NCBI GenBank assembly: GCA_023249405.1
Contig: JAHFCR010000006.1
Location: 1-64,000, forward strand
Length of the DNA: 64,000 nucleotides
From: Peptococcaceae bacterium
Lineage (GTDB): Bacteria > Bacillota > DSM-12270 > Thermacetogeniales > Thermacetogeniaceae
Direction: 5' to 3'
Part shown: one piece after another, positions 1 through 64,000 of the stretch
How positions within the stretch are numbered: the first letter of the stretch is position 1
Layout of the letters: the number at the start of each line of letters is the position of its first letter
Notes under the pieces: generated by a model
Databases searched by the model: none
Told to the model about the DNA's origin: nothing
Seen by the model: the letters and a program-made list of their open reading frames with translations, nothing else
Position numbers and translations under genes: made by a program

Positions 1-460
1 TGCGAACTATTACCTGCCCGACATGGACCACCTGATCAAGGAAAAGCTGCGCATCAAGCACTACCTCCGCTACATGGATGATCTCACGCTGCTGCACCAC
101 GACAGGGCATACCTGAAACACTGCCGGGTGGAGATAGAATGTCACCTGGCCGGAATCAGGCTCAAGCTGAACCCGAAGACGCAGATCTTCCCGCTCCGCC
201 AGGGAGTAGACTTTCTCGGTTTCCACACCTACCTGACGGAGACGGGAAAGGTGATCAGAAAGCTGCGCCGGGACAGCGTGCGGCGGATGAAAAGGAAGAT
301 CAGACATTTCAAGAGGGAGTTTGCCCGGGAAGGGATGATCTGCGGGGAACAGGTCCGGCAGTGCCTCGCTTCCTGGAGCGGTCACGCCGGGCATGGCGAC
401 ACCTATAACCTGCGGCGGAAATTGTTAGGAAAATTGATCTTGAGGAGGAATGGAGCATGA
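1..460 (+). CDS. Reverse transcriptase, C-terminal part (DGR-like), cut by window edge
   Basis: The reading frame is already open at base 2, so only the C-terminal ~152 residues are present. They include the catalytic palm motif RYMDD in a context typical of bacterial reverse transcriptases, preceded by a NYYLPDMDH segment resembling the ANxYLxxLD motif. It continues with the KLNPKTQIFPL and GVDFLGFHTYL motifs and ends with a thumb-like SWSGHAGHGDTYNLR segment. No maturase X domain or HNH nuclease follows, which argues against an ordinary group II intron protein. The stop overlaps the next start (ATGA), so the two genes are probably translationally coupled. The pairing with a C-type-lectin-like secreted protein suggests a diversity-generating retroelement. 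Retron or unclassified RTs remain possible because the N-terminus and any template repeat lie outside the window. Confidence 0.85.
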   Translation, partial: ANYYLPDMDHLIKEKLRIKHYLRYMDDLTLLHHDRAYLKHCRVEIECHLAGIRLKLNPKTQIFPLRQGVDFLGFHTYLTETGKVIRKLRRDSVRRMKRKIRHFKREFAREGMICGEQVRQCLASWSGHAGHGDTYNLRRKLLGKLILRRNGA

Positions 461-1578
461 AGAAACATGTCCAGCGGTTCGTTTACCTGTTGCTGGCCGT
501 GGTGCTGTTGGCAGGGGCCCTGCTTGCCTGGCCCGGAGGCGCCCGGGCGGGCGCACTGGAACCATTGTCGTCCCTGGCCCAGGGTGATACGGTGACCTTC
601 GCCGGTTACACCTGGATCGTGCTGGACCCCGGCACGGGCTACCTGCTGATGCAGGGTTCTTTGAGCTACCGGCAGTTTGATTCGAATGCCACCAACACGT
701 TTGATCCTACCAGTTCAACCAACGTTGCCTACTATCTCAAAAATACGTTTTACAATAGCCTGCCTACCGCTGATCGGGCATTGATCCAGACCTATCCCTG
801 GACCACCGGGAATGAAACCAACGAATCGTCAGGCAGCGTCGGTGCAAAGATCGGCCTGCTCAGTTACAGCGAATATAACACCTATCAAAGCGTTACCGGC
901 GTAGTAAATTCAAGTTATGATTGGTGGCTCCGCACTCCCTATTCTGGCCACTCCAGCGCCGTCTGTCTCGTGACTACCGGCGGCGGCCCGGACGTCGTCA
1001 ACGCCCTCAACGTCTACGCCGTCCGTCCCGCTTTGTATCTGAATCCTGGAATCTTGGTATCTGGCGGTCATGGAGGTGCCGTGATCGGAGGAGCATATGA
1101 AAGCGTTAGCGTATTGATCAATTCTGCTGCGGGTGGCACGGTTACGGGCGGGGGGGCATATACCGACGGAACTGCGGTGCAGGTTACGGCCACTCCCAAC
1201 AGCGGTTATGATTTCACTGGCTGGACAGATGCCAGCGGGACGCAGGTCAGCGCCGCCGCCTCGTACAGCTTCACGATGGGTACCGCGGCTACAACTCTGT
1301 CGGCCAACTTCCAGTCTATTCCGGTGATCACTGTAGTGAACGGTGTATCGTTTTCCGTGACCGTCAACGACACCGGCGGCACCCTGACCGGCACCAACAC
1401 CACTTACGGCACCCTGACGAGTATTGCCGGTGGCAATAACGGCAATGTCATCTCGGGCACCCTGAGCGGACTCTCGACCACCACTCCCACGGATATCCAC
1501 CTCGGGTCCGGCACGATCGAAGTCCAGGCCGTCAGTCCGCCCTCGACCACCCTGGACAAGTCCAGGTCGTTTTATTGA
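457..1578 (+). CDS. Secreted DUF6273/C-type-lectin-like protein, probable DGR target
   Basis: A 373-residue protein with a signal peptide (hydrophobic core ~8-26, then ARAGALEP). Residues ~40-200 match the DUF6273-type domain: GDTVTFAGYTWIVLD at its start, DWWLRTP before a variable-looking stretch, and AVRPALYLNP at its end. This fold is used by diversified ligand-binding proteins. A beta-rich bacterial repeat domain (TATPNSGYDFTGWTD, ~residues 220-290) and a Gly/Thr-rich tail follow. The start is supported by GAGGAGG at 442-448, and it overlaps the RT stop by 4 bp. The variable-looking part is internal rather than at the C-terminus, which is unusual for DGR targets. There is no SLH or sortase motif, so retention at the surface is unclear. 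The domain call is strong; diversification is inferred. Confidence 0.75.
   Translation: MKKHVQRFVYLLLAVVLLAGALLAWPGGARAGALEPLSSLAQGDTVTFAGYTWIVLDPGTGYLLMQGSLSYRQFDSNATNTFDPTSSTNVAYYLKNTFYNSLPTADRALIQTYPWTTGNETNESSGSVGAKIGLLSYSEYNTYQSVTGVVNSSYDWWLRTPYSGHSSAVCLVTTGGGPDVVNALNVYAVRPALYLNPGILVSGGHGGAVIGGAYESVSVLINSAAGGTVTGGGAYTDGTAVQVTATPNSGYDFTGWTDASGTQVSAAASYSFTMGTAATTLSANFQSIPVITVVNGVSFSVTVNDTGGTLTGTNTTYGTLTSIAGGNNGNVISGTLSGLSTTTPTDIHLGSGTIEVQAVSPPSTTLDKSRSFY
922..1050 (+). repeat. Candidate DGR variable repeat (VR)
   Basis: This segment encodes residues ~156-198, from WWLRTP to AVRPALYL. Between these conserved ends most codons end in C (GGC, CAC, TCC, AGC, GCC, GTC, CTC, ACC, GAC, AAC, TAC). 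That pattern would arise if a template rich in AAC codons had been mutated at its adenines. Many genes here also prefer C-ending codons, so the pattern is only suggestive. No near-identical template repeat was noticed elsewhere in the window. Confidence 0.4.
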
Positions 1579-1597
1579 GACCGGCGGGGGTGACAAT

Positions 1598-4189
1598 ATG
1601 ATGAAGCGAGTAAGGCCCCAACTGTGGAAAGTGCTGCCGGTGCTCTTTGTGCTCGGCCTGTTCGGATTCCTGGCTCATCCGGCATACGCCGGCAACGCCC
1701 CGTCCTCGGACGTCTTGGTGCAATGCGACAGCAGCGGCGTGGTCACGAACAATACGGTAGTCAGCAGTGTGTACCTGCCGATTGCGGCCGATACTTCCGG
1801 GAATTTCTACCTGACCAGCGTGGATGCCGCCGTCTATTCGGGAAGTGAAAGCAACTTCGACACCTTCGTCACGGAACAGGACGGCTTCAGCAGCACCCGG
1901 CTGCAGATCGGCCTGGGCGCCGTCACCCACTACGACTCCGGCACGATCTACGAGATCGAGTTCCGCGGCCACTACGGCGTCGTTGGCTCAGCCGCCCAGA
2001 ACATTACAGAGGACTGGCAGGATTCAGGGCTCTATTTCGAGCCGGTGCTGCCCCTGTCCAGCGACGCCACCCTGGCCAGCTTGCTCGGCCAGGCGATCAG
2101 CGCCACCGGCGGAACGGGATCTTCTACTTCCGACCCGAAACTGGCGACCATCAACGTGGCGAACTCCGATTCCTCTGTGGCATCTGGCAACATCGTCGCC
2201 GATGATTCCAACGCCACGGTGACCTTCTACGGCACCGACAGCAGCTTCACCACTCCCGAGACGGGCAGTGTCAGCCTGACGGCCGGCGGGGAGACCAGCG
2301 TCTATATCAAGGTCGTGCCGCAGGACACAACCACCACACTCTATTACGAGGTGACCATAGACCGGGCGGCATCCCTGTCCAGCGCCAGAGATATCCTGAC
2401 CTTCAGCGTTGCCGGCCAGGTGGGCTCCTCGCTGATCGACACGGCCAGCCACACCGTCACCTTCTACATGCCGTCCGGGACCAGCGTGAACTCATTGGCG
2501 CCGGTGATCACGGTATCATCATCCGCCACGGTCTCCCCAGCGTCGGGAACAGCGGGGAACTTCACCAACCCGGTGACCTACACCGTCACCGCCCAGGACA
2601 GCTCGACCCAGAACTGGACGGTCACCTGCACGGTGCAGCAGCCCGGCAGTCCCGTTCTCCAGGGCATCACTCCCTCTTCCGGGCTGGCAGGCGCCAACGT
2701 GACGCTCAGCGGATCCAATTTCGGCTCGGTGGCCGGCGCAGTCTATTTCACCCAGAGCGGCAGCCAGCATGTGGTGGCCGGCAGCAGCTGGTCCGACTCC
2801 GGCGCCCAGGCAACCGTGCCAATGAGTCTCTCGCCCGGAAGCGTCAGCGTGGCTGTCTACAACGTAGCCTCCGGCCTGAGCAACCCACTGACGTTCACGG
2901 TCACCACCCAGACGCAGCACCCGGCGGCGCCTACGATCAGCCCGGGCACCGGAACCTACTCCTCGGCCCAGACAGTCACCATCGGCAATATCCCCACCGG
3001 GGACACCGCCTACTACACCACGGGCAGTACCGGCCCGACACTCTCCAGCACGCCGTACACCGGCGCTTTCACCGTGAGCCGGACAGAAACGGTCACGGCG
3101 GGGGTCTACGACACTGCGGGGGGCTGGAGCAGCTTCACCAGCGCCACGTTTACCATCAGCACCAGCAGCAGCAGCGGTGGTGGCGGTACCTCGCACCCGG
3201 TCAACAACACCGGCACGGCCACGCTCACCCCTGCCACCGGTGGGACAGTCTCGCTGGGCAGCGATGTCTCGGTTACCATCCCCAAGGGCGTCCTGGCAGG
3301 GGATACTTCCGTAGCGGTGGCGGTGACCGAGGATCCCTCGCCCCCGGCCGCGCCATCCGGGTTCATGCTGCTGGGCAGCGTCTACCAGTTCACCGTGGGC
3401 GGAGCGAGTCACTACACCTTCGGCGGTGCAGTCACCATCGCCATCTCCTTCGACCCGGCCAAGCTGCCGGCTGGTCAGGCCCCGACTGTCTACTACTACG
3501 ATGACGCCAAGGGCCAATGGGTGGACATCGGGGGCACGGTGAACTGGACGAACGACACGATCACGGTAAGCGTCAACCACTTCACTGAGTTTGCCGTGCT
3601 CGCCACCAAGAGCGCAGAGTCAACGGCTACCGCATCCACATCAACAACCTTCTCCGACGTCTCTACATCCTACTGGGCCTACAGTGCCATCGGCAGTTTG
3701 AGTTCCAGGGGCATCGTTTCCGGTTACCCGGACGGCAGCTTCAAACCAAGCGCCAAGATCACCAGGGCGGAGTTCGCCGCCATGCTTGTTAAAGCCCTCG
3801 GACTGAACGTTGGAACTACCGGCAGCTTCACAGACGTCGCATCCGGTGACTGGTGTTACAGCTCCGTCAATGCTGCCGTCTATGCAGGACTGGTCTCCGG
3901 CATGGGTGATCACCTGTTTGCTCCGGGCGCCCTGATCACCAGGGAGCAGATGGCCGTGATGGTCGCCAAGGCTCTGGGGAGCAAGGCTCCTGCCGTCACT
4001 GGGACCGAACTGAACGCCTTCAGCGACAGGCCGGATGTCAGCAGTTGGGCGATCACCGGCATGGAAGAGGCTGTGAAGGCGGGTATCGTCAGCGGTACCA
4101 CCGCCAACACGCTCGCTCCCCTGGCTAACGCCACTAGAGCCCAGGCGGCGGCGATGGTCTACAAGCTGCTCAGTGTCTTGGGCAAGTAA
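1598..4189 (+). CDS. Secreted multidomain S-layer (SLH) surface protein
   Basis: An 863-residue exported protein. The signal peptide ends near HPAYA-GN (~31). Beta-sandwich regions follow: a cadherin-like/DUF5018-like stretch (~170-345), an IPT/TIG domain beginning LQGITPSSGLAGANVTLSG (~350-440), a chitobiase C-terminal-like domain with PGTGTYSSAQTVTI (~445-525), and a ZU5-like segment (IPKGVLAGDTSV, ~560-665). Three SLH repeats (~685-860) carry motifs such as YPDGSFKPSAKITRAEFA and should anchor the protein to pyruvylated wall polymer. The start is set by GGGGGTGA just upstream. It lies 19 bp after the lectin-like gene and may be cotranscribed with it as structural partner or anchor. Its binding function is unknown. 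Most ORFs on the other strand here are GC-driven shadows. Confidence 0.85.
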   Translation: MMKRVRPQLWKVLPVLFVLGLFGFLAHPAYAGNAPSSDVLVQCDSSGVVTNNTVVSSVYLPIAADTSGNFYLTSVDAAVYSGSESNFDTFVTEQDGFSSTRLQIGLGAVTHYDSGTIYEIEFRGHYGVVGSAAQNITEDWQDSGLYFEPVLPLSSDATLASLLGQAISATGGTGSSTSDPKLATINVANSDSSVASGNIVADDSNATVTFYGTDSSFTTPETGSVSLTAGGETSVYIKVVPQDTTTTLYYEVTIDRAASLSSARDILTFSVAGQVGSSLIDTASHTVTFYMPSGTSVNSLAPVITVSSSATVSPASGTAGNFTNPVTYTVTAQDSSTQNWTVTCTVQQPGSPVLQGITPSSGLAGANVTLSGSNFGSVAGAVYFTQSGSQHVVAGSSWSDSGAQATVPMSLSPGSVSVAVYNVASGLSNPLTFTVTTQTQHPAAPTISPGTGTYSSAQTVTIGNIPTGDTAYYTTGSTGPTLSSTPYTGAFTVSRTETVTAGVYDTAGGWSSFTSATFTISTSSSSGGGGTSHPVNNTGTATLTPATGGTVSLGSDVSVTIPKGVLAGDTSVAVAVTEDPSPPAAPSGFMLLGSVYQFTVGGASHYTFGGAVTIAISFDPAKLPAGQAPTVYYYDDAKGQWVDIGGTVNWTNDTITVSVNHFTEFAVLATKSAESTATASTSTTFSDVSTSYWAYSAIGSLSSRGIVSGYPDGSFKPSAKITRAEFAAMLVKALGLNVGTTGSFTDVASGDWCYSSVNAAVYAGLVSGMGDHLFAPGALITREQMAVMVAKALGSKAPAVTGTELNAFSDRPDVSSWAITGMEEAVKAGIVSGTTANTLAPLANATRAQAAAMVYKLLSVLGK

Positions 4190-4253
4190 TTCCGTATAGG
4201 CGCTGCAAGGATGATGCCGTTGAAAGCTCACGCTACGGCACTCAATGGTGAGG

Positions 4254-4288
4254 CAAGGCAGCTTTGGATAAACTCCAAAGCTGCCTTG
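4254..4288. terminator. Perfect 14-bp hairpin after the surface-protein gene
   Basis: CAAGGCAGCTTTGG and CCAAAGCTGCCTTG form a perfect stem with a 7-nt loop, 65 bp after the stop. No T-run follows on the plus strand, so it is a likely but not canonical terminator. Confidence 0.6.
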
Positions 4289-4391
4289 TAAGTTAAAGTG
4301 CCCAAGCAACTGACAAAATATTTACTTTCCATATTCATAGGGAAAAATCAACACGATATGACGAATAGCCAAAAAATATTCACCAAGAATA

Positions 4392-4442
4392 TTGACAATT
4401 GGATCTATCTATGTAATAATGGTTACATTATAATAATTATTG
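4392..4442 (+). promoter_or_regulatory. Promoter with PerR box upstream of perR-rubrerythrin
   Basis: TTGACA at 4392-4397 is followed at ~16-17 bp by a -10-like TAATAA/AATAAT. Immediately downstream, TTATAATAATTATTG (4428-4442) matches the PerR box consensus TTATAATNATTATAA at 13 of 15 positions. This predicts peroxide-responsive autoregulation of the operon. Confidence 0.7.
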
Positions 4443-4459
4443 TTGATTAGGTGGGTATC

Positions 4460-4891
4460 ATGGATGAGATCCGGATGCTATTTAAGCAGAAGGGCCTGAG
4501 GGCCACCCCCCAACGGGAAGCGATCTTCCGGGTGCTTGCCGGCAGCAAGGCCCACCCCAATGCCGAGCAGGTCTATCAGCAGGTACGGCAAACCTTCTCC
4601 TCCATCAGTTTTACCACCGTCTATAAAACCATGCAGACCCTGGAGGAAGCGGGGCTGCTGCAGCGATTCAACACGGGCGCCAACGTCTACCGTTACGACG
4701 CCAACGTTCATCCGCACCCCCATTTTATCTGCCTGAACTGCGGGAGAGTGGATGACCTGAAGGAGTTTCCGGCCGACCTCAATGATTACTTAGAGAGCGC
4801 GGCCAGGTCCACTCCCAATCGATTGAGGTTTGTCAATCTGCATTTTTTCGGTTACTGCCCACAATGTGCGCCAGGTAACCAAGATCAATAA
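4460..4891 (+). CDS. perR: Fur-family peroxide regulator, PerR-like
   Basis: A 143-residue Fur-family repressor. The winged-helix part contains LRATPQREAIF and SFTTVYKTMQTL. The metal-binding part has HPHPHFICLNCGRVDDL and ends with FGYCPQC, giving the two CxxC pairs of the structural zinc site. The ATG at 4460 is preferred over the upstream GTG because AGGTGGG lies just before it. The PerR box in the promoter and the rubrerythrin gene 21 bp downstream favour PerR over Fur or Zur. In PerR, histidine oxidation by peroxide at the iron site releases DNA; the residues visible here are compatible with that but do not prove it. Confidence 0.85.
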   Translation: MDEIRMLFKQKGLRATPQREAIFRVLAGSKAHPNAEQVYQQVRQTFSSISFTTVYKTMQTLEEAGLLQRFNTGANVYRYDANVHPHPHFICLNCGRVDDLKEFPADLNDYLESAARSTPNRLRFVNLHFFGYCPQCAPGNQDQ

Positions 4892-4912
4892 AAAACCAAA
4901 GGAGGCAAGCAA

Positions 4913-5332
4913 ATGGATGAGTTGAGCAACGAGGCCAAAGTAGGTATCTGCAAGGGAACGGAGCTGGAGAACGACGTAGCGATGGAGTTTCGAGGCGAAA
5001 CCTGGGAAGTGGGAGCATATCTGGCGATGGCCCGGCAGGCACAGCGCGAGGGTTTGCCGGAGGCGGCCCGGGTGCTGGAGTCCATCGCCCTGGAAGAAGC
5101 CTGGCACGCCGCCCATTTCGCCGAGCTTAACGGTGTCATCTCCGAGAGTACCAAGGAAAATATCGAGAAGATGCTCAAAGGCGAACGTCAGGCAAACGTC
5201 GGCAAGAGGAAGGCTGCCATCAAGGCCAGAGAGCTGGGGAGCGATCACGCCAGCGACATCCTGAACGAATCTTCCCGCGACGAGGCCCGGCACGCCCATG
5301 CCTTGGAAGGCTTACTGAAGCGCTATTTCTAA
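4913..5332 (+). CDS. Rubrerythrin-type diiron protein without rubredoxin domain
   Basis: A 139-residue ferritin-like four-helix protein. Helix motifs carry the expected diiron ligands: [35 protein letters not shown] and [18 protein letters not shown]. The C-terminal rubredoxin CxxC module of classical rubrerythrin is absent, so electrons must come from another protein. It likely reduces peroxide in the cytoplasm of an anaerobe. The RBS AAAGGAGG sits just upstream, and the gene is second in the perR operon, which ends at a strong terminator at 5370. Confidence 0.88.
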
Positions 5333-5369
5333 GCAGACCTGATGGATGTAAGATCACAGTGGCAACAAC

Positions 5370-5407
5370 AAATGCCCTCTTATCTCATCAAAGACAAGAG
5401 GGCATTT
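5370..5407 (+). terminator. Intrinsic terminator of perR-rubrerythrin operon
   Basis: AAATGCCCTCTT and AAGAGGGCATTT form a perfect 12-bp stem with a 14-nt loop, followed by further Ts. Confidence 0.9.
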
Positions 5408-5431
5408 TTACGTTTCAGTAGGCCTAGGGCC

Positions 5432-7279
5432 TTAACCTAAAGGAAAATTCAGGCAGGATGCGAACAGGTGGCTGAAGTTCGGATAGGCGCTGAGTTCCAC
5501 ATACTCGGTAAAGTCGGCGATCATCCCTGCCCGCCGGTATTCACTGCGCGACAGCAATGCGGCCTTGGCCCCGGCTCCGGCGGCATTGCCAACAGGCCTC
5601 ACCCGGCTCTCCAGTGCCTGGGGAATCAGGCCAATGGCGCAGGCGCTATGGGGGTCGAGGTAATTACCGAAGGCGCCTGCCAACAGTACCTCTGCCACTG
5701 CATCGAGGTCGCAGCCGAGACGTTCCAAGAGCACCTGGATCCCGGCAGCAATGGCCCCCTTGGCCAACTGCAGCTCCCGGATGTCTCCCTGGGTGATCAT
5801 GATCGGGCGGCCGTCTACCGTCTCCGGTGCAGTTGCCAGCACAAAGGCCTTGACGCCGCTTTCCAGCTTCACGCTCCGATCGGCATAACGTTCCGCCTCC
5901 GCCGTCAACTGATCCGGAGATAGAATCCGTCCCCTGAAATCCATAATACCCTGCTGCAGGAGTCCGGCTACCGCATCCAACAGGCCTGACCCGCAGATGC
6001 CCTGAGCCCGGCCGCCTCCGATAACGGTGAATTTCAAGCCGTCATCGAAACGCACGTGATCGATCGCCCCGATCGTGCCGCGCATGCCGCCACTGATCTG
6101 GGAGCCTTCAAAGGCAGGCCCGGCCGCTGTGGAGCAGGCAACCAGGCGTTCCTTGGAGCCCAATACAATCTCCCCATTGGTGCCGATATCGATCGCCAGT
6201 TTAATGCCCTCGCTCCAATCGAGGTCTGTGGCCAGCAGCACCCCTACCGTGTCCGCCCCTACATAACCCGCAATATTGGGCAGGGCGTAGATCATACCGG
6301 CCGGGTTAACCTGCAGTCCCAATTCCCTCGCAGTCAATACCATCGGCTGTTGGAGCACGGGGATGTAGGGCGCCAGGGCCAGATTCCCGGGGTTGATCCC
6401 CAGGAACAGGTGGTGCATGGTGGTGTTTCCGACCACGGAGACAGTATAGATATCCTCGCGTTGCATTCCCGCCTGTCCGGCCGCCTCACCGATCAGGCCG
6501 TTAAGTTCCGAAATGATGGCCTCATGCAGTTCCGATAGACCGCCCTCTTCATGCGATGCAAAAGCGATGCGGGTGATCACATCAGCGCCGTACCTGGTCT
6601 GGGGGTTTAAAGCCGATACTGCGGCTAGCTCCTGTCCCGTTCGGAGATCCAACAAATAACCGACCACAGTGGTGGTCCCGATGTCAAAGGCGATCCCCAA
6701 CAGTCTGTCTGTGGTGTTTAGCGGTTCCACGCCCCATATTTTTTCCTGATCTGCCAGCACCGTAACGCGCCAGTTTGCCGCCCTGAGAGTTTGAGGCAGT
6801 GCACGCAACAGTTCCAGGGCAGGCTTGTCCCCAGCCGTTAGTCCGGCCTGTTCGGTTGAGTCGCGCAGGTGCTCCCAATCAGGTTGCTGGTGCTGCAAGT
6901 CCGGGGGGTCCATTTCCAGGTAAATCTTATTCAAATGAGGCTCCAGCCTGATCTGTTTTTCTACCGCCGCGATCAGGATCTGGTGTTTTGGGGTGGTCAC
7001 GTAGGGAAGCTCCACCACCGTATCTCCGGTGATCCTGGCCAGACAGGCCAACCGGAAGTCCTTAGCCAATGATTCCTCATCCAAAAGTTCCTGCTCCGCC
7101 GGAGTTGGCGCTACCGCTCCCGTCGGGATCTGCAGGCGGCATTTGCCGCACTTGCCCCGCCCCCCGCACGGAAAATCAAATTCGAACCCGGCCAGGTTGA
7201 TCGCATCCTTGACCGTGATCCCCGGGGAGACATAGATCTCCTGATTGACTGGTTGAAAGGTCACTTTGCAGCGCTTCAA
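5432..7279 (-). CDS. RACo-like [2Fe-2S]/ASKHA corrinoid activation protein
   Basis: A 615-residue protein. The N-terminal plant-type ferredoxin domain has CGGRGKCGKC (~38-47) plus a later cysteine (LACLA, ~79), the [2Fe-2S] ligand set. After a linker, residues ~190-600 form the actin-like ASKHA ATPase (DUF4445) with AFDIGTTTVVGYL, SVVGNTTMHHLF, AIDIGTNGEIVLG and LLAGAFGNYLDP. Family members use ATP to reductively reactivate Co(II) corrinoid proteins of methyltransferase systems. No methyltransferase operon is adjacent; the only corrinoid protein in this window is the decayed gene at 44.4 kb. Transcribed alone, convergent with rubrerythrin. The exact partner is unknown. Confidence 0.85.
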   Translation of the reverse strand: MKRCKVTFQPVNQEIYVSPGITVKDAINLAGFEFDFPCGGRGKCGKCRLQIPTGAVAPTPAEQELLDEESLAKDFRLACLARITGDTVVELPYVTTPKHQILIAAVEKQIRLEPHLNKIYLEMDPPDLQHQQPDWEHLRDSTEQAGLTAGDKPALELLRALPQTLRAANWRVTVLADQEKIWGVEPLNTTDRLLGIAFDIGTTTVVGYLLDLRTGQELAAVSALNPQTRYGADVITRIAFASHEEGGLSELHEAIISELNGLIGEAAGQAGMQREDIYTVSVVGNTTMHHLFLGINPGNLALAPYIPVLQQPMVLTARELGLQVNPAGMIYALPNIAGYVGADTVGVLLATDLDWSEGIKLAIDIGTNGEIVLGSKERLVACSTAAGPAFEGSQISGGMRGTIGAIDHVRFDDGLKFTVIGGGRAQGICGSGLLDAVAGLLQQGIMDFRGRILSPDQLTAEAERYADRSVKLESGVKAFVLATAPETVDGRPIMITQGDIRELQLAKGAIAAGIQVLLERLGCDLDAVAEVLLAGAFGNYLDPHSACAIGLIPQALESRVRPVGNAAGAGAKAALLSRSEYRRAGMIADFTEYVELSAYPNFSHLFASCLNFPLG

Positions 7280-7352
7280 AAGACTTCACTCCTGCCTTTG
7301 GCATTTACAACACATTAAATAATAACACGAGGAGAGCGATAATAAAAATAAT

Positions 7353-7377
7353 AAAAAAACACTGCCTTTACGCAGTG
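7353..7377 (-). terminator. Terminator of the gerP-like/hsp20 operon
   Basis: Read on the minus strand, CACTGC-GTAAAG-GCAGTG is followed by a run of seven Ts. It lies just after the stop of the last GerP-like gene. Confidence 0.85.
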
Positions 7378-7412
7378 CGGTAAAAGTCGATCGAGAGCGA
7401 GCCGCCCGACCG

Positions 7413-7670
7413 TCAAACAGCCTCGATGTTGCTTCCCAAAGCAGGACTCTGGCCACCGGCATTGGGCAGGTTGAAATCAATGAGGTCGCAGTCGTTGACA
7501 ATATTCACGCCCGAGGGAACGAGGTTAAAATTGCCGTTCACCTGAGCAATGTTATCATTGCCCTTGGTGAATAGGGTCCAGGCATTCTGCACCTGCTTGC
7601 CCTGGTTCAGGCTGGAGTTGTTACGGATCTCTCCGATCTGGATGGCCCCTACCCACACCCATACAGCCAT
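7413..7670 (-). CDS. GerPA/GerPF-family spore germination protein (third copy)
   Basis: An ~85-residue protein with the GerPA/GerPF pattern: VGAIQIGEIRNNSSLNQG at the start, a central TLFTKGNDNIAQVNGNFN, and a final NDCDLIDFNL. GerP proteins sit in the spore coat and help germinants reach their receptors. The ATG at 7670 is preferred over an upstream TTG because AAAGG is well spaced from it. It is the last gene of an operon with two paralogs and an Hsp20 gene and is followed by a strong terminator. Identity between the copies is modest, so they are probably not interchangeable. Confidence 0.7.
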   Translation of the reverse strand: MAVWVWVGAIQIGEIRNNSSLNQGKQVQNAWTLFTKGNDNIAQVNGNFNLVPSGVNIVNDCDLIDFNLPNAGGQSPALGSNIEAV

Positions 7671-7735
7671 GTCGCACAACCTTTCAATCCTTTTACTTCC
7701 TTCAGAACTTTAATCATAGAAAATAACAGGCTTAT

Positions 7736-8014
7736 TTATACCCCGTCATTAGGGATCGACACGCCTTTTGACGGTGCTCCAGCCTGCCGATCGTTACAGT
7801 CGGCCGTGCACACCTGGACGTCGATACCGTCCGGATCGCTCAGATAATTGAGCCTGCTGGCGACCATGTTGGCATCGCCATTGACTCGTCCCAGGGAATA
7901 GTTGACCTTGGAGTGGGATCTCCAGCCGGGTAAAACATTATCGCCATTCAATGAATTGGCGTTATTCCTGATCTCGTTGATCTGCACCTGACCGATGATG
8001 ATCTCAGTTTTCAT
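7736..8014 (-). CDS. GerPA/GerPF-family spore germination protein (second copy)
   Basis: A 92-residue protein with the same pattern as its neighbours: IIIGQVQINEIRNNANSLNG, then RSHSKVNYSLGRVNGDAN and YLSDPDGIDVQ. The C-terminal ~25 residues add two cysteines (CTADCND), possibly for coat crosslinking or metal binding. The ATG overlaps the end of the upstream gene by 11 bp, with GGAGGATAGGG as RBS, so translation is probably coupled. The family assignment rests on the GD...SK...NGD...DPDxID spacing. Function is inferred from the family. Confidence 0.75.
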   Translation of the reverse strand: MKTEIIIGQVQINEIRNNANSLNGDNVLPGWRSHSKVNYSLGRVNGDANMVASRLNYLSDPDGIDVQVCTADCNDRQAGAPSKGVSIPNDGV

Positions 8015-8285
8015 CCCTATCCTCCGCCAGCCAGCTTCCTTCTCCCTCGGGGGGTTTCAATTCCGGCGGCTCATTGATGATCATGTCTAACAGATCGGGG
8101 TCCTCGACCATACTGACCAGATCGGCAATGGCAGCCCGGTCGCCGTTCAGGCGGCCAAACCCGCTGTTGGCCTTGGCATAGGTGCGCCAGTCGAAGAAAT
8201 AGTTGTTGCCGATGGCCACCGCCGAACCTGTGTCCACATCGGCAATACGCACGATGTTGATGTTGATGGTGAATTCCCTGGGCAC
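8004..8285 (-). CDS. GerPA/GerPF-family spore germination protein (first copy)
   Basis: About 93 residues. It starts at GTG 8285 (AAGGGGTGG upstream); an upstream TTG at 8309 is possible but has no clear RBS. It shows TININIVRIADVDTGSAVA, YAKANSGFGRLNGDRA and VEDPDLLDMI, the same spacing as the two downstream copies, followed by an acidic, proline-rich tail. Three consecutive divergent copies suggest that a multi-subunit coat assembly, like the Bacillus gerP operon, has been rebuilt here from paralogs. Confidence 0.7.
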   Translation of the reverse strand: MPREFTININIVRIADVDTGSAVAIGNNYFFDWRTYAKANSGFGRLNGDRAAIADLVSMVEDPDLLDMIINEPPELKPPEGEGSWLAEDRDEN

Positions 8286-8349
8286 AAGCACCCACCCCTT
8301 GCCGGACAACCATATATTTTCAGCCGTGCATAAAACCCGGTTGGGCGCC

Positions 8350-8949
8350 CTACTGTGAAAAGTGGAGATCGATAGATGCCGGCTTAGACTTGGGAATTTT
8401 TATGGTCAGCGATCCGTTCGCATAGTAAGCGGCGGTTCCGTCGCCACGCACGTCGGACGGCAGCCTGATCTCCCGGTAAAACTCCTCGATCCGGCCATCC
8501 TGCCCGTCTTGCCCGCCAGAAAATCTCATATTCCTCCCCGAAATGATCAGGTTGCCGCCATCCAACCGGATGGATACATCTTCCTTATCTTTAATTCCGG
8601 GTATATAGGAAGTGAGCGTGACCTGGCTACCGGTCTCAGTGATGGTGAATTGCGGTTGCCACCCTCCGGAAGGCGGCCGATGGTTCGATGAGGAATGCTC
8701 CACAACAGCGGCATCAGGTTGGGAGTCCGACTCCTGAGCGCTAAAAAAGCCGGATCCCGGATACCCCTTCATGGCGCTGTCCAGCAACTCTTGATACCAT
8801 TTGGAATTGATGCCCGGGCCGGTGATCATCTTCTGCATCTCCATGGCTTTATCCAACCAGGACTTGTCAAAGTGCCAGCTATGGTCCGCCATCTCTTTCA
8901 TTTTTTTATGCAGTTCCAGGGCGCCATCCAGCCATGCATTGTCTAACAT
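8350..8949 (-). CDS. Hsp20/alpha-crystallin protein with long N-terminal arm, spore-associated
   Basis: A 199-residue protein. The C-terminal ~100 residues are an alpha-crystallin domain: QFTITETGSQVTLTSYIPG, VSIRLDGGNLIISGR, FYREIRLPSDV and ANGSLTIKIPK. The N-terminal ~90 residues are Trp/Lys/Met-rich with repeated LDxAxxLxxK-like segments and lack similarity I can name. The RBS AGGAGG is 7 bp before the ATG. It leads the operon that ends with three GerP-like genes, so a coat-assembly or coat-chaperone role (as for CotM/CotP in Bacillus) is more likely than a heat-shock role. No CIRCE element was seen. Confidence 0.8.
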   Translation of the reverse strand: MLDNAWLDGALELHKKMKEMADHSWHFDKSWLDKAMEMQKMITGPGINSKWYQELLDSAMKGYPGSGFFSAQESDSQPDAAVVEHSSSNHRPPSGGWQPQFTITETGSQVTLTSYIPGIKDKEDVSIRLDGGNLIISGRNMRFSGGQDGQDGRIEEFYREIRLPSDVRGDGTAAYYANGSLTIKIPKSKPASIDLHFSQ

Positions 8950-9078
8950 GGGTTCAACCTCCTAAATTGCCATACCTGCTACCATAATATTATCAGGGCG
9001 GCCAAATGGTGTTCTCAACAATTATGCCGCGCCGGAATAAAGTAGAGTAGGTTGACGACTCGGGCAAGGGAGATCGGC

Positions 9079-9576
9079 ATGCTGGAATGGCTTAGAAAAC
9101 AGGTGGCAAATTTTTTCTCAGGGAAAAGGGATGAGCAGACGGTCAATAATTTTGATCAGTGTTTACTGGAGCTGGCCCAGATTCGCCGGGAGCTGAATCA
9201 GGGCCTGGCCGAAAAAAGCTGGTCAGTCGATAAGATCGTCATCGAACGGCTGCAGACCGACAAGGTCGAGTTGAACTTGGGCGCTATCGACGTCAGAGAC
9301 CTGAGCGGCATGCTCAGCATCGGATTCAATTACGGAGGAAAACTGATCAGAGCAGACTCGAAAGGCAGCGCCAAGACGTCGCAGCAACCCCTGGAAAAAA
9401 AAGACCGTCAGGAAAAGCCGGTTAAACAATCTATCGATCTGGGAAAACCAAAGCCAAAACCTCCGGAAAAAACGCCGGAACACGGGAAGATTGACGAATC
9501 CCGCGTCTCCGGAGAGGCCTCTTCCAAGGCACAGCCGGTTACCGGAACACGCATCCAGATCAGGTTCAAGGGCTAG
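9079..9576 (+). CDS. GerPC-like spore protein with charged tail
   Basis: A 165-residue protein read from ATG 9079 (RBS AAGGGAG six bases upstream). Residues ~45-95 contain VDKIVIERLQTDKVEL followed by DLSGMLSIGFNYGG, which resembles the GerPC pattern (a KI..E.L.. repeat then LxGTLNIGL). The remaining ~70 residues are Lys/Pro-rich and probably disordered. It is divergent from the hsp20-gerP operon and shares a ~130-bp intergenic region with it, so co-regulation in the mother cell is plausible. The similarity is short, so this is a moderate call. Confidence 0.5.
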   Translation: MLEWLRKQVANFFSGKRDEQTVNNFDQCLLELAQIRRELNQGLAEKSWSVDKIVIERLQTDKVELNLGAIDVRDLSGMLSIGFNYGGKLIRADSKGSAKTSQQPLEKKDRQEKPVKQSIDLGKPKPKPPEKTPEHGKIDESRVSGEASSKAQPVTGTRIQIRFKG

Positions 9577-9863
9577 CGTTTCCGGCCCTCTTTTCCGGAG
9601 CGCACCACCTGCACTTTGACGTTGGCCAGCAAAGACGCCATCGCCCCCAGGGCTACCAGCACCGGAGCAAAGACGGTTAGAACACCGCCGACAGCAACCC
9701 CGGCGTTCAGCGGTATCTCCAGCATGACCTCATCATCCTGGTTCCGGATGATCAGCCGCCGGACATTCCCCTCCTGGATCACCTGCTTGACCCACTCCAC
9801 CAGTTCACTGCCCATGATCTGAATCTCTTCAGTCCAGGTACGATCTTCCCTGCGATCACTCAT
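9573..9863 (-). CDS. DUF4342 family small protein
   Basis: A 96-residue protein from ATG 9863. Residues ~14-45 are an amphipathic helix and strand region (GSELVEWVKQVIQEGNVRR, then LIIRNQDDEVMLEIPLNAGV), followed by one membrane helix (GGVLTVFAPVLVALGAMASL) and a short basic tail. This is the DUF4342 layout: a small ubiquitin-associated-like domain with a membrane anchor, of unknown function. The stop overlaps the convergent GerPC-like gene by 4 bp. A GTG nine bases upstream is an alternative start. Confidence 0.75.
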   Translation of the reverse strand: MSDRREDRTWTEEIQIMGSELVEWVKQVIQEGNVRRLIIRNQDDEVMLEIPLNAGVAVGGVLTVFAPVLVALGAMASLLANVKVQVVRSGKEGRKR

Positions 9864-9889
9864 TATCGTCACCCTCTTTCTTCCCCAGC

Positions 9890-10876
9890 TTAGTCGACCA
9901 CCAGCACCCCGGCCCCCCGGATATCGCCGCGCCTCAGGGCTTCCAGCGCTGCATTCGCTTCTTCCAGAGGCCATGGATGCACCTCGGTGCGCACCGGAAC
10001 CTTGGGCGCCAGAGCCAGAAACTCCTCCCCGTCCCTCCTGGTCAGGTTGGCCACCGACCGCACCACCCGCTCCCCCCAGAGAAGTTCGTAGGGGAAGGAT
10101 GGGATATCGCTCATATGAATCCCACCGCAGACCACCGTGCCGCCCTTGCCCACGGCTTTCAGCGCTGCCGGCACCAGTTCGCCTGCCGGAGCGAAGATGA
10201 TGGCGGCGTCCAGCGCTACCGGAGGCGCCTCCAGGGAACCACCAACCCAGTCCGCCCCCATATCGCGAGCAAAACGCTGAGCCGGCACGTCTCCGGGACG
10301 GGTGAAGGCATAGATCCGGCGGCCCTGGTACCGGGCCACCTGCGCGACGATATGGGCTGCAGCGCCAAAACCGTAGATGCCCAGACGTTCTGCCGCCCCC
10401 GTCATCATCAGCGAGCGGTAGCCGATCAGCCCGGCACAGAGCAGGGGCGCCGCCTGCAGGTCGGGATAGTCATCCGGAACCGGAAAACAGAATCGGTGAT
10501 CGGCGACAGTATACTCGGCGAAGCCCCCGTCGATCTGGTATCCGGTGAAACGGGCCTGATCGCAGAGGTTTTCCCGGCCGTTAAGGCAATGCTGACAATG
10601 GTTGCAGGATGAGCCCAACCAGGGCACACCCACCCGCTGTCCGGGCGTCAACCGGCCCACCTGCGCTCCGGCGCTCACCACCGTGCCCACAATCTGGTGG
10701 CCTAGAATGAGCGGGAGTCTGGGCTCTTTCAATTCCCCATCCAGAATGTGCAGGTCGGTGCGGCAGATCCCGCAGGCATGCACACGGATCAGCACCTGGT
10801 CCCCGCCGGGTTCCGGTACCGGCAGGTCAGTCAGGCGCAAAGGCTGGCCCGGAGCATCTAAAACCATCGCACGCAT
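9890..10876 (-). CDS. Zinc-dependent alcohol dehydrogenase
   Basis: A 328-residue medium-chain dehydrogenase. The catalytic zinc region has ACGICRTDLH and GHQIVG (the common GHE is GHQ here). The structural zinc lobe has CNHCQHCLNGRENLC. A Rossmann-type YGFGAAAHIVAQVA binds NAD(P). The start at ATG 10876 is fixed by GGGAGAAG just upstream; the longer reading frame has no homology. The family oxidises or reduces primary alcohols and aldehydes, and the specific substrate is not evident. It lies 53 bp after a small membrane-protein gene in the same direction. Confidence 0.88.
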   Translation of the reverse strand: MRAMVLDAPGQPLRLTDLPVPEPGGDQVLIRVHACGICRTDLHILDGELKEPRLPLILGHQIVGTVVSAGAQVGRLTPGQRVGVPWLGSSCNHCQHCLNGRENLCDQARFTGYQIDGGFAEYTVADHRFCFPVPDDYPDLQAAPLLCAGLIGYRSLMMTGAAERLGIYGFGAAAHIVAQVARYQGRRIYAFTRPGDVPAQRFARDMGADWVGGSLEAPPVALDAAIIFAPAGELVPAALKAVGKGGTVVCGGIHMSDIPSFPYELLWGERVVRSVANLTRRDGEEFLALAPKVPVRTEVHPWPLEEANAALEALRRGDIRGAGVLVVD

Positions 10877-10928
10877 ATTATCTTCTCCCTTCGAAGCAGA
10901 TCGCCAGTGGTTTTTAAAAGCGCCAGGC

Positions 10929-11204
10929 TCATTCATCCTGTTGCCGGTGGCGCATGCGTCCGCTTTCCAACTCACGAACCACCCGCTCCAGATACCACTG
11001 CTCGGAGCGGCCCGGAGCCATGTTTTTCAGCCTGACAATCTGCAGTCGCAGGGCTTCATCAGCCACCTTAGGCGACGCAAAGGTAAGCTTCCGGTACCGC
11101 TGTTTCAACCGCCCCATTTCCTGCCGGCTGCGTAGGCCGATCAGGGCAGGAATGGCCCAGACCGCTGCCACGATCGCCACGATCAGCACGCCCAGGTAGA
11201 ACAT
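10929..11204 (-). CDS. Small single-pass membrane protein, unknown
   Basis: A 91-residue protein with an N-terminal membrane helix (MFYLGVLIVAIVAAVWAIPAL) and a basic, probably helical cytoplasmic part (EMGRLKQRYRKL, LERVVRELESGRMR). I do not recognise the family. It precedes the alcohol dehydrogenase gene on the same strand. The RBS is weak, so the start and even expression are uncertain. Confidence 0.45.
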   Translation of the reverse strand: MFYLGVLIVAIVAAVWAIPALIGLRSRQEMGRLKQRYRKLTFASPKVADEALRLQIVRLKNMAPGRSEQWYLERVVRELESGRMRHRQQDE

Positions 11205-11438
11205 GCCGCAACACCGCCTTCATAACTCTTTATAGTACCATTGTACTACCCATGACCCTGTTTTTGCATCTGGCAAACAAGCGCCCTTTAATATCCTGAA
11301 TTGAAGCCTGTAAAATATAGTGTTAATCTTTATACTGACTAGAAACTTCTATTAGCGTAAAACGGGGTTATCATAATAGCAACGGCAACAAAGAAATGAC
11401 AGATAATATACGCAATAGCAGATAAAGAGGTGCCAATT

Positions 11439-13151
11439 ATGGCCAAGCCCCGGTCGGGCATGATCCGCTTTCTTACCGTGATTAACCTGTTCCTGTCCAT
11501 CTTCTGGGCCTTCTACTCCCTCAAGCTCAAAAAACTCTGGCGTTCGGAAACCTGGTACAAGGAAAGGCAGCGCCAGCTGTTCACCTCCCAGGCCCGGCGC
11601 TTCCGCCTCACCGCTGTAGACCTGGGCGGGCTGATGATCAAACTGGGGCAGTTCTTCAGCACCCGGGTGGACGTCCTGCCCCAGGCAGTCACCAAGGAGT
11701 TGGCCGGGCTGCAGGACGAGGTGGCGCCGGTGGATTTCCGGGAATTGAAGGCGGAAGCCGAGGCGGAATTCGGGAGGCCATTAGAAGAGATCTTTGGGGA
11801 TCTGGATGAGGCGCCTCTGGCTGCCGCCTCCCTGGGGCAGGTGCATTGCGGCCGGCTGCGTGTGCCCGACAAGGGTGTGCCCGGAGAACTCGGTCAGACA
11901 GTAGCGGTCAAGATTCAGCGACCGGGAATCGAGGGCCTGGTGGATACCGACCTGAAGGCGGTACGGCGAGTCATCGACCTGATCAAGATCTTCACCGACT
12001 GGTCGAAATTCGCCGACCTTGACGTCATCTACAGCGAGTTTTCAGATACCGTGCACGAAGAGCTGGATTACATCCACGAGGGCCATAATGCCGAGACCAT
12101 CGCCGCCAACAGCGCCGGTAACCCGGAGGTGATCATCCCCCGGATTTTCTGGGAATATACCACCAGGCGGGTGCTCACCCTGGAGTTCGAACAGGGGCTG
12201 AAAATCACCGATTACTCGGGTCTGGAACAGGCCGGAGTCGACCGGCGCCAACTAGCCCGGAGACTGCTGCAGATCTGCGTCAAACAGATCCTGGCGGACG
12301 GCTTCTTCCACGCCGACCTGCACCCGGGGAATCTGTTCGTGACGCCTGCCGGGAAGATCATCCTGATCGACTTCGGCATGGTGGGTGTGATCTCCAGGCC
12401 GCTGCGGGAAAACCTGGTGCAACTCGCCCAGGCCATGGTGCAACGGGACTTCGATCAGGTAACGACCCTGCTTAAAAAGGTCGGCTTCATACGCCGCGGC
12501 GCAGACGTCGGATTGCTGGTACAGGCGATCGGGGTGTTTATGGAACAATTTTTGGGTAAGGGGGATGACCTGTTCAGCGGCAACCTGGGGGAGATCCTGG
12601 AGAACATGGAGTCCCTGCTATATGAGCAGCCTTTCCAGATTCCCGCCAACTTCACCTTCCTGGGCAAAGCCCTGGGAACAGTCTATGGGCTGTGCGTCGG
12701 CCTCGACCCGACGATCAACTTCCTGGATGAGGCCCGCCCTTATGTGAACGAATTCACCAGGGAGAACGTGAAGCTGTGGGATATTGTCAAGCAGAAAGCC
12801 ACCGCCATCGGTATGTCGCTGATCGAGCTGCCGCCCCTGACGGAACGGGTGCTCCGCAAGGCAGAGCGGGGTGACCTGCAGATCAAGGTATCCCTACAAG
12901 AATTAGAGAATACCATTACCGTCAACACCAGATCCATCAACCGGTTGGCCTGGGTGTTGGCCTTCGGTTTTACCTTGGGCACCTCCGCCTACCTGCTGGT
13001 AAACAACCTGGCCATCGAGGCCCGTTGCGGCTTCGCGGCCAGCGGTGTGCTGTTGCTGGCGATCTTCCTCAGCAGCGGGACCGGGCAGGGACAGCAGCAT
13101 CGGCGCATTCACCGTCATCCGCCGCCCCTGCCCAGGCGCGGAGAAGATTAG
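11439..13151 (+). CDS. ABC1/AarF/UbiB-family atypical kinase
   Basis: A 570-residue protein. It carries the signature LIKLGQFFSTR (KxGQ motif), the Ala-rich loop AAASLGQVH, the lysine motif VAVKIQRPG, the catalytic DLHPGN and LIDFGMVG. Two membrane helices close the protein (~507-550). Family members are membrane-associated ATPases or kinases tied to isoprenoid lipid or quinone metabolism. The start at ATG 11439 is supported by AAAGAGG; an in-frame GTG at 11430 overlaps that RBS. It is monocistronic, ending at a strong bidirectional hairpin. No quinone biosynthesis gene is adjacent. Confidence 0.9.
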   Translation: MAKPRSGMIRFLTVINLFLSIFWAFYSLKLKKLWRSETWYKERQRQLFTSQARRFRLTAVDLGGLMIKLGQFFSTRVDVLPQAVTKELAGLQDEVAPVDFRELKAEAEAEFGRPLEEIFGDLDEAPLAAASLGQVHCGRLRVPDKGVPGELGQTVAVKIQRPGIEGLVDTDLKAVRRVIDLIKIFTDWSKFADLDVIYSEFSDTVHEELDYIHEGHNAETIAANSAGNPEVIIPRIFWEYTTRRVLTLEFEQGLKITDYSGLEQAGVDRRQLARRLLQICVKQILADGFFHADLHPGNLFVTPAGKIILIDFGMVGVISRPLRENLVQLAQAMVQRDFDQVTTLLKKVGFIRRGADVGLLVQAIGVFMEQFLGKGDDLFSGNLGEILENMESLLYEQPFQIPANFTFLGKALGTVYGLCVGLDPTINFLDEARPYVNEFTRENVKLWDIVKQKATAIGMSLIELPPLTERVLRKAERGDLQIKVSLQELENTITVNTRSINRLAWVLAFGFTLGTSAYLLVNNLAIEARCGFAASGVLLLAIFLSSGTGQGQQHRRIHRHPPPLPRRGED

Positions 13152-13190
13152 TTGGCCAGATGCCCCGGATTACCCGGGGCATCTGGCCAA
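13152..13190. terminator. Bidirectional hairpin terminator, 17-bp perfect stem
   Basis: TTGGCCAGATGCCCCGG and CCGGGGCATCTGGCCAA pair perfectly around a 5-nt loop, between the convergent kinase and channel genes. Confidence 0.85.
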
Positions 13191-13208
13191 CTTGCAGAAC
13201 AGTTCACG

Positions 13209-14336
13209 CTAATTGAACAGGGAAGAAAAGATACGGCCCAGGGTTGCGCCCGCCAATAAAAGCCGGGGGCTCTTCCAGGAGGGCCTTAAAAAGACGCTCC
13301 AGTAAAAGGCGCCGACAAAGAAGGCGCCGCCGATGATATTGCCGATCGTGACCGGAATCAGATTCTTGATCAAGAACGACCCCCAATTAAGATTTGCCAG
13401 CGCCGTTGCCACGCCGGCCGGAGTGGTTCCAAGCGCAGGAGCGGCTGCGGCCAATACGGCCGCCTGGCCCTTCAGGAAAATAGCAAAGGGGATGAAATAC
13501 ATATTGGCAATACTATGCTCAAATCCGCAGGCAACGAACGCCGTCACCGGAAAAACTATGGCAAATATCTTGCTTATGCCGTCCTTGGTGGCGCTCGCCA
13601 GCCAGACGGCCAGACAGACCAGCCAATTGCAAAGGATGCCGCGTACCAGGGCCTCGGTCCATGTCAAATTTACCTTGGCATTCGCTGTTAAAATCGCCTT
13701 GACTCCAACCATATCGCCATTAAGCTTCCAAATACCGCTGCCAAAGAAAAGCCAGGCCAATAATATCGAGCCTAAAAAGTTGGCAATATAGACTATGGTC
13801 CAGTTTCTGACCAACTGGCGACCGGTTATCTTCCCCTCCAGCCAGCCCGTAACCATCAGCGTGTTTCCGGTGAACAGCTCCGCTCCGCCGATCACAACGA
13901 GAATCAGGCCCAGAGAGAAGACCATGCCGCTGATCAGCCGTGACATCCCGTCCCCCACAAATTTGGCCAAGTCGTTCGTGACCACAGTCGACAGGGCCCC
14001 GGCAAGGGCAATATAGCAGCCGGCCAGAATTCCCAGCACAAGCAGGGTAAATAACGGCGAAGTGGCCTTTTTTTCAGCAACCCCCACACTGGTTGCAGCC
14101 ACAGTCTTGGGCAGATCGCATGAAGTAGGCGGAGGCGCAGGCACTGCCAGGGGAACGGCTGCGGCGCCAACGTTCATTTCCATAACCGTGCTGCAAGCCT
14201 GGCGTTTTTCAGCAGTGCACCCGATAAGATTCAGTTCTTGGGGCGTCAGTTTTTTGCCAAAAGCAGCTAGCTCACAGAAGTTGACTGGGCCCCCGATGGA
14301 ATCATACTCTTTCCAGTGTGCACACTCTACCCCCAT
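13209..14336 (-). CDS. Formate/nitrite transporter (FNT) with Cys-rich N-terminal extension
   Basis: A 375-residue protein. From residue ~95 it is a standard FNT channel with six membrane helices, GGAELFTGN and the pore-histidine motif GFEHSIANMYFIP. The first ~90 residues are additional: usual members are ~260-290 residues long. The extension contains cysteines near positions 5, 21, 40 and 48 and His7, then a Pro/Ala linker with one more Cys. A four-Cys pattern could bind zinc or an Fe-S cluster, or act as a redox gate. ATG 14336 is chosen because AGAGG is 12 bases upstream; ATGs at 14345/14348 abut that RBS. The substrate may be formate, nitrite or hydrosulfide; context does not decide. Confidence 0.85.
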   Translation of the reverse strand: MGVECAHWKEYDSIGGPVNFCELAAFGKKLTPQELNLIGCTAEKRQACSTVMEMNVGAAAVPLAVPAPPPTSCDLPKTVAATSVGVAEKKATSPLFTLLVLGILAGCYIALAGALSTVVTNDLAKFVGDGMSRLISGMVFSLGLILVVIGGAELFTGNTLMVTGWLEGKITGRQLVRNWTIVYIANFLGSILLAWLFFGSGIWKLNGDMVGVKAILTANAKVNLTWTEALVRGILCNWLVCLAVWLASATKDGISKIFAIVFPVTAFVACGFEHSIANMYFIPFAIFLKGQAAVLAAAAPALGTTPAGVATALANLNWGSFLIKNLIPVTIGNIIGGAFFVGAFYWSVFLRPSWKSPRLLLAGATLGRIFSSLFN

Positions 14337-14481
14337 GTAGATCATCATCCTCTCCGACCCTGAATATCGAATATATTTTATCTATGATGCAATATTGCAA
14401 GTTTCGTGCCAATACCAACTGCACCGGAAGTTCACGCCGCAGACAGTGTTTTCACATTGTCGGGCATCGTTTTATCCAGGA

Positions 14482-14580
14482 GCTAACCGCCGCTAAGACT
14501 CCCGCTTCTTGAAGCGGGAGCGCCGTATCCGGGCTGACGCCCGGCCTGAAAGAAAACGGCACAGGTAAGCGGCGGTTAGC
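14482..14580. repeat. 99-nt nested inverted-repeat element (structured RNA or IS-derived)
   Basis: An outer stem GCTAACCGCCGCT/AGCGGCGGTTAGC (13 bp, perfect) encloses three more stems: CTCCCGCTTC/GAAGCGGGAG (14499-14520), GCCGT/ACGGC (14522-14560) and, inside it, CCGGGC-TGAC-GCCCGG (14529-14544). No coding potential was seen. The architecture fits a structured RNA or a non-autonomous element related to IS200/IS605 ends. The whole 14349-14838 gap otherwise holds a second hairpin at 14616 and GGAATTCC palindromes (14700-14725). Confidence 0.6.
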
Positions 14581-14615
14581 CGGGTACCCTTTGGGTGGGA
14601 TAACATCTTCTAAGA

Positions 14616-14643
14616 TTCAGATGGGGTTAAAACCTCACCTGAA
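14616..14643. repeat. Hairpin repeat copy 1 (TTCAGATGGGG...TCACCTGAA)
   Basis: A 28-nt imperfect palindrome whose arms pair with G-T wobble. A nearly identical 27-nt copy occurs at 29651-29677, differing mainly in the loop. It lies 35 bp after the 99-nt element. Confidence 0.65.
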
Positions 14644-14699
14644 TAAAGAATTTGTTTATCGAGAATACGGAATCCTAGATCTAATTGTTCCGTAAATTT

Positions 14700-14725
14700 G
14701 GAATTCCACATTTGCGGAATTCCGC
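14700..14725. repeat. Tandem GGAATTCC palindromes upstream of hutP
   Basis: GGAATTCC at 14700-14707 and GCGGAATTCCGC at 14714-14725 are perfect palindromes 6 bp apart. ACGGAA and TTCCGT arms lie just upstream. They could be an operator or a hairpin; their role is unknown. Confidence 0.4.
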
Positions 14726-14838
14726 GCAGATTGCTGCGCCCGAATAAGAGAAGCAAAAATCTACGAGCAGGTAAACAGCCCTCCCCGCGGAGAATAATAA
14801 TTTGCAGCTAACATCCAAATAATGTGAGGTGAATCACC

Positions 14839-15270
14839 ATAACTATCGGAAGTACGGCGATCAGGCTGGCGCTGGCGGATAGCGAGTCCCAACCGGACAT
14901 CATCAATAAGGCAAAGGGGCAGGGATACCGGGTGGTGGTCGGCAGGGTGGGTTCCATGGCCGCAGAGAAGATCGTGGCGGCCATCGAGACCGCAGTCGGC
15001 CGGGAGGGCCTGCTGGCAGAGACCTATCGCCACGAGCACTCCCTCTACCACGCCGTGATCGAGGCGATCTACGGCGTATGCCGGGGGCAATTGGAGTTGG
15101 GTAACCTGCTGCGCACGGTCGGCCTCAACTTCGCGGTGGTACGGGGCATCCGCAGCCCAGAGGCGGCTACAGACGGCGAATGGCTGGCAGTAGCTCTGTA
15201 TGGCACTATCGGAGCGCCCAAGAAGGGCTTCGAACACGAGGTGTGCGGCCTGGGGGTGAACCACATCTAA
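14839..15270 (+). CDS. hutP: HutP, histidine-responsive antiterminator, apparent ATA start
   Basis: A 143-residue protein matching HutP along its length: VVVGRVGSMAAEKIVAAIE, HSLYHAVIEA, NLLRTVGLNFAVVRG, VALYGTIGAPKKG and GFEHEVCGLGVNHI at the C-terminus. The histidines that bind metal in Bacillus HutP (HxxxH and the later EHE) are present. HutP plus Mg2+ and histidine binds RNA and disrupts the hut terminator. The reading frame opens after a TGA at 14830 and contains no ATG, GTG or TTG before GTG 14932, which would remove conserved N-terminal sequence. AGGTGA at 14827-14832 lies six bases before ATA 14839, so ATA is the best start unless there is a sequence error. hutH and the predicted attenuator follow. 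Confidence 0.88.
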   Translation: MTIGSTAIRLALADSESQPDIINKAKGQGYRVVVGRVGSMAAEKIVAAIETAVGREGLLAETYRHEHSLYHAVIEAIYGVCRGQLELGNLLRTVGLNFAVVRGIRSPEAATDGEWLAVALYGTIGAPKKGFEHEVCGLGVNHI

Positions 15271-15361
15271 CCCGCCGGGCAGGTGGACTACCGGCCTATT
15301 CAAGCAGCCACTTCCTATAACCGTAAAAGTGTGCTATAAGTGAATAGATAGATCCTACTCA

Positions 15362-15420
15362 TAGGCATCAGTCGCACAGGGAGTAGAGGCGAGCAATCGC
15401 GCTCTGCTTCTTTTGTTTTT
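15362..15420 (+). promoter_or_regulatory. HutP-type attenuator: NAG triplets and terminator before hutH
   Basis: GTAGAGGCGA-GCAA-TCGCGCTCTGC (15383-15407) forms a terminator stem, followed by TTCTTTTGTTTTT. On its 5' side, CAG (15377), TAG (15384) and GAG (15391) are separated by exactly 4 nt, the spacing known for HutP-bound NAG triplets. TAG (15362) and CAG (15369) form another pair. HutP binding would block the terminator when histidine is present. Confidence 0.75.
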
Positions 15421-15458
15421 ACAGGGTTTTATCTGGGGTTTTTAGAGGAGGCAAGACC

Positions 15459-17003
15459 ATGATCGAGATCCAATCCACCCTGGGCACCGTCTTCATCGAC
15501 GGCAACAGCCTGACCCTGGAGCAAGTGGTCGCGGTGGCCCGCTCGCAGGCTCCGGTAGCGTTGCACACCAGTGGAAAGACTAACCTTCTCCGGTCGCGGC
15601 AAGTAGTAGAACAGATCCTCGATTCCAACCAAGTTGTCTACGGGGTGACCACCGGCTTTGGCAAGTTTTGCGACACCCCGGTCTCCCGCGAGGATAGCAG
15701 CGCCCTGCAGCAGAACCTGATCATGAGCCACGCCGCGGGCGTAGGCGAACCACTGCCCCGGGATGCTGTACGGGCGATCATGCTGCTGCGGGTAAACTCC
15801 CTGGCCAAGGGCTACTCCGGCATCCGGCTGACAACAGTGCAGTTGCTCCTGAACATGCTCAACAACGGCATCCATCCTATGGTCCCCTGCAAGGGTTCTG
15901 TGGGCGCCAGCGGCGACCTGGTGCCCCTGGCCCATATCGCCCTGGCCATGATCGGACTGGGAGAGGTGGAATATCGCGGCCACATCATGCCGGCGCCAGA
16001 AGCTCTGCGGATGGCCGGGCTGAAGCCGGTCGCCCTCACCGCCAAGGAGGGCCTGGCCCTGATCAACGGCACCCAATATATGAGCGCCCTGGGTAGCCTG
16101 GCGGTACACGATGCGCTGCAGCTACTGAAGGCGGCCTGTATTGCCGCCTGTGTCTCCTTTGAGGCGTTGGAGGGAATACCTAACGCCTTCGATCCCCGGA
16201 TCCAGGCTGTCCGGCCGCACAGGGGCCAGGCTGCCATCGCGGGGGTCATGAGGCAACTGCTGGAGGGCAGCGACCTGCTGACCCGGAAGAAACACCGGCG
16301 AGTGCAGGACGCTTACACCCTCAGGTGCATCCCCCAGGTATTGGGCGCCTCGCTGGATGCGATCAACTACGTGAAGCAGGTGCTGGAGACCGAGATCAAC
16401 TCGGCCACCGACAACCCCCTGATCTTTCCAGATACCGGCGATGTCATCAGCGGCGGTAATTTCCACGGGCAACCTCTGGCCCTGGCCCTTGATTTTCTGG
16501 CCCTGGCTGTATCGGAACTCGGCAGTATCTCCGAGCGCCGGATCGAGCGGATGGTCAATCCGGCCCTGAGCGGACTGCCACCCTTCCTGACCGAGCACGG
16601 CGGCCTGAACTCCGGCCTGATGATCTTGCAATATACGGCTGCGGCCCTGGCTTCAGAGAACAAGGTATTGGCGCATCCGGCCAGCGTGGACTCCATCCCC
16701 ACCTCCGGCTGCCAGGAGGATCATGTAAGCATGGGCTCCATCGCCGCCCGCAAGGTAGGCGCCGTAATTGAAAATGTCTCCTGGATCATCGCCGGCGAAC
16801 TGCTGGCAGGCGCTCAGGCCCTGGATTTCACATGCCACACCCCGGGGCGGGGCAGCCGCACTGCTGCCGGCCAGATCAGAGAGGTCGCGCCCCACTGGAA
16901 TGAGGATCGGATTCTCAACCAGGACCTGCACCGCGTCCACGACCAATTGCTGTCCGGATCGCTGGTCGACAAGGTGGAGTCGGAAACCGGGCTCCTGCTC
17001 TGA
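15459..17003 (+). CDS. hutH: Histidine ammonia-lyase
   Basis: A 514-residue enzyme converting L-histidine to urocanate and ammonia. The MIO cofactor-forming Ala-Ser-Gly triad is in GSVGASGDLVPLAH (~142-155). Other family motifs include VYGVTTGFGKF near the N-terminus, SATDNPLIF and GGNFHGQPLALALD. The length is normal. The RBS GAGGAGG lies 7-8 bases before the ATG. Only hutP and hutH are found; hutU, hutI and hutG are not adjacent, so urocanate must be processed by genes elsewhere or excreted. Its expression is predicted to be controlled by the upstream attenuator. Confidence 0.95.
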   Translation: MIEIQSTLGTVFIDGNSLTLEQVVAVARSQAPVALHTSGKTNLLRSRQVVEQILDSNQVVYGVTTGFGKFCDTPVSREDSSALQQNLIMSHAAGVGEPLPRDAVRAIMLLRVNSLAKGYSGIRLTTVQLLLNMLNNGIHPMVPCKGSVGASGDLVPLAHIALAMIGLGEVEYRGHIMPAPEALRMAGLKPVALTAKEGLALINGTQYMSALGSLAVHDALQLLKAACIAACVSFEALEGIPNAFDPRIQAVRPHRGQAAIAGVMRQLLEGSDLLTRKKHRRVQDAYTLRCIPQVLGASLDAINYVKQVLETEINSATDNPLIFPDTGDVISGGNFHGQPLALALDFLALAVSELGSISERRIERMVNPALSGLPPFLTEHGGLNSGLMILQYTAAALASENKVLAHPASVDSIPTSGCQEDHVSMGSIAARKVGAVIENVSWIIAGELLAGAQALDFTCHTPGRGSRTAAGQIREVAPHWNEDRILNQDLHRVHDQLLSGSLVDKVESETGLLL

Positions 17004-17005
17004 GA

Positions 17006-17806
17006 TCACGACCCGGCCAGATCGCCAGCCGGTAAAGCGCCAGCAATCTTCTGCAGTTCCACCTGAATTTGGTCGCAGATCTGTCTGTTACCTGCTACCA
17101 GGGACACATTCAAACCCTCCCTGGATAAATAGATCACCGATCCTCCGGCCTCTTCGATGATCAGGGTCGCCGCCGCCACATCCCATGGATGCAGCCGGTA
17201 CTCCCAGAAACCGTCATATATCCCCGCAGCTACGCAGCACAGGTCGTAAGCCGCGCTCCCGGTCCGCCTGATGCCCTGAACCATGGGGCAGAGATGATTA
17301 AATTGCAACAGATTATTATCGAGCCCACTGCCGGTATAGAGAAAACCGGTTCCGAGCAGAGAATCCTCTAAATTGGCACAGCCCGACACCGCAATCGGCT
17401 GACCGTTTAAAAAAGCTCCCCGGCTCCGCACCGCATGGAAAAGCTCTCCCATCATAGGAGCGTAGACAACACCCAGCACGGCCTGATCGCCTCTCTGCAA
17501 CCCGATGGAAATGGAGTAAACGGGAAACCGGTGACTGTAGTTGGTTGTCCCGTCAAGGGGATCAACCACCCAGGTATACTCCGATTGCCCATCCACCCGG
17601 CCACTCTCCTCGGCCAGGATGGAATCTTCTGGATAGCGGGCGCCGATAAAATCGGTGATCATTTTTTCTGAAAGCTTATCCACTTCCGTAACCAGGTCAA
17701 ACCGGGTGGATTTTTTGGCAATCTGATGCTTTTTTTCGAAATTATCAATCTGCATGGCGCCGACCTCTTTGACCAGTGCGATTATTTGTTCCAGTCTCGT
17801 TTTCAT
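17006..17806 (-). CDS. Inositol monophosphatase family protein
   Basis: A 266-residue Mg2+-dependent phosphatase. Metal and catalytic motifs are visible: LAEESG (first Glu), WVVDPLDGTTNYSH and, near the C-terminus, HPWDVAAATLIIEEAGG. The family dephosphorylates inositol phosphates, 3'-phosphoadenosine phosphates or fructose bisphosphate, so the exact substrate is open. It is convergent with hutH, with only 2 bp between stops and no obvious terminator. No partner gene indicates a pathway. Confidence 0.92.
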   Translation of the reverse strand: MKTRLEQIIALVKEVGAMQIDNFEKKHQIAKKSTRFDLVTEVDKLSEKMITDFIGARYPEDSILAEESGRVDGQSEYTWVVDPLDGTTNYSHRFPVYSISIGLQRGDQAVLGVVYAPMMGELFHAVRSRGAFLNGQPIAVSGCANLEDSLLGTGFLYTGSGLDNNLLQFNHLCPMVQGIRRTGSAAYDLCCVAAGIYDGFWEYRLHPWDVAAATLIIEEAGGSVIYLSREGLNVSLVAGNRQICDQIQVELQKIAGALPAGDLAGS

Positions 17807-17903
17807 TTCCGGTCCTTTCGGTGTCTCTTGTTTTTAATAACGCTGCCGGTTCCCAGCCAGCTATGCCTGGCACAAACTCCTTCCATGGTCAGCCTGTTAC
17901 CAA

Positions 17904-18572
17904 TCACGTATCTCCTCCTGCCTCCCGCATGATGGCGATACTGGCACTGGTGCCGATACGATTGGCTCCGGCGGCGATCATGGCCAGGGCTTCCCGGCAG
18001 GTTCGGATGCCGCCGGAGGCTTTGACGCCAATCTCCGGACCAACCGCCGCCCGCATCAACCGTACGTGTTCCACCCTGGCGCCGGCCGGCCCGAGACCGG
18101 TGGATGTCTTGACGAAACCCGCTCCCGCCCTGACTGCCAGCTTGCAGGCGCGCACGATCTGTTCATCGGTCAAGTAGCAGGTTTCGATGATCGCCTTGAC
18201 CGCCGCCGAACCGGCAGCCTCGACCACTGTCCGGATATCCTCCTCCACGAAGGAGTCGCGGCCCTCTTTCAAGGCCCCGATGTTGATCACCATGTCGAGT
18301 TCATCGGCGCCGCCAGCAGCCGCCTGGCCGGCCTCAAAGGCCTTGGTAAGGGTGGTGGCGGCGCCCAGGGGAAAGTCGATCACCACCGCCACTCGCACTC
18401 CCGACCCCAGGAGTATTTTTTTAGCGGCCACGGCATAACAGGAGTTGACGCAGACCGAAGCAAAATGATACTGGCGCGCCTCTACGCAGAGTAGGCCGAT
18501 CTCCTCGCCGGTGGCAGTCGGTTTCAGGTTAGTGTGATCGATATACGAAGCCAGGTCAATAGTATTTGCCAC
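17904..18572 (-). CDS. deoC: Deoxyribose-phosphate aldolase
   Basis: A 222-residue class I aldolase that splits 2-deoxyribose 5-phosphate into acetaldehyde and glyceraldehyde 3-phosphate. It begins with IDLASYIDHTNLKP and contains DELDMVINIGALKEG and the Schiff-base lysine motif GFVKTSTG. GTG 18572 is chosen because GAGGGGGAG lies four bases before it and the product then has the usual family length; the longer frame adds about 21 unrelated residues. No other deo genes are adjacent. The acetaldehyde could feed an alcohol dehydrogenase such as the one at 9.9 kb, but that link is speculative. Confidence 0.93.
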   Translation of the reverse strand: MANTIDLASYIDHTNLKPTATGEEIGLLCVEARQYHFASVCVNSCYAVAAKKILLGSGVRVAVVIDFPLGAATTLTKAFEAGQAAAGGADELDMVINIGALKEGRDSFVEEDIRTVVEAAGSAAVKAIIETCYLTDEQIVRACKLAVRAGAGFVKTSTGLGPAGARVEHVRLMRAAVGPEIGVKASGGIRTCREALAMIAAGANRIGTSASIAIMREAGGDT

Positions 18573-18845
18573 TAGTCTCCCCCTCAAAATAACGGTTGAA
18601 TTGATCAGGGCGATCCGGTATTGCGCTGCGGACATTTTTCTAACATAAAGATAACCTTATTGTACTCCAACTGCAGATGCGCAATAATCCCTATCGGCCA
18701 TGAGCAATCCTGCCATTTTGCCCTATCCTGCATATTTGATCATTTTTAGCGCGCACTCCTATCTTTTCTTGCACAGGAATGCAAAAAGTACAGGCAACCC
18801 GGTTATAATAAACAAATAAACTGCTACATCGAAGGAGGCATAGCA

Positions 18846-19382
18846 ATGTTTGGCATAGAAAAGAACCTGGGACGAGTCATGGGGCCGGTAGGATTATTGG
18901 CGGCAGGGGCAATCTCGGTATTATTGGCCGTTCCGGCCGTACGCAAGGGCGCTCGTCGCCTGGCCGTCTCCACCATTGCCGGGGCTCTCACCCTCGGCGA
19001 CGGGATCAAAAAAGTAACTGTAGACGCCAGAGACGAGATGAGCAGGCTAACCACTGAGGCTAAGGGAGAACTGGACAAGCTCGTTGATGAGGCCAAGGTT
19101 TACGGCAATCAGGCGGTAGTCCCCCTCGCGGCTGTGCCCGCTGCCGCAACTGAAACGATCACCGCAGCCAGAGCGGATGCGCCCGCAGCCATGAAGACGG
19201 CACAGCCGCCGGCTAAAAAAGTCCGTCTCAATAAAAACACGGCAACGCCGGCAGTAAAAAACGCCAAGGCAACACCTGATCGAACAGCCACCGAAGCCAG
19301 GGGACCTCGCAAAAGCGCCCCCAGGGCCAAGAAGGCCGGGACTAAAATCCTGGACAGGCCTAATGAGAAGAAAGGGCTCTAA
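18846..19382 (+). CDS. Membrane-anchored protein with Lys/Ala/Pro-rich tail, unknown
   Basis: A 178-residue protein of unrecognised family. A hydrophobic segment (GPVGLLAAGAISVLLAVPAV, ~13-32) is followed by basic residues, then an amphipathic region (DEMSRLTTEAKGELDKLVDEA). The last ~65 residues are low-complexity, rich in Lys, Ala, Pro and Arg, like histone-H1-type tails. Such tails bind nucleic acid or polyanions. GAAGGAGG lies 8 bp upstream, and a strong terminator follows. It could be a DUF5132-like or phasin-like envelope protein; the evidence does not decide. Confidence 0.6.
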   Translation: MFGIEKNLGRVMGPVGLLAAGAISVLLAVPAVRKGARRLAVSTIAGALTLGDGIKKVTVDARDEMSRLTTEAKGELDKLVDEAKVYGNQAVVPLAAVPAAATETITAARADAPAAMKTAQPPAKKVRLNKNTATPAVKNAKATPDRTATEARGPRKSAPRAKKAGTKILDRPNEKKGL

Positions 19383-19399
19383 CAGCAGCCATAACACCC

Positions 19400-19436
19400 G
19401 CCTAGGCCACTCTACAGGGTGGCCTAAGGCTTTTTT
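19400..19436 (+). terminator. Intrinsic terminator
   Basis: GCCTAGGCCAC and GGTGGCCTAAGGC pair around a short loop and are followed by TTTTTT at 19431-19436. Confidence 0.88.
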
Positions 19437-19482
19437 AGCGGCATCTTATCTGCTACGGTGGTGAAAAACGGAGGCGAAAGAA

Positions 19483-19737
19483 ATACAGAAGAAAAGCGCC
19501 TGTTATGTCTACATGCTCAGATGCGGCGATGGGACCCTCTATACCGGATGGACGGATGACCTGGAAGCCAGACTGGCCGCCCACCGGGAAGGCCGGGGCG
19601 CCAAGTACACCAGGGGCCGGGGGCCGCTGTCACTGGTCTATGCCGAAGAGTGCGGCAACTGCAGCGCTGCCTTGAAAAGAGAGCTGGAGATCAAGAAACT
19701 GCCGCGCGCAAAGAAGGAACGCCTGATCAGGCCGTGA
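19483..19737 (+). CDS. GIY-YIG nuclease-superfamily small protein, apparent ATA start
   Basis: An ~84-residue UPF0213/YhbQ-type GIY-YIG protein: YVYMLRCGDGTLYTGWTDD, then RLAAHREGRGAKYTRGR and ALKRELEIKKLPRAKKERL. The first ATG (19513) lies inside the essential first beta-strand (YVYMLRC), so translation must begin earlier. After the in-frame TGA at 19462 there is no ATG, GTG or TTG before 19513. GGAGG at 19470-19474 is eight bases before ATA 19483, giving a product of usual length. This is the second gene in the window with an apparent ATA start. The function of single-domain GIY-YIG proteins is unclear. The 3' end overlaps the convergent YitT gene by 11 bp. Confidence 0.8.
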   Translation: MQKKSACYVYMLRCGDGTLYTGWTDDLEARLAAHREGRGAKYTRGRGPLSLVYAEECGNCSAALKRELEIKKLPRAKKERLIRP

Positions 19738-20602
19738 ATCCCTGGCCGGTGACCTCTACGGTCTCGGTAACAAACATGAAGGCCTGGGAGTCCACGTCCA
19801 GAACGATCTCTTTCACCTTGGGGATCTCGAAGTGGTTGACCACGCAGTTGATCACCTTCTTGGGATCGCCGGAATAGGCGCCCCTCCCCTCCAGGAAGGT
19901 GACACCCCGGCTGACCTCGTTCATAATCCGGTCAGCAATCTCACCGCTGTGCTCAGAGATGATCATCACAGACTTATTGCTGTTCAGTCCGTCGATCACC
20001 AGATCGATCACCTTGCCGCTCACCCACATGCTGACGATGGTATACAGGACGATCCTGGGGTTGAAGAGGAAGAACGATGCCAGGATGATTATCAGGTTGC
20101 AGTAGAAGGAAAATGCCCCCACAGAGAGATTCCAGCGCTTCTTGGCGATGATGGAGAGGATGTCCGTGCCCCCGGTGGAAGCCCCGTATTTCAGGATGAG
20201 GCCCTCTCCGATACCCCCGACGGCGCCGGAGAAAACCGCTGCCAGAAACAGATCCACGTTCGGTGTGGGAGTATAAGGCTTGATCAGCGGCAGGGCTATA
20301 ACCATGGCGGCAGTGCCGATCAGGCTGTACATGATAAACTTCCAACTCAACTCTTTCATGCCCAGTAGAAAGATGGGGATGTTCAGGACCAGAACGCCGA
20401 GATAAAACGGAATGTGCAGCAGGTAATTGCCGATCAGGGCGATCCCGGCCACCCCTCCGGATAGCAGTCCATAAGGAATGACCAGGGCGTTGTACACAAC
20501 CGCCATAATCACCGCCCCGGCGCTGATCGCCAGCAACCTGCCGATGAATGGCAGGATTCTTTTTTTAACGGTATGCAAATTCAATCCGGCCATCCACTTC
20601 AT
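19727..20602 (-). CDS. YitT/DUF2179 family membrane protein
   Basis: A 291-residue protein with five to six membrane helices (e.g. AVVYNALVIPYGLLSGGVAG, GVLVLNIPIFLLGM) and a C-terminal cytoplasmic DUF2179 domain (SVMIISEHSGEIADRIM, then GVTFLEGRGAYSG). This is the common Firmicute YitT layout; transport of a small solute is suspected, but the function is unproven. ATG 20602 is chosen because GGGGAG lies just upstream and the membrane domain begins there. Confidence 0.9.
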   Translation of the reverse strand: MKWMAGLNLHTVKKRILPFIGRLLAISAGAVIMAVVYNALVIPYGLLSGGVAGIALIGNYLLHIPFYLGVLVLNIPIFLLGMKELSWKFIMYSLIGTAAMVIALPLIKPYTPTPNVDLFLAAVFSGAVGGIGEGLILKYGASTGGTDILSIIAKKRWNLSVGAFSFYCNLIIILASFFLFNPRIVLYTIVSMWVSGKVIDLVIDGLNSNKSVMIISEHSGEIADRIMNEVSRGVTFLEGRGAYSGDPKKVINCVVNHFEIPKVKEIVLDVDSQAFMFVTETVEVTGQGFTA

Positions 20603-20836
20603 ACTCTCCCCTTTGCTCCCCGAACCGATACGATTATACCAGATCATGGCCCTGCACGATAACGCCGCACTTCTATTGTAAATTAACACCGGGTGTTTCG
20701 CCAGTCTACCGCCAAGATTCTCGGCTGCCATCAGATCCCGATCACGCCATACCGTCTTGCGGCTCAACGATCATCACCGGGGAACTGCCGTTGATCCCTG
20801 ATCAATGCTCACCATACAATCAGCATCATACTTTTT

Positions 20837-20890
20837 TATATTAATAATATTAATATATGTATTGATTTATTTAATACTATTATTTATAAT
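20837..20890 (+). promoter_or_regulatory. Promoter with adjacent 21-bp AT palindrome, upstream of DUF2089 gene
   Basis: TATATTAATA-A-TATTAATATA (20837-20857) is a perfect palindrome. It directly precedes a near-consensus promoter: TTGATT (20862-20867), 17 bp, TATAAT (20885-20890). An operator overlapping the upstream edge of the promoter is likely. The rest of the 20603-20931 gap shows nothing clear. Confidence 0.65.
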
Positions 20891-20931
20891 ATTTACATTC
20901 AGCTTTATATTGCAACGAAAGGATGGTTTTT

Positions 20932-21306
20932 TTGAGTAGGCCGATGCTAGGACGCTGTCCGATTTGCGGAAGCAGGATGAATGTCACCCGACTGCACTGC
21001 GACTCCTGTGATTCCACGCTGGAGGGACGCTTTGACACCTGCAGGTTCTGCCAGCTCAGCCAGGAACAGCAGGTGTTTGTGGAAGTCTTTCTGAAGGGCC
21101 GGGGAAACATCAAGGAGGTGGAACGCGAGCTGGGCATCTCGTATCCGACAGTGCGCGGCCGTCTGGACAGTATCCTGGAGGCGCTGGGTTACCAGTCCGA
21201 AATGTCCGCCGAGGATCTCAGCCAGCACCGCAACAATGTTTTGGAGGCCCTGGACAAGGGCGAACTGACGGCAGATGAGGCCGCCAAACTGTTGAAACAG
21301 CTGTAA
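20932..21306 (+). CDS. DUF2089 zinc-ribbon/HTH protein, probable regulator
   Basis: About 124 residues from TTG 20932 (AAAGGA eight bases upstream; ATG 20923 is too close to it and ATG 20944 is also possible). The N-terminus carries CPICGSRM, CDSC and CRFC, i.e. two to three CxxC knuckles for zinc. A helix-turn-helix-like segment follows (KEVERELGISYPTVRGRLD). The last 30 residues resemble a SHOCT-type hairpin (ALDKGELTADEAAKLLKQL). This fits a transcription regulator, probably controlling itself and the next gene through the palindrome in its promoter. Confidence 0.8.
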   Translation: MSRPMLGRCPICGSRMNVTRLHCDSCDSTLEGRFDTCRFCQLSQEQQVFVEVFLKGRGNIKEVERELGISYPTVRGRLDSILEALGYQSEMSAEDLSQHRNNVLEALDKGELTADEAAKLLKQL

Positions 21307-21330
21307 GTAAAAACAGAGGAGGTCGTACGC

Positions 21331-21747
21331 ATGCAAGAAGAACAGATGAAGGTCCTGGATATGATTGCATCGGGCAAGATCACCCCGCAAGAGGGCGCAT
21401 CCCTGCTGGAGGCCCTGAATAGCAACGGCCCCGGTAAAGGGTATCCCCCCTGGGAATGGTTCTCCCATCATCATCCGCACTGGGGGGAACACCCGCGCGG
21501 GGAAGGAAGAGAAAGGGGACGAATGCTGCGGATCAGGGTATCGGACAGCAAGACCGAGCAGCTGCTGGTCAACCTCAGCCTGCCCCTCGGCCTGCTCAAG
21601 TGGAGAGAAAAGATCGGCAAATCCCTGTCCCAGAAATTTAAAAATGTTTTCTTTGACGTAGAGAATATCGATGAGAATGCTGAAGGAAAAATAGTGGAAG
21701 CGACCGACGAAAATTCCGGTAAAAAGGTTGAGGTCTGGTTGGAATAA
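21331..21747 (+). CDS. SHOCT-like domain protein paired with DUF2089
   Basis: A 138-residue protein. The N-terminus (MKVLDMIASGKITPQEGASL) matches the SHOCT-like helical hairpin seen in YvlB-type envelope-stress proteins. A His/Trp/Pro/Gly-rich linker (~45-65) is followed by a beta-rich part (RMLRIRVSDSKTEQLLVNLS). It lies 24 bp after the DUF2089 gene with its own GAGGAGG... RBS and shares the same type of hairpin with it, suggesting the two proteins interact. Function unknown. Confidence 0.75.
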   Translation: MQEEQMKVLDMIASGKITPQEGASLLEALNSNGPGKGYPPWEWFSHHHPHWGEHPRGEGRERGRMLRIRVSDSKTEQLLVNLSLPLGLLKWREKIGKSLSQKFKNVFFDVENIDENAEGKIVEATDENSGKKVEVWLE

Positions 21748-21761
21748 GATCAGCCCGGTTC

Positions 21762-21813
21762 GCAACCCGGGCCTGCGGTTTCAGATCGCGGGCCACGGGT
21801 TGCTTTCTTTTTT
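21762..21813 (+). terminator. Intrinsic terminator of DUF2089 operon
   Basis: GCAACCCGGGCC (21762-21773) pairs with GGCCACGGGTTGC (21791-21803, one bulge), followed by TTTCTTTTTT. Confidence 0.8.
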
Positions 21814-22021
21814 GCTCGTATCGTGCACTGCCAACGGCCAGAGCATGGCCGGCCGGCAAACTGATCGACCGGATGAAACATGACTGCTTTCTCACCCGCC
21901 GCCAACCCTGATGGCAGGATAGCTAAACAAATATATTTAATATACATAGCCAGGGGAATATTAGATTTAGATATGTCTCATTGCCAAGACGACCGGGCAC
22001 CCTAAAGAAGGAGCGCTAGCC

Positions 22022-23764
22022 ATGAATGTCTTCGCGAAGATCCTGAAATATCTGAAGCCATACCGGGTGGCAGCCGTCCTGGCGCCCCTGCTGATGATCC
22101 TGGGGGTGGCCGCGGACCTGACGCAGCCGAAACTGATGCAGAACGTGGTCGACATCGGCATCGTATCCAGGAATCTGGGCTATGTCATCCATAGCGGCAC
22201 GTGGATGATCGCCCTGGCCCTGGTCAGCCTGGTCTGCGGTCTGGGCAGCATCTATTTTTCCACCACCGCCGGTCTTGGCCTGAGCACCGATCTCCGCGAC
22301 GACCTGTTTACTCAAATCCAATCCTTATCCTTTAAGAACCTCGACCAGTTGAATACCGGACACCTGATCACGGTGCTGACCAACGACGTGACCCAGATCC
22401 AGACGATCGTCATGATGTCCCTGCGAGTTCTGGCCCGGGTGCCGATGCAGATCGTCGGGAGCTTGGTGCTGTCTGTGCTGATCAGCCCCCGGCTGTCGTT
22501 AATATTCTTCGTCCTGGTACCGTCATTGATGGCCGTGCTGCTGTATCTGACCAGAAAAGCCTACCCGCTGTTCAAGCAGGTGCAGGGCCGGCTGGATAAC
22601 TTGAACACCATCGTTCAGGAAAACCTGTCCGGTATCAGACTGGTCAAGGCCTTTGTGAGGGCGGATTACGAGATCGATAAATTTCACCGGGGCAACGACG
22701 ACCTGACGAATACCACCGTCAGGGCGTCCAAGACTATCGCCCTGCTCATGCCATTCATGATGATCAGCACGAACCTTGGCGTGGTGGCAGTGATCTGGTT
22801 CGGAGGCCTGCAGGTGATCGGCGGCGCCCTGGACGTGGGCAAGATCATGGCCTTCATCAACTATTTGCTGATGCTGCTGTTCTCATTAATGGTGGTGGCC
22901 TTCATTCTGATGTTCATCTCCCGGGCCCAGGCCTCGGCAGACCGCATCGTCAACGTGCTGGAGACCAGACCGGACATTACAGATAAGGAGCAGACCGCGC
23001 AGCGCGAGATCCGGGGTGAGGTTGCCTTCGACCACGTGACCTTCGGCTACAACGGAAGGGTTGAGGCGCCGGTCCTGAAAGATATCAGCTTCACCGCCAG
23101 CCCGGGCGAGACTGTCGCCATCCTCGGCGCCACCGGTTCGGGCAAGTCCAGCCTGGTGCAGTTGATTCCACGGCTGTACGACGTGGTGGCCGGGCAGGTC
23201 CTGGTCGACGGAATCGACATCCGGGATTACAGCAGCGAGGACCTGCGCCGCAGCATCGGCATCTGCCTGCAGCAGGCCATCCTGTTCTCGGGCACCGTCA
23301 GGGACAACATCCGCTTCGGGAGTCCGGAGGCCTCCGAAGAAGAAGTGATCGCCGCAGCCAGGGTCGCCCAGGCCCACGAATTCATTGACGGGCTGCCGGA
23401 AGGCTACGATACGCAATTGGGACAGCGGGGCGTGAACCTGTCCGGCGGGCAGAAACAGAGGCTGGCGATCGCCCGGGCCATTTTAATCAAGCCCCGGATC
23501 CTGATCCTGGATGACAGCACCAGCGCCGTCGATCTGACCACCGAATCCAAGATCCAACAGGCTTTAAGCACGGTTCTGCAAGATTCCACCCGTTTCGTGA
23601 TCGCCCAGCGGATCACCTCAGTGCTCCACGCCGATAAGATCATCCTCCTGAATGACGGTATGATCGACTCCATCGGCACCCATGAACAATTGATGAAGAC
23701 CAGCGAGATCTACCAGGATATTTACAATTCACAACTGGGAGAAGGAGATCTGCAGTATGCCTGA
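22022..23764 (+). CDS. ABC exporter half-transporter, degenerate-site subunit (pair 1)
   Basis: A 580-residue protein with six membrane helices (~1-320) and a nucleotide-binding domain. Walker A is GATGSGKSS, the signature is LSGGQKQRLAIARA, and Walker B ILILDDSTSAVD has Asp where the catalytic Glu is usual. This is the hallmark of the degenerate half of a heterodimeric exporter such as BmrC/BmrD. The start overlaps nothing and has GAAGGAG upstream. The stop overlaps the next gene by 8 bp, so the two are coupled. Likely substrates are drugs, peptides or lipids; none is indicated. Confidence 0.93.
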   Translation: MNVFAKILKYLKPYRVAAVLAPLLMILGVAADLTQPKLMQNVVDIGIVSRNLGYVIHSGTWMIALALVSLVCGLGSIYFSTTAGLGLSTDLRDDLFTQIQSLSFKNLDQLNTGHLITVLTNDVTQIQTIVMMSLRVLARVPMQIVGSLVLSVLISPRLSLIFFVLVPSLMAVLLYLTRKAYPLFKQVQGRLDNLNTIVQENLSGIRLVKAFVRADYEIDKFHRGNDDLTNTTVRASKTIALLMPFMMISTNLGVVAVIWFGGLQVIGGALDVGKIMAFINYLLMLLFSLMVVAFILMFISRAQASADRIVNVLETRPDITDKEQTAQREIRGEVAFDHVTFGYNGRVEAPVLKDISFTASPGETVAILGATGSGKSSLVQLIPRLYDVVAGQVLVDGIDIRDYSSEDLRRSIGICLQQAILFSGTVRDNIRFGSPEASEEEVIAAARVAQAHEFIDGLPEGYDTQLGQRGVNLSGGQKQRLAIARAILIKPRILILDDSTSAVDLTTESKIQQALSTVLQDSTRFVIAQRITSVLHADKIILLNDGMIDSIGTHEQLMKTSEIYQDIYNSQLGEGDLQYA

Positions 23765-25610
23765 CGACAAAACAGATCGGCCGATCAGACCGGCGAGACC
23801 GGGCAGGCCCGGCCCTGGCGGCGGCGGACACGGCCCGATGTCCAGTATTGCAGCCATGGCCGGCGCCGAAAAACCCCAGAACCTCGGGGGCACCTTTAAA
23901 AGAATACTGGGATATCTGGGCCGGCAGAGGCGCGGCCTGATCGCAGTGCTGCTGCTGGTGACCCTCAGCACTGGACTGGAGCTGCTGGCGCCCTACCTGA
24001 TGCAGATTGCCATCGACAGCTATATCATCCCCAAAAAGCTGGGTGGCCTGGCCGCCATCTCGCTGGTACTATTATTGGTCTACCTGACTGACGCCGCTAT
24101 CAGCCTGCTCTCCTCCTTCTCGATGATCGAAGTGGCCCAGCACACTGTGAAGGGCATGAGGAACGATCTGTTTGCCAAGGTACAGTCGCTGCCGATCAAA
24201 TTCTTCGACCTGAGGCCGCATGGAGAACTGATGAGCCGGTTCACCAACGACATCGAGAACATCAACACCACCATCAACCAGAGCCTCGTTCAACTCATCT
24301 CCAGCTTGCTCACGGTCACCGGTGTGACTGTGGTCATACTGCTGATCAACTGGCGCCTGGCCCTTGTCTGCCTGCTCAGCATCCCCATCTTCACGCTGGT
24401 CACCAGAGCGATCGCCAGGTACACGCTGCAGGGGTTCATCGACCAGCAGGCCAACCTGGGAGTCTTGAACGGGATTGCCGAAGAGAATGTGACCGGGCAG
24501 AAGGTGATCACGGCCTTCTGCCACCAGCAGGAATCCATCGCCGAATTCCGAACCGCCAACCTGAAACTGAAGCAGTCCGCCCTGCGCGCCCAGGTCTTCT
24601 CCGGCTTCATCATGCCGATGGGCAACTTCCTGAACAATATCACCTTTGCCCTGATCGTGGGCATCGGCGGCTGGATGACCATCAAGGGACTGGCCACCAT
24701 CGGGGTGATCGCCAGCTTTGTCAGCTATGCGAAGCAGTTCGCCAACCCCCTGAATCAGATCGCCACTCTCTACAATACTGTACAATCGGCGCTGGCCGGA
24801 GGCGAGCGGGTGTTTCAGGTAATGGACGAGCAGGGTGAGTATAAGGATGAAAAGGATAAAAAGATCGAACAGGTCAAGGGCCAGGTGGTCTTTGACCACG
24901 TCTGCTTCAGCTACGATCAGAAGACGCCCGTGCTCAAGGAGATCACGTTCGAGGCCCAGCCAGGACAGATCATCGCTCTGGTCGGTCATACCGGAGCGGG
25001 CAAGACCACCATCGTCAACCTGCTTACCAGATTCTACGACGTGGACAGCGGCGTTATCAGCATCGACGGCGAGGATATCCGCCATCTGGACAAGGACAGC
25101 GTGCGCCGCAAGCTGGGCATCGTGCTGCAGGATACCTATTTATTCAAGGGAACGGTACGGGAAAATATCCGGTACGGCCGCCCGGAGGCCACCGACGAGG
25201 AGATCGAGCAGGCTGCCAACATGGCTAATTCCGATTATTTCATCAGGCGCCTGCCTGACGGCTACGATACCATCCTGTCCGAAGAAGGCAGCAATCTGAG
25301 CCATGGCCAGCGACAACTGCTCTCCATCACCAGGACCATCCTGGCCGATCCGGACATTCTGGTGCTGGACGAGGCCACCAGCAGCGTGGACACCCGCACC
25401 GAGAAGTATATCCAGAAGGCCATGCTCACTCTGATGCAGGGCCGCACCAGCTTCATTATCGCCCACCGCCTGAGCACCATCAGGGAAGCCGACATGATCC
25501 TGGTGCTCGATCATGGCGAGATCATCGAGCGGGGCAACCACGAGTCATTGCTGGCGCAAAAGGGCTTCTACTACGACCTGTACTACAGCCAGTTTGCCAA
25601 AGCAGTGTAA
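23757..25610 (+). CDS. ABC exporter half-transporter, consensus-site subunit (pair 1)
   Basis: A 617-residue protein with a Pro/Gly/Arg-rich N-terminal extension (~1-45), six membrane helices and a nucleotide-binding domain: Walker A GHTGAGKTT, signature LSHGQRQLLSI (Gly to His in the LSGGQ motif) and Walker B ILVLDEATSSVD with the catalytic Glu. With its upstream partner it should form an asymmetric exporter with one full catalytic site. The two genes form an operon. An XRE regulator with operators lies immediately downstream, but its promoter faces away from this gene. Confidence 0.93.
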   Translation: MPDDKTDRPIRPARPGRPGPGGGGHGPMSSIAAMAGAEKPQNLGGTFKRILGYLGRQRRGLIAVLLLVTLSTGLELLAPYLMQIAIDSYIIPKKLGGLAAISLVLLLVYLTDAAISLLSSFSMIEVAQHTVKGMRNDLFAKVQSLPIKFFDLRPHGELMSRFTNDIENINTTINQSLVQLISSLLTVTGVTVVILLINWRLALVCLLSIPIFTLVTRAIARYTLQGFIDQQANLGVLNGIAEENVTGQKVITAFCHQQESIAEFRTANLKLKQSALRAQVFSGFIMPMGNFLNNITFALIVGIGGWMTIKGLATIGVIASFVSYAKQFANPLNQIATLYNTVQSALAGGERVFQVMDEQGEYKDEKDKKIEQVKGQVVFDHVCFSYDQKTPVLKEITFEAQPGQIIALVGHTGAGKTTIVNLLTRFYDVDSGVISIDGEDIRHLDKDSVRRKLGIVLQDTYLFKGTVRENIRYGRPEATDEEIEQAANMANSDYFIRRLPDGYDTILSEEGSNLSHGQRQLLSITRTILADPDILVLDEATSSVDTRTEKYIQKAMLTLMQGRTSFIIAHRLSTIREADMILVLDHGEIIERGNHESLLAQKGFYYDLYYSQFAKAV

Positions 25611-25613
25611 TAT

Positions 25614-25714
25614 TGTCAGCAGACAACACCCCTCCTACGAACAAATCGTGTATTGTCAATAAGCAATGCCATGTTTAAATAGTCATTGTCTGCAGACATC
25701 TGTTTGCTTAAAAT
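25614..25714 (+). promoter_or_regulatory. Promoter and twin TGTC-N4-GACA operators for the XRE gene
   Basis: TGTCAGCAGACA (25614-25625) and the perfect palindrome TGTCTGCAGACA (25687-25698) share the form TGTCNNNNGACA. The second overlaps the -35 of a good promoter: TTGTCT (25686-25691), 17 bp, TAAAAT (25709-25714). Autorepression by the XRE protein is predicted. Confidence 0.75.
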
Positions 25715-25741
25715 AGATATATGCAGAGGAGGCTGGTTAGC

Positions 25742-26191
25742 ATGGAGTTTGACAGAGTTTTGTTTGCAGACCTCTTGAAGAAGGCAAAAGGCGACCGCTC
25801 CATTAACAGGTTCGGGGATGAGACCAAAGTTGATTCCGGCTATATCTCCAGGCTTTTGAGATGCCGTACAGTCAATCCTCCCAGCGCAATGATTATTGCA
25901 AAGATTGCCGAGAAAGCCTTAAATAAGGTGACAGTGTCAGAATTAATGATTGCCGCAGGTTATATGGGATCATTTTCTGAGCCTGATATTCCTGAAGCCG
26001 TGATCAATAATCAGCCCGCAAAGCAACAGGCAATTGATGATTCCCAAGCCGATGCCCTGGCCTCTTTCCTTAAAGAGTTGAAAGAGCGGCCACTCCTGTC
26101 ACAGGTTTTTGATCAATTGAAAGAATTGAGCGATGATAAACTGCAAAGAGCGCTCAAGATAATTAAAATGATCAAAGAAATGGGAGATTGA
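25742..26191 (+). CDS. XRE-family transcriptional regulator
   Basis: A 149-residue protein with an N-terminal helix-turn-helix of the lambda-repressor type (INRFGDETKVDSGYISRLLR), as in Cro/CI-like and DNA-binding antitoxin regulators. The C-terminal half is helical and acidic (ALASFLKELKERPLLSQVFD, LQRALKIIKMIKEMGD), probably for dimerisation. It has no peptidase domain, so it is not LexA-like. AGGAGG is well placed before ATG 25742. Twin operators in its promoter suggest autoregulation. The lower GC of this gene suggests recent acquisition. Other targets are unknown. Confidence 0.85.
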   Translation: MEFDRVLFADLLKKAKGDRSINRFGDETKVDSGYISRLLRCRTVNPPSAMIIAKIAEKALNKVTVSELMIAAGYMGSFSEPDIPEAVINNQPAKQQAIDDSQADALASFLKELKERPLLSQVFDQLKELSDDKLQRALKIIKMIKEMGD

Positions 26192-26330
26192 TTGATCCCT
26201 GACCCAATATCTCAACAGCTTGTACAAGCAGCGCAATCTGCCATCAAACACCGGATAGGTCTATAATGACAATATTGACTGCATGCATAACCTCAGGAAT
26301 AGAACAGTAGCGCTGGAGGGGAGCTTTTAC

Positions 26331-27089
26331 ATGGAATCGTTGTTCAAGCTGTCGAAGCATTTCTGGGTGGCGGTTGGTGATGTGGGGTTCGCCAGGAGGA
26401 TGAAATTGAGTGCCATTGTCAACTACTTTATCGGCATGTCCGGCAGGCATACCCATGACCGGGGGATAGGCATCCAGGCTATCGACCAGCAGCACGGCGT
26501 GTTCTGGGCAATAACGCGGATGAGAGTCGATGTCGCAAGATATCCGCTCTTGGACGAGGAAATTACCATTGAAACCTGGCCGCAGAAGCCTCGGAAATAT
26601 GAGTTCGACAGGGATTACCTGATGAGGGATGCGCAGGGCAACATCATTGCCCGGGCGGCCTCGATCTGGGTGATCCTGGACATCGGAACCAGAAGGCTCA
26701 AGCCGACCATCCTGCTCGATACGGATTATCAGGAAACAGATTCCGAGCGGGCGCTCGATTGCACACTGAGCAAGATCAGGCTGCCAGCCGATCTGGAACT
26801 GGCCTGCAGGAGGGAGATCGGCTGCAGCGACATCGACATGCACGAACATCTGAACAGCGCCAGGTACATCAGCCTGATCACCGATTGCTTCAGCATCGGG
26901 CAGCACCGGAGATACCAGGTAACATCGCTGCAGATCAACTTTCTGGGTGAGGTTTTCCCGGGGGATACCGTTGCCTTGTATAAGCTGGACAATGTCGACC
27001 AATCGGGCAAGGCATTCGTCAGGGGCGTCAACGAGAAGGACGGCAGCACGGTGTTTACCGCCGAGCTCGATATATCCTCTCAGAATTAA
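26331..27089 (+). CDS. Acyl-ACP thioesterase
   Basis: A 252-residue double hot-dog protein of the FatA/FatB-like family. The first half has IDQQHGVFWAITRMRVDV and LDEEITIETWP. The second contains DIDMHEHLNSARY, corresponding to the usual DxNxHVNNxxY active-site segment. It releases free fatty acids from acyl-ACP in the cytoplasm. ATG 26331 with GGAGGGGAG upstream is preferred. It appears monocistronic, with no fatty-acid synthesis genes nearby, so its physiological purpose (lipid remodelling or fatty-acid export) is unknown. Confidence 0.85.
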   Translation: MESLFKLSKHFWVAVGDVGFARRMKLSAIVNYFIGMSGRHTHDRGIGIQAIDQQHGVFWAITRMRVDVARYPLLDEEITIETWPQKPRKYEFDRDYLMRDAQGNIIARAASIWVILDIGTRRLKPTILLDTDYQETDSERALDCTLSKIRLPADLELACRREIGCSDIDMHEHLNSARYISLITDCFSIGQHRRYQVTSLQINFLGEVFPGDTVALYKLDNVDQSGKAFVRGVNEKDGSTVFTAELDISSQN

Positions 27090-27162
27090 ACCAACCCGTT
27101 GCCGGGGATTCTGAGAAGTGCTTGATCAATATGGGTTTTCCACATCCGCAACAGAGGCCAGC

Positions 27163-27685
<523 letters not shown>

Positions 27686-27750
27686 TCATTTCACGAACTT
27701 CCCAAGAACATATACATTCAAGCAGACAGGTTTTCGGAGGGGAATATCTT

Positions 27751-28596
27751 TTGCAGCATAGCGAGGGAACTTTTCAAGGCACGCACGGCGCAGAACTTTT
27801 CTTCCAACAGTGGCGCCTGTCCAATGCCCCGAGGGCGGTAATAGTAGGAATGCACGGCCACGGAGATCATAGCGGAGGCCTGCGCAACATCATTCAGTAT
27901 CTGGTGCCTCTAGGTTATGCCTGGTACGGGTTCGACCTGAGAGGACACGGTCGCTCACCAGGCCTGCGGGGGCATATCCAAAAATGGTCCGACCTCCAGG
28001 GCGACCTGCAAGCCTTTCTAAGATGGATCAGGAGCCGTGAGGCCGATTTGCCGGTCTTTCTGCTCGGGCACAGCCTGGGAGCCCTGATCAGCCTGGAGTA
28101 CGCCATACGCTGCCCGGAAGACCTGAGTGGGGTCATCGCCATCGGCCCGCCGCTGAGCAGCGCCATGTTCTCCCGGTTCACAGTTATGGCGATCAGGATA
28201 CTCTCTCTCATCAAACAGGATTTTATAGTGGAACAGCAGCCTGACTACGCCAAGCTCACCCGTGATACAGATGTGATCAAGCTGCTGATTGCAGACACGC
28301 TGCGGCACGAGCGTATAAGCGCAAGATTAGGGCTGGCGCTTTACGACTCGCAGAGATGGGTGAGGATGCATGCCGGCGATCTGCATGTGCCGCTGCTGGC
28401 GCTCTATGGATTATCCGACCGGATCACCCCGGCCGAAGGAACCCGCAGCTTTTTCCATTCTGTATCCTATGCCAATAAGGAACAGCACGAGTACGCCCAG
28501 ACTCCGCACCGGCCCTTCGACGATCTGAACCGGGAAGAGGTGCTGGCGGATCTGTCTGGCTGGCTCGACAGGCAGCTAGGGGCAATCAACCATTGA
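27751..28596 (+). CDS. Alpha/beta hydrolase, monoacylglycerol-lipase-like
   Basis: A 281-residue serine hydrolase read from TTG 27751 (GGAGGGGA seven bases upstream). It has the oxyanion-side HGHGDHSGGL, the nucleophile elbow GHSLGA, a catalytic Asp in LSDRITP and the His in TPHRPFDD. A lid-like helical insert spans ~150-200. There is no signal peptide, so it is cytoplasmic. It resembles monoglyceride lipases and lysophospholipases. With the acyl-ACP thioesterase 660 bp upstream on the same strand it could belong to lipid turnover, though the toxin pair lies between them. Confidence 0.88.
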   Translation: MQHSEGTFQGTHGAELFFQQWRLSNAPRAVIVGMHGHGDHSGGLRNIIQYLVPLGYAWYGFDLRGHGRSPGLRGHIQKWSDLQGDLQAFLRWIRSREADLPVFLLGHSLGALISLEYAIRCPEDLSGVIAIGPPLSSAMFSRFTVMAIRILSLIKQDFIVEQQPDYAKLTRDTDVIKLLIADTLRHERISARLGLALYDSQRWVRMHAGDLHVPLLALYGLSDRITPAEGTRSFFHSVSYANKEQHEYAQTPHRPFDDLNREEVLADLSGWLDRQLGAINH

Positions 28597-28796
28597 AAAT
28601 CAGGCCACCGGCGATTGCTTCTTTGATTGAACCGGGCAGGAGTTGCAGCAATCAAGCCGCTGCGATCGAGGCAGATGGGTGCGTATCACCGTTGCCCTGT
28701 TTTCCTTCATCGTCTCTCCCCCTATAGCACCATTCACGGAGCTAATTTCACGATTCTTTCCCATTCAACTCAGCCAGCCTGTCCAGCTTCGGTTCT

Positions 28797-29606
28797 TTAT
28801 AACTGCTTGATCAGGCCGGCGAGCCATTCCATGCCCTGGAACAGGCGCGGACCGGGGCGGCAGAAGAAGTGGCAGGGAACGGCGTAGACCCGGCCCCTCA
28901 TCACTGCAATGACATTGCTCAGGCTGGGGTTGCGCTTGACGTCCACGATATCGCGGGCGCAGGAGCGCTTCTCAACGGTGCAGCCGGGACATCGGCGGCG
29001 TGGCTTCTCGTCCGGTCCGCAGCCGCAGGCCAGGATAATTTCCGGATTGAAAGCCGCCACGTTCTCCCATGTGATCAGCATGAAAGAATCATTGCGGGCA
29101 GACGGCATCGGCAGGGCGCCGCAGATCTTCAGGGCATCGTACTGGCAGTTGGCAGGTCCGGGTGCAGCCAGGGTGCCTTCACCGAGCACAAAGGCTAGGC
29201 GTGGACGGCGGATGCCCATATGGCTGAACTCTGCCTCTATAGACCCCCGCTTCATTTTGAGCAGATCGACGCGGCCGGTATTCACCGGCAATCCGGTGCG
29301 GTAAAGCAATTCTACCATCCCATCAAGCAGAGCGTCTATGGTCAACGGATCAAAGTCTAAGAGATCGATCCCCGCCTTGTGCAGTTGATCGCCGTGCTCC
29401 CGGTGAATCTCACCGCCGGATATGACCAGATCTGGCTTCATGGAGATGATCTTCGGTATGTTCGGGCTGCTAAAATAACCCACCTGTTCCTTGTGCCTGA
29501 CCTCTAATGGAAAGTCGCAGTTAGCGGTCACTCCCACTACCTGATCGCCAAGGCCGAGGTAGAATAGAATCTCCGTGCATGAGGGAACAAGCGAGATAAT
29601 GCGCAC
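28797..29606 (-). CDS. BtuF-like substrate-binding fold protein, no signal peptide, Cys cluster
   Basis: A 269-residue protein with the BtuF/FecB helical-backbone fold: it starts directly at IISLVPSCTEILFYLGLGD and contains PKIISMKPDLVISGG and WENVAAFNPEIILACG. There is no signal peptide or lipobox, so it appears cytoplasmic, as seen in a group of Firmicute cobalamin-binding-like proteins. After the second lobe begins it carries an insertion CGCGPDEK...RRRCPGC...SC, with five cysteines in about 20 residues, suggestive of metal or Fe-S binding. No BtuCD permease is adjacent. Ligand unknown; a corrinoid is possible. Confidence 0.8.
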   Translation of the reverse strand: MRIISLVPSCTEILFYLGLGDQVVGVTANCDFPLEVRHKEQVGYFSSPNIPKIISMKPDLVISGGEIHREHGDQLHKAGIDLLDFDPLTIDALLDGMVELLYRTGLPVNTGRVDLLKMKRGSIEAEFSHMGIRRPRLAFVLGEGTLAAPGPANCQYDALKICGALPMPSARNDSFMLITWENVAAFNPEIILACGCGPDEKPRRRCPGCTVEKRSCARDIVDVKRNPSLSNVIAVMRGRVYAVPCHFFCRPGPRLFQGMEWLAGLIKQL

Positions 29607-29650
29607 CTTATAGCGCCTCCGGTTAAATGCTGCGATTAGCTAAAATGGGC

Positions 29651-29677
29651 TTCAGATGGGGAAAAAACTCACCTGAA
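29651..29677. repeat. Hairpin repeat copy 2 (TTCAGATGGGG...TCACCTGAA)
   Basis: A 27-nt copy of the hairpin at 14616-14643, with an extra C-G pair at the stem base here. It lies 45 bp upstream of the BtuF-like gene start. Confidence 0.65.
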
Positions 29678-29790
29678 GCAATTCTCGCTTTATCTCTGTA
29701 AGGATAACATTCAGACCCCAGAAACGCTACTTCCCCTTTTGGCATACGCAGGCGCAACTACCTTCCAGTTAAGCTGCGAGACTTGCAACG

Positions 29791-29997
29791 TCACCGCAGT
29801 CCCATAATCTGAGTCTGAGAATGTTGAAAGCAAATCAGGCAGTAAGCTAATTCATATCTGAACCTCACCTTTTTCATAAAGGCAACCGCTTCCTCAACGC
29901 TGGTTAGCACCGGCAGGTCCACAGACAGCCCAGGCCGCGGCGTCCGGCCGGTATGATCTTGACCAGCAGCATATTCAGCTAGGGCCGCCGGCCATTT
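29791..29997 (-). pseudogene. Possible gene remnant, 68-codon open frame
   Basis: An open minus-strand frame in the 440-bp gap between the deacetylase and BtuF-like genes encodes a plausible-looking C-terminal fragment (e.g. PGLSVDLPVLTSVEEAVAFM) without a start codon or RBS. I cannot name the parent gene. Apart from this and the hairpin repeat, the 29607-30046 gap shows nothing. No cobalamin riboswitch was recognised. Confidence 0.25.
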
Positions 29998-30046
29998 TCA
30001 ACTTCATCATACGCAGAATTGTTAAGCATCTCATTGCCATCCGTTA

Positions 30047-30994
30047 TCAGACGCCTCCGGCAGGAGGGGCTTCGGTTGTTACATTGGTTGGTCCGGCAGG
30101 AGGAGTTTCGGTTGTTGGCTTATCAGGTGGGGATACGGGACGCGATGGTTTTGACAGCAGTTCCGATACGGTGCCGATCTTGTAACCCCGCCTGGTGATA
30201 TCGTCGATCAGCTGGGGCAGAGCCTTGAGCGTCGGGGCTTTACCTTCGTGCAGCAGAATGATCGAACCCGGCCAGAGATTGGTCATCACATTGTTGATGA
30301 TCTGGCTGGAGGTGGCGTTCTCCCTCCAGTCCTGAGGGTCTATGTTCCAGAGCACGACAGTATAGCCCATCTTTTGAATTTCATGAATTACGGGCTCGTT
30401 AAGCTCACCCCCCGGGGGGCGCAACAGCGATAGCTCCTGGTGGGCATCCTGCTCGATCGCTTTTTGGCCTTCCAGGATATTGCTTGCGGCATCCGCCAGG
30501 GATGCCTTCTTCAGATTGAGATGGCTGTAGGTATGATTCCCGATCTCATTGCCGTCGTTGGCGATCAGGGCCGCCAGTGACGGTTCGCGCTCGACCTGGC
30601 TTCCGATCAGGAAGAATGTGGCGTGCACCCCTTTATCCCGGAGTATTTTCAGGTATTCCGGGGTCATGGACAGCGAGGGGCCGTCGTCGAAGGTCAACGC
30701 CACCCTTTTTTCCGGATCATGCGGAACATTGCAGACGACACCAAGCTTGGCCAGCGGCAATCCAACCGGCAGAACCGGCTTTTCAGACTTGGCTTCCACC
30801 ACTACCCGCGGAGGCGTATATACTTGCTGGGTAACGGCAACATCCGGTACGGCTAGGGGGGGGCGCGAATCAACCTCAGCCGGCGCCTGTCTTAATATGG
30901 CGTAGCCAAAGCCAGCTAAGGCAAGGAGGACCAGAAAAGAGAATATGAATAGCAGCAAGATCTTATGGCTTTTGTTAGGTGGGGAAGTGGACAA
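30047..30994 (-). CDS. Membrane-anchored polysaccharide deacetylase (NodB domain)
   Basis: A 315-residue protein. An uncleaved signal anchor (~11-33) is followed by a Pro/Val-rich stalk. The NodB deacetylase domain (~90-285) carries VALTFDDGPS (catalytic Asp and metal Asp), GNHTYSHLNL (metal histidines), LLRPPGG and SIILLHEGKA. The C-terminal tail contains two copies of a TTExPPAG-type repeat. It probably deacetylates peptidoglycan or another wall glycan, as PdaA does in spores. TTG 30994 is the start used; the RBS is modest. It is the last of three minus-strand wall-enzyme genes. Confidence 0.9.
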   Translation of the reverse strand: MSTSPPNKSHKILLLFIFSFLVLLALAGFGYAILRQAPAEVDSRPPLAVPDVAVTQQVYTPPRVVVEAKSEKPVLPVGLPLAKLGVVCNVPHDPEKRVALTFDDGPSLSMTPEYLKILRDKGVHATFFLIGSQVEREPSLAALIANDGNEIGNHTYSHLNLKKASLADAASNILEGQKAIEQDAHQELSLLRPPGGELNEPVIHEIQKMGYTVVLWNIDPQDWRENATSSQIINNVMTNLWPGSIILLHEGKAPTLKALPQLIDDITRRGYKIGTVSELLSKPSRPVSPPDKPTTETPPAGPTNVTTEAPPAGGV

Positions 30995-31048
30995 TGTATT
31001 ATCCCTGTCTTTTAAACAGCAGTGTCAGGCCGGTATTTCTACGATATG

Positions 31049-31840
31049 CTATAAAATGCGGCGCGCTCCCACATAGCGGGACTTATACCAGGAATCGTCA
31101 AGCGAGGTGATGGTAACTCCCTTGAAGGAGGCGGCGTGGATGAAGGAGTTATTTCCTACATAGATCCCAACGTGAGTGATATACCCGTCTTTCCGATCCG
31201 AGAAGAATACCAGATCTCCCGGGACCGAGGGGGATACCTTTTGGCCTGCCCGGGCCTGGTCGTTGGCAACGCGGGGCAGATTAACCCCCCAGAGCGAATA
31301 GACATAACGCACAAAACCGGAGCAATCGAAGCTTGATGGTCCATTTGCTCCATAACTATAGGGCTTGCCCAGAAATCGCTTGGCAATGCTTATGATATCC
31401 GCAGTCAACCCCCGGCTGGCATTCTGCGTCCCTGATTGCCCGGATGCAGTTGAGGATTGCTGATAAGCCTTAACGCACCATCCGGCAATCCAACCTGTTC
31501 CGCCCTTCCAAGCGATCTGATACCAACCGTTGGCATTTTTCGCCTTTGCCTGAATGATATCCCCCTTATGCACCTGTCCGATTATGCCGCTATTCGTTCC
31601 CGGCCCCGAACGCACATTGACTGTGTCATAGGACGCCTGCCACTGGCCGGTCGCCGGAGTAAGCGCTGCGGAAGCCGCGGTGCCGGCAAAGGCGACACTG
31701 TATGTAGAATAGCTGATGATCAAGGCAGCACTCAAACAAAAAGTCGCAGTCAAGACCGCCAGCATGGATCTTCTGGCCGTTTTTTGTGCGATCTCCGATT
31801 GTGCAACTCGTTTTTGAAAAGAAGTTGTCACCAAAAACAT
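31049..31840 (-). CDS. NlpC/P60 cell-wall endopeptidase with SH3b domain
   Basis: A 263-residue exported protein. The signal peptide covers ~1-50 (long basic N-region, core LTATFCLSAALIISYSTYS). One bacterial SH3 domain follows (VNVRSGPGTNSGIIGQVHKG...TGWIAGWCVKAY). The NlpC/P60 domain has the nucleophile FDCSGFVRYVY, the histidine THVGIYVG and IHAAS. It cleaves peptide stems of peptidoglycan. ATG 31840 is chosen because AAGGAG is well placed. A Spo0A-like box lies 39-46 bp upstream. Confidence 0.92.
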   Translation of the reverse strand: MFLVTTSFQKRVAQSEIAQKTARRSMLAVLTATFCLSAALIISYSTYSVAFAGTAASAALTPATGQWQASYDTVNVRSGPGTNSGIIGQVHKGDIIQAKAKNANGWYQIAWKGGTGWIAGWCVKAYQQSSTASGQSGTQNASRGLTADIISIAKRFLGKPYSYGANGPSSFDCSGFVRYVYSLWGVNLPRVANDQARAGQKVSPSVPGDLVFFSDRKDGYITHVGIYVGNNSFIHAASFKGVTITSLDDSWYKSRYVGARRIL

Positions 31841-31878
31841 TATGTATTCTCCTTCCAGTTTAAGCACTGGAATGATAA

Positions 31879-31886
31879 TTTCGACA
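31879..31886 (-). promoter_or_regulatory. Spo0A-type box upstream of NlpC/P60 gene
   Basis: TGTCGAAA on the minus strand matches the 0A box TGTCGAA. It is embedded in a longer sequence (AATGATAATTTCGACATAAA, plus strand) closely matching the one at 34331-34350. Confidence 0.6.
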
Positions 31887-31930
31887 TAAAACTCCATTTC
31901 CCTGCTAACAGCCAAGAAATTATCTTAAAA

Positions 31931-31955
31931 AATGCCACCCGCGTTCAGGCGGGCG
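31931..31955 (-). terminator. Terminator after the SLH amidase gene
   Basis: On the minus strand, CGCCCGC-CTGAAC-GCGGGTGGC followed by ATTTTTT. It separates the amidase gene from the NlpC/P60 gene. Confidence 0.7.
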
Positions 31956-32108
31956 TTTGTCTTCCATGCAGGTGAGAGAATGTCATTGTGCTAACTCGCC
32001 TGCAACTCCATTGCTTGCCGAGTTATTGAAGCTTCCTGACCAATTTTCCCAACTTGCCAACCAGCAGCTTATTTACGGTCTGTTACGACTGCATCCATGC
32101 AGTCCTTC

Positions 32109-34292
32109 CTAGCTGCCAGTAAGGAATTTGGCAATACCACGGGCGATAGCCGAGGCCGCCTGCTGTTGGAAGCTTGCGTCCGCCAGCAGCTTCTCCTCTG
32201 CCGGGTTGCTGATAAAAGCCACCTCTATCAGCGCGGCGGGCATCAGTGTGCATCTCAGCACCTCGAAGTTGTCTTCAAACACACCGCGGTCGTGCAGGCC
32301 CAGAGAGGCGGAGGCCTCATTTTGCAAGTCCCGGGCCAGGGAGAGGCGCTGACCCCGCTGTTGGCTCAAAGCAGTACCCGCGGGGGCGTATGTATAGGTT
32401 CCAGTCCCTCCGATAGTCCGATTAGGGGTAGCGTCCGCATGAATGCAGACAAAAACGTCTGCGTTGATATTGTTGGCGACAGCGGCCCGCTGGTACAGGT
32501 CGACATAGGAATCGTCACTGCGGGCCAGGGTGACAGCGGCACCCTGCTGCCGGAGAATATCCGCCGCCTTTAAAGTGATTGCCAGGTTGACATCCTTTTC
32601 CCTCACACCGTGAGGACCGATCGCCCCAGCGTCTTCTCCCCCATGACCGGCGTCGAGCACGACTTTTTTGCCCGCAAGGGTGATCTGAGGCGCCGGAGCG
32701 TCACCGGCTGACTTCTTTCCCAGCCGCAGAACGATCTGGCAGCCCCCAGAGCTGGTGTCGGAGGTGGCAGAGATATCCAGGGTGCCTTCCGCCGTCAGCC
32801 TGACCACGCCTGGCTGATATTGGATAAGTTTTATGCCTTTAACCCCCAAGAGATCAGCCTTCTGTTCCCATGCCTGCAGCGGGGAGGCAAGGGTGAAACC
32901 GGTAAAATCAAAAGCTATCCGGGGTGTTGGGTCATCCAGATTGGTGACCTGATAAGAAAGAGGCGCTGTTCCCCACATGTTGATCGCCAGAAAATCGGTT
33001 ATAGACCCCGCCTGGATTTTGTATATCTGAGGCGGTAGCGTAACCAGCAACTCTCCAGAGTTTCCCAAGACTGCGCTATAGACAAGTGGCGCAGGCGACG
33101 ACTGAAAAAAGATATCGACCTCCGCGGTTCCGGCTGCTGCCCCTGGAAAACGGGTGACGATCTTGTCCAGGCCACCTACTCCGGGATCAATTTCTAGTGG
33201 CGTTCGTACGCTGGTGATGCCCGGCACGGTTACTACCAGACGTTGCGGGCCGGTCCCATCCGTCCACTGGCATTTCCCACTCGCCCCCTGGATATCGATG
33301 GTGGTCCCTGTACCACTCTGCTTGACCTGCACATCAAGTACCCCCTGGCTGCCACCGCCCGGTTCTGCCGGTGGGCTTGGCGGAGCCGGCGGTGGCGCCG
33401 GGTTTGCCGGGAGTACCGGACTTGAAGGCGGCGCCGGTTGATAGGCCTGAACGCACGATGCGGCAATCCAGGCGTTTGCTCCCTGGTAAGCGATCTGGTA
33501 CCACCCGTCACCACTTTTTGCTTTTGCCTGGAGGATGTCTCCCTGATGCGCCTGTCCTAGCTTGGGTTCACCTGTACCTGGTCCCGAGCGCACGTTGACA
33601 ATAGCATCAACTACCTGCAATTGCACGGATACCGGGACAATCGACTGCAAAACCAGGGCGTTGTTGATCATCACCACCGCTTCGGCACGACTGATGACTT
33701 TTTTGGGCTGGAAAGAACCGTTAGGATAGCCGGACATTATCCCCCTGGCCACCAACTCGGCTACAGAAGATTCGGCCCAGCTGTCAATCCGGCCGGCATC
33801 GGAAAAACCTGTACTGCCTCCCCCGTCCAGCTTCAATAATTTGGCCAGCAGGCAGGCAGCCTCCTGGCGTGTAACGGCCTGTTGCGGCCTGAAGGTTCCG
33901 TCCGGATAGCCGCTCGCAAAACCGGCTGCAAGGGCGGACTGCAGGTCCTTGGCAAACCAGTCCTTGTTGTGCACATCCTTAAAAGACTGCTGATCCTGGG
34001 TGACCGGGACCTGGAAAGCACCATCCGCCATGGCAATGAATTCAGACCTGGTTACCCCGGCGTCCGGTTTAAACCTGCCGTCAGGGTAACCCATCACGTA
34101 ACCAGCGGAGACTGCCTTCCCAATCTCGGCGGCAGCCCAATGCTGCCCAACATCCTTTAAGCCGCCCGCAAAAGCCGCACTGCCGGAAAATATGGACGCC
34201 AGGCCCCACAAGAGGAGAGCAACAAGGGTGGCCGGCGCCACAATCTTTGCCGGTAAGCTACAAACAACCTGCCTATATTTATAAGTTGTCAT
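32109..34292 (-). CDS. N-acetylmuramoyl-L-alanine amidase with SLH, SH3b and AMIN regions
   Basis: A 727-residue exported wall hydrolase. Domains in order: signal peptide (~1-42), three SLH repeats (~45-215; motifs MGYPDGRFKPDAGVTRSEF, SGYPDGTFRPQQAVTRQEA, SGYPNGSFQPKKVISRAEA), an SH3b domain (VNVRSGPGTGEPKLGQAHQG), a Pro-rich linker, AMIN-like beta regions (~325-520) and an Amidase_3 domain (~540-725). The zinc ligands are in VVLDAGHGGEDAGA, VREKDVNLAI and FVCIHADA, with the catalytic Glu in ALIEVAFIS. It cuts the MurNAc-L-Ala bond, anchored by its SLH domains. ATG 34292 has a GGTGAT-type RBS; ATG 34304 is the alternative. Confidence 0.92.
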   Translation of the reverse strand: MTTYKYRQVVCSLPAKIVAPATLVALLLWGLASIFSGSAAFAGGLKDVGQHWAAAEIGKAVSAGYVMGYPDGRFKPDAGVTRSEFIAMADGAFQVPVTQDQQSFKDVHNKDWFAKDLQSALAAGFASGYPDGTFRPQQAVTRQEAACLLAKLLKLDGGGSTGFSDAGRIDSWAESSVAELVARGIMSGYPNGSFQPKKVISRAEAVVMINNALVLQSIVPVSVQLQVVDAIVNVRSGPGTGEPKLGQAHQGDILQAKAKSGDGWYQIAYQGANAWIAASCVQAYQPAPPSSPVLPANPAPPPAPPSPPAEPGGGSQGVLDVQVKQSGTGTTIDIQGASGKCQWTDGTGPQRLVVTVPGITSVRTPLEIDPGVGGLDKIVTRFPGAAAGTAEVDIFFQSSPAPLVYSAVLGNSGELLVTLPPQIYKIQAGSITDFLAINMWGTAPLSYQVTNLDDPTPRIAFDFTGFTLASPLQAWEQKADLLGVKGIKLIQYQPGVVRLTAEGTLDISATSDTSSGGCQIVLRLGKKSAGDAPAPQITLAGKKVVLDAGHGGEDAGAIGPHGVREKDVNLAITLKAADILRQQGAAVTLARSDDSYVDLYQRAAVANNINADVFVCIHADATPNRTIGGTGTYTYAPAGTALSQQRGQRLSLARDLQNEASASLGLHDRGVFEDNFEVLRCTLMPAALIEVAFISNPAEEKLLADASFQQQAASAIARGIAKFLTGS

Positions 34293-34330
34293 TATAATCA
34301 CCATCTAAGTTTTGCTAATTTTTAGATCCT

Positions 34331-34350
34331 GATGATCATTTCGACATCAA
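34331..34350 (-). promoter_or_regulatory. Spo0A-type box upstream of SLH amidase
   Basis: Plus-strand GATGATCATTTCGACATCAA contains TGTCGAAA on the minus strand (34339-34346), about 47 bp before the start. It closely matches the sequence upstream of the NlpC/P60 gene, suggesting shared control. The rest of the gap to 34683 holds the MarR operator and nothing else recognised. Confidence 0.6.
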
Positions 34351-34590
34351 CTGACAATTACCTACCACGTCTTAAAGGTATTATCTGGTTATCCACTTTA
34401 AACCAGTATTAGGGATAACCGCTGCCATCCCCATTCTCACGCACGGCCAGGAGAATATGCCAGCCTAGAGAAGCATCCTAAAAACCACTTTCTATACTTG
34501 CCGAAGAACATTGCCGGCACTACGGAAGATCCAAGCGTTCGACACATATGCCTTTAATTGTATCGCTAAATTCTATCGGATAAATAAATT

Positions 34591-34612
34591 ATAGTAAACT
34601 ACTATTTACTAT
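34591..34612 (+). promoter_or_regulatory. Inverted repeat, probable MarR operator
   Basis: ATAGTAAA-CTACTA-TTTACTAT is a perfect 8-bp inverted repeat with a 6-bp spacer, 72 bp before the MarR gene, in an AT-rich promoter region. Confidence 0.65.
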
Positions 34613-34683
34613 TAGTGCTCATACGCATATACTATATATTGTTGTTCATTTCCAAATCACAATACTGATGCACAGGTGTTGAG

Positions 34684-35121
34684 ATGAGTAAACTGGACCA
34701 TGTAGCCAACGACTTCCTCACCTTGTTCGGGGTTATACACGGGAAGTTCTTAAGGCCGAGCGAGAAGATCACCCGCCCGATGCTTGGTCCTGCCCAATTT
34801 CACGCCCTGTCGATCCTGTGCCGCAAGGGCCCCCTGCCCATTTCCGAGTTGGCGGATGAACTGAAAATATCCAAGCAACAGTCTACCCCCCTGATCTGCA
34901 AGCTGATTGGCAGCGGTCTAGCTGCTAAAAAAGTGGACGGACATGACCGGCGAATCGTGCACATTGAAATCACTGAGACCGGAAGAGGAATGTTTAAAAT
35001 GCTATGGTTGGAAGTAAAGCAGGCTCTCGCAGCTAAGCTCGAGGCGCTGCCGGAGACGGAACTGGAGGAACTGGACCAGCTGATGAAGAGAATTTGCGAG
35101 ATCCTGCAAGGCATAAAGTAA
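34684..35121 (+). CDS. MarR-family regulator of the efflux operon
   Basis: A 145-residue winged-helix protein. It has the MarR features FHALSILCRKGPLPISELAD, the recognition helix region ISKQQSTPLICKLIGSG and the wing KKVDGHDRRIVHIEITETG. MarR proteins usually repress drug-efflux operons and release DNA on binding phenolic or aromatic ligands. It heads a plus-strand cluster of two adaptor genes and two ABC genes and has a strong inverted repeat in its promoter, so local autoregulation is likely. Confidence 0.9.
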   Translation: MSKLDHVANDFLTLFGVIHGKFLRPSEKITRPMLGPAQFHALSILCRKGPLPISELADELKISKQQSTPLICKLIGSGLAAKKVDGHDRRIVHIEITETGRGMFKMLWLEVKQALAAKLEALPETELEELDQLMKRICEILQGIK

Positions 35122-35208
35122 GATATGGGGACAGTAAGATTTGGCAGCGGGCCAAAATCAGACCGGGGCATAGAGACTCTAGAAATTTCTTGAAGGTGGT
35201 TGATGGTT

Positions 35209-35907
35209 ATGAAAAGATTTAAAATGGCATTGCTGATATTAGGAGTACTTGTAGTCGTCGGTGGATTGCTCGGGATTGCCTACTACGTGTATGAGAGCAG
35301 CAACTTCTTCTCTACCCAGAACGCACAGGTGGCTGCCGACACGATCACCCTGACGCCCGAGGTCACCGGCAAGTTGAAGAACTGGAACGTCAAGGAGGGA
35401 GATTTCGTAAAAGCCGGACAGACCATCGGAGTGCAGGATGTCAGCACGCTGGTCACCAGCACTGCGCTCAGCCCCCAGGGGCTGTCAGACTCGGCGGATT
35501 CCATCATCGCCAAGGCGAATATCAAGTCCCCGATCGACGGCAAGGTAGTGGAGTCCGATGTCATCGCCGGCCAGGTGATCTCGCCCGGCATGGAGATCGC
35601 CATCGTCTCCGATACATCGCACATCTATATCAAGGCCAACATCGAGGAGACCTCTATCTTGAAAATCAGACCGGGCCAGGCGGTCGATATCGGGATCGAC
35701 GCCTACCCGCACAGGACCTTCAAGGGTTACGTCGAAAGTATCGGCCAGGCCACCCAGACAGCCTTCAGTTCCATGCCCAATCTGAACACCAGCGGGACCT
35801 ATTCCAAGGTCACGCAGTTGATCCCTGTCAAGATCGACATCACAGGCGCTGACAACCTGGCGCTGATGCTCGGGATGAATACCACGGTCAAGATTCACAT
35901 CAAATAA
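35209..35907 (+). CDS. HlyD-family adaptor, short form, membrane anchored
   Basis: A 232-residue protein with an N-terminal membrane helix (MALLILGVLVVVGGLLGIAY). A split lipoyl domain follows (LKNWNVKEGDFVKAGQTIG, and later IKSPIDGKVVESDVIAGQVI), then a beta-barrel domain (IRPGQAVDIGIDAYP). The two lipoyl halves are separated by only ~30 residues, so the long coiled-coil hairpin of EmrA/AcrA is missing. ATG 35209 is best spaced from AAGGTGG. In Gram-positives such adaptors assist ABC exporters. The stop overlaps the next ATG (TAATG). Confidence 0.87.
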   Translation: MKRFKMALLILGVLVVVGGLLGIAYYVYESSNFFSTQNAQVAADTITLTPEVTGKLKNWNVKEGDFVKAGQTIGVQDVSTLVTSTALSPQGLSDSADSIIAKANIKSPIDGKVVESDVIAGQVISPGMEIAIVSDTSHIYIKANIEETSILKIRPGQAVDIGIDAYPHRTFKGYVESIGQATQTAFSSMPNLNTSGTYSKVTQLIPVKIDITGADNLALMLGMNTTVKIHIK

Positions 35908-37082
35908 TGAAATGGGGTTTCCGCATGCACAAGCAAATCCAAGCGTCTCTGGCAGCTCTGGCGATACTATTGCTGGCGATCATCATCTCCGGGTGCGCCA
36001 GTCGCAGCGTTGTGGCAGTGACGACAGCAACGGCAGCCAAGCAGGAGTTATCGACAACGCTCGATTTCAGCGGCGTCCTGTTGCCAGCCCAGTCAACCGA
36101 TATCGCCAGCCAGATCTCCGGCCAGGTAGCCAGTCTGGGCTTTCAGGCCGGCAGCGCTGTCAAGGCAGGGGATATCTTGATGACATTGGATACGGCAACG
36201 TTGAGCGCCCAACTGGCACAGGCAGAGGCCGGCCTGCAGTCTGCCGAAGCAGCAGCGGAAGCAGTCAAAAGCCAGACCTCTGTCGCCAAGATCACTCTGG
36301 ATGCGGCGCAGAAATCTTATGATCGGACCAAATCCCTCTTCGATTCGGGCGCTGTATCCCAGAGCCAGTTGGATGATGCCAAAGACAAGCTGGATACTGC
36401 TACCGCGCAGTACGATAGCGCTGCCGGCCCGGCCCAGGATCAGGCTCAGGCGGCCGTCAGCACCGCTCAGGCCAACGTCAGGAATCTCAACGTGCAACTT
36501 AGCCATGCCACCATCAAGAGCCCCCTGGACGGGGTCCTCACCAGCCAGAATGTCAGTGCCGGCGAGGTGGTCTCTCCGGGAGTGGCGGTGATATCGGTCG
36601 TGGACGCCTCCAGCCTGAAACTGAAAAGCACTGTGTCCCAGGACGTCCTGCCACTGCTGGCGAACGGCCAGGGTATGGATGTGACGATCGACAGCTTCCC
36701 CGGCAGCAGCTTCAAGGGCGCTATCTCTCGCATCGGTCCCATCGCCGTCAGCACGGGCGAGATGTTTCCGATCGAAGTCACGATCAAGAACGACGGCAAG
36801 CTGATGGCCGGGCTATCTGCTCACGCCTCCATCAATGTTCAGACAGATGGGATCGTCGTTCCCTCATCGGCAGTCGTGCAGAACAACGGCGCCGGCTACG
36901 TATTCGTGGTCAAGGATGGTCTGGCCTCCAAACGCCTGGTGAGCATCGGGCTCAAGAGCGATAAAGGCGCTCTGATCACGAAGGGCCTCGCTGCCGGTGA
37001 ACGGGTTGCCATCACCAATATCAATGCTCTCACAGACAACATGCCTGTTCAGGATTCAGGCGCCAGTAGCCAGGAGTCATAA
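35907..37082 (+). CDS. HlyD/AcrA-type adaptor lipoprotein with coiled coil
   Basis: A 391-residue protein. The signal peptide ends in a lipobox (IIISGCASRS, Cys ~31 from the first ATG), so it is probably lipid-anchored. A lipoyl domain flanks an alpha-hairpin (~90-195: LAQAEAGLQSAEAAAEAVKS, SQLDDAKDKLDTATAQYDSA), then come a beta-barrel and a membrane-proximal domain (QTDGIVVPSSAVVQNNGAGY). It resembles MacA/YknX. The start may be ATG 35907 (overlapping the previous stop) or ATG 35925 with GGGG upstream. Two different adaptors in one operon is unusual. Confidence 0.9.
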   Translation: MKWGFRMHKQIQASLAALAILLLAIIISGCASRSVVAVTTATAAKQELSTTLDFSGVLLPAQSTDIASQISGQVASLGFQAGSAVKAGDILMTLDTATLSAQLAQAEAGLQSAEAAAEAVKSQTSVAKITLDAAQKSYDRTKSLFDSGAVSQSQLDDAKDKLDTATAQYDSAAGPAQDQAQAAVSTAQANVRNLNVQLSHATIKSPLDGVLTSQNVSAGEVVSPGVAVISVVDASSLKLKSTVSQDVLPLLANGQGMDVTIDSFPGSSFKGAISRIGPIAVSTGEMFPIEVTIKNDGKLMAGLSAHASINVQTDGIVVPSSAVVQNNGAGYVFVVKDGLASKRLVSIGLKSDKGALITKGLAAGERVAITNINALTDNMPVQDSGASSQES

Positions 37083-37199
37083 TGAGAAGACCGGCAAAAC
37101 ATTCGAAGACTTGAATATGGTGATATTTCCGAAGCAATTTTTCTTTTACAAGAGGTTACAAGTTACTGGAAGCATATTCTCGTGGCATTCAGGATCATA

Positions 37200-37227
37200 A
37201 CTCCTGAATACTGACTCCTGAATGCTG
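37200..37227 (+). repeat. 14-bp tandem repeat ACTCCTGAATRCTG
   Basis: ACTCCTGAATACTG is followed directly by ACTCCTGAATGCTG, 28 bp before the ABC gene start, in the 173-bp gap inside the efflux operon. It could be a remnant of a longer repeat array or a regulatory site. No terminator is evident in the gap. Confidence 0.6.
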
Positions 37228-37255
37228 AGTACTCGGGTATTGGAGCTAACAGTCA

Positions 37256-38986
37256 ATGTTGAGATTATTCCGGTTTTTAAGGCCGTACGCCTGGGACCTG
37301 TTCTGGGTGGTGGCGTTTCTCTTTGGCCAGGCCATAGCTAGCTTATATCTTCCCACGCTGATGTCGGATATCGTCAACAACGGCATGATCAGTGGCGATA
37401 CCGGCTACATCGTGAAGTACGGACTGTACATGCTGATCGTCGCCCTCGGAAGCACCCTCTGCTCCGTTGTCGCCAGCTACCTGGCGTCGATCGTCGGTGT
37501 CGGCTTCGGACGGGACACCCGTGCCCGGGTTTTTGACCACGTGGAGAATTATTCCCTGCACGAGTTCGACCGTATCGGGACCGCCTCCCTGATCACCAGG
37601 ACCACCAACGATATCACGCAGGTGCAGACAGTGCTGGTCATGGGCCTGCGCTTCATGGTCTTTTCCCCGATCATGTGCATCGGGGGTATTATCATGGCCA
37701 TATCCAAGGACCGGCACCTGACCATGGTGCTGCTGACAATCCTGCCGTTTATGATTCTGTTCATGGGGATCGTCGCCAAGATGATCGTCCCCCTGTTCCA
37801 GTCAATGCAGGCCAAGCTGGATAAGGTCAACCTGGTGCTGCGTGAGAACCTGACCGGCATCAGGGTGATCCGGGCCTTTAACCGGCAGCGCAGCGAGAAC
37901 GCGCGCTTCGATGCGGCCAACCGCGATCTGACCGGGGTATCGATCAGGGTCAACCAGATCATGGCAATGATGCAGCCGATCATGATGCTGATCATGAACT
38001 GCGCCACCATCGCCATCATCTGGTTCGGAGGCGTGCTCGTCGGCCAGAATGCGATGCAGATCGGCGACATGATGGCGTTTCTGCAGTATGCCATGCTGAT
38101 CATGTTTTCCATCATCATGGTGACCATCATGTTCATCATGATCCCCAGGGCACAGGCCTCAGCCCTGCGCATCAACGAGGTGCTGGACCTGGCGCCGGAG
38201 ATCGTCGACCCGGTGGCCGCCCGCCAGCCCGGTGACCAGCAAGGCCGGGTGGAGTTCCAGGATGTCACCTTCAGCTATCCGGGCGCCGAAATGCCCGCCA
38301 TCAGCCACATAGCTTTTACTGCCGGCCCCGGTGAGGTGACTGCTATCATCGGCGGCACCGGGTCGGGCAAGTCTAGCCTGATCAACCTGATCCCCAGGTT
38401 CTACGATGTCGACAGCGGGCGTGTCCTGATCGACGGTGTGGATGTCCGGGAGATGACCATGCACGACCTCCGGTCACGGATCGGGTTCGTACCGCAGACC
38501 CCGGTGCTGTTCAGCGGGACGATCGCCGAGAATATCCGCTACGGCAAGGCCGAGGCTACCGACGAGGAGGTCGTTCATGCCGCCGAGGTCGCCCAGGCCA
38601 GCGAGTTCATCACCACCATGCCTGACGGATACGGCTCTATGGTTTCACAGGGCGGCACCAACCTGTCCGGCGGCCAGAAGCAGCGGCTGTCCATCGCCCG
38701 CGCCCTGGTCAGGGAGCCCGGGATCTATATTCTGGACGATACCTTCTCCGCTCTCGATTTCAAGACCGATGCCCGGCTGCGGGCGCGGCTCAAACAGGAG
38801 ACCACCGCTTCCACCGTGATCATCGTTGCCCAGCGGGTGAGCACGGTTATGGATGCCGACCGGATCATCGTGTTGGACAATGGCCAGATCGTGGGCATGG
38901 GCAAACACAGGGAACTCCTGTCCACCTGTCAGGTGTACCGGGAGATCGTGTCCTCACAGCTATCGGAAGAGGAGATCGCAGGATGA
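37256..38986 (+). CDS. ABC exporter half-transporter, degenerate-site subunit (pair 2)
   Basis: A 576-residue protein with six membrane helices (~1-315) and a nucleotide-binding domain with GGTGSGKSS, signature LSGGQKQRLSIARAL and Walker B IYILDDTFSALD, in which Asp replaces the catalytic Glu, as in the first subunit of the pair at 22 kb. Its methionine-rich helices (IMAMMQPIMMLIM) are notable. GGAG lies upstream of the ATG. The stop overlaps the next start by 4 bp (ATGA). Confidence 0.93.
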   Translation: MLRLFRFLRPYAWDLFWVVAFLFGQAIASLYLPTLMSDIVNNGMISGDTGYIVKYGLYMLIVALGSTLCSVVASYLASIVGVGFGRDTRARVFDHVENYSLHEFDRIGTASLITRTTNDITQVQTVLVMGLRFMVFSPIMCIGGIIMAISKDRHLTMVLLTILPFMILFMGIVAKMIVPLFQSMQAKLDKVNLVLRENLTGIRVIRAFNRQRSENARFDAANRDLTGVSIRVNQIMAMMQPIMMLIMNCATIAIIWFGGVLVGQNAMQIGDMMAFLQYAMLIMFSIIMVTIMFIMIPRAQASALRINEVLDLAPEIVDPVAARQPGDQQGRVEFQDVTFSYPGAEMPAISHIAFTAGPGEVTAIIGGTGSGKSSLINLIPRFYDVDSGRVLIDGVDVREMTMHDLRSRIGFVPQTPVLFSGTIAENIRYGKAEATDEEVVHAAEVAQASEFITTMPDGYGSMVSQGGTNLSGGQKQRLSIARALVREPGIYILDDTFSALDFKTDARLRARLKQETTASTVIIVAQRVSTVMDADRIIVLDNGQIVGMGKHRELLSTCQVYREIVSSQLSEEEIAG

Positions 38987-40944
38987 GTGAACAGGGTTCA
39001 CAGAAACAGCAGAAATCCGATCGGCCACAGGGCCCAGGCGGCTTTGGCCGCGGCCCCGCCATGGGCATGCCGGTGGAAAAGCCCAAGGATTTCTCCGGAA
39101 CGCTCAGGAGACTGGTTAACTACCTCAGGCCCGAGCGAGTACGCATCTTCGCCGTGTTCTTCCTGGCCATCGCCAGCACGGCCTTTTCGGTCGTCGGCCC
39201 CAAGATCATGGGGAAAGCCACTACCAAGCTGGGCGAGGGTATCCTGGCCAGGATCTATTATTATCTGCAGTTAAGCACGGCGATCCAGAAGAAGATGCCG
39301 GCGGGAACAATCGACAAGCTGAGGCACCAGCCGATTCTGATGTTCGATTTCGGCTATATCTGGCGGATCCTGCTGCTGCTGGTGGCGCTCTATCTGGTCA
39401 GCGCACTGTGCATGTACGTCATGGGCTACATCATGTCCAGCGTCTCCCAGTATACTGTCTACCGGATGCGCAACGATGTCAAGGAGAAGCTCGACAGCCT
39501 CCCGCTCAAGTACTTCGACCAGCACACCTATGGCGAGATTCTGAGCCGCGTCACCAACGACATGGACAACATCGCCACCACGCTGCAACAGAGCCTGACC
39601 CAGCTGATCACCTCCCTGGTAACCGTGATCGGCATCCTGATCATGATGCTGACGATCAGCCCTGTGATGACCCTGATCGCCCTGGTGACCATACCGGCCA
39701 GCGGCCTGATCACCGCCTTCATCGCCAAGAATTCGCAGAAGTTTTTTGCCGATCAGCAGAAATATATCGGAGAGTTGAACGGCCATGTGGAGGAGATGTA
39801 TGGCGGGCACAAGATCGTCAAGGCCTTCGGGCATGAGGAGGACTCCATCGCCAAGTTCCGGGAGATCAACACCAGGCTCTACGGCGTCGGCTGGAAGGCC
39901 CAGTTCATGTCCGGCATCATCTTCCCGGCCCTGAATCTGGTGAGCAACATCGGATACGTCCTGGTCTGTGTCGTCGGCGGCCTGCTGGTGGCCAAGCGGG
40001 TGATCGAGATCGGCGACATCCAGGCCTTCATCCAGTATAACCAGCAGTTCACCCAGCCGATCCTGCAGGTGGCCAACATCGCCAATATCCTGCAATCGAC
40101 GATCGCCTCCGCCGAGCGAGTCTTCGAGGTTCTGGACGAGCCCGAGGCAGTCTCCGACCGGGAGGATGCGCAGGTGCTCTCCCTACCGAAGGGCCGGGTG
40201 CGGTTCGAGCACGTCCGGTTCGGATACGAGGATGACGCCCCGCTAATGGAGGACATGAGCATCGACGTACAGGAGGGCGAGACGATCGCCATCGTCGGGC
40301 CGACCGGAGCAGGCAAGACCACCCTAGTCAACCTGATCATGCGCTTTTATGAGGTGCAGGGCGGCCGAATCACCGTCGACGGAGTGGACGTCAGGGAGAT
40401 GAGACGCGGCGACTTGCGCCTCCTGTTCGGTATGGTGCTGCAGGATACCTGGCTCTTCAACGGCACCATCAGGGACAACATCGCCTACGGGCGGGAGGGG
40501 GCCACCGAGGAGGAGATCGTTGAGGCTGCCAAGGCTGCCTATGCCGATCGCTTCATCCGGACACTTCCTGAAGGTTACGACACCGTGTTGAACGAGGAGG
40601 CCTCCAATATCTCGCAGGGGCAGAAGCAGTTGCTGACCATCGCCCGGGCGGTGCTTGCCGACCCGCCGATGTTGATCCTCGACGAGGCCACCAGCAACGT
40701 GGACACCAGGACTGAGGTGCTGATCCAGAAAGCGATGGCCAACCTGATGCAGGGCCGGACCAGTTTCGTGATCGCCCACCGGCTGTCTACCATCCGGGAT
40801 GCGCAGCTGATCCTGGTGATGAATCATGGAGCGATCATTGAACAGGGCACCCACAAGGAACTGCTGGCGAAGGGCGGATTCTATGCCGATCTCTACAACA
40901 GCCAGTTCATGGGCGCCAACCTCGGCGACCAGGCCGTGTCGTGA
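38983..40944 (+). CDS. ABC exporter half-transporter, consensus-site subunit (pair 2)
   Basis: A 653-residue protein. After a polar N-terminal extension (~1-40) come six membrane helices with an enlarged first extracellular loop (~85-125, including AIQKKMPAGTIDKLRHQP). The nucleotide-binding domain has GPTGAGKTT, signature ISQGQKQLLTIARA and Walker B MLILDEATSNVD with the catalytic Glu. It pairs with the preceding subunit as an asymmetric exporter, and with the HlyD-like adaptors may form a larger export machine. The operon ends at the terminator at 41074. Confidence 0.93.
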   Translation: MSEQGSQKQQKSDRPQGPGGFGRGPAMGMPVEKPKDFSGTLRRLVNYLRPERVRIFAVFFLAIASTAFSVVGPKIMGKATTKLGEGILARIYYYLQLSTAIQKKMPAGTIDKLRHQPILMFDFGYIWRILLLLVALYLVSALCMYVMGYIMSSVSQYTVYRMRNDVKEKLDSLPLKYFDQHTYGEILSRVTNDMDNIATTLQQSLTQLITSLVTVIGILIMMLTISPVMTLIALVTIPASGLITAFIAKNSQKFFADQQKYIGELNGHVEEMYGGHKIVKAFGHEEDSIAKFREINTRLYGVGWKAQFMSGIIFPALNLVSNIGYVLVCVVGGLLVAKRVIEIGDIQAFIQYNQQFTQPILQVANIANILQSTIASAERVFEVLDEPEAVSDREDAQVLSLPKGRVRFEHVRFGYEDDAPLMEDMSIDVQEGETIAIVGPTGAGKTTLVNLIMRFYEVQGGRITVDGVDVREMRRGDLRLLFGMVLQDTWLFNGTIRDNIAYGREGATEEEIVEAAKAAYADRFIRTLPEGYDTVLNEEASNISQGQKQLLTIARAVLADPPMLILDEATSNVDTRTEVLIQKAMANLMQGRTSFVIAHRLSTIRDAQLILVMNHGAIIEQGTHKELLAKGGFYADLYNSQFMGANLGDQAVS

Positions 40945-41073
40945 ATATTACCGTAGAATCAAAATGTATTTGTTTTTGACATAACCGCCATGCTACCGTT
41001 CACATCGTCAGCATCCTGATGGCCAGTCCCTTCCCCTTCAAATAATAAAATCCCCCTGTTTTCTAGAATGAAG

Positions 41074-41118
41074 AAGCTGCAACGTCCCAAGACGAGGGAA
41101 ACGTTGCAGCTTTTTATT
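41074..41118 (+). terminator. Terminator of the MarR-HlyD-ABC operon
   Basis: AAGCTGCAACGT (41074-41085) pairs with ACGTTGCAGCTT (41101-41112), followed by TTTATTATT. In the remaining 40945-41430 gap the only other item noted is a TTTGTCGAAT 0A-like box near 41163, which faces no gene start. Confidence 0.85.
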
Positions 41119-41430
41119 ATTCCGGGATTTGAGCGGCGCTGAATTGCCCGTTTTCCCTATTGTTTGTCGAATAAAGATGGCAAAACAGTACAGCCTTGTC
41201 CAGACATACGACTGTACTTTTAGGAAATATATGCAAATTTATGATCGGGCGTAGATCGTTTTAGATAGATATGCGCAGACCAAAATAATTTGAGGGAGTG
41301 CCCATTTTTTCCGTTGGCACAGGAGAGATGCGGCTCTATCCATGTGAATGCCTCAGCAGCCTCGGCGATCAGCCTGTATTCCTGCAAGCCCCGCTCCAGG
41401 GCAATCTAGGTCATTCATGCAGGTTGCCGG

Positions 41431-42279
41431 CTATTCATTGTAGTCATTAATTAAAGGAACCCCCGCATTAATTTCGTAAATACTCTTCTTCATGTCCGGC
41501 AAATAAACAGAGCAGGAAATGAACCTTTCCCTTTCGCTATTGGTATATAGGCTTTTCTCCTTGACCAGATATAAAAAAATATCAATGGCAGTTGAAAATT
41601 TAAGATCGATCATGCCGTCCAGCCTTAATAGCTTAGCACTCACCGCATCAGCAGGATCAAGGTTTAATCGATTGAACCGCAGCAGACCGGACCCTAACAG
41701 ATCCGAGCCTAGCATCTTGTCTAGCGGCAGAGGTTGCTTTTTTACCTCCCTTCCCTTTTGCTCCACGATGTTTCCGGCAATTCTTTCAACATTAATTGAT
41801 ATATAGCCATCTTTGATAGCGATCCTTTGTAATAAGTAATTGGTGATTAAACGGGCATATTCAAGCGAATCCGGCTTGCCGTATAAACTCAGTATCTCGC
41901 GGGCATCATTTGGCGGCGTAAAATCATCCGAGGAAGCACTCACCTGATTTGCCACATCTACAATGATTTCATACGCCAATCTCGTAAAAGCCGTAAGCGT
42001 TTGCATCGTAGAGAAGTACATCTCCCGTATCGATTTTTCCTCAAGGTAAGCCTGATCAAGCAATTCCTCAATTCTTTCCGCAGGCACACCTGTATACTGA
42101 AATAAAAAAGAGGCGAGCCTTTTTCTTAAGGCTGGAAACACATCTTTATTCTGAAATCTATTGCCGTAAAAGTAGGCATAAAAAGTCGGTTTTTTTAAAC
42201 AAAATTCACTGGCCATTGCGGTTTGGTTTTTATTTTCAGCTATAGCTAGTAGATCTATTAAAGTCGCTATCCTAAACAT
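41431..42279 (-). CDS. Unknown protein with possible N-terminal HTH
   Basis: A 282-residue protein I do not recognise. The N-terminal ~45 residues (NQTAMASEFCLKKPTFYAYF) could form a helix-turn-helix, suggesting a regulator. The remainder is mostly helical, with no membrane segment or enzyme motif. Its AT-rich codon use and lower GC differ from the neighbours, consistent with acquired DNA. It is divergent from the sigma-54 activator gene, and a 20-bp perfect palindrome lies between them, about 150 bp upstream of its start, so autoregulation is possible. Confidence 0.55.
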   Translation of the reverse strand: MFRIATLIDLLAIAENKNQTAMASEFCLKKPTFYAYFYGNRFQNKDVFPALRKRLASFLFQYTGVPAERIEELLDQAYLEEKSIREMYFSTMQTLTAFTRLAYEIIVDVANQVSASSDDFTPPNDAREILSLYGKPDSLEYARLITNYLLQRIAIKDGYISINVERIAGNIVEQKGREVKKQPLPLDKMLGSDLLGSGLLRFNRLNLDPADAVSAKLLRLDGMIDLKFSTAIDIFLYLVKEKSLYTNSERERFISCSVYLPDMKKSIYEINAGVPLINDYNE

Positions 42280-42429
42280 CTCGCCCTCCGGGTTGTTGAT
42301 TTTAAAAACATTGGATATACCGATCTCCTTTGTGCTTTAATAAAGCATACAGTCTTTTTATTAACGAATATGCAACCATCTCTCTCTTGTAAAGATCTTG
42401 TGAAGATCGTATTATATATGTTTGTAGGT

Positions 42430-42449
42430 TACGGTATACGTATACCGTA
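42430..42449. promoter_or_regulatory. Perfect 20-bp palindrome in a divergent intergenic region
   Basis: TACGGTATACGTATACCGTA is a perfect palindrome with no spacer in the 463-bp gap between the unknown regulator and the sigma-54 activator. It resembles a dimeric repressor operator. A direct repeat of AAGATC-N4-GAAGATC type lies just upstream. Nothing else is seen in the gap. Confidence 0.65.
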
Positions 42450-42742
42450 TTTTTTAAAATTAAATAAAATTGCCTGAGCATTATTACTCTTTATGCCCAT
42501 TGATTGAGACGGGTTGGAGATACCAACGTCCAGAATACTCAACTACCCTGCTAGTGACAACCCTGAAATAGCTTCAGGACTCCTGCGCCGGCACAAGCCG
42601 CTCTCATAAAAAATCTGTGTTATTTACTACAGATATATTCATCGATACAAGCAGGCTCTAGCAGCCACATTTTTTATCAAACTTTATCCGGATCGAGAGC
42701 TCAAAAACCTTCGCTGCCGATCGATCCAAAAGGTAGATAGAT

Positions 42743-44179
42743 ATGCGCGTTCTACTCGTGGAAGATGAAGAAGAAAGCAGAGGCGTTCTGGGAAGCCTCC
42801 TAAGAGATCTGGGCCATCAGGTGACAGAGTGCGCTGATGAGCGCACCGCTCGCGATCTGATTTCCAGCGAGAGTTTTTACCTCATCCTTGCAGATATTCG
42901 GATGGCGCACCTGCCTGGCGGAGAGATCTTACAGACAATTCGAGACCTGCCATTAAATCAGGAGACGGAAGTTATTCTTTTTAAAAATCATGGCAATATA
43001 CAAATGACCATCGAAAAATTGAATCTAATAACCCGCAACTGCCAGGGCAGAATGACCAAACCTCAAGAACTTTTTGACTATGGACGAACCTCAGCGCCCC
43101 TGGCCCAGGGGCGTATCAAGAATTTAACAGGCAAAGTCGCTGCTGCGCCTGAACCGGTTAGGGATAAGATGCCGCAGAAGCTTTCATCCTTCAACCAAAC
43201 TTACGGAAAGAGCATAGGCCTTGATTCTATAATCTTTAATTCTGCTGCCATGATGAAAATTGTTGACCAGACAAAAGTGCTCCACCGTGACCGATCGCTG
43301 CCTGTCTTGATCGAGGGCGAGACCGGCACGGGAAAAGAGGTAATTGCAAGACTGATTCATTTCGGAGAGCGCGGTGCGTCCGTCCCATTTATCGACCTCA
43401 ATTGTGCCACTTTTGCACCAAACATTTTTGAGAGCGAACTGTTTGGCTATGAAGCAGGCGCCTTTACCGGTGGCCAGCCAAAGGGCCAAAAGGGGAAGTT
43501 TGATCTGGCAGCTGGGGGCACGCTATTTCTTGATGAAATCACAGAAATGTCGATAGAATTACAGGCAAAATTTTTACGCGTGCTACAGGAAAAAGAGTTC
43601 TATCGGGTAGGCGGACTAAAAAAGATCAAAACCGACGCTCGTATCATCTGCACCACCAATGTTGATATTGAACAAAAAATGGAGCAGGGCCTCTTCCGCC
43701 GGGATCTTTTCTACCGGCTTGATGTCGCTCATATCTGCCTGCCACCATTGAGAAACCGTAAAGATGTAATCATCCCGTTGGCAGAAATGTTCCTTACCAA
43801 TTTTGCCAGGAATAAAAATAAGGACTTCATGAAGATCAGCCAGGATGCCGCTAACATTCTGACCTCCTACAATTGGCCGGGAAATATTAGAGAGCTAAAG
43901 AATCTAATCGAGTGCGCGGTTGTAATGTACAATGATACTCAGTTGAAAACAGACCACTTAAATCGACTTTTTCAAAAAAGCAAAAATACATCCGCGGCGG
44001 GTGCCTCGTTCCATGCGAATGCCCTGCCTCTTGAAAAGCAGATCGACAATATCATTCTGGAGGCGCTGAAAATGCACCATGGCAATAAAACAGTCACTGC
44101 AAAATATCTGGGAATGCCGCTTCGCACGCTCTACCGTCGATTGCAGTGTTTGGCCGTAAAGGATAATCAGGTTCTCTAA
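42743..44179 (+). CDS. Sigma-54-dependent response regulator (receiver-AAA+-Fis HTH)
   Basis: A 478-residue NtrC-type activator. The receiver (~1-120) keeps the acidic pocket (VEDEEE) and the phosphorylation Asp (LADIRM), but the later part is unusual (VILFKNHGNIQ in place of the common VI-xT-x-H pattern). The AAA+ domain has Walker A GETGTGKE, ESELFGYEAGAFTGG (GAFTGA with the last residue Gly), Walker B GGTLFLDE and NWPGNIRELKN. The C-terminus is a Fis-type HTH (NKTVTAKYLGMPLRTLYRRL). No sensor kinase or recognisable -24/-12 promoter is nearby, so it is an orphan whose targets are unknown. Confidence 0.88.
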   Translation: MRVLLVEDEEESRGVLGSLLRDLGHQVTECADERTARDLISSESFYLILADIRMAHLPGGEILQTIRDLPLNQETEVILFKNHGNIQMTIEKLNLITRNCQGRMTKPQELFDYGRTSAPLAQGRIKNLTGKVAAAPEPVRDKMPQKLSSFNQTYGKSIGLDSIIFNSAAMMKIVDQTKVLHRDRSLPVLIEGETGTGKEVIARLIHFGERGASVPFIDLNCATFAPNIFESELFGYEAGAFTGGQPKGQKGKFDLAAGGTLFLDEITEMSIELQAKFLRVLQEKEFYRVGGLKKIKTDARIICTTNVDIEQKMEQGLFRRDLFYRLDVAHICLPPLRNRKDVIIPLAEMFLTNFARNKNKDFMKISQDAANILTSYNWPGNIRELKNLIECAVVMYNDTQLKTDHLNRLFQKSKNTSAAGASFHANALPLEKQIDNIILEALKMHHGNKTVTAKYLGMPLRTLYRRLQCLAVKDNQVL

Positions 44180-44411
44180 TCTTTAAGTACCAGTATGGTA
44201 CACTATTCTTTCTTCATTTTTCAGTTGCCAACCCTGAAGGGAAACTCTTCTTCTTTGTCGAAGGCAACCAACTTGCAGGCTTGAATGAGAAGCGGGTGTC
44301 CGTTCGGGTCAAGGAGTACTTGATGTAGGGGCAGGCGCCCGGTTTAAGCCGGCAAGTTTTTTTGAGCAAACCGGTAACGTACGCAGAGATCATGAAGGAT
44401 GCCCCGGACTC

Positions 44412-44699
44412 TTGGAGCCGCACATTGCCGGAACCGGCAGCGAATACAAGGGCGCCATCGTTATCGGCAAGGCAAAGGTAAATATTCACGATCTGGGCAA
44501 GAATATCATGGTTATGCTCTTGAAGGGCTCCGGATATTATGTTTTCGATCTCGGTGTGGATGTTCCCAGGAAGATTTTTCTGAGGGCGATCATGGCGGCA
44601 GGCCTGGATAACAAGATCGTGATCGGCGGCAATCATGTTGACAAAACGGATGCATACGCGGAGACCGCTACAGTGCCTAGAGCGCCAGTGATGGGCTGA
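44412..44699 (+). pseudogene. Decayed corrinoid (B12-binding) protein gene
   Basis: About 95 codons resemble the C-terminal B12-binding domain of methyltransferase corrinoid proteins: YKGAIVIGKAKVNIHDLGKN, VMLLKGSGYYVFDLGVDVP and a late KIVIGGNHVD. The cobalt-ligand motif DxHxxG is altered to NIHDLG. The segment between the FLRAIMAAGL helix and KIVIGG is too short, and the N-terminal helical domain is absent (an in-frame open stretch upstream back to ~44310 shows no clear family match). A TTG is the only possible start and has no good RBS. It is most likely a truncated, non-functional gene. Its presence with a RACo-like gene at 5.4 kb suggests the lineage uses corrinoid methyltransferases. 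Confidence 0.7.
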
Positions 44700-44733
44700 A
44701 TTTTGCCGACAATCTATTCGCTTGAGATATCCA

Positions 44734-44768
44734 ATAAAGGAGGCGCCTGGGCCAGGCGCCTCCTTTAT
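44734..44768. terminator. Bidirectional hairpin, 17-bp perfect stem
   Basis: Arms ATAAAGGAGGCGCCTGG and CCAGGCGCCTCCTTTAT pair around a single G. It lies between the corrinoid remnant and the convergent deacetylase gene. Confidence 0.8.
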
Positions 44769-44829
44769 CAACGGTCGGTTCAACGTGGTCAACCCCGGTG
44801 ACCGCACTGTATCCTGAGATGGTTCCAAC

Positions 44830-45627
44830 TTAAGTAGGCAGCCCCCGGATCTTTTTGGAAAAACCGTCTATGCTCAGACTTCTCTGGATATTGAGGCGTT
44901 TTATCAGATAAGGGTCATCGCCTGTATGGTAAATTCCGCCCGGTAGCATTAACACGGCATACTTGTAATAGCGCCGGGTAATGTCGATAACTTGCCGGTT
45001 GTAGTCCCCGATCGGGTAAGCCAGAGCGTCCACCTTGCGCCCTGCGATCGCCTCGATCTCTTTCTGCGACTCTGCCAACTCGTAATCCTGCAACTTGGCA
45101 GACAACTTGGTCAGGTAGGGATGGCTGACAGTGTGGCTCTGAAAACTGACCAGGTCCTGCATCTTCCCGATCTCCTCTTTGTTGAGATAGCCGGGCTTGC
45201 CGATCAAACCGGAGATCAGAAAGATCGTAGCCTTAAAATTGTATTTTTTCAGGATCGGGTAGGCGTTGGTGTAGTTATCCGCATAACCGTCGTCGAAGGT
45301 GATGATCGCCGGCTTGGTATACCGGGCAGCCTGCTCGATCTCATCAAGGGAGATCACCGTATAGCCGTTGCTCTTCAAATAAGCCATCTGTTTGTCAAAT
45401 TCCTTGGGGGATACAAACATTGACGGATACGGGCCGTAAAGGTGGTCATCAATTAAATGATAGTATAGAACCGGAACAGCGACACCTGTTGCCGGAGCGG
45501 CCTGCTCAATCTTGACCGGTCTGGGCGCATCCGCCGGCTTCGGCCGCCGCAGGCATCCCCAAGAGCCGGCCAATATCAGCGATAGTATCAACAAAAGAAG
45601 GGCAACTCTTTTTACCATATCCTGCAT
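44830..45627 (-). CDS. Polysaccharide deacetylase, exported
   Basis: About 265 residues. An N-terminal hydrophobic segment (VALLLLILSLILAGSWGC) acts as signal or anchor; the Cys could be a weak lipobox. The NodB domain has VPVLYYHLIDD, AIITFDDGYADNYTNA (catalytic and metal Asp) and SFQSHTVSHPYL (metal histidines). This is the PgaB/YadE-like subtype acting on surface polysaccharide. The start is uncertain among a TTG at 45639 and ATGs at 45627 and 45618. It is transcribed toward a strong hairpin. Confidence 0.88.
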   Translation of the reverse strand: MQDMVKRVALLLLILSLILAGSWGCLRRPKPADAPRPVKIEQAAPATGVAVPVLYYHLIDDHLYGPYPSMFVSPKEFDKQMAYLKSNGYTVISLDEIEQAARYTKPAIITFDDGYADNYTNAYPILKKYNFKATIFLISGLIGKPGYLNKEEIGKMQDLVSFQSHTVSHPYLTKLSAKLQDYELAESQKEIEAIAGRKVDALAYPIGDYNRQVIDITRRYYKYAVLMLPGGIYHTGDDPYLIKRLNIQRSLSIDGFSKKIRGLPT

Positions 45628-45657
45628 TCTCTTAACCAAGCTCCCGAAATAACCAGC

Positions 45658-45918
45658 CTATACATTATATTTTTCTCTGATGCTCCTCAAAGAAGCGTCT
45701 CCATCCAACACCTTTCCTTCCGCTATCTGCGCCTCGGCTGCAGCTAATTTGTTATACACATCCAGCATAAATAATTTTCTTTCGTACACTTTTACGCTCA
45801 TGATAACCATATCACCATAGCCATTTTTGGTAATATATATCGGCTCGGTTGCCTCTTGGCACATTTGAGAGATTTGGCTTGTATTTTTCAAATCTTTAAT
45901 CGGAATGATCCGCGGCAT
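45658..45918 (-). CDS. Phd/YefM-family antitoxin, no toxin partner seen
   Basis: An 86-residue protein from ATG 45918 (AAGGAG nine bases upstream). IIPIKDLKNTSQISQMCQEA followed by EPIYITKNGYGDMVIMS is the Phd/YefM DNA-binding fold. The C-terminal helix (NKLAAAEAQIAEGKVLDGDA) would normally wrap a RelE or Doc toxin. The next gene on the strand is a deacetylase, so no toxin gene is adjacent. It may be a solitary antitoxin or a regulator. Confidence 0.8.
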   Translation of the reverse strand: MPRIIPIKDLKNTSQISQMCQEATEPIYITKNGYGDMVIMSVKVYERKLFMLDVYNKLAAAEAQIAEGKVLDGDASLRSIREKYNV

Positions 45919-45988
45919 AATCATCAACTCCTTGATGTTTCTATGGGATTATTATACCATAATTATGCCCCAATCACAGAGTATAATT

Positions 45989-47005
45989 CTATTTCTTGAT
46001 CACCTCCGCCAGGGCCTCGGCAAAACAGCGCGACGCTACCAGCACCTCGTCCAGGGTGTTCTTCTCGCTCCCCACTTCCACCAGAATGGCATGAGGGAAA
46101 ACGTGCTGGTTATAGCGGCCTTCCATCAGCATCACCTTCTTAAGAACACCCGGATGCAGTTCCTGGAGCCGATTAGCCACCTCCTGGGCAAAAGTATAGT
46201 TCTCCCGCCAATTGGGATCCGGCAGCCCACGCTGACCATTTCCCACCACGATCATGACCCGTGCGGAATCCTCATTGCCCACGCGCACGGTCTCCTTGAC
46301 CGGCAGACCGGCATCCCGGTGCACATCAAGCAGGGCTTGCAGTTCCTTGTTCTGCTGCACCAGCTTCCTGGCGGTCGGCTCAGACTTGATGTAGGACGTG
46401 GGAAAGTCGGGGTAATCATGAATGGTCAAGTCGTGCACCGCCCGGATCCCCGTCTCCGCCAATACCTTCACCATCTCGTTTCCTGCCAGGCTAACCCCCC
46501 CGTTCTGGCCTTCGACCTTTGCCTGGCCTTGATAAGGAATGTAGGTCTCAGCGTTGTGGGTGTGGTAGATAGCAACCAAAACCGGCTTCTGGGAAAGATC
46601 CGGCAGTTGGCGGGCCAGCCCGGCAGTGTCCAACGAATGCTCTACTTCATTTCCCAAGGCTGAGACATTCGGAGCGATCGCCATCTCCTCGGATTCCATG
46701 GATGCCGGCAATCCATGTTCAAGGATGCCCGGCAAGTAGTTGGGGTCGATCCCTGCCAGGCTCACCATGGCCAGATTCAGTACCGGGCGGCTATTCTCAT
46801 TGTCGACCGCTAAATCCGGCAGTTCCCAGGACAGACAACTGCGAAAGGAGATGTCCTGCCAGATACTCTCCCGGGAAATAAAGCGCGGCCCAAACTGGAT
46901 CGCTCCAAGAAGCAGCAATATCAGTACCAGCATCGGCAACCGGGATGAAAGCTTCCAAGCCGGCAAAACCGCCGCCCGTCGCTGTGCAGCCATGCGCCCC
47001 GGCAT
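45989..47005 (-). CDS. spoIIP: Stage II sporulation protein P
   Basis: A 338-residue membrane-anchored peptidoglycan amidase/endopeptidase of the engulfment machinery (with SpoIID and SpoIIM). A signal anchor lies at ~23-41. The catalytic domain shows IYHTHNAETYIPY (zinc His and Glu), LLDVHRDAGLP and ILVEVGSEKNT. The RBS AGGAGGGAG is well placed before ATG 47005. In many Firmicutes spoIIP follows gpr; no gpr is seen here. This gene is direct evidence of endospore formation. The region upstream to 47395 holds only the terminator at 47246. Confidence 0.92.
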   Translation of the reverse strand: MPGRMAAQRRAAVLPAWKLSSRLPMLVLILLLLGAIQFGPRFISRESIWQDISFRSCLSWELPDLAVDNENSRPVLNLAMVSLAGIDPNYLPGILEHGLPASMESEEMAIAPNVSALGNEVEHSLDTAGLARQLPDLSQKPVLVAIYHTHNAETYIPYQGQAKVEGQNGGVSLAGNEMVKVLAETGIRAVHDLTIHDYPDFPTSYIKSEPTARKLVQQNKELQALLDVHRDAGLPVKETVRVGNEDSARVMIVVGNGQRGLPDPNWRENYTFAQEVANRLQELHPGVLKKVMLMEGRYNQHVFPHAILVEVGSEKNTLDEVLVASRCFAEALAEVIKK

Positions 47006-47245
47006 CGCATCTCCCTCCTGTCCACCTTTGCTGCCAGATCATTCTATTCCCGCTGGTGGCAGTTTACGCTACTTAACAGCGCAATCTGTTCGGGATGCAC
47101 GGCACGGGATTGACGGCATATCCGCATGGCTGCTCCCTGGACGCTAGAATTCCAAGCGTTCCAAATATTTGACAGACCAAGAGCATGGCGATCTTAGATC
47201 CGCCCAGAATTAGTAAAGATAATCTGAGCCTTACCAATAAAAAAA

Positions 47246-47266
47246 CTACTGGAAACTCTCCAGTAG
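47246..47266 (-). terminator. Terminator after the Gln-rich protein gene
   Basis: On the minus strand, CTACTGGA-GAGTT-TCCAGTAG is followed by TTTTTTT. It lies 130 bp after the stop at 47396. Confidence 0.75.
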
Positions 47267-47395
47267 CTCTGTTATTAACATTGTTTTAGAGAATCGCGCC
47301 GGAAATACGGGATTCGGCTTGTTAACAAAATGCTTATAGTCCGATATTTCCAAGCAAATCTCAGCAATCGATCAGAACATACGGTCTCTGTGCGG

Positions 47396-47833
47396 TTATG
47401 ACATATATGGTGCTGCCGTCTGCGGGAATTGCATGGTAAATTGCGGGTCGATCCCGGTGAAGCCGAACTGTGGCCTGATGCCCTGGATGACGCCCGTAAG
47501 CTCATTGATACGGTGCTGGGCCGTGTTCAAGACAAATAAAGCGGTATCTATCCTCTGAGCGATGCCGCTGCTCAAGAACTGAGTGGATTGGGCCAATTGA
47601 CCGGACATGCCTCTCAGAGCCTGGGCCGATGCCAGTGCCCTCTGCGTATTGCCCGAGTTGATCGATTGGATCGCATCATCGCAAACTGGAACCATGTTTT
47701 GGGAAATGGCCGTAATTCTGGCCACCTCACCGAGCATCATCTGCCCCTGATGAAAAGCCTGCTGAACAAGAGGATTGATCTGTTGATGCATCTGCACAGC
47801 CTGTTGAATATAAGGATTGACTTGTTGCTGCAC
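47396..47833 (-). CDS. Gln/Met-rich helical protein, unknown, possibly spore-associated
   Basis: A 145-residue protein from GTG 47833 with GGGAGG upstream. The N-terminus has an imperfect repeat of the form QQxNPxxQQA (VNPYIQQAVQMHQQINPLVQ). The middle is helical (QRALASAQALRGMSGQLAQS) and the C-terminus is Pro/Phe/Gln-rich (FGFTGIDPQFTMQFPQ). There is no signal peptide or membrane segment. I do not recognise the family. The composition resembles small spore-coat proteins, and it sits next to spoIIP, but that role is only inferred. Confidence 0.6.
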   Translation of the reverse strand: MQQQVNPYIQQAVQMHQQINPLVQQAFHQGQMMLGEVARITAISQNMVPVCDDAIQSINSGNTQRALASAQALRGMSGQLAQSTQFLSSGIAQRIDTALFVLNTAQHRINELTGVIQGIRPQFGFTGIDPQFTMQFPQTAAPYMS

Positions 47834-47895
47834 CTTTTTAGCCTCCCTATTGAATTAGATTTTATAATTAGTATCTCTTTTTTACATGAATCTAT

Positions 47896-48195
47896 TTATC
47901 CATATATCAGCAAACTCTTTTCCAGCCGCTGCAGCAATTCCACCAAGGATGCCACACTCCGGTTGCGGCATCTCAACACCGGGATGCTCTTTTGCCTCGC
48001 CTTTTTTACCGCCGTCGCCACCATCGTGTGGGATACTGTTCCGATGAACAGCACGATCCCATCGGGATTGCCAATGGCTTTTTCAAACCTGGCAGGCATT
48101 TGGCTATAAACCTTGACGCGATGCCCCAGCCGGGAGCAGATCTCCTTGTACTCCTCGTGCATCCCGTCGTGCCCTCCGATCAAGACAATGCTCAA
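47896..48195 (-). CDS. DUF2325 family protein
   Basis: A 99-residue protein with the DUF2325 pattern: SIVLIGGHDGMHEEYKEICS, then GNPDGIVLFIGTVSHTMVAT and VLRCRNRSVASLVELLQ. The domain has a Rossmann-like fold of unknown function and often occurs in metal- or iron-related contexts. TTG 48195 overlaps the stop of the upstream FeoB remnant by 4 bp (TTGA), so its translation may once have been coupled to FeoB. Confidence 0.82.
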   Translation of the reverse strand: MSIVLIGGHDGMHEEYKEICSRLGHRVKVYSQMPARFEKAIGNPDGIVLFIGTVSHTMVATAVKKARQKSIPVLRCRNRSVASLVELLQRLEKSLLIYG

Positions 48196-48781
48196 ACGAG
48201 ATAAAGGTGCCTGTCCGAAACCGTCAACTGGGAGGCCTTGGCGTTCCTGCGCACCGCCTGTCCGACCGCCCGGGAGGCAAACTGGTACCGGCTGTCGGCG
48301 ACGATCGTCTCGATGTCCTCCTTGCCGTAGGCGGCCTTCAGAACCTCCTGCTGCAGCCTGATCCGGTCCAGGATATCAACCGGCGCATGCAGCTTTTCCT
48401 GGACTTTCTTATCCCCCTCCAGAAGCTTCAAGGCCTTCCACCGGGGGTTATCTAGCCCGGGCCCGACCATGGGCATGATCTTATTTTCTATTTCTGCAAT
48501 GCTGTTTTGGATGTTTTCGGGGAATATCTCCAGCAGTGGCGGAGTAAACCCAGCTCCGCGACCTTGCGCGGTCTGAATGGCCCTGTCCATCAGTTCCTTG
48601 ACGCCCCGGCCCCGGCTGGCGACCGTTGGGACCACCGGCACCTTGAGCAGCGCATCCAGCGCCGCGGCGTCAATCTGATCCCCCCTGGCCTCCACCTCAT
48701 CGATGATGTTGAGCGCCACCACGACCGGGCTGCCCAAAACACCACCGCTTTTTTGGCGTCAATACTTTTTTCTGGCGCCAT
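48192..48781 (-). pseudogene. feoB: FeoB (ferrous iron transporter) remnant
   Basis: From 48737 down, ~180 codons match the middle of FeoB: GSPVVVALNIIDEVEARGDQ (G4-region of the GTPase), VPVVPTVASRGRGVKEL, and the linker up to ADSRYQFASRAVGQAVR. The GTPase Walker A (G1) part is missing upstream, where the frame shifts near 48740, and everything after the TVSD segment, including all membrane helices, is missing downstream. An internal and a terminal deletion have therefore removed its transport function. It may still be translated as a soluble fragment. Confidence 0.8.
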
Positions 48782-48878
48782 GGCGAACCGTTGCCGACAA
48801 CTGAGATGGGCACCTCAAGGGGCGTGCGCAACATTCCGTCGCCCTGCTACTTGCATCAATAGTATTTCTGTTATATTA

Positions 48879-48915
48879 TTTGAATATCAAACATTATTAA
48901 TATCAAATATATTTG
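48879..48915 (+). promoter_or_regulatory. Palindromic operators upstream of metal-ATPase MarR gene
   Basis: TTTGA-ATA-TCAAA (48879-48891) and the perfect palindrome CAAATATATTTG (48904-48915) lie in the AT-rich promoter region, just before the RBS GGGAGG. Confidence 0.55.
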
Positions 48916-48929
48916 GGAGGTATCTGCTT

Positions 48930-49349
48930 TTGGAACTTCGAGATGAGTTAACCAGTGAACTGTTGCATTTTTATAATGGCTTTGCATCCTGGGAGAGTTC
49001 GGTGATCCGGAGCAGCGACTTAACGGTTTCGGAGGCCCATGCCATCGAGGTGCTGGGCCAGCATGAGCAGATGAACATGAAAAACCTTGCCCGGAAGCTC
49101 GGGGTGACTACCGGCACGGTGACGGTGACGGTGGACCGGCTGGAAAAAAAGGAGTACGCCAGGAGGGGTTCTACCAGGGAGGACCGGCGGGTCTACCTGA
49201 TCAGCCTGACCGAAAGGGGCCAACAGGCCTTCGCCGAACATCACCAGTATCATCTCAGGCTCACGGAGCACCTGCTCGCCTCCCTCCCGGAAGATGAGGC
49301 AGCCCAATTGTTGAAGATTCTCCAAAAGATCAACGGCGAGGGCTTTTAA
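48930..49349 (+). CDS. MarR-family regulator upstream of a metal P-type ATPase
   Basis: A 139-residue MarR protein read from TTG 48930 (GGGAGG nine bases upstream). It has the HTH (MNMKNLARKLGVTTGTVTVT) and wing (YARRGSTREDRRVYLISLTE) of the family. It lies 40 bp before a P-type metal ATPase and is probably in the same operon. A metal-sensing role like that of AdcR/ZitR is conceivable, but the N-terminal metal ligands are not clear. The palindromes in its promoter suggest autoregulation. Confidence 0.88.
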   Translation: MELRDELTSELLHFYNGFASWESSVIRSSDLTVSEAHAIEVLGQHEQMNMKNLARKLGVTTGTVTVTVDRLEKKEYARRGSTREDRRVYLISLTERGQQAFAEHHQYHLRLTEHLLASLPEDEAAQLLKILQKINGEGF

Positions 49350-49389
49350 ACAAAATGGACCGCAAAATAAAAATCAGGAGGAGAGGCCG

Positions 49390-51261
49390 ATGATCGGGCG
49401 GTTCGCCCAGCAGGGCAATTTCAGAGAACTGTTTGATTTGAAGGAATTTTACCTCACCGTTGCCGGGGCAGCGCTGATCCTGGCCAGCTATACGCTAGAT
49501 CGAGCGCTGTCCGCGCACATTCTGGCTGAGGTCATGGCCCTCATCGCCGTGTCCATCCTCGGCGGGCCGATAATCTTGGGAGCGGCGAGGGGCCTGTGGA
49601 CACGCCGCTTCAATGTGGACGAGCTGGTCAGCCTGGCCATTGTCGCCTCGATTGTTGCCGGTGAATATCTTTCCGCGGCAGTGGTGGCTTTTATCATGAT
49701 CCTCGGCTCCACGCTGGAGAAGCTCACGTCGCAGCGCGCCCGCACCGCCATCCGGTCCCTGATCCGCCTGAACCCGACCGTGTGCACCGTGCTGAAAGGG
49801 GAGGCGGAGATCAGCGTGCCGGTATCGGAGGTAAAAATAGATGATCTGGTACTGATCAGGCCCGGGGAGCGGGTTCCGGTCGATGGTGCAGTTGTGCGGG
49901 GCAGCGCCTCCATGAATCAGGCGTCGCTGACCGGTGAATCTCTGCCCGTGGAGAAAGGGGTGGGCGATCTTGTCTATGCCGGTTCCGCCAGCTACTCCGG
50001 CATGCTGGTAGTCCGGGCGGAAAAACTGGGCGAGGATACGACTCTGGGCCAGTTGACCAGGCTGGTGCAGGAGGCCGAAAAAACACGCGCCCCCATCCTG
50101 AGGGTGGCGGACAAGTATGCCCGGTACTTCACTCCGTTTGTCACGGGAATCAGTTTATTGGTATACCTGATCACGGGCGATATGGCCCGTGCGATCACAG
50201 TTCTGATCGTGGGCTGCCCCTGCGCCTTCATCCTGGCCGCCCCCACGGCAGTGACCGCCTCGCTGGGCAATGCGGCCAGAAACGGGGTGCTCGTCAAGAG
50301 CGGCGCCATCCTGGAGGAGCTGGGCAGAATAAACGCAGTCATGTTCGATAAGACAGGGACCTTGACCATGGCGGCGCCAAAAGTGAGCGCTATCATCGCC
50401 GCCGGTCGGGCGCCGCGGCAATACGTATTACAGGCAGCCGCTTCCGCAGAGAAATACTCCCGGCACCCTATCGCCAGGGCCATTCTCGATGAGGCCGGAG
50501 CTGCCGGTTGCCTGTTGGACGAACCCGATGATTTCTGCCAAGTACCCGGCAGGGGAGTTGAAGCCTCGGTCAACGGAAAAAAGGTGTTCATCGGAGCGGC
50601 CTCCGAACACGAATGCGCCGGCCTGCCGGATGCATGCGCCAAGACCTGCCTCGTGGTGGAGGAAAACGATCTCCCGATCGGATACATAACAATTTCCGAT
50701 GCAGTGCGCCCCGAGACCGGTGCGGTAATATCAAAATTAGAGAGACTGGGCGTTCAAAAAGTAGGTTTGCTCACAGGCGACAACCTGCAGGCAGCAGCCC
50801 ACACGGCAGAGATCGGCGGAATCCGGGAGTATCAGGCCGGCCTCCTGCCCGAACAAAAATTGTCATACATCAGAGATCTTCAGAAACAGGGGTATAAGGT
50901 GGCCATGGTAGGCGACGGCATTAACGACGCTCCTTCTCTGGCCGCTGCCGATATCGGTTTTGCCATGGGAACCATGGGCGCCGATGTGGCCATAGAATCC
51001 TCAGACATAGCCCTGATGGCCGACGACCTCCACAAGATCCCCTTCGTGCTCGCCTTGGGCAGGGCCACCCTGAAGACCATCAATGCCAGCGTGGTTTTCG
51101 CCTTAATCTTCAACGCCCTGGCGATCATCGCTTCCAGTTGGGGATACCTGACCCCGATCATGGGCGCCCTCGTTCATAACCTGGGATCGGTGGCGGTGGT
51201 GCTCAACTCCGCCCAACTGGTCAACAGACGCTTTCCGGATCTGCCGCAGACCCACGCCTGA
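49390..51261 (+). CDS. P1B-type heavy-metal-transporting ATPase without HMA domain
   Basis: A 623-residue metal pump. It has no N-terminal HMA domain. The membrane metal site is GCPCAF (CPC motif). Cytoplasmic motifs are LTGESLPVEKG, the phosphorylation loop MFDKTGTLT, SRHPIA and MVGDGINDAPS. The last membrane pair carries VHNLGSVAVVLNS, with Asn at the place where CadA/ZntA-type pumps have Asp (compare GDMGSSLLV in the cadA gene here), so the substrate may differ from Zn/Cd. Adjacent MarR and FeoB-remnant genes hint at a transition metal such as iron, but this is inference. GGAGG precedes the ATG. Confidence 0.9.
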   Translation: MIGRFAQQGNFRELFDLKEFYLTVAGAALILASYTLDRALSAHILAEVMALIAVSILGGPIILGAARGLWTRRFNVDELVSLAIVASIVAGEYLSAAVVAFIMILGSTLEKLTSQRARTAIRSLIRLNPTVCTVLKGEAEISVPVSEVKIDDLVLIRPGERVPVDGAVVRGSASMNQASLTGESLPVEKGVGDLVYAGSASYSGMLVVRAEKLGEDTTLGQLTRLVQEAEKTRAPILRVADKYARYFTPFVTGISLLVYLITGDMARAITVLIVGCPCAFILAAPTAVTASLGNAARNGVLVKSGAILEELGRINAVMFDKTGTLTMAAPKVSAIIAAGRAPRQYVLQAAASAEKYSRHPIARAILDEAGAAGCLLDEPDDFCQVPGRGVEASVNGKKVFIGAASEHECAGLPDACAKTCLVVEENDLPIGYITISDAVRPETGAVISKLERLGVQKVGLLTGDNLQAAAHTAEIGGIREYQAGLLPEQKLSYIRDLQKQGYKVAMVGDGINDAPSLAAADIGFAMGTMGADVAIESSDIALMADDLHKIPFVLALGRATLKTINASVVFALIFNALAIIASSWGYLTPIMGALVHNLGSVAVVLNSAQLVNRRFPDLPQTHA

Positions 51262-51370
51262 ACCCTTTCCTAAAGATGCATCCACGATCAAGCCATTGCC
51301 ATTGCTGTTTTCAGCGAAAACTTATCAAGCTTTTTCGGCTAGATAGTCTTATCCGGGGGAGAGAAACAGC

Positions 51371-51390
51371 AGCCCCGGTAATCCGGGGCT
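51371..51390 (+). terminator. Hairpin after the metal ATPase gene
   Basis: AGCCCCGG-TAAT-CCGGGGCT is a perfect 8-bp stem between convergent genes; there is no strong T-run. Confidence 0.6.
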
Positions 51391-51440
51391 GACTGCAAGG
51401 ACCAAATTGGATAAAGGGGCTGGTTGCTTGTTCCGGTGGT

Positions 51441-52814
51441 CTAGTGGGCGGCAATCCACTTGGCTATGGGATTCCAGACCTGGCCCTCGGCATTGCTCGC
51501 CCAGAGCAGGTCGGCATGGCCATAGTCGAGAACGGGCATAGTGGGGAAAGTGTTTATGATCAGTGTCTCCTTGTCTGTACTGCCAAGGAACTTTAACGTG
51601 TTGGCGCCATACTGCCCGAATCCGCCGCCAGCACCGATATAGAAGACCGGGATCTTGATTTGTCTCAGGTGGTTATCGTATGGCGTCTGTTTATCACTGA
51701 GAATGGCATCGCCGTCGATCTGCTCACCGATGCTCTGGAAACTTGGTGTGGCCATGCCAATGCTGAGAATGTAGTTTTGGTCAGCAAACTGCAGCCCGGT
51801 GGGCAGCTGAGTGCCGGGGTCGAAGGTGCCGGCCAGGTAGTGGAAGAACGGGGTGGCCGCCGGCATCTGTGGCGTAGCTGACATATAGGTGGCGGTCAAC
51901 GCCGCCAGGGCAAACTGGAGGTTGGTCATCACCGGATTGTATTGCGAATAAACATTGGGAGCGACGGCTGCAAGCCCGGATAGTCCCTTCATCATGACGC
52001 CGCCATTGTCATCATAGGTTCCGGATGTGTATAACGCCTTCAGGGTGTTGTATCTTGTCTGGGCACCCTGCTTGATAGCCTGGGCGACGGGGTCGTTCGG
52101 GTAGTCGTTCAGGTTCAGCTTGTAGGCAAGATCGATCGGGATGATCCCCTTCACGTCCTGAAGGCCTTCCGGCAGCGCAGTCTGCTGGTTGGCGTAGGAA
52201 TAGGAGAGCTGCGCCCCCCTGCTGTGCCCCAGCAGGATGACCTTGTCAAATCCGCCTCCCGTCAGGAACCTTACCGATCTGCAGACCTGCACCGCTGTCT
52301 GGATGTCTTTCAGGTACAGGGCAGTATTCCAGTTCTTCATGAAGCTGAAATCAGCCGTGGTGTCCGGCACCAGCGCCCACCTGAGGTCTATCCCCCAGAC
52401 GTCCACGCCCTGCTGGGCGAGGTAAATGGCCAGGGATTCCTGCGACGGATTGGGAGTGGCAAATCCCATATCGAAGTTGCAGGTGTCACCATGAATCATC
52501 ATCACCGCATTCCTGGCTGGAACAGGGATCCACGGCGCCCTTTCCCTGGCCACCCGGTGCAGGCCGATCTTATCATAGCTGCCGGGGCCCACCTTCAGGG
52601 TTAGCGAATATTCATAGATGTCGCCGGTCAGTTGCTTCCTGGCAACCTGGTTCTGAATACTGCACCCCGCCTTGTCTGTTGCCTGACCGACAAAACTGTT
52701 GTACATCTTGCAGGCGTCGGCCTGGCCACCCTGCGGCGCCGCCTGTGCCAGACTGCCAACGCAAAGAGTAAATAACATGAACAATACCAATACCACGCAG
52801 ATTTTTCTTTTCAC
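51441..52814 (-). CDS. Secreted alpha/beta hydrolase (lipase/esterase-like)
   Basis: A 457-residue exported protein. The signal peptide is clear (MKRKICVVLVLFMLFTLCVG, cut near AQA-APQ). The hydrolase core has VMMIHGDTCNFDMGF (oxyanion side), the nucleophile elbow GHSRGAQL and a late YGHADLLWAS that may supply the catalytic His. There is a large helical cap (~230-330). Five cysteines could form disulfides. The substrate is unknown, perhaps an ester or lipid outside the cell. Two 0A-like boxes lie upstream. Confidence 0.82.
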   Translation of the reverse strand: MKRKICVVLVLFMLFTLCVGSLAQAAPQGGQADACKMYNSFVGQATDKAGCSIQNQVARKQLTGDIYEYSLTLKVGPGSYDKIGLHRVARERAPWIPVPARNAVMMIHGDTCNFDMGFATPNPSQESLAIYLAQQGVDVWGIDLRWALVPDTTADFSFMKNWNTALYLKDIQTAVQVCRSVRFLTGGGFDKVILLGHSRGAQLSYSYANQQTALPEGLQDVKGIIPIDLAYKLNLNDYPNDPVAQAIKQGAQTRYNTLKALYTSGTYDDNGGVMMKGLSGLAAVAPNVYSQYNPVMTNLQFALAALTATYMSATPQMPAATPFFHYLAGTFDPGTQLPTGLQFADQNYILSIGMATPSFQSIGEQIDGDAILSDKQTPYDNHLRQIKIPVFYIGAGGGFGQYGANTLKFLGSTDKETLIINTFPTMPVLDYGHADLLWASNAEGQVWNPIAKWIAAH

Positions 52815-52855
52815 CCGTTCATCCCCCCTTATATAATTGAAAAAGGTATAATATT

Positions 52856-52918
52856 TTTCGACGATCTAATATGAAATCCCTCTCATTGATGGAAAATATT
52901 ATGAGACAATTTTCGACA
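52856..52918 (-). promoter_or_regulatory. 0A-like boxes upstream of secreted hydrolase
   Basis: On the minus strand, TGTCGAAA occurs at 52911-52918 and CGTCGAAA (one mismatch) at 52856-52863, within the promoter region of the secreted hydrolase. Spo0A control is possible. Confidence 0.5.
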
Positions 52919-52998
52919 TAATAATATTTATTGCTGCTAATAAGAGCGCAGCAGGAAGCGCAGCGGTTTCTTACCGTACCGGGCAAGAAAAAGGCGGA

Positions 52999-53070
52999 GA
53001 CGTAGGAGCCGAAAATTCCTAACGCTCTAACGCCGTATCGATCTCTAAGCAATGGTTTCTGAATCTCTGA
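52999..53070 (-). pseudogene. Fragment of a MntA-type nucleotidyltransferase gene
   Basis: The translation RDRYGVRALGIFGSYV matches the start of small nucleotidyltransferase antitoxins (YGV..IGIFGSYARGE). The match breaks off after GSYV, before the RGE and catalytic Asp residues. There is no RBS or partner HEPN gene. It is a short relic between the secreted hydrolase and cadA genes. Confidence 0.45.
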
Positions 53071-53087
53071 GCTTTTTTATGAAGGTA

Positions 53088-55460
53088 TCAATGCCCGGTT
53101 TTCATGCCGAGCAGCCTCATCCCGTTGAGCGTGACCAGGAGCGAACTGCCCATATCCCCCACTACCGCCAGCCACAAAGTCAGCCACCCGGGAATGACCA
53201 GCACCAAAATCGCCGCCTTGATCGCCAGTGCCAGGATGACGTTCTGCCTGATCACAGCCACGGTGCGGCGGCTCAATTCAACGGTGGATGGCAATTTGGA
53301 AAGATCGTCTCCCATCAGGACGATGTCCGCCGTTTCCAGGGCGGCATCAGTACCGGCCACTCCCATGGCGATGCTCACCGTGGCCGTAGCCATAGCCGGG
53401 GCGTCATTGACCCCGTCTCCCACCATGGCCACCTTGCCGTGCCTGGCCAGCAGATCGCCGACCGCCCGCACCTTGTCATCGGGGAGGAGATTGGCCATGT
53501 AATCGTCCACGCCGGCATGCGCCGCAATCTCCCGGGCAGTGGTATCGTTATCCCCGGTCAGCATGATCAGATGGGCGATGCCCGCCTTTTTAAGATTCGC
53601 CAATGTTTGCCGGCTGTTGCCCCGCAAGGTATCCGCCACGGCGATCAGCCCCAGGACGTGCCCCTGATCGCTCAGAATCATCACTGTCTTGCCCTGTTTT
53701 TGCAATCCGGCCACAGCGTTTTTAATATCCCCTGGCAGCAAGCCCTCTTCAATAAGCAGCGCCTCACTGCCGATAAAATACAGATGTCCGTCGATCTCCC
53801 CCCGGGCGCCCTTGCCGGTTATAGCTAAAAAATCACTCACCGCGGGGATTAGCAGCCCGCGCTCCTTCGCCAGCCGTACAATCGCCTCCCCCAGGGGATG
53901 TTCCGAACGGGATTCGATACCCGCCGCCAGGGATAGCAGTTCGCTCTCGTTCATATCGGCGAACGGGATGACATCGGTCACCCGGGGCCTCCCGTGGGTC
54001 AGGGTGCCGGTCTTGTCGAAGGCGATTGCTGAAAGGGCGCCCATCTCCTCCAGGTAGGCGCCCCCCTTGATCAGGACACCGTTCCTGGCGGCGCTGCCAA
54101 TGGCGGAAACCACAGAAACGGGCGTCGAGATCACCAGGGCGCACGGGCAGGCGACCAGGAGCATTGCCAGAGCCTCATAAAACCACCTGGAAAACGGCTG
54201 GCCCAACATCAGCGGCGGCACAGCCGCAACCAGGGCTGCCGCCAGGATCACCGCAGGGGTGTAGTAGCGCGCAAATCGATCGATAAACTGCTGCGACGGC
54301 GCCCGCCGGCCCTGGGCCTCTTCCACCAGCTTGATGATCCTGGCGATCGTGTTGTCGCCGGCCAGCCTGGTGACTCTGATCTCCAGCGAACCCCGTTCAT
54401 TAATGGTGCCGGCGTATACCTCATCCACCGGCTTTTTAACCACCGGCAGCGATTCTCCGGTGATCGGGGCCTGATTGACAGAAGATTCCCCTGAGATGAC
54501 CCGTCCGTCCATGGGGATCCTCTCGCCCGGCCGGATGATCACGGTGTCATCCAGGCAGATCTCAGCGACGGGCAGCACGATCTCGCCCCCGTTACGGCGC
54601 AGCAGCGCCTCTTTCGGCGATAGGTCCATCAGGCTGCGGATCGAACTCCTGGTCTTATCCAGGGCTAATACCTGCAGGGCGTTGCCCAGAGAAAACAGGA
54701 AGGTCACCACGGCGGCCTCTTCCAGCTGGCCCAGGGCAATGGCGCCAAGGGCGGCAATGGTCATCAGGATGTTCATATCGAGTTGGCGCGCCCTGAGCAC
54801 CGCCAGCACACCGGTTCTGGCCGGCAGATAACCGCCGATGACGGCGGCGAGGGCATAGATCGAATGGGTGATGGGAATGGGAACGCCGAACCGCTCCATG
54901 GTAAAGGCGATGGCGATGATCGCGCCGGAGATGATCGTGGGCCTGGCGTAGCTGTTGACAGTCCAAAGCGATGATTCTTCCGGCTTTTCTCCCTTCGCTC
55001 CTTCCAGCTGCCCCTTCAGTCCCTGGTCATGGATGGCGGCGAGAATAGGCGCTGCGGTTCCATAATGCGTCACCTGCAGGATGCCCGCCCCAAAGTTGAG
55101 AGAGGCCGATGCCACCCCCGGCAGCGCCCTGATCCTGCTCTCCAGCTTGGCGGCACAGTCGGCGCAGTCCAGGCCGGCAAGCCTGATGGTGGTGCTGCTG
55201 ACGGTCGCCGATCCCCCCGGACCGCCACTGTCCTGAGCCCACGCCTTGTAACCCAGGGAGCGCACCCTCTCTATCGCTTGTGGAATTGCTACCCTGTCAG
55301 GATCATATTCGATCTTCAGGGCACCCATGGCGAATACAAAGTTCGCCTCGATCACTCCAGGCAGTTGCCGCACGGCCTTTTCGATCTTGGCGGCACAATC
55401 AGGGCAGTCAATACCAGGCACCTGCAGTACTCCGGTGGCGGCTGCAATGGCTTCATCCAT
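53088..55460 (-). CDS. cadA: Cadmium/zinc-transporting P1B ATPase with two HMA domains
   Basis: A 790-residue metal pump. Two HMA domains at the N-terminus carry GIDCPDCAAKIE and GLDCADCAAKLE. The core has ITGESLPVVKK, the CPC membrane motif ACPCALVIS, the phosphorylation loop AFDKTGTLT, SEHPLGEAI and MVGDGVNDAPA. The last membrane segment has VGDMGSSLLVTLNGMRL with the Asp typical of Zn/Cd/Pb pumps. It exports divalent soft metals. It lies 40 bp after a CadC-type repressor gene, as in classical cad operons. Confidence 0.93.
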   Translation of the reverse strand: MDEAIAAATGVLQVPGIDCPDCAAKIEKAVRQLPGVIEANFVFAMGALKIEYDPDRVAIPQAIERVRSLGYKAWAQDSGGPGGSATVSSTTIRLAGLDCADCAAKLESRIRALPGVASASLNFGAGILQVTHYGTAAPILAAIHDQGLKGQLEGAKGEKPEESSLWTVNSYARPTIISGAIIAIAFTMERFGVPIPITHSIYALAAVIGGYLPARTGVLAVLRARQLDMNILMTIAALGAIALGQLEEAAVVTFLFSLGNALQVLALDKTRSSIRSLMDLSPKEALLRRNGGEIVLPVAEICLDDTVIIRPGERIPMDGRVISGESSVNQAPITGESLPVVKKPVDEVYAGTINERGSLEIRVTRLAGDNTIARIIKLVEEAQGRRAPSQQFIDRFARYYTPAVILAAALVAAVPPLMLGQPFSRWFYEALAMLLVACPCALVISTPVSVVSAIGSAARNGVLIKGGAYLEEMGALSAIAFDKTGTLTHGRPRVTDVIPFADMNESELLSLAAGIESRSEHPLGEAIVRLAKERGLLIPAVSDFLAITGKGARGEIDGHLYFIGSEALLIEEGLLPGDIKNAVAGLQKQGKTVMILSDQGHVLGLIAVADTLRGNSRQTLANLKKAGIAHLIMLTGDNDTTAREIAAHAGVDDYMANLLPDDKVRAVGDLLARHGKVAMVGDGVNDAPAMATATVSIAMGVAGTDAALETADIVLMGDDLSKLPSTVELSRRTVAVIRQNVILALAIKAAILVLVIPGWLTLWLAVVGDMGSSLLVTLNGMRLLGMKTGH

Positions 55461-55500
55461 TTTTACTCCCCCTGCTCCAACTACAATTATGCGGCAGATT

Positions 55501-55860
55501 CTATTCGGTGACGTGTTCTAGCCCCTGCTCAAACAGCCTGGCGACATGGCTGTCCGCCAGGGAGTAATAGAGGATCTTGCCCTGGCGCCGGTATCTGACC
55601 AGCCTCTGGTTGCGCAGAATCCTCAATTGGTGGGAGACTGCAGATTCGGACATGCCGATCACGGCAGTGACATCGCAGACGCACAGTTCCCTCTGCATCA
55701 GGGCAAAAAGCAGTTTCACCCGCGTGGTGTCGCCCAGCGTCCGGAACAACTCGGCCAAAAAACCGGCGGTCTCATCGCTGAGCATCTGCTTCCGGGCCTC
55801 TCTGACGGCTTCCTCATGAATGCAGGTGGTGTCGCAACGGTCGATTATCTCCCGCTCCAT
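55501..55860 (-). CDS. cadC: ArsR-family metal repressor, CadC-like
   Basis: A 119-residue winged-helix repressor from ATG 55860 (GGAGG eight bases upstream). The N-terminal arm has CDTTCIHEEAV, and the helix before the recognition region has ELCVCDVTAVIG. Together these supply the four cysteines of the CadC-type Cd/Pb/Zn sensor site. The recognition helix is MSESAVSHQLRILRNQRLV. It controls the downstream cadA gene and itself through the palindrome at 55886; metal binding releases DNA. Confidence 0.92.
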   Translation of the reverse strand: MEREIIDRCDTTCIHEEAVREARKQMLSDETAGFLAELFRTLGDTTRVKLLFALMQRELCVCDVTAVIGMSESAVSHQLRILRNQRLVRYRRQGKILYYSLADSHVARLFEQGLEHVTE

Positions 55861-55885
55861 AGTACAACCCTCCACTAACGCCATT

Positions 55886-55903
55886 AACATATGAGCATAT
55901 GTT
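55886..55903 (-). promoter_or_regulatory. CadC/ArsR operator
   Basis: AACATATG-AG-CATATGTT is a perfect 8-2-8 palindrome, and the wider ATATGAGCATATGTTCA resembles CadC/SmtB operators. It is 26 bp before cadC. The gap from here to 56211 shows no convincing gene. Confidence 0.8.
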
Positions 55904-56211
55904 CAGATGTTATTTTAAAACATATCTCCTGTTCTGTCAAACTACAACCATGCCCTTAGTGCGAATCTTTTTTAATAAGGAACCGCACCTAAACTTAGCC
56001 ACAATATCGGATGCCGTATCGTTATTAATATTCCAGTCTTTTTTCAGGCTCGCCCGATAAAGCCGCCAATCCACCAGGATGCCGAACCTGCTTGTCATAG
56101 ATCGGGATGTCGTAAAGGATCTGACGTTTGCTGGAGCGAATACATCACCCGCTGTGATCATAAGGCGCAAGCAATAATCCCGTATATACTTTCATAGCTC
56201 TGGCGATCTTT

Positions 56212-56295
56212 TCATTTCAGCAGCCAGTCAAAAAAGAGCGCCATAGAAGCCACCAGTATGGCCAAGCCTAAACTTACGCAGAGTACTGTAACCAA
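56212..56295 (-). CDS. 27-residue single-helix membrane peptide downstream of cbiO
   Basis: A short frame from TTG 56295 to TGA 56212 encodes VTVLCVSLGLAILVASMALF followed by FDWLLK, a near-perfect single membrane helix with a charged end. The SD GGAGGGG is five bases before the TTG. It lies 61 bp after the cbiO stop on the same strand and may be a small accessory subunit of the importer, comparable in size to KdpF-like peptides. No homolog is claimed. Confidence 0.45.
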   Translation of the reverse strand: MVTVLCVSLGLAILVASMALFFDWLLK

Positions 56296-56356
56296 ATTAT
56301 CCCCTCCCATGTTCTATGGCGGTATCAGCAGTTGCATCGTGAAACAGGCGCAGTAT

Positions 56357-57157
56357 TTAATGGGCGTGAAGATGCGCGTATTTTGGGTGGCGATGCTCGT
56401 GGAAGGTCCTATCAATGAGATTCACGCTGGCTAATAGGTCATAATCCGCTAGCAATTCAACAGGCTCCCCCTCAGCCACTACCCGGTGCTCTTCGTTGAA
56501 GACGAACATTTTATCGGCGATTACCGGTACAATAGCTAGGTCGTGCGTCGCCGTTATGATCGTTTTACCGGTACGGTTGAGTTCGATCAGCATTTCCACC
56601 AGCCAACCCTGAGTGCGCGGATCGAGCGCCATGGTTGGTTCGTCCAGCAGCAGCACTTCGGGGTTGACCGAAAGCACCGATGCCAGGGCCACCTTCTTCC
56701 TTTCTCCGCCGCTCAATTTAAACGGAGGCCTGTTCCTGAGGTGTTCAATCTCCAGCAAATGAAGCATGCTCTCTACCCTTCCCCTCACTTGCTCGCTATC
56801 GAGACCCAACTGTACAGGCCCGAAGGCAATCTCCTCCCAGACATTGGAGTTGAACAGCTGGGCGTCGGAATTCTGGAACACGAACCCCACCCGCCGCCGG
56901 AAGGCGAAGGAGAACTCCTCGTTAGAGAGGCTTTCTTCATCGAGGGATTGGCCAAGAAACTTGACGGTGCCTTCTTCTGCATACAGCAATCCGCTCAGCA
57001 GCTTGAGCAGGGTGGATTTGCCGCTGCCATTGGCGCCCAGCAAGACCACCTTCTCTCCCCTGTTGATGGTCAGATCGACGCTCTCCAGGGCCTGTTCCCC
57101 GCTCGGGTAGTGAAAGCCGACATTTTTTAGTTCGTAGAGTAGCTCATCTCCAGCCAA
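56357..57157 (-). CDS. cbiO: Cobalt/nickel ECF transporter ATPase
   Basis: A 266-residue ABC ATPase of the energy-coupling-factor type. Walker A is LGANGSGKST, the signature is KLSGGERKKVALAS and Walker B is VLLLDEPTMALD. The C-terminus is His-rich (HEHRHPKYAHLHAH), likely to bind or buffer the metal. TTG 57157 with GGGGAGATG upstream overlaps the cbiQ stop by 14 bp. It powers the CbiMQO importer. Confidence 0.92.
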   Translation of the reverse strand: MAGDELLYELKNVGFHYPSGEQALESVDLTINRGEKVVLLGANGSGKSTLLKLLSGLLYAEEGTVKFLGQSLDEESLSNEEFSFAFRRRVGFVFQNSDAQLFNSNVWEEIAFGPVQLGLDSEQVRGRVESMLHLLEIEHLRNRPPFKLSGGERKKVALASVLSVNPEVLLLDEPTMALDPRTQGWLVEMLIELNRTGKTIITATHDLAIVPVIADKMFVFNEEHRVVAEGEPVELLADYDLLASVNLIDRTFHEHRHPKYAHLHAH

Positions 57158-58094
57158 CTAGCGCATCTCCCCATAGCAGCATTATGCTGACCAGTACCGT
57201 AAAGCCGGTCCATAGCCAGTCCAATCCCTCGATCTTGAAGCTGGACAGGGTGCGGGGAATGCCGTTATAGCCCCGGGCGATCATGGCGGCGTGGACCTCC
57301 TCGCTCAGGGCGAAGGCTCTGGTCCAGAGGGCGCCCAGGGCGCTGCCCACGAACCGCTGCTGTTCTTTGGTGCCGGTCCGGCCGACCGTGCGGCTCTTCC
57401 GGGCCAGGAACATGTCGCTGGCGCTCTGCAGCAGGACGTAGATGTAGCGGTAGGTCATCTCCAGTATTTTGGTAAACAGCGATGGGATGCGGATCATGCC
57501 GAGTCCTTTCAGGAGGGCTGGCCAGCGGGTGGTCAGGGTCAGCAGCACGCTCAGGGAGACGCAGGCTCCGACCCGCAGCACGAAGACGATCCCGGCCTGA
57601 ACTCCCTGCCTGGTGATGGCCAGGGTGTCGGGGAAGACCCAGGGTCCAAACCGGTGCTGGGTGCTAAAGTGCAGCAGCGTCAGCAGGGGATCCCCGGGAC
57701 GGACTGCGTTGAAGAGGGACGGGAGGATGATGATACCGGCAAAAAGTGGCACTACCAGCCACACTCTTTTAAGAAAGGAGGTCATCTGGATGCGGGACAT
57801 GTAGACCAGCCACAGCACCCACAGGTTGACCAGCAGCAGCACCGGCCAGGTGCGAAGGCAGACGGCCACCACGATGAGCAGCAGGGTGGTGATCACTTTG
57901 ATCCCCGGGTGCAGGCCCTGCATGAGCCCTCTGGAACCGGCGATCCGCTCGGCAAAAAAATCATCGATCATCAACTGGGAGAATCCATCGATGGTCTTTT
58001 CCAGGAAGCCGCGCCGCAGCTTATGGGAGCCGTTAAGGCCGGGGAGTGGCCCCTGGGACTCCAGGAGCCACGCTGGCATCTGATAGTCAGCCAT
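57144..58094 (-). CDS. cbiQ: Cobalt/nickel ECF transporter T-component
   Basis: A 316-residue membrane protein with several helices (VITTLLLIVVAVCLRTWPVL, VVPLFAGIIILPSLFNAV). The T-component coupling helices show ALSEEVHAAMIARGYNG, corresponding to the Ala-Arg-Gly motif that docks onto the ATPases, and a preceding SASDMFLARKSRTVG. It links CbiO to CbiM. The order M-Q-O is the usual one. Confidence 0.92.
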   Translation of the reverse strand: MADYQMPAWLLESQGPLPGLNGSHKLRRGFLEKTIDGFSQLMIDDFFAERIAGSRGLMQGLHPGIKVITTLLLIVVAVCLRTWPVLLLVNLWVLWLVYMSRIQMTSFLKRVWLVVPLFAGIIILPSLFNAVRPGDPLLTLLHFSTQHRFGPWVFPDTLAITRQGVQAGIVFVLRVGACVSLSVLLTLTTRWPALLKGLGMIRIPSLFTKILEMTYRYIYVLLQSASDMFLARKSRTVGRTGTKEQQRFVGSALGALWTRAFALSEEVHAAMIARGYNGIPRTLSSFKIEGLDWLWTGFTVLVSIMLLWGDALVGWR

Positions 58095-58121
58095 CGGGTT
58101 GATTATCCTTTCTCTGTTCTG

Positions 58122-59147
58122 TCAGCTCTTGTCTATCGCTTCCCTGGCCGCTATCAACCGGCTGAACAGGTAGGTGAGGCCGGCGATGATGGCGATGCCC
58201 ACCGCCGCAGAGATTATGTAGCCAAAGGCGCTCTGCCAGAAGGCCGCGCTCTCCCCTCCCAGGCCCGGGATGCCGTAATCCGGAAGCAGGGCGTGCCAGC
58301 GATCGCTCAGGGCGGCCATTCCCTTGGGAATGAACCCGAACTTGTCCCTGATCTCATCGGTGCCCCACTCGCCCCAGGCGCCGCCGGGAGCCAGCAGGCC
58401 GATCGGGGTCAGCACGATCAGTAGAATCATAACGTACCACAGCTTGTTGAATCCCTCTTTAACCGCGGCTTGCGCCTTCGACGGCATGCCGATCAAGAAC
58501 AGCGACGGATCGCTCACCTGGAAGTAGCGCACCGCCAGTGCAGTCACAATCGCCTCGACCGGGCCGGCAACTGTCAGGTGGGCGAACAGCATGGCCGGCA
58601 CCGCCTGAGCAATCGTGTACGGGGCATACACCGGACCCACGTAGATCGCCGGCTGCAGGCCGAACTCGATCCCTGCGGCCAGGGCCGCCAGGTTGATGCC
58701 GACATAGCCGCCGGCCAGTCCCCCGATCCAGCGCCTGTATGAGGTGGCTTCAGTGTTGCCGGCGATCAGGCGGTAGACCCAGTAGGCAGTGAACGGCAGC
58801 ACCACAGCCATGTTAAAGCAGTTGAAACCAAAGGCGGTAATGCCCCCGTCGCCGAACAGCAGGGCCTGGATGGCCAGGGCGATAGTGACGCAGATGGTGG
58901 CCGCCCAGGGCCCCAGGACGATGGCCAGGAGGCTGCTGCCCACGGCATGCGCCGTGGTGCCGTCAGGGATCGGCACGTTGAACATCATCAGGATAAATGA
59001 GAAGGCCGCCCCGATCACCATCAACGGAATCAGCCTGGTCTGCAGGGTTTCCTTCACTTTTTTGACCGCCGTCGCCCAGAATGGCAGCATGACGACGTAG
59101 CCTACCACGCATGTTGCAGGACCCAAATACCCATCAGGAATATGCAC
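58122..59147 (-). CDS. cbiM: Cobalt/nickel ECF substrate-binding subunit with CbiN/PDGLE-like C-terminus
   Basis: A 341-residue membrane protein. It begins HIPDGYLGP, the N-terminal loop that coordinates Co or Ni with its His and free amino end, so GTG 59147 (GGAGG seven bases upstream) is the right start. Membrane motifs include GTTAHAVGSSLLAIVLGPW and DGGITAFGFNCFN. The C-terminal ~100 residues (SAAFWQSAFGYIISAAVGIA) look like the PDGLE/CbiN component fused to CbiM. It starts 38 bp after the UbiD stop, so both may be on one transcript. No cobalamin or NiCo riboswitch fits in that gap. Confidence 0.93.
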   Translation of the reverse strand: MHIPDGYLGPATCVVGYVVMLPFWATAVKKVKETLQTRLIPLMVIGAAFSFILMMFNVPIPDGTTAHAVGSSLLAIVLGPWAATICVTIALAIQALLFGDGGITAFGFNCFNMAVVLPFTAYWVYRLIAGNTEATSYRRWIGGLAGGYVGINLAALAAGIEFGLQPAIYVGPVYAPYTIAQAVPAMLFAHLTVAGPVEAIVTALAVRYFQVSDPSLFLIGMPSKAQAAVKEGFNKLWYVMILLIVLTPIGLLAPGGAWGEWGTDEIRDKFGFIPKGMAALSDRWHALLPDYGIPGLGGESAAFWQSAFGYIISAAVGIAIIAGLTYLFSRLIAAREAIDKS

Positions 59148-59185
59148 TGGTTTTCCTCCCCCATAAAAAAGACGGCGGCTCAAGA

Positions 59186-60634
59186 TTAATACTTAGAATA
59201 CTCGCTCAGAAACGGCCACTTCTTTACCACCTGAGACCCATCCCAATTGGCCACCACCCGTGGGTAATGCTCTTTCCACTCGAAAGGTCTGGTGGCATCC
59301 ACTATCGCCCTGGAAGTGGCCCACCGCCGGCCTCTTTTATCGCATGGGCTCATACGCGGGTCGAGCGGTGAGCCCCAGGCGCGGTGGATGATATCTACCG
59401 AAGAAGCCGGATCGGAACGCGTCAATACCGCCCACATCACATCCTCCAGGCTGGTGACGTCGATATCCTCATCCACCACCACGATGTAGCGTCCAAGCAA
59501 CGCTCCTATCTGGCAGGATGCGGCGACGTGCCCGGCCTGGGATGCGTGTCCCACATGTTCCTGCTTGATGCCCACCGCCAGCAGCAGGCGTCCGCCACCA
59601 ATCTCGTGCGCCCAACAGCCCTGAATATTGGGTACGCCGCTGAGACGCAAGCTTTTCTCCAGCATGGCAGACCGGAACACCGCTTTTAAGAAGGCAGTTT
59701 CGTCGGGGGGCTTGCTGTGCGGCGTGCCCAACAGGATCGGATTATGGCGATGATACACTGCCTCTATATCTATTACCGGCGCTATCGTTGTTTCCCCGTA
59801 ATATCCCGTCCATTCACCGAACGGGCCTTCCTTGGCCGTATTGTCGGGCTCAATAAAGCCCTCAAAGGCGATCTCCGCCTCGGCCGGTATGGGCAGACCC
59901 GTTTTGGGCCCGATCACCACGTTGACCGGCCTGCCGCACAGTCCGCCGGCCCAGTCCAATTCACTGGTCCCGGCAGGCACATCGTTGCAGGACGCCAGAA
60001 ACAGGAGCGGGTCCTCGCCAGTCGCCACCACCACCGGGCAACGCTCTTTTCTGGCATAATACTCTTGGAGATGCAGATAGCCGTGATGTCCGGGGACAAT
60101 ATGCACCGTGGCCTGGTTACCGGAAAGAGCCATCACGCGGTAGGTACCCAGGTTGACCCATGAGCCGTCATGGCTCTGGGTGATCACATTACAGCCGGTA
60201 CCGATATAACGCCCGCCATCTCCCTGATGCCATTTGGGAACGGGGAACTCCAGCAGATCGATCTCTTTGCCCTCGTGGCTGTTTTCAAAAATCGGCCCCG
60301 TTTTGATTACTGCCGGCTTTACCGGTTCCAGCTGTTCCAGACGGGAACATAAGGCACGGCTCAGCAGAAGCTTGTCCTGCTTTTCATCCAGGCCCAAGGT
60401 ATAAGCCAGGCGTTGCACCGAGTTAAAAGCATTGACGAGTATCCTGTAGCCCGCCGGGTAGTCGCAAACATGATCAAACAGCGCTGCCGGAGATCCAGGC
60501 TGCTTCTGCAGCATTTCCGTGATCGCTCCCACCTCATCGCGCCAATCGGCCCCCTGAATGTCGATCACGTCTTCCCGGTCGCGTATCCCCTGTAACCAGC
60601 TTCTCAGTCCATCTCCGTTGCCATTGGCCAGCAC
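59186..60634 (-). CDS. UbiD-family decarboxylase
   Basis: A 482-residue prFMN-dependent (de)carboxylase. It shows YIGTGCNVITQSHDGSWVNL, a central EIAFEGFIEPDNTAKEGPFG with the conserved acidic residues and the EWTGYYG region, and RRWATSRAIVDATRP near the C-terminus. GTG 60634 (GGAGGGG upstream) is the start. UbiD enzymes act on aromatic or alpha,beta-unsaturated acids. No UbiX is in the window, so prFMN must be made elsewhere. It is embedded between a transporter and the CbiMQO genes. The substrate is unknown. Confidence 0.92.
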   Translation of the reverse strand: MLANGNGDGLRSWLQGIRDREDVIDIQGADWRDEVGAITEMLQKQPGSPAALFDHVCDYPAGYRILVNAFNSVQRLAYTLGLDEKQDKLLLSRALCSRLEQLEPVKPAVIKTGPIFENSHEGKEIDLLEFPVPKWHQGDGGRYIGTGCNVITQSHDGSWVNLGTYRVMALSGNQATVHIVPGHHGYLHLQEYYARKERCPVVVATGEDPLLFLASCNDVPAGTSELDWAGGLCGRPVNVVIGPKTGLPIPAEAEIAFEGFIEPDNTAKEGPFGEWTGYYGETTIAPVIDIEAVYHRHNPILLGTPHSKPPDETAFLKAVFRSAMLEKSLRLSGVPNIQGCWAHEIGGGRLLLAVGIKQEHVGHASQAGHVAASCQIGALLGRYIVVVDEDIDVTSLEDVMWAVLTRSDPASSVDIIHRAWGSPLDPRMSPCDKRGRRWATSRAIVDATRPFEWKEHYPRVVANWDGSQVVKKWPFLSEYSKY

Positions 60635-60700
60635 TGCGATCCCCTCCGAAATTATAATTACTTGCGGCTAGGCGCCATGGCCGTCCTGTACTCACCCCGG

Positions 60701-60817
60701 TCAAGGCATACACTGGTATGGCGTCCTGCCAGGCCTGCTCTCCCGTATGGATAATCGCTGCGGTGAAACGGCCGCTCCGCCACCGCCCAGGATCAGCACA
60801 TCGCATTCGTATCGCAT
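60701..60817 (-). pseudogene. N-terminal fragment of an FAD-dependent oxidoreductase gene
   Basis: A good RBS (GGAGG) and ATG 60817 are followed by MRYECDVLILGGGGAAV, the dinucleotide-binding start of fumarate-reductase/succinate-dehydrogenase-type flavoproteins. The match is lost after ~17 residues, and a stop occurs at residue 39. The gene has been reduced to its 5' end. It sits between the transporter and UbiD genes; the rest of the 60635-61025 gap shows nothing. Confidence 0.65.
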
Positions 60818-61025
60818 AATGGCCTCCTTCCCTGGCGCTAAGCTCGCCATCAAAAATAGCTTTCTTGTCAACAGCCTGCCGGAGCGCCCTCATTCATCCA
60901 TGTCCGACCCAAAGACGGAGCAGTGTCAGGCACCCGCACAGGCTATTGTTTTGAAGCTTTAATTAATAGTGCAAGCGGTCAATCATTATAAACAAACAAT
61001 CCGTACCAGCCAATTGGCAGGCCGT

Positions 61026-62471
61026 TTAGATGCCGAACCCGGTAGCGCTAACGATCAGATATGCCACGAAAGCACCGATGATTGTAGCTATTGCCAGTGG
61101 AACATACATTTTTACCAGCAAGGAGTTGAATCGTGGACCATCCGTGACATCCTGCGCCAGGTAGACATAATAGGGCGGCATCTGGTAGGGGAACATCACC
61201 AGTTTGTCGTTCAGCACAGCGATCAGACCGAGAAATGCCAGCACCACTGCCGCCGACAGATGTTCTGCTTTTAATCCCCAGGTGATCAGCAAGGGCACTG
61301 CCAGGGTCAGGTTGTTCGGAGCGGGCAGCAGGAAATGGGCGATCAGGCTGATGACGACGGCGCCGACAGCGATGCCGATCAGCCCGAAGTGTGCCAGAGG
61401 ATCGAGGATTGGTCCGACCAGGGCCTTGGACAACACCTTAGTCATTCCGGTGGCGTTCAGAATGCCAGCCACACCTACCACTGCGCCGATCAACAGCGTG
61501 ATATCCCAGTTGATATCGCGCAGGGCCTTGCCCGGCAGCACGCCGATGCCCGGAAGGAATAGCAATCCCATCACGATCAGGGAGGCGAATCCCGGGCTCA
61601 GCTTAAGCGCATCCCCTGCAATCCACAGCACAATAGCCAACAGGAACATGCCCAGAACCTTCCACTCATTGGCGGTCATGGGTCCCAGCTCCGCAAAAGC
61701 CTCTTTTGTTGCGCGGCTGTCTTTTACCTTTTCCACCAATTCCGGTTCCGGACGCCCGAACATGGCCGAACCGCAAATGGCAAAGACCGCATAGATGATC
61801 GAAGGTATGACCATGACTAAAAACCACTGCGACCAACCTAGCGTTTTACCGGTTAACTGGGTGTAGAGGCCGAGCATGACGGCGTTGCCTGCTCCACCGG
61901 TCAGAAATGCCGTGCCGACGAAGGCATTGGTGGCGTTGCAGAAGTTATAGGTCAGAATACGGCTGAAATTGCTCTTGTTGGGCCGTCCCATAGTATCCAT
62001 GATAGAGCTGAGAACAGGTGACAGGATCCCGCTCCGGGCCGAACTGGAGGGTACCGCCATCAGGCAGACGTTAGCGGCATAGGCGGCGATGTTCAACCCC
62101 CAGAAACTGTTGAGTTTAGATAGCAGGAAGTAGGTCATCCGCTTGGACAGCCCCGTTTGCTGCATGGCCGCCCCGATGGCGAAAGCTCCCGCCATCAACC
62201 ACACCAAGTGATTGGTAAAACCCTGGAAGGCCACTTCCGGCTTTACCAGTTGGAAGGCCACTACCAGAGCAAGAAATAGCATAGAGGCGACACCCACCGG
62301 AATCGCTTCCGTCGCCCAGACCATGACGATCGGAATCAACAATCCTAGTACATGCCACCCGTTTACATTAACTCCTGCCGGCGCCGGTATGAAAAAGAAC
62401 GCTGCACCGACAATCACTCCAGCCAATAACAGTAAGTAAACTCTATTGCTGCGCGAAGCCTGATCGCTCAC
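61026..62471 (-). CDS. DASS/SLC13-family anion (di/tricarboxylate) transporter
   Basis: A 481-residue membrane protein with ~11-12 helices. It begins with an N-terminal VWATEAIPVGVASMLFL, typical of the DASS (divalent anion:Na+ symporter) family, followed by the repeats GAFAIGAAMQQTGLSKR and FLLPAPNNLTLAVPLL and the substrate-site-like SSSARSG. GTG 62471 has AAGGAGGAGG upstream. It probably imports a dicarboxylate or aromatic acid used by the adjacent enzymes. Confidence 0.9.
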   Translation of the reverse strand: MSDQASRSNRVYLLLLAGVIVGAAFFFIPAPAGVNVNGWHVLGLLIPIVMVWATEAIPVGVASMLFLALVVAFQLVKPEVAFQGFTNHLVWLMAGAFAIGAAMQQTGLSKRMTYFLLSKLNSFWGLNIAAYAANVCLMAVPSSSARSGILSPVLSSIMDTMGRPNKSNFSRILTYNFCNATNAFVGTAFLTGGAGNAVMLGLYTQLTGKTLGWSQWFLVMVIPSIIYAVFAICGSAMFGRPEPELVEKVKDSRATKEAFAELGPMTANEWKVLGMFLLAIVLWIAGDALKLSPGFASLIVMGLLFLPGIGVLPGKALRDINWDITLLIGAVVGVAGILNATGMTKVLSKALVGPILDPLAHFGLIGIAVGAVVISLIAHFLLPAPNNLTLAVPLLITWGLKAEHLSAAVVLAFLGLIAVLNDKLVMFPYQMPPYYVYLAQDVTDGPRFNSLLVKMYVPLAIATIIGAFVAYLIVSATGFGI

Positions 62472-62578
62472 AGGGCCTCCTCCTTAAATTTCCCCATCTT
62501 AAATTTCCCCATAATTGTTTTTATTAAGCGATCTTTGCGGGGGCCTTTACAGAACCCCCGCGCACATCGTTTTACAAC

Positions 62579-63154
62579 CTATTTTCTCTGCAAAGCGTCG
62601 AACTCCGGAGCGTTCTCCAACTGCACCAGCCAATCGTAGCCGAGATCCTTGAGCGTGCGGCAGGTGTTGGAGATGAACCGTAGCTTGTTGGTAGCGCTGG
62701 CATTGAAGTGTTGATGCTCTACCAACGGTGGGATGTACACGAAAAATCCTGCCTGCCACGGAAGCTTCTTCGGCTCCTGAGCCCACTTCCAGATGTAGGT
62801 GTCCTGGAGTTCGGGATCCGGATCCCAGTGCAGGTCGTATCCTTCGCCCTCGAGAACGAAAATCATTTCCTCGCTGGCGTGCCTGTGCTTGCCAGAACGA
62901 CTACCCGGAGCGATCTCCTGGATATACATGTTAACCGCATATTCCCGCAGACCCAATTGCTCGTTGATCAAATGCCGCAGCCAGCCCTGCGGGGACAGTT
63001 CCCAGGGCTGGTCCTCGGCGGCGAGTACTTTCGGCGCCACTGCATCCAGGGCGCGGAATTTCTCCGCCTTTTCCAGCCACGTTTGATAGTGCGCAGCTGT
63101 TTTGGTGCCGACATTGTTTTTCAGTGCTTCTTCGAAAGGTACTAACTCGGACAT
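62579..63154 (-). CDS. Cupin-domain protein with full metal motif
   Basis: A 191-residue cupin from ATG 63154 (GGAGG just upstream). Motif 1 is SGKHRHASEEMIFVLEGEG with His-x-His and the Glu in the expected place; motif 2 is YIPPLVEHQHFN with His. A metal (Fe, Mn, Ni or Co) is therefore likely bound. A helical N-terminal half precedes it. It resembles the half-units of gentisate-type dioxygenases, but in an anaerobe an isomerase, hydrolase or sensing role is as likely. It lies 44 bp after a second cupin gene. Confidence 0.82.
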   Translation of the reverse strand: MSELVPFEEALKNNVGTKTAAHYQTWLEKAEKFRALDAVAPKVLAAEDQPWELSPQGWLRHLINEQLGLREYAVNMYIQEIAPGSRSGKHRHASEEMIFVLEGEGYDLHWDPDPELQDTYIWKWAQEPKKLPWQAGFFVYIPPLVEHQHFNASATNKLRFISNTCRTLKDLGYDWLVQLENAPEFDALQRK

Positions 63155-63198
63155 TAATGCCACCTCCATAAGATTGTGTAAGCCCCAAGCCCATCTTC

Positions 63199-63738
63199 CT
63201 ACAGTTCGTCTTCCTTTGGCGGAATGTAATCTGCGCCCTCGGCCGGCTTTTCAGGCGGCATCTCGACGTTCTTCTGCCACAGCAGGTTGAAGAAGATGTA
63301 GGTCGGCTTTGCCTTGACTACCAGCATCTTGCAAGGCTTGGTCTTGCTGCTGTTGAAGTGCTGGTGGATGCAGCCGTTGTGAACGATGGCGCAATCCCCG
63401 GTCTTCCAGGGGTACTTTTTGCCGTCATGGATCTCGTAGCCCTCGCCGTCCAGGATGTAAAAGACAGCGCTATTCTGATGGCCGTGTTTTTGGGTGTGCC
63501 CACCCGGGGCCAGGTATTCGATGTGCGACTCGATCGACTGCATGATCCCGTCATCCGGCTGCATGATGTCCTTGTTCCACATCTGGGGCCCGCCGGTGTA
63601 CTTGCGGCTTCTCAGGTCAATAACCCGCGGCTGTTCGTACAGCTTGTCCCGCAAATCCTTCATACCATAGACGCCCTTGACTTCGCGAACCCATGATCTT
63701 ACTTTGGTAAATACGTCTGGTGCCGAACCTTCGCTCAT
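63199..63738 (-). CDS. Cupin-domain protein lacking the motif-1 glutamate
   Basis: A 179-residue cupin. Motif 1 is HTQKHGHQNSAVFYILDGEG, where Ala stands in place of the usual Glu; motif 2 is AIVHNGCIHQHFN, sharing HQHFN with its neighbour. The metal site may therefore be altered. The tandem arrangement of a complete and an incomplete cupin suggests a split bicupin or heterodimer. The RBS GGAGG precedes the ATG. It is the first gene of the minus-strand block; the 63739-64000 region upstream should contain its promoter, but none was clear. Confidence 0.82.
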   Translation of the reverse strand: MSEGSAPDVFTKVRSWVREVKGVYGMKDLRDKLYEQPRVIDLRSRKYTGGPQMWNKDIMQPDDGIMQSIESHIEYLAPGGHTQKHGHQNSAVFYILDGEGYEIHDGKKYPWKTGDCAIVHNGCIHQHFNSSKTKPCKMLVVKAKPTYIFFNLLWQKNVEMPPEKPAEGADYIPPKEDEL

Positions 63739-64000
63739 GTAACTTCCTCCATTCTGGTTTTTTTACTGGTAACCATTTGCTTGCAATCTAACGGCGCTAT
63801 CCCCGCAGTCACCTCCTCGACACATAATGACGAAGACGATATTCTTGCTTGCCTCATTTTTCAGTATAGTTATTGGCATCTGCCACGGACAGTGGGCATG
63901 CAGCCTAAAAGACCAGCACCAACGGTCATTATGTCGTGTCCACATGGCCTACTCTGAGGTCCCCTATCGTACACCCGAATGTTATACTTCTAGTCATGTT

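Follow-up and report, generated by a model that had tools for sequence, protein, structure and literature searches.

Sequence comparison indicates that the locus at the start of the analysed stretch of 64,000 nt (hereafter the window) very probably descends from a diversity-generating retroelement (DGR). What is left of it is read here, with reasonable confidence, as a decayed, host-chromosomal, tentaclin-like DGR that holds a frozen variable repeat (VR) and an intact secreted target. A first-pass annotation had proposed a DGR-like locus at this site, and the ancestry, the lectin-like target and, by homology, the internal VR are borne out by our results. A working DGR, in contrast, was not demonstrated, because no template repeat (TR) occurs in the genome and contig C86, which continues the locus leftward, is without the N-terminal half of the reverse transcriptase (RT).

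Table 1. Features of the locus and of the loci compared with it (window positions unless a locus is named).
Feature	Position	Strand	Basis and remarks
RT, C-terminal part, DGR-type, 152 aa	2..460	+	Open frame; YMDD; QIFPLRQGVDFLGFHTYLTETGKVIRKLRR; GHGDTY C-terminus
Secreted DGR target-type protein, 373 aa, intact	457..1578	+	Sec-type signal peptide, DUF6273, InlB B-repeat, ~85 aa tail
Inferred VR, WWLRTP-YSGHSSAVCLVTTGGGPDVVNALNVYA-VRPAL	922..1038	+	Register with TR/VR of relatives; codon statistics
SLH-domain surface protein, 863 aa	1598..4189	+	Pfam SLH x3; 19 nt 3' of target
ISL3 transposase, truncated-looking	L067:6233-7075	-	Partial family-model match; single copy in genome
Phage nd12 (locus L189)	TR 3142-3247; RT 3416-4471; target 4456-6195; VR 5129-5234
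Target-after-RT relatives	L021-L024, L026-L029, L031, L037, L047, L048, L050-L055		Order TR-RT-target
Upstream target, C-terminal VR locus	L071

The target gene and its neighborhood

As the first-pass annotation had noticed, the window starts within an RT with a YMDD motif that overlaps a DUF6273 protein: the RT has an RVT_1 match and the target protein a DUF6273 match in Pfam, and the RT stop codon TGA (458-460) and the target ATG (457-459) overlap as ATGA. In the target, Pfam places DUF6273 at residues 89-196 (E 1e-12) and an InlB B-repeat domain at residues 218-288 (E 6e-20), and the protein has phrog_9958 in common with DGR targets. Its AlphaFold2 model (mean pLDDT 54) is only fair over residues 33-204 and poor after that. 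Foldseek with this model matched phage DUF6273 proteins (E 3e-7) and, weakly, C-type lectins in the PDB. The identification of DUF6273 with the C-lectin fold follows the published assignment, and the target is regarded as a putative lectin. A phmmer search of the PDB returned nothing significant, a search of viral contigs with the target found no relative, two same-genus genomes searched lacked a homologue, and an Rfam search of the window gave no match.

The SLH protein reported directly downstream is present with its three SLH domains. Its gene is possibly in one transcript with the target, and, judging by gene adjacency, the SLH protein may display the putative lectin. The genes 3' of it code for Fur, rubrerythrin, a RACo-type protein, Hsp20, alcohol dehydrogenase, an ABC1 kinase, and others. 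On the other side, C86 beyond the ISL3 transposase carries Coat_F, proteins of 444 aa and 374 aa with no Pfam match, a Vut_1 transporter, QueF, and a Cu_amine_oxidN1/PD40 protein. Because the flanking genes are housekeeping genes, the locus is part of the host chromosome and not of a prophage. In relatives, the neighbors along C86 and the window contig are not conserved together.

The assembly junction and the truncated reverse transcriptase

The window corresponds to bases 1-64000 of contig C103 in the source genome (G000), a draft of 3.57 Mb in 168 contigs that is 98.8% complete, and window position 1 is the contig end. The 3' end of C86 (7566 bp; locus L067), at L067:7447-7566, is identical to window positions 1-120 on the forward strand, an exact overlap of 120 nt. 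When the RT was searched at protein level against the genome, the same site came up as a second match (C86:7448-7564, 100% identical). Since overlaps of 119-121 nt or identical 120-nt starts are also seen at other contig ends in this genome, the overlap is most likely the assembler k-mer and C86-C103 an edge of the assembly graph. The two contigs were left unmerged, therefore another path at the junction is implied. The ISL3 transposase was ruled out as the source of the break, being single-copy in the genome, and a collapsed repeat is unlikely, as a longer common repeat would stand as a separate contig between both. Elsewhere in the assembly, the initial 300 bases of contig C22 (L148) exactly overlap their own reverse complement, which suggests either that this contig end is palindromic or that a run of N is masked there.

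Extending the locus leftward had been recommended, and C86 does continue the RT (L067:7388/7424-7566), but the N-terminal half including motif A is absent from that contig. Close full-length relatives were used to make a 353-position profile. Run against C86 plus window in six frames with all filters off, it matched from position 190 (GNLASQLFANYYL, L067:7424) to position 342 with 228 bits, so that RT homology in C86 begins at the GNxxSQ motif. Profile positions 1-189, among them the catalytic motif A, which reads LKCDIxKYF in relatives, found no match in C86 plus window, and no upstream RT motif in any frame of the preceding 320 nt scored above shuffles. DAQAFRGKVH, read in a different frame at L067 about 7308, was considered as a remnant of motif A and rejected, as another segment scored higher and 45 of 500 shuffles equaled it. 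The weak upstream extension NTLWYLIAD reached a best single shuffle fraction of 0.005, among many comparisons.

The near-copy of the VR expected as a template, whose absence within 10 kb of the RT the first-pass annotation had set as a refutation of its proposal, was likewise not found, neither in the window and C86 nor anywhere in the genome. BLAST detected no TR in the genome; a 54-nt degenerate pattern, in which any VR base may be A and 3 mismatches are permitted, recovered only the VR itself from the whole genome; and a direct 112-nt scan of 788 kb gave none, the next best segment having 29 non-A mismatches. No avd was found at the upstream position in C86, where the open reading frames are the ISL3 transposase, Coat_F, and the two without Pfam match. 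Because the RT N-terminal half, TR, and avd are missing from the assembled genome, diversification in cis has probably stopped.

The organism, or a haplotype co-occurring with it, could still carry a complete and active DGR, with the other arm of the graph (RT 5' half, TR, and avd) left unbinned and the lectin diversified today. This is unlikely, though the most serious of the alternatives, and several observations agree with it. The 120-nt overlap implies an unresolved branch, and neither the target frame nor the RT 3' half is disrupted, both being well conserved, at 53-59% identity with complete relatives. In addition, the fetched contigs reach down only to about 3.2 kb and small contigs appear absent from the bin, so the bin may lack a short contig that bears an intact RT 5' end and the TR. 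However, C86 passes from RT into unrelated sequence within one contig built from ~120-nt k-mers, which means that the sample does contain the truncated arrangement, and no TR and no other DGR RT occur in the 98.8% complete genome. These results favor the decayed DGR.

The variable repeat and its register with relatives

Fifty-six RT relatives were collected, comprising 26 loci from GTDB genomes, 20 from IMG/VR, and 10 from phylum relatives. A finder that permits mismatches at only one base of the putative template detected, in about 40 of them, TR/VR pairs near the RT that differ at TR adenines only. In a control on 24 loci, the A class was found in all 24, compared with 1 for C, 4 for T, and 9 for G; the G class (16 pairs in its 9 loci) may consist of VR-to-TR mirror images, as mutated adenines often read G. 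Avd-like proteins are located upstream of the TR in relatives.

The codon pattern of the window target had been noted before: 21 of the 27 codons between WWLRTP and VRPALYL (940-1020) are C-ending (78%), compared with 40% in the remainder of the gene. None of the 27 ends in A, and the segment is A-poor. This bias alone is undiagnostic, since the SLH gene has 27-codon stretches with as many as 22 C-ending codons. The codon register with the templates of relatives is what would make the pattern diagnostic of a DGR. Templates of relatives (e.g., SPNAANSYNVRNVNTSGTLNNNNAYNGNRGVRPL) align gap-free to TPYSGHSSAVCLVTTGGGPDVVNALN of the window, and for each relative all 7-10 aligned template AAC/AAT codons correspond to NNC/NNT in the window. 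In the TR/VR pairs of the relatives themselves, the third base is kept in every in-frame AAY codon. Moreover, the 3' end of the window VR, CGTCCCGCTTTG, is similar to the VR 3' ends of relatives. Since its own TR is absent, leaving no TR/VR pair, the VR is assigned by homology.

It is improbable that the target is simply a DUF6273 lectin whose loop is C-rich by nature and which follows an RT fragment by chance. The equally strong C-ending runs in the SLH gene are compatible with such a coincidence, as is the occurrence of DUF6273 proteins in genomes without an RT, such as the one-contig genome G117, in which no RVT_1 match was found anywhere. However, the RT belongs to the DGR clade and shares 4 nt with the target, an arrangement similar to that of the TR-RT-target relatives, and neither the register with the templates of relatives nor the relative-like VR 3' end fits a chance arrangement. 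In G117, several DUF6273 domains are found in large proteins resembling the window target (L120; G117:C1:1863000-1881000).

An internal VR had been expected from the gene, and indeed 185 residues remain after the last variable codon (1020). The first-pass annotation considered this position unusual, which does not hold: every relative whose target follows the RT has an internal VR, behind which about 100 to over 1000 residues remain, and an internal VR has also been published for tentaclins. In these relatives the target is a DUF6273 protein wherever Pfam was run; the targets of L024 and L031 were read on the forward strand. Targets that precede the RT have a C-terminal VR, in most cases some 20-30 residues short of the end. 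Across L021-L066 and L069-L077, target position thus tracks VR position (after the RT, internal; before the RT, C-terminal), and this pairing provides a testable rule on the placement of homing signals. In a termite-gut clostridial DGR (L023:10465-13869), one secreted protein carries two VRs that both match one TR, and a further DUF6273 gene downstream (14559-15479) has a VR-like segment, making it a multi-target host DGR.

Affiliation of the reverse transcriptase

The YMDD motif lies at about residue 24 of the RT fragment, which matched RVT_1 at positions 133-204 (E 3e-6) and the PHROG reverse transcriptase family with E 1e-48. In a tree comparing only the C-terminal ~150 aa, it nests among the DGR RTs that have TR/VR pairs and is separated from the non-DGR RTs (support 88, quick method), among which the C3 RT of the same genome was included. 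This placement agrees with the earlier expectation that the RT would not group with group II introns or retrons. Phage DGR RTs are the nearest matches, and the best phage relative is nd12, with 55% identity over 87%. A full-length DGR RT query against the source genome recovered one further RT, on C3, which is distant and non-DGR. That RT (G000:C3:9230-9959), broken across two frames, is group II-like and does not belong to the DGR clade. An origin of the fragment from a group II intron, retron, or abortive-infection/DRT system is hardly credible, given that its weak matches to DRT and group II models are, for NCBIfam, far under the cut-off, that the tree sets it apart from the non-DGR RTs of its own genome and of relatives, and that its nearest relatives have TR/VR pairs.

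A possible history of the locus

For the decayed DGR favored here, the ancestor would have been a tentaclin-type DGR of the order avd-TR-RT-target, in which the RT overlapped the target start and the VR lay within the DUF6273/C-lectin domain, with more domains after it. The ancestral RT would have reverse-transcribed TR RNA with errors at adenines, and the mutated copy would have homed into 922-1038, where template AAY codons became random NNY codons on the lectin binding face. The RT N-terminal half with motif A, the TR, and avd would then have been lost, with a single cut-short ISL3 transposase in their place, leaving behind an intact secreted lectin with one frozen variant. Homology, gene order, the VR register, the truncation in C86, and the absence of a TR are directly observed, and from them we infer past mutagenesis of the VR, the loss of activity, and the lectin function. 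A bolder and rather doubtful scenario is that the bacterium captured a phage-type lectin DGR, diversified a secreted protein with it to explore binding specificities, and then lost the mutator while keeping the lectin, some cells possibly still having the intact version at the branching assembly junction.

Comparison with known systems

Tentaclins have been described in the gut phages nd12 and nd4 (PMC10743442; OR777946, OR777945). In their DGRs, as at the window locus, the RT overlaps the target start (by 16 nt in nd12 and 11 nt in nd4) and the VR lies inside the DUF6273/C-lectin domain with more domains behind it. However, nd12 and nd4 have a TR upstream of the RT, whereas the TR, avd, and the RT 5' half are absent from the window locus, which moreover lies in a host chromosome and codes for a signal peptide and an InlB B-repeat that replaces the Ig/Fn3 chain. 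The similarity between the window target and that of nd12 is weak, 30% from the VR onward (E 5e-5). The window target, like tentaclins, has an N-terminal DUF6273/C-lectin domain with a VR, yet it is not classed as a tentaclin; Pfam found in it no C-terminal Ig domain with the tentaclin consensus, and the InlB B-repeat stands there instead. The locus provides a host-chromosomal, secreted counterpart to the phage tentaclin DGRs.

C-terminal VRs have been given as the rule (PMC8144416), and DUF6273 targets with the VR in the N-terminal half have already been described (PMC10743442). Since relatives and published tentaclins share it, the internal VR is a known variant and not a novelty. DUF6273 VRs have also been reported in Faecalibacterium prophages, where Hoc-like/DUF6273 targets similarly have the VR at the C-terminal end of the DUF6273 domain (PMC11792537). 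Those targets are prophage-borne, with DGR activity seen in reads of two phages, while the window target is chromosomal and secreted and has an InlB repeat. The termite-gut clostridial DGR L023, from a MAG, is a host-type system that resembles the window locus in the order TR-RT-target and in a secreted multi-domain DUF6273 target, there with List_Bact repeats, and internal VRs; unlike the window locus, it has a complete TR and two VRs in one protein.

Degraded DGR cassettes are known from cyanobacteria, in which the RT of Anabaena sp. 90 is flanked by transposases and all3226 shows remnant TR-VR homology with no RT (PMC7517822). As at the window locus, parts needed for diversification were lost and the variable protein or the RT was kept, with transposases near in one case. 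The cyanobacterial examples belong to another DGR lineage with other targets, whereas the window locus retains an RT fragment and its target together, and it is a candidate for a DGR caught after loss of the mutator with the target still intact.
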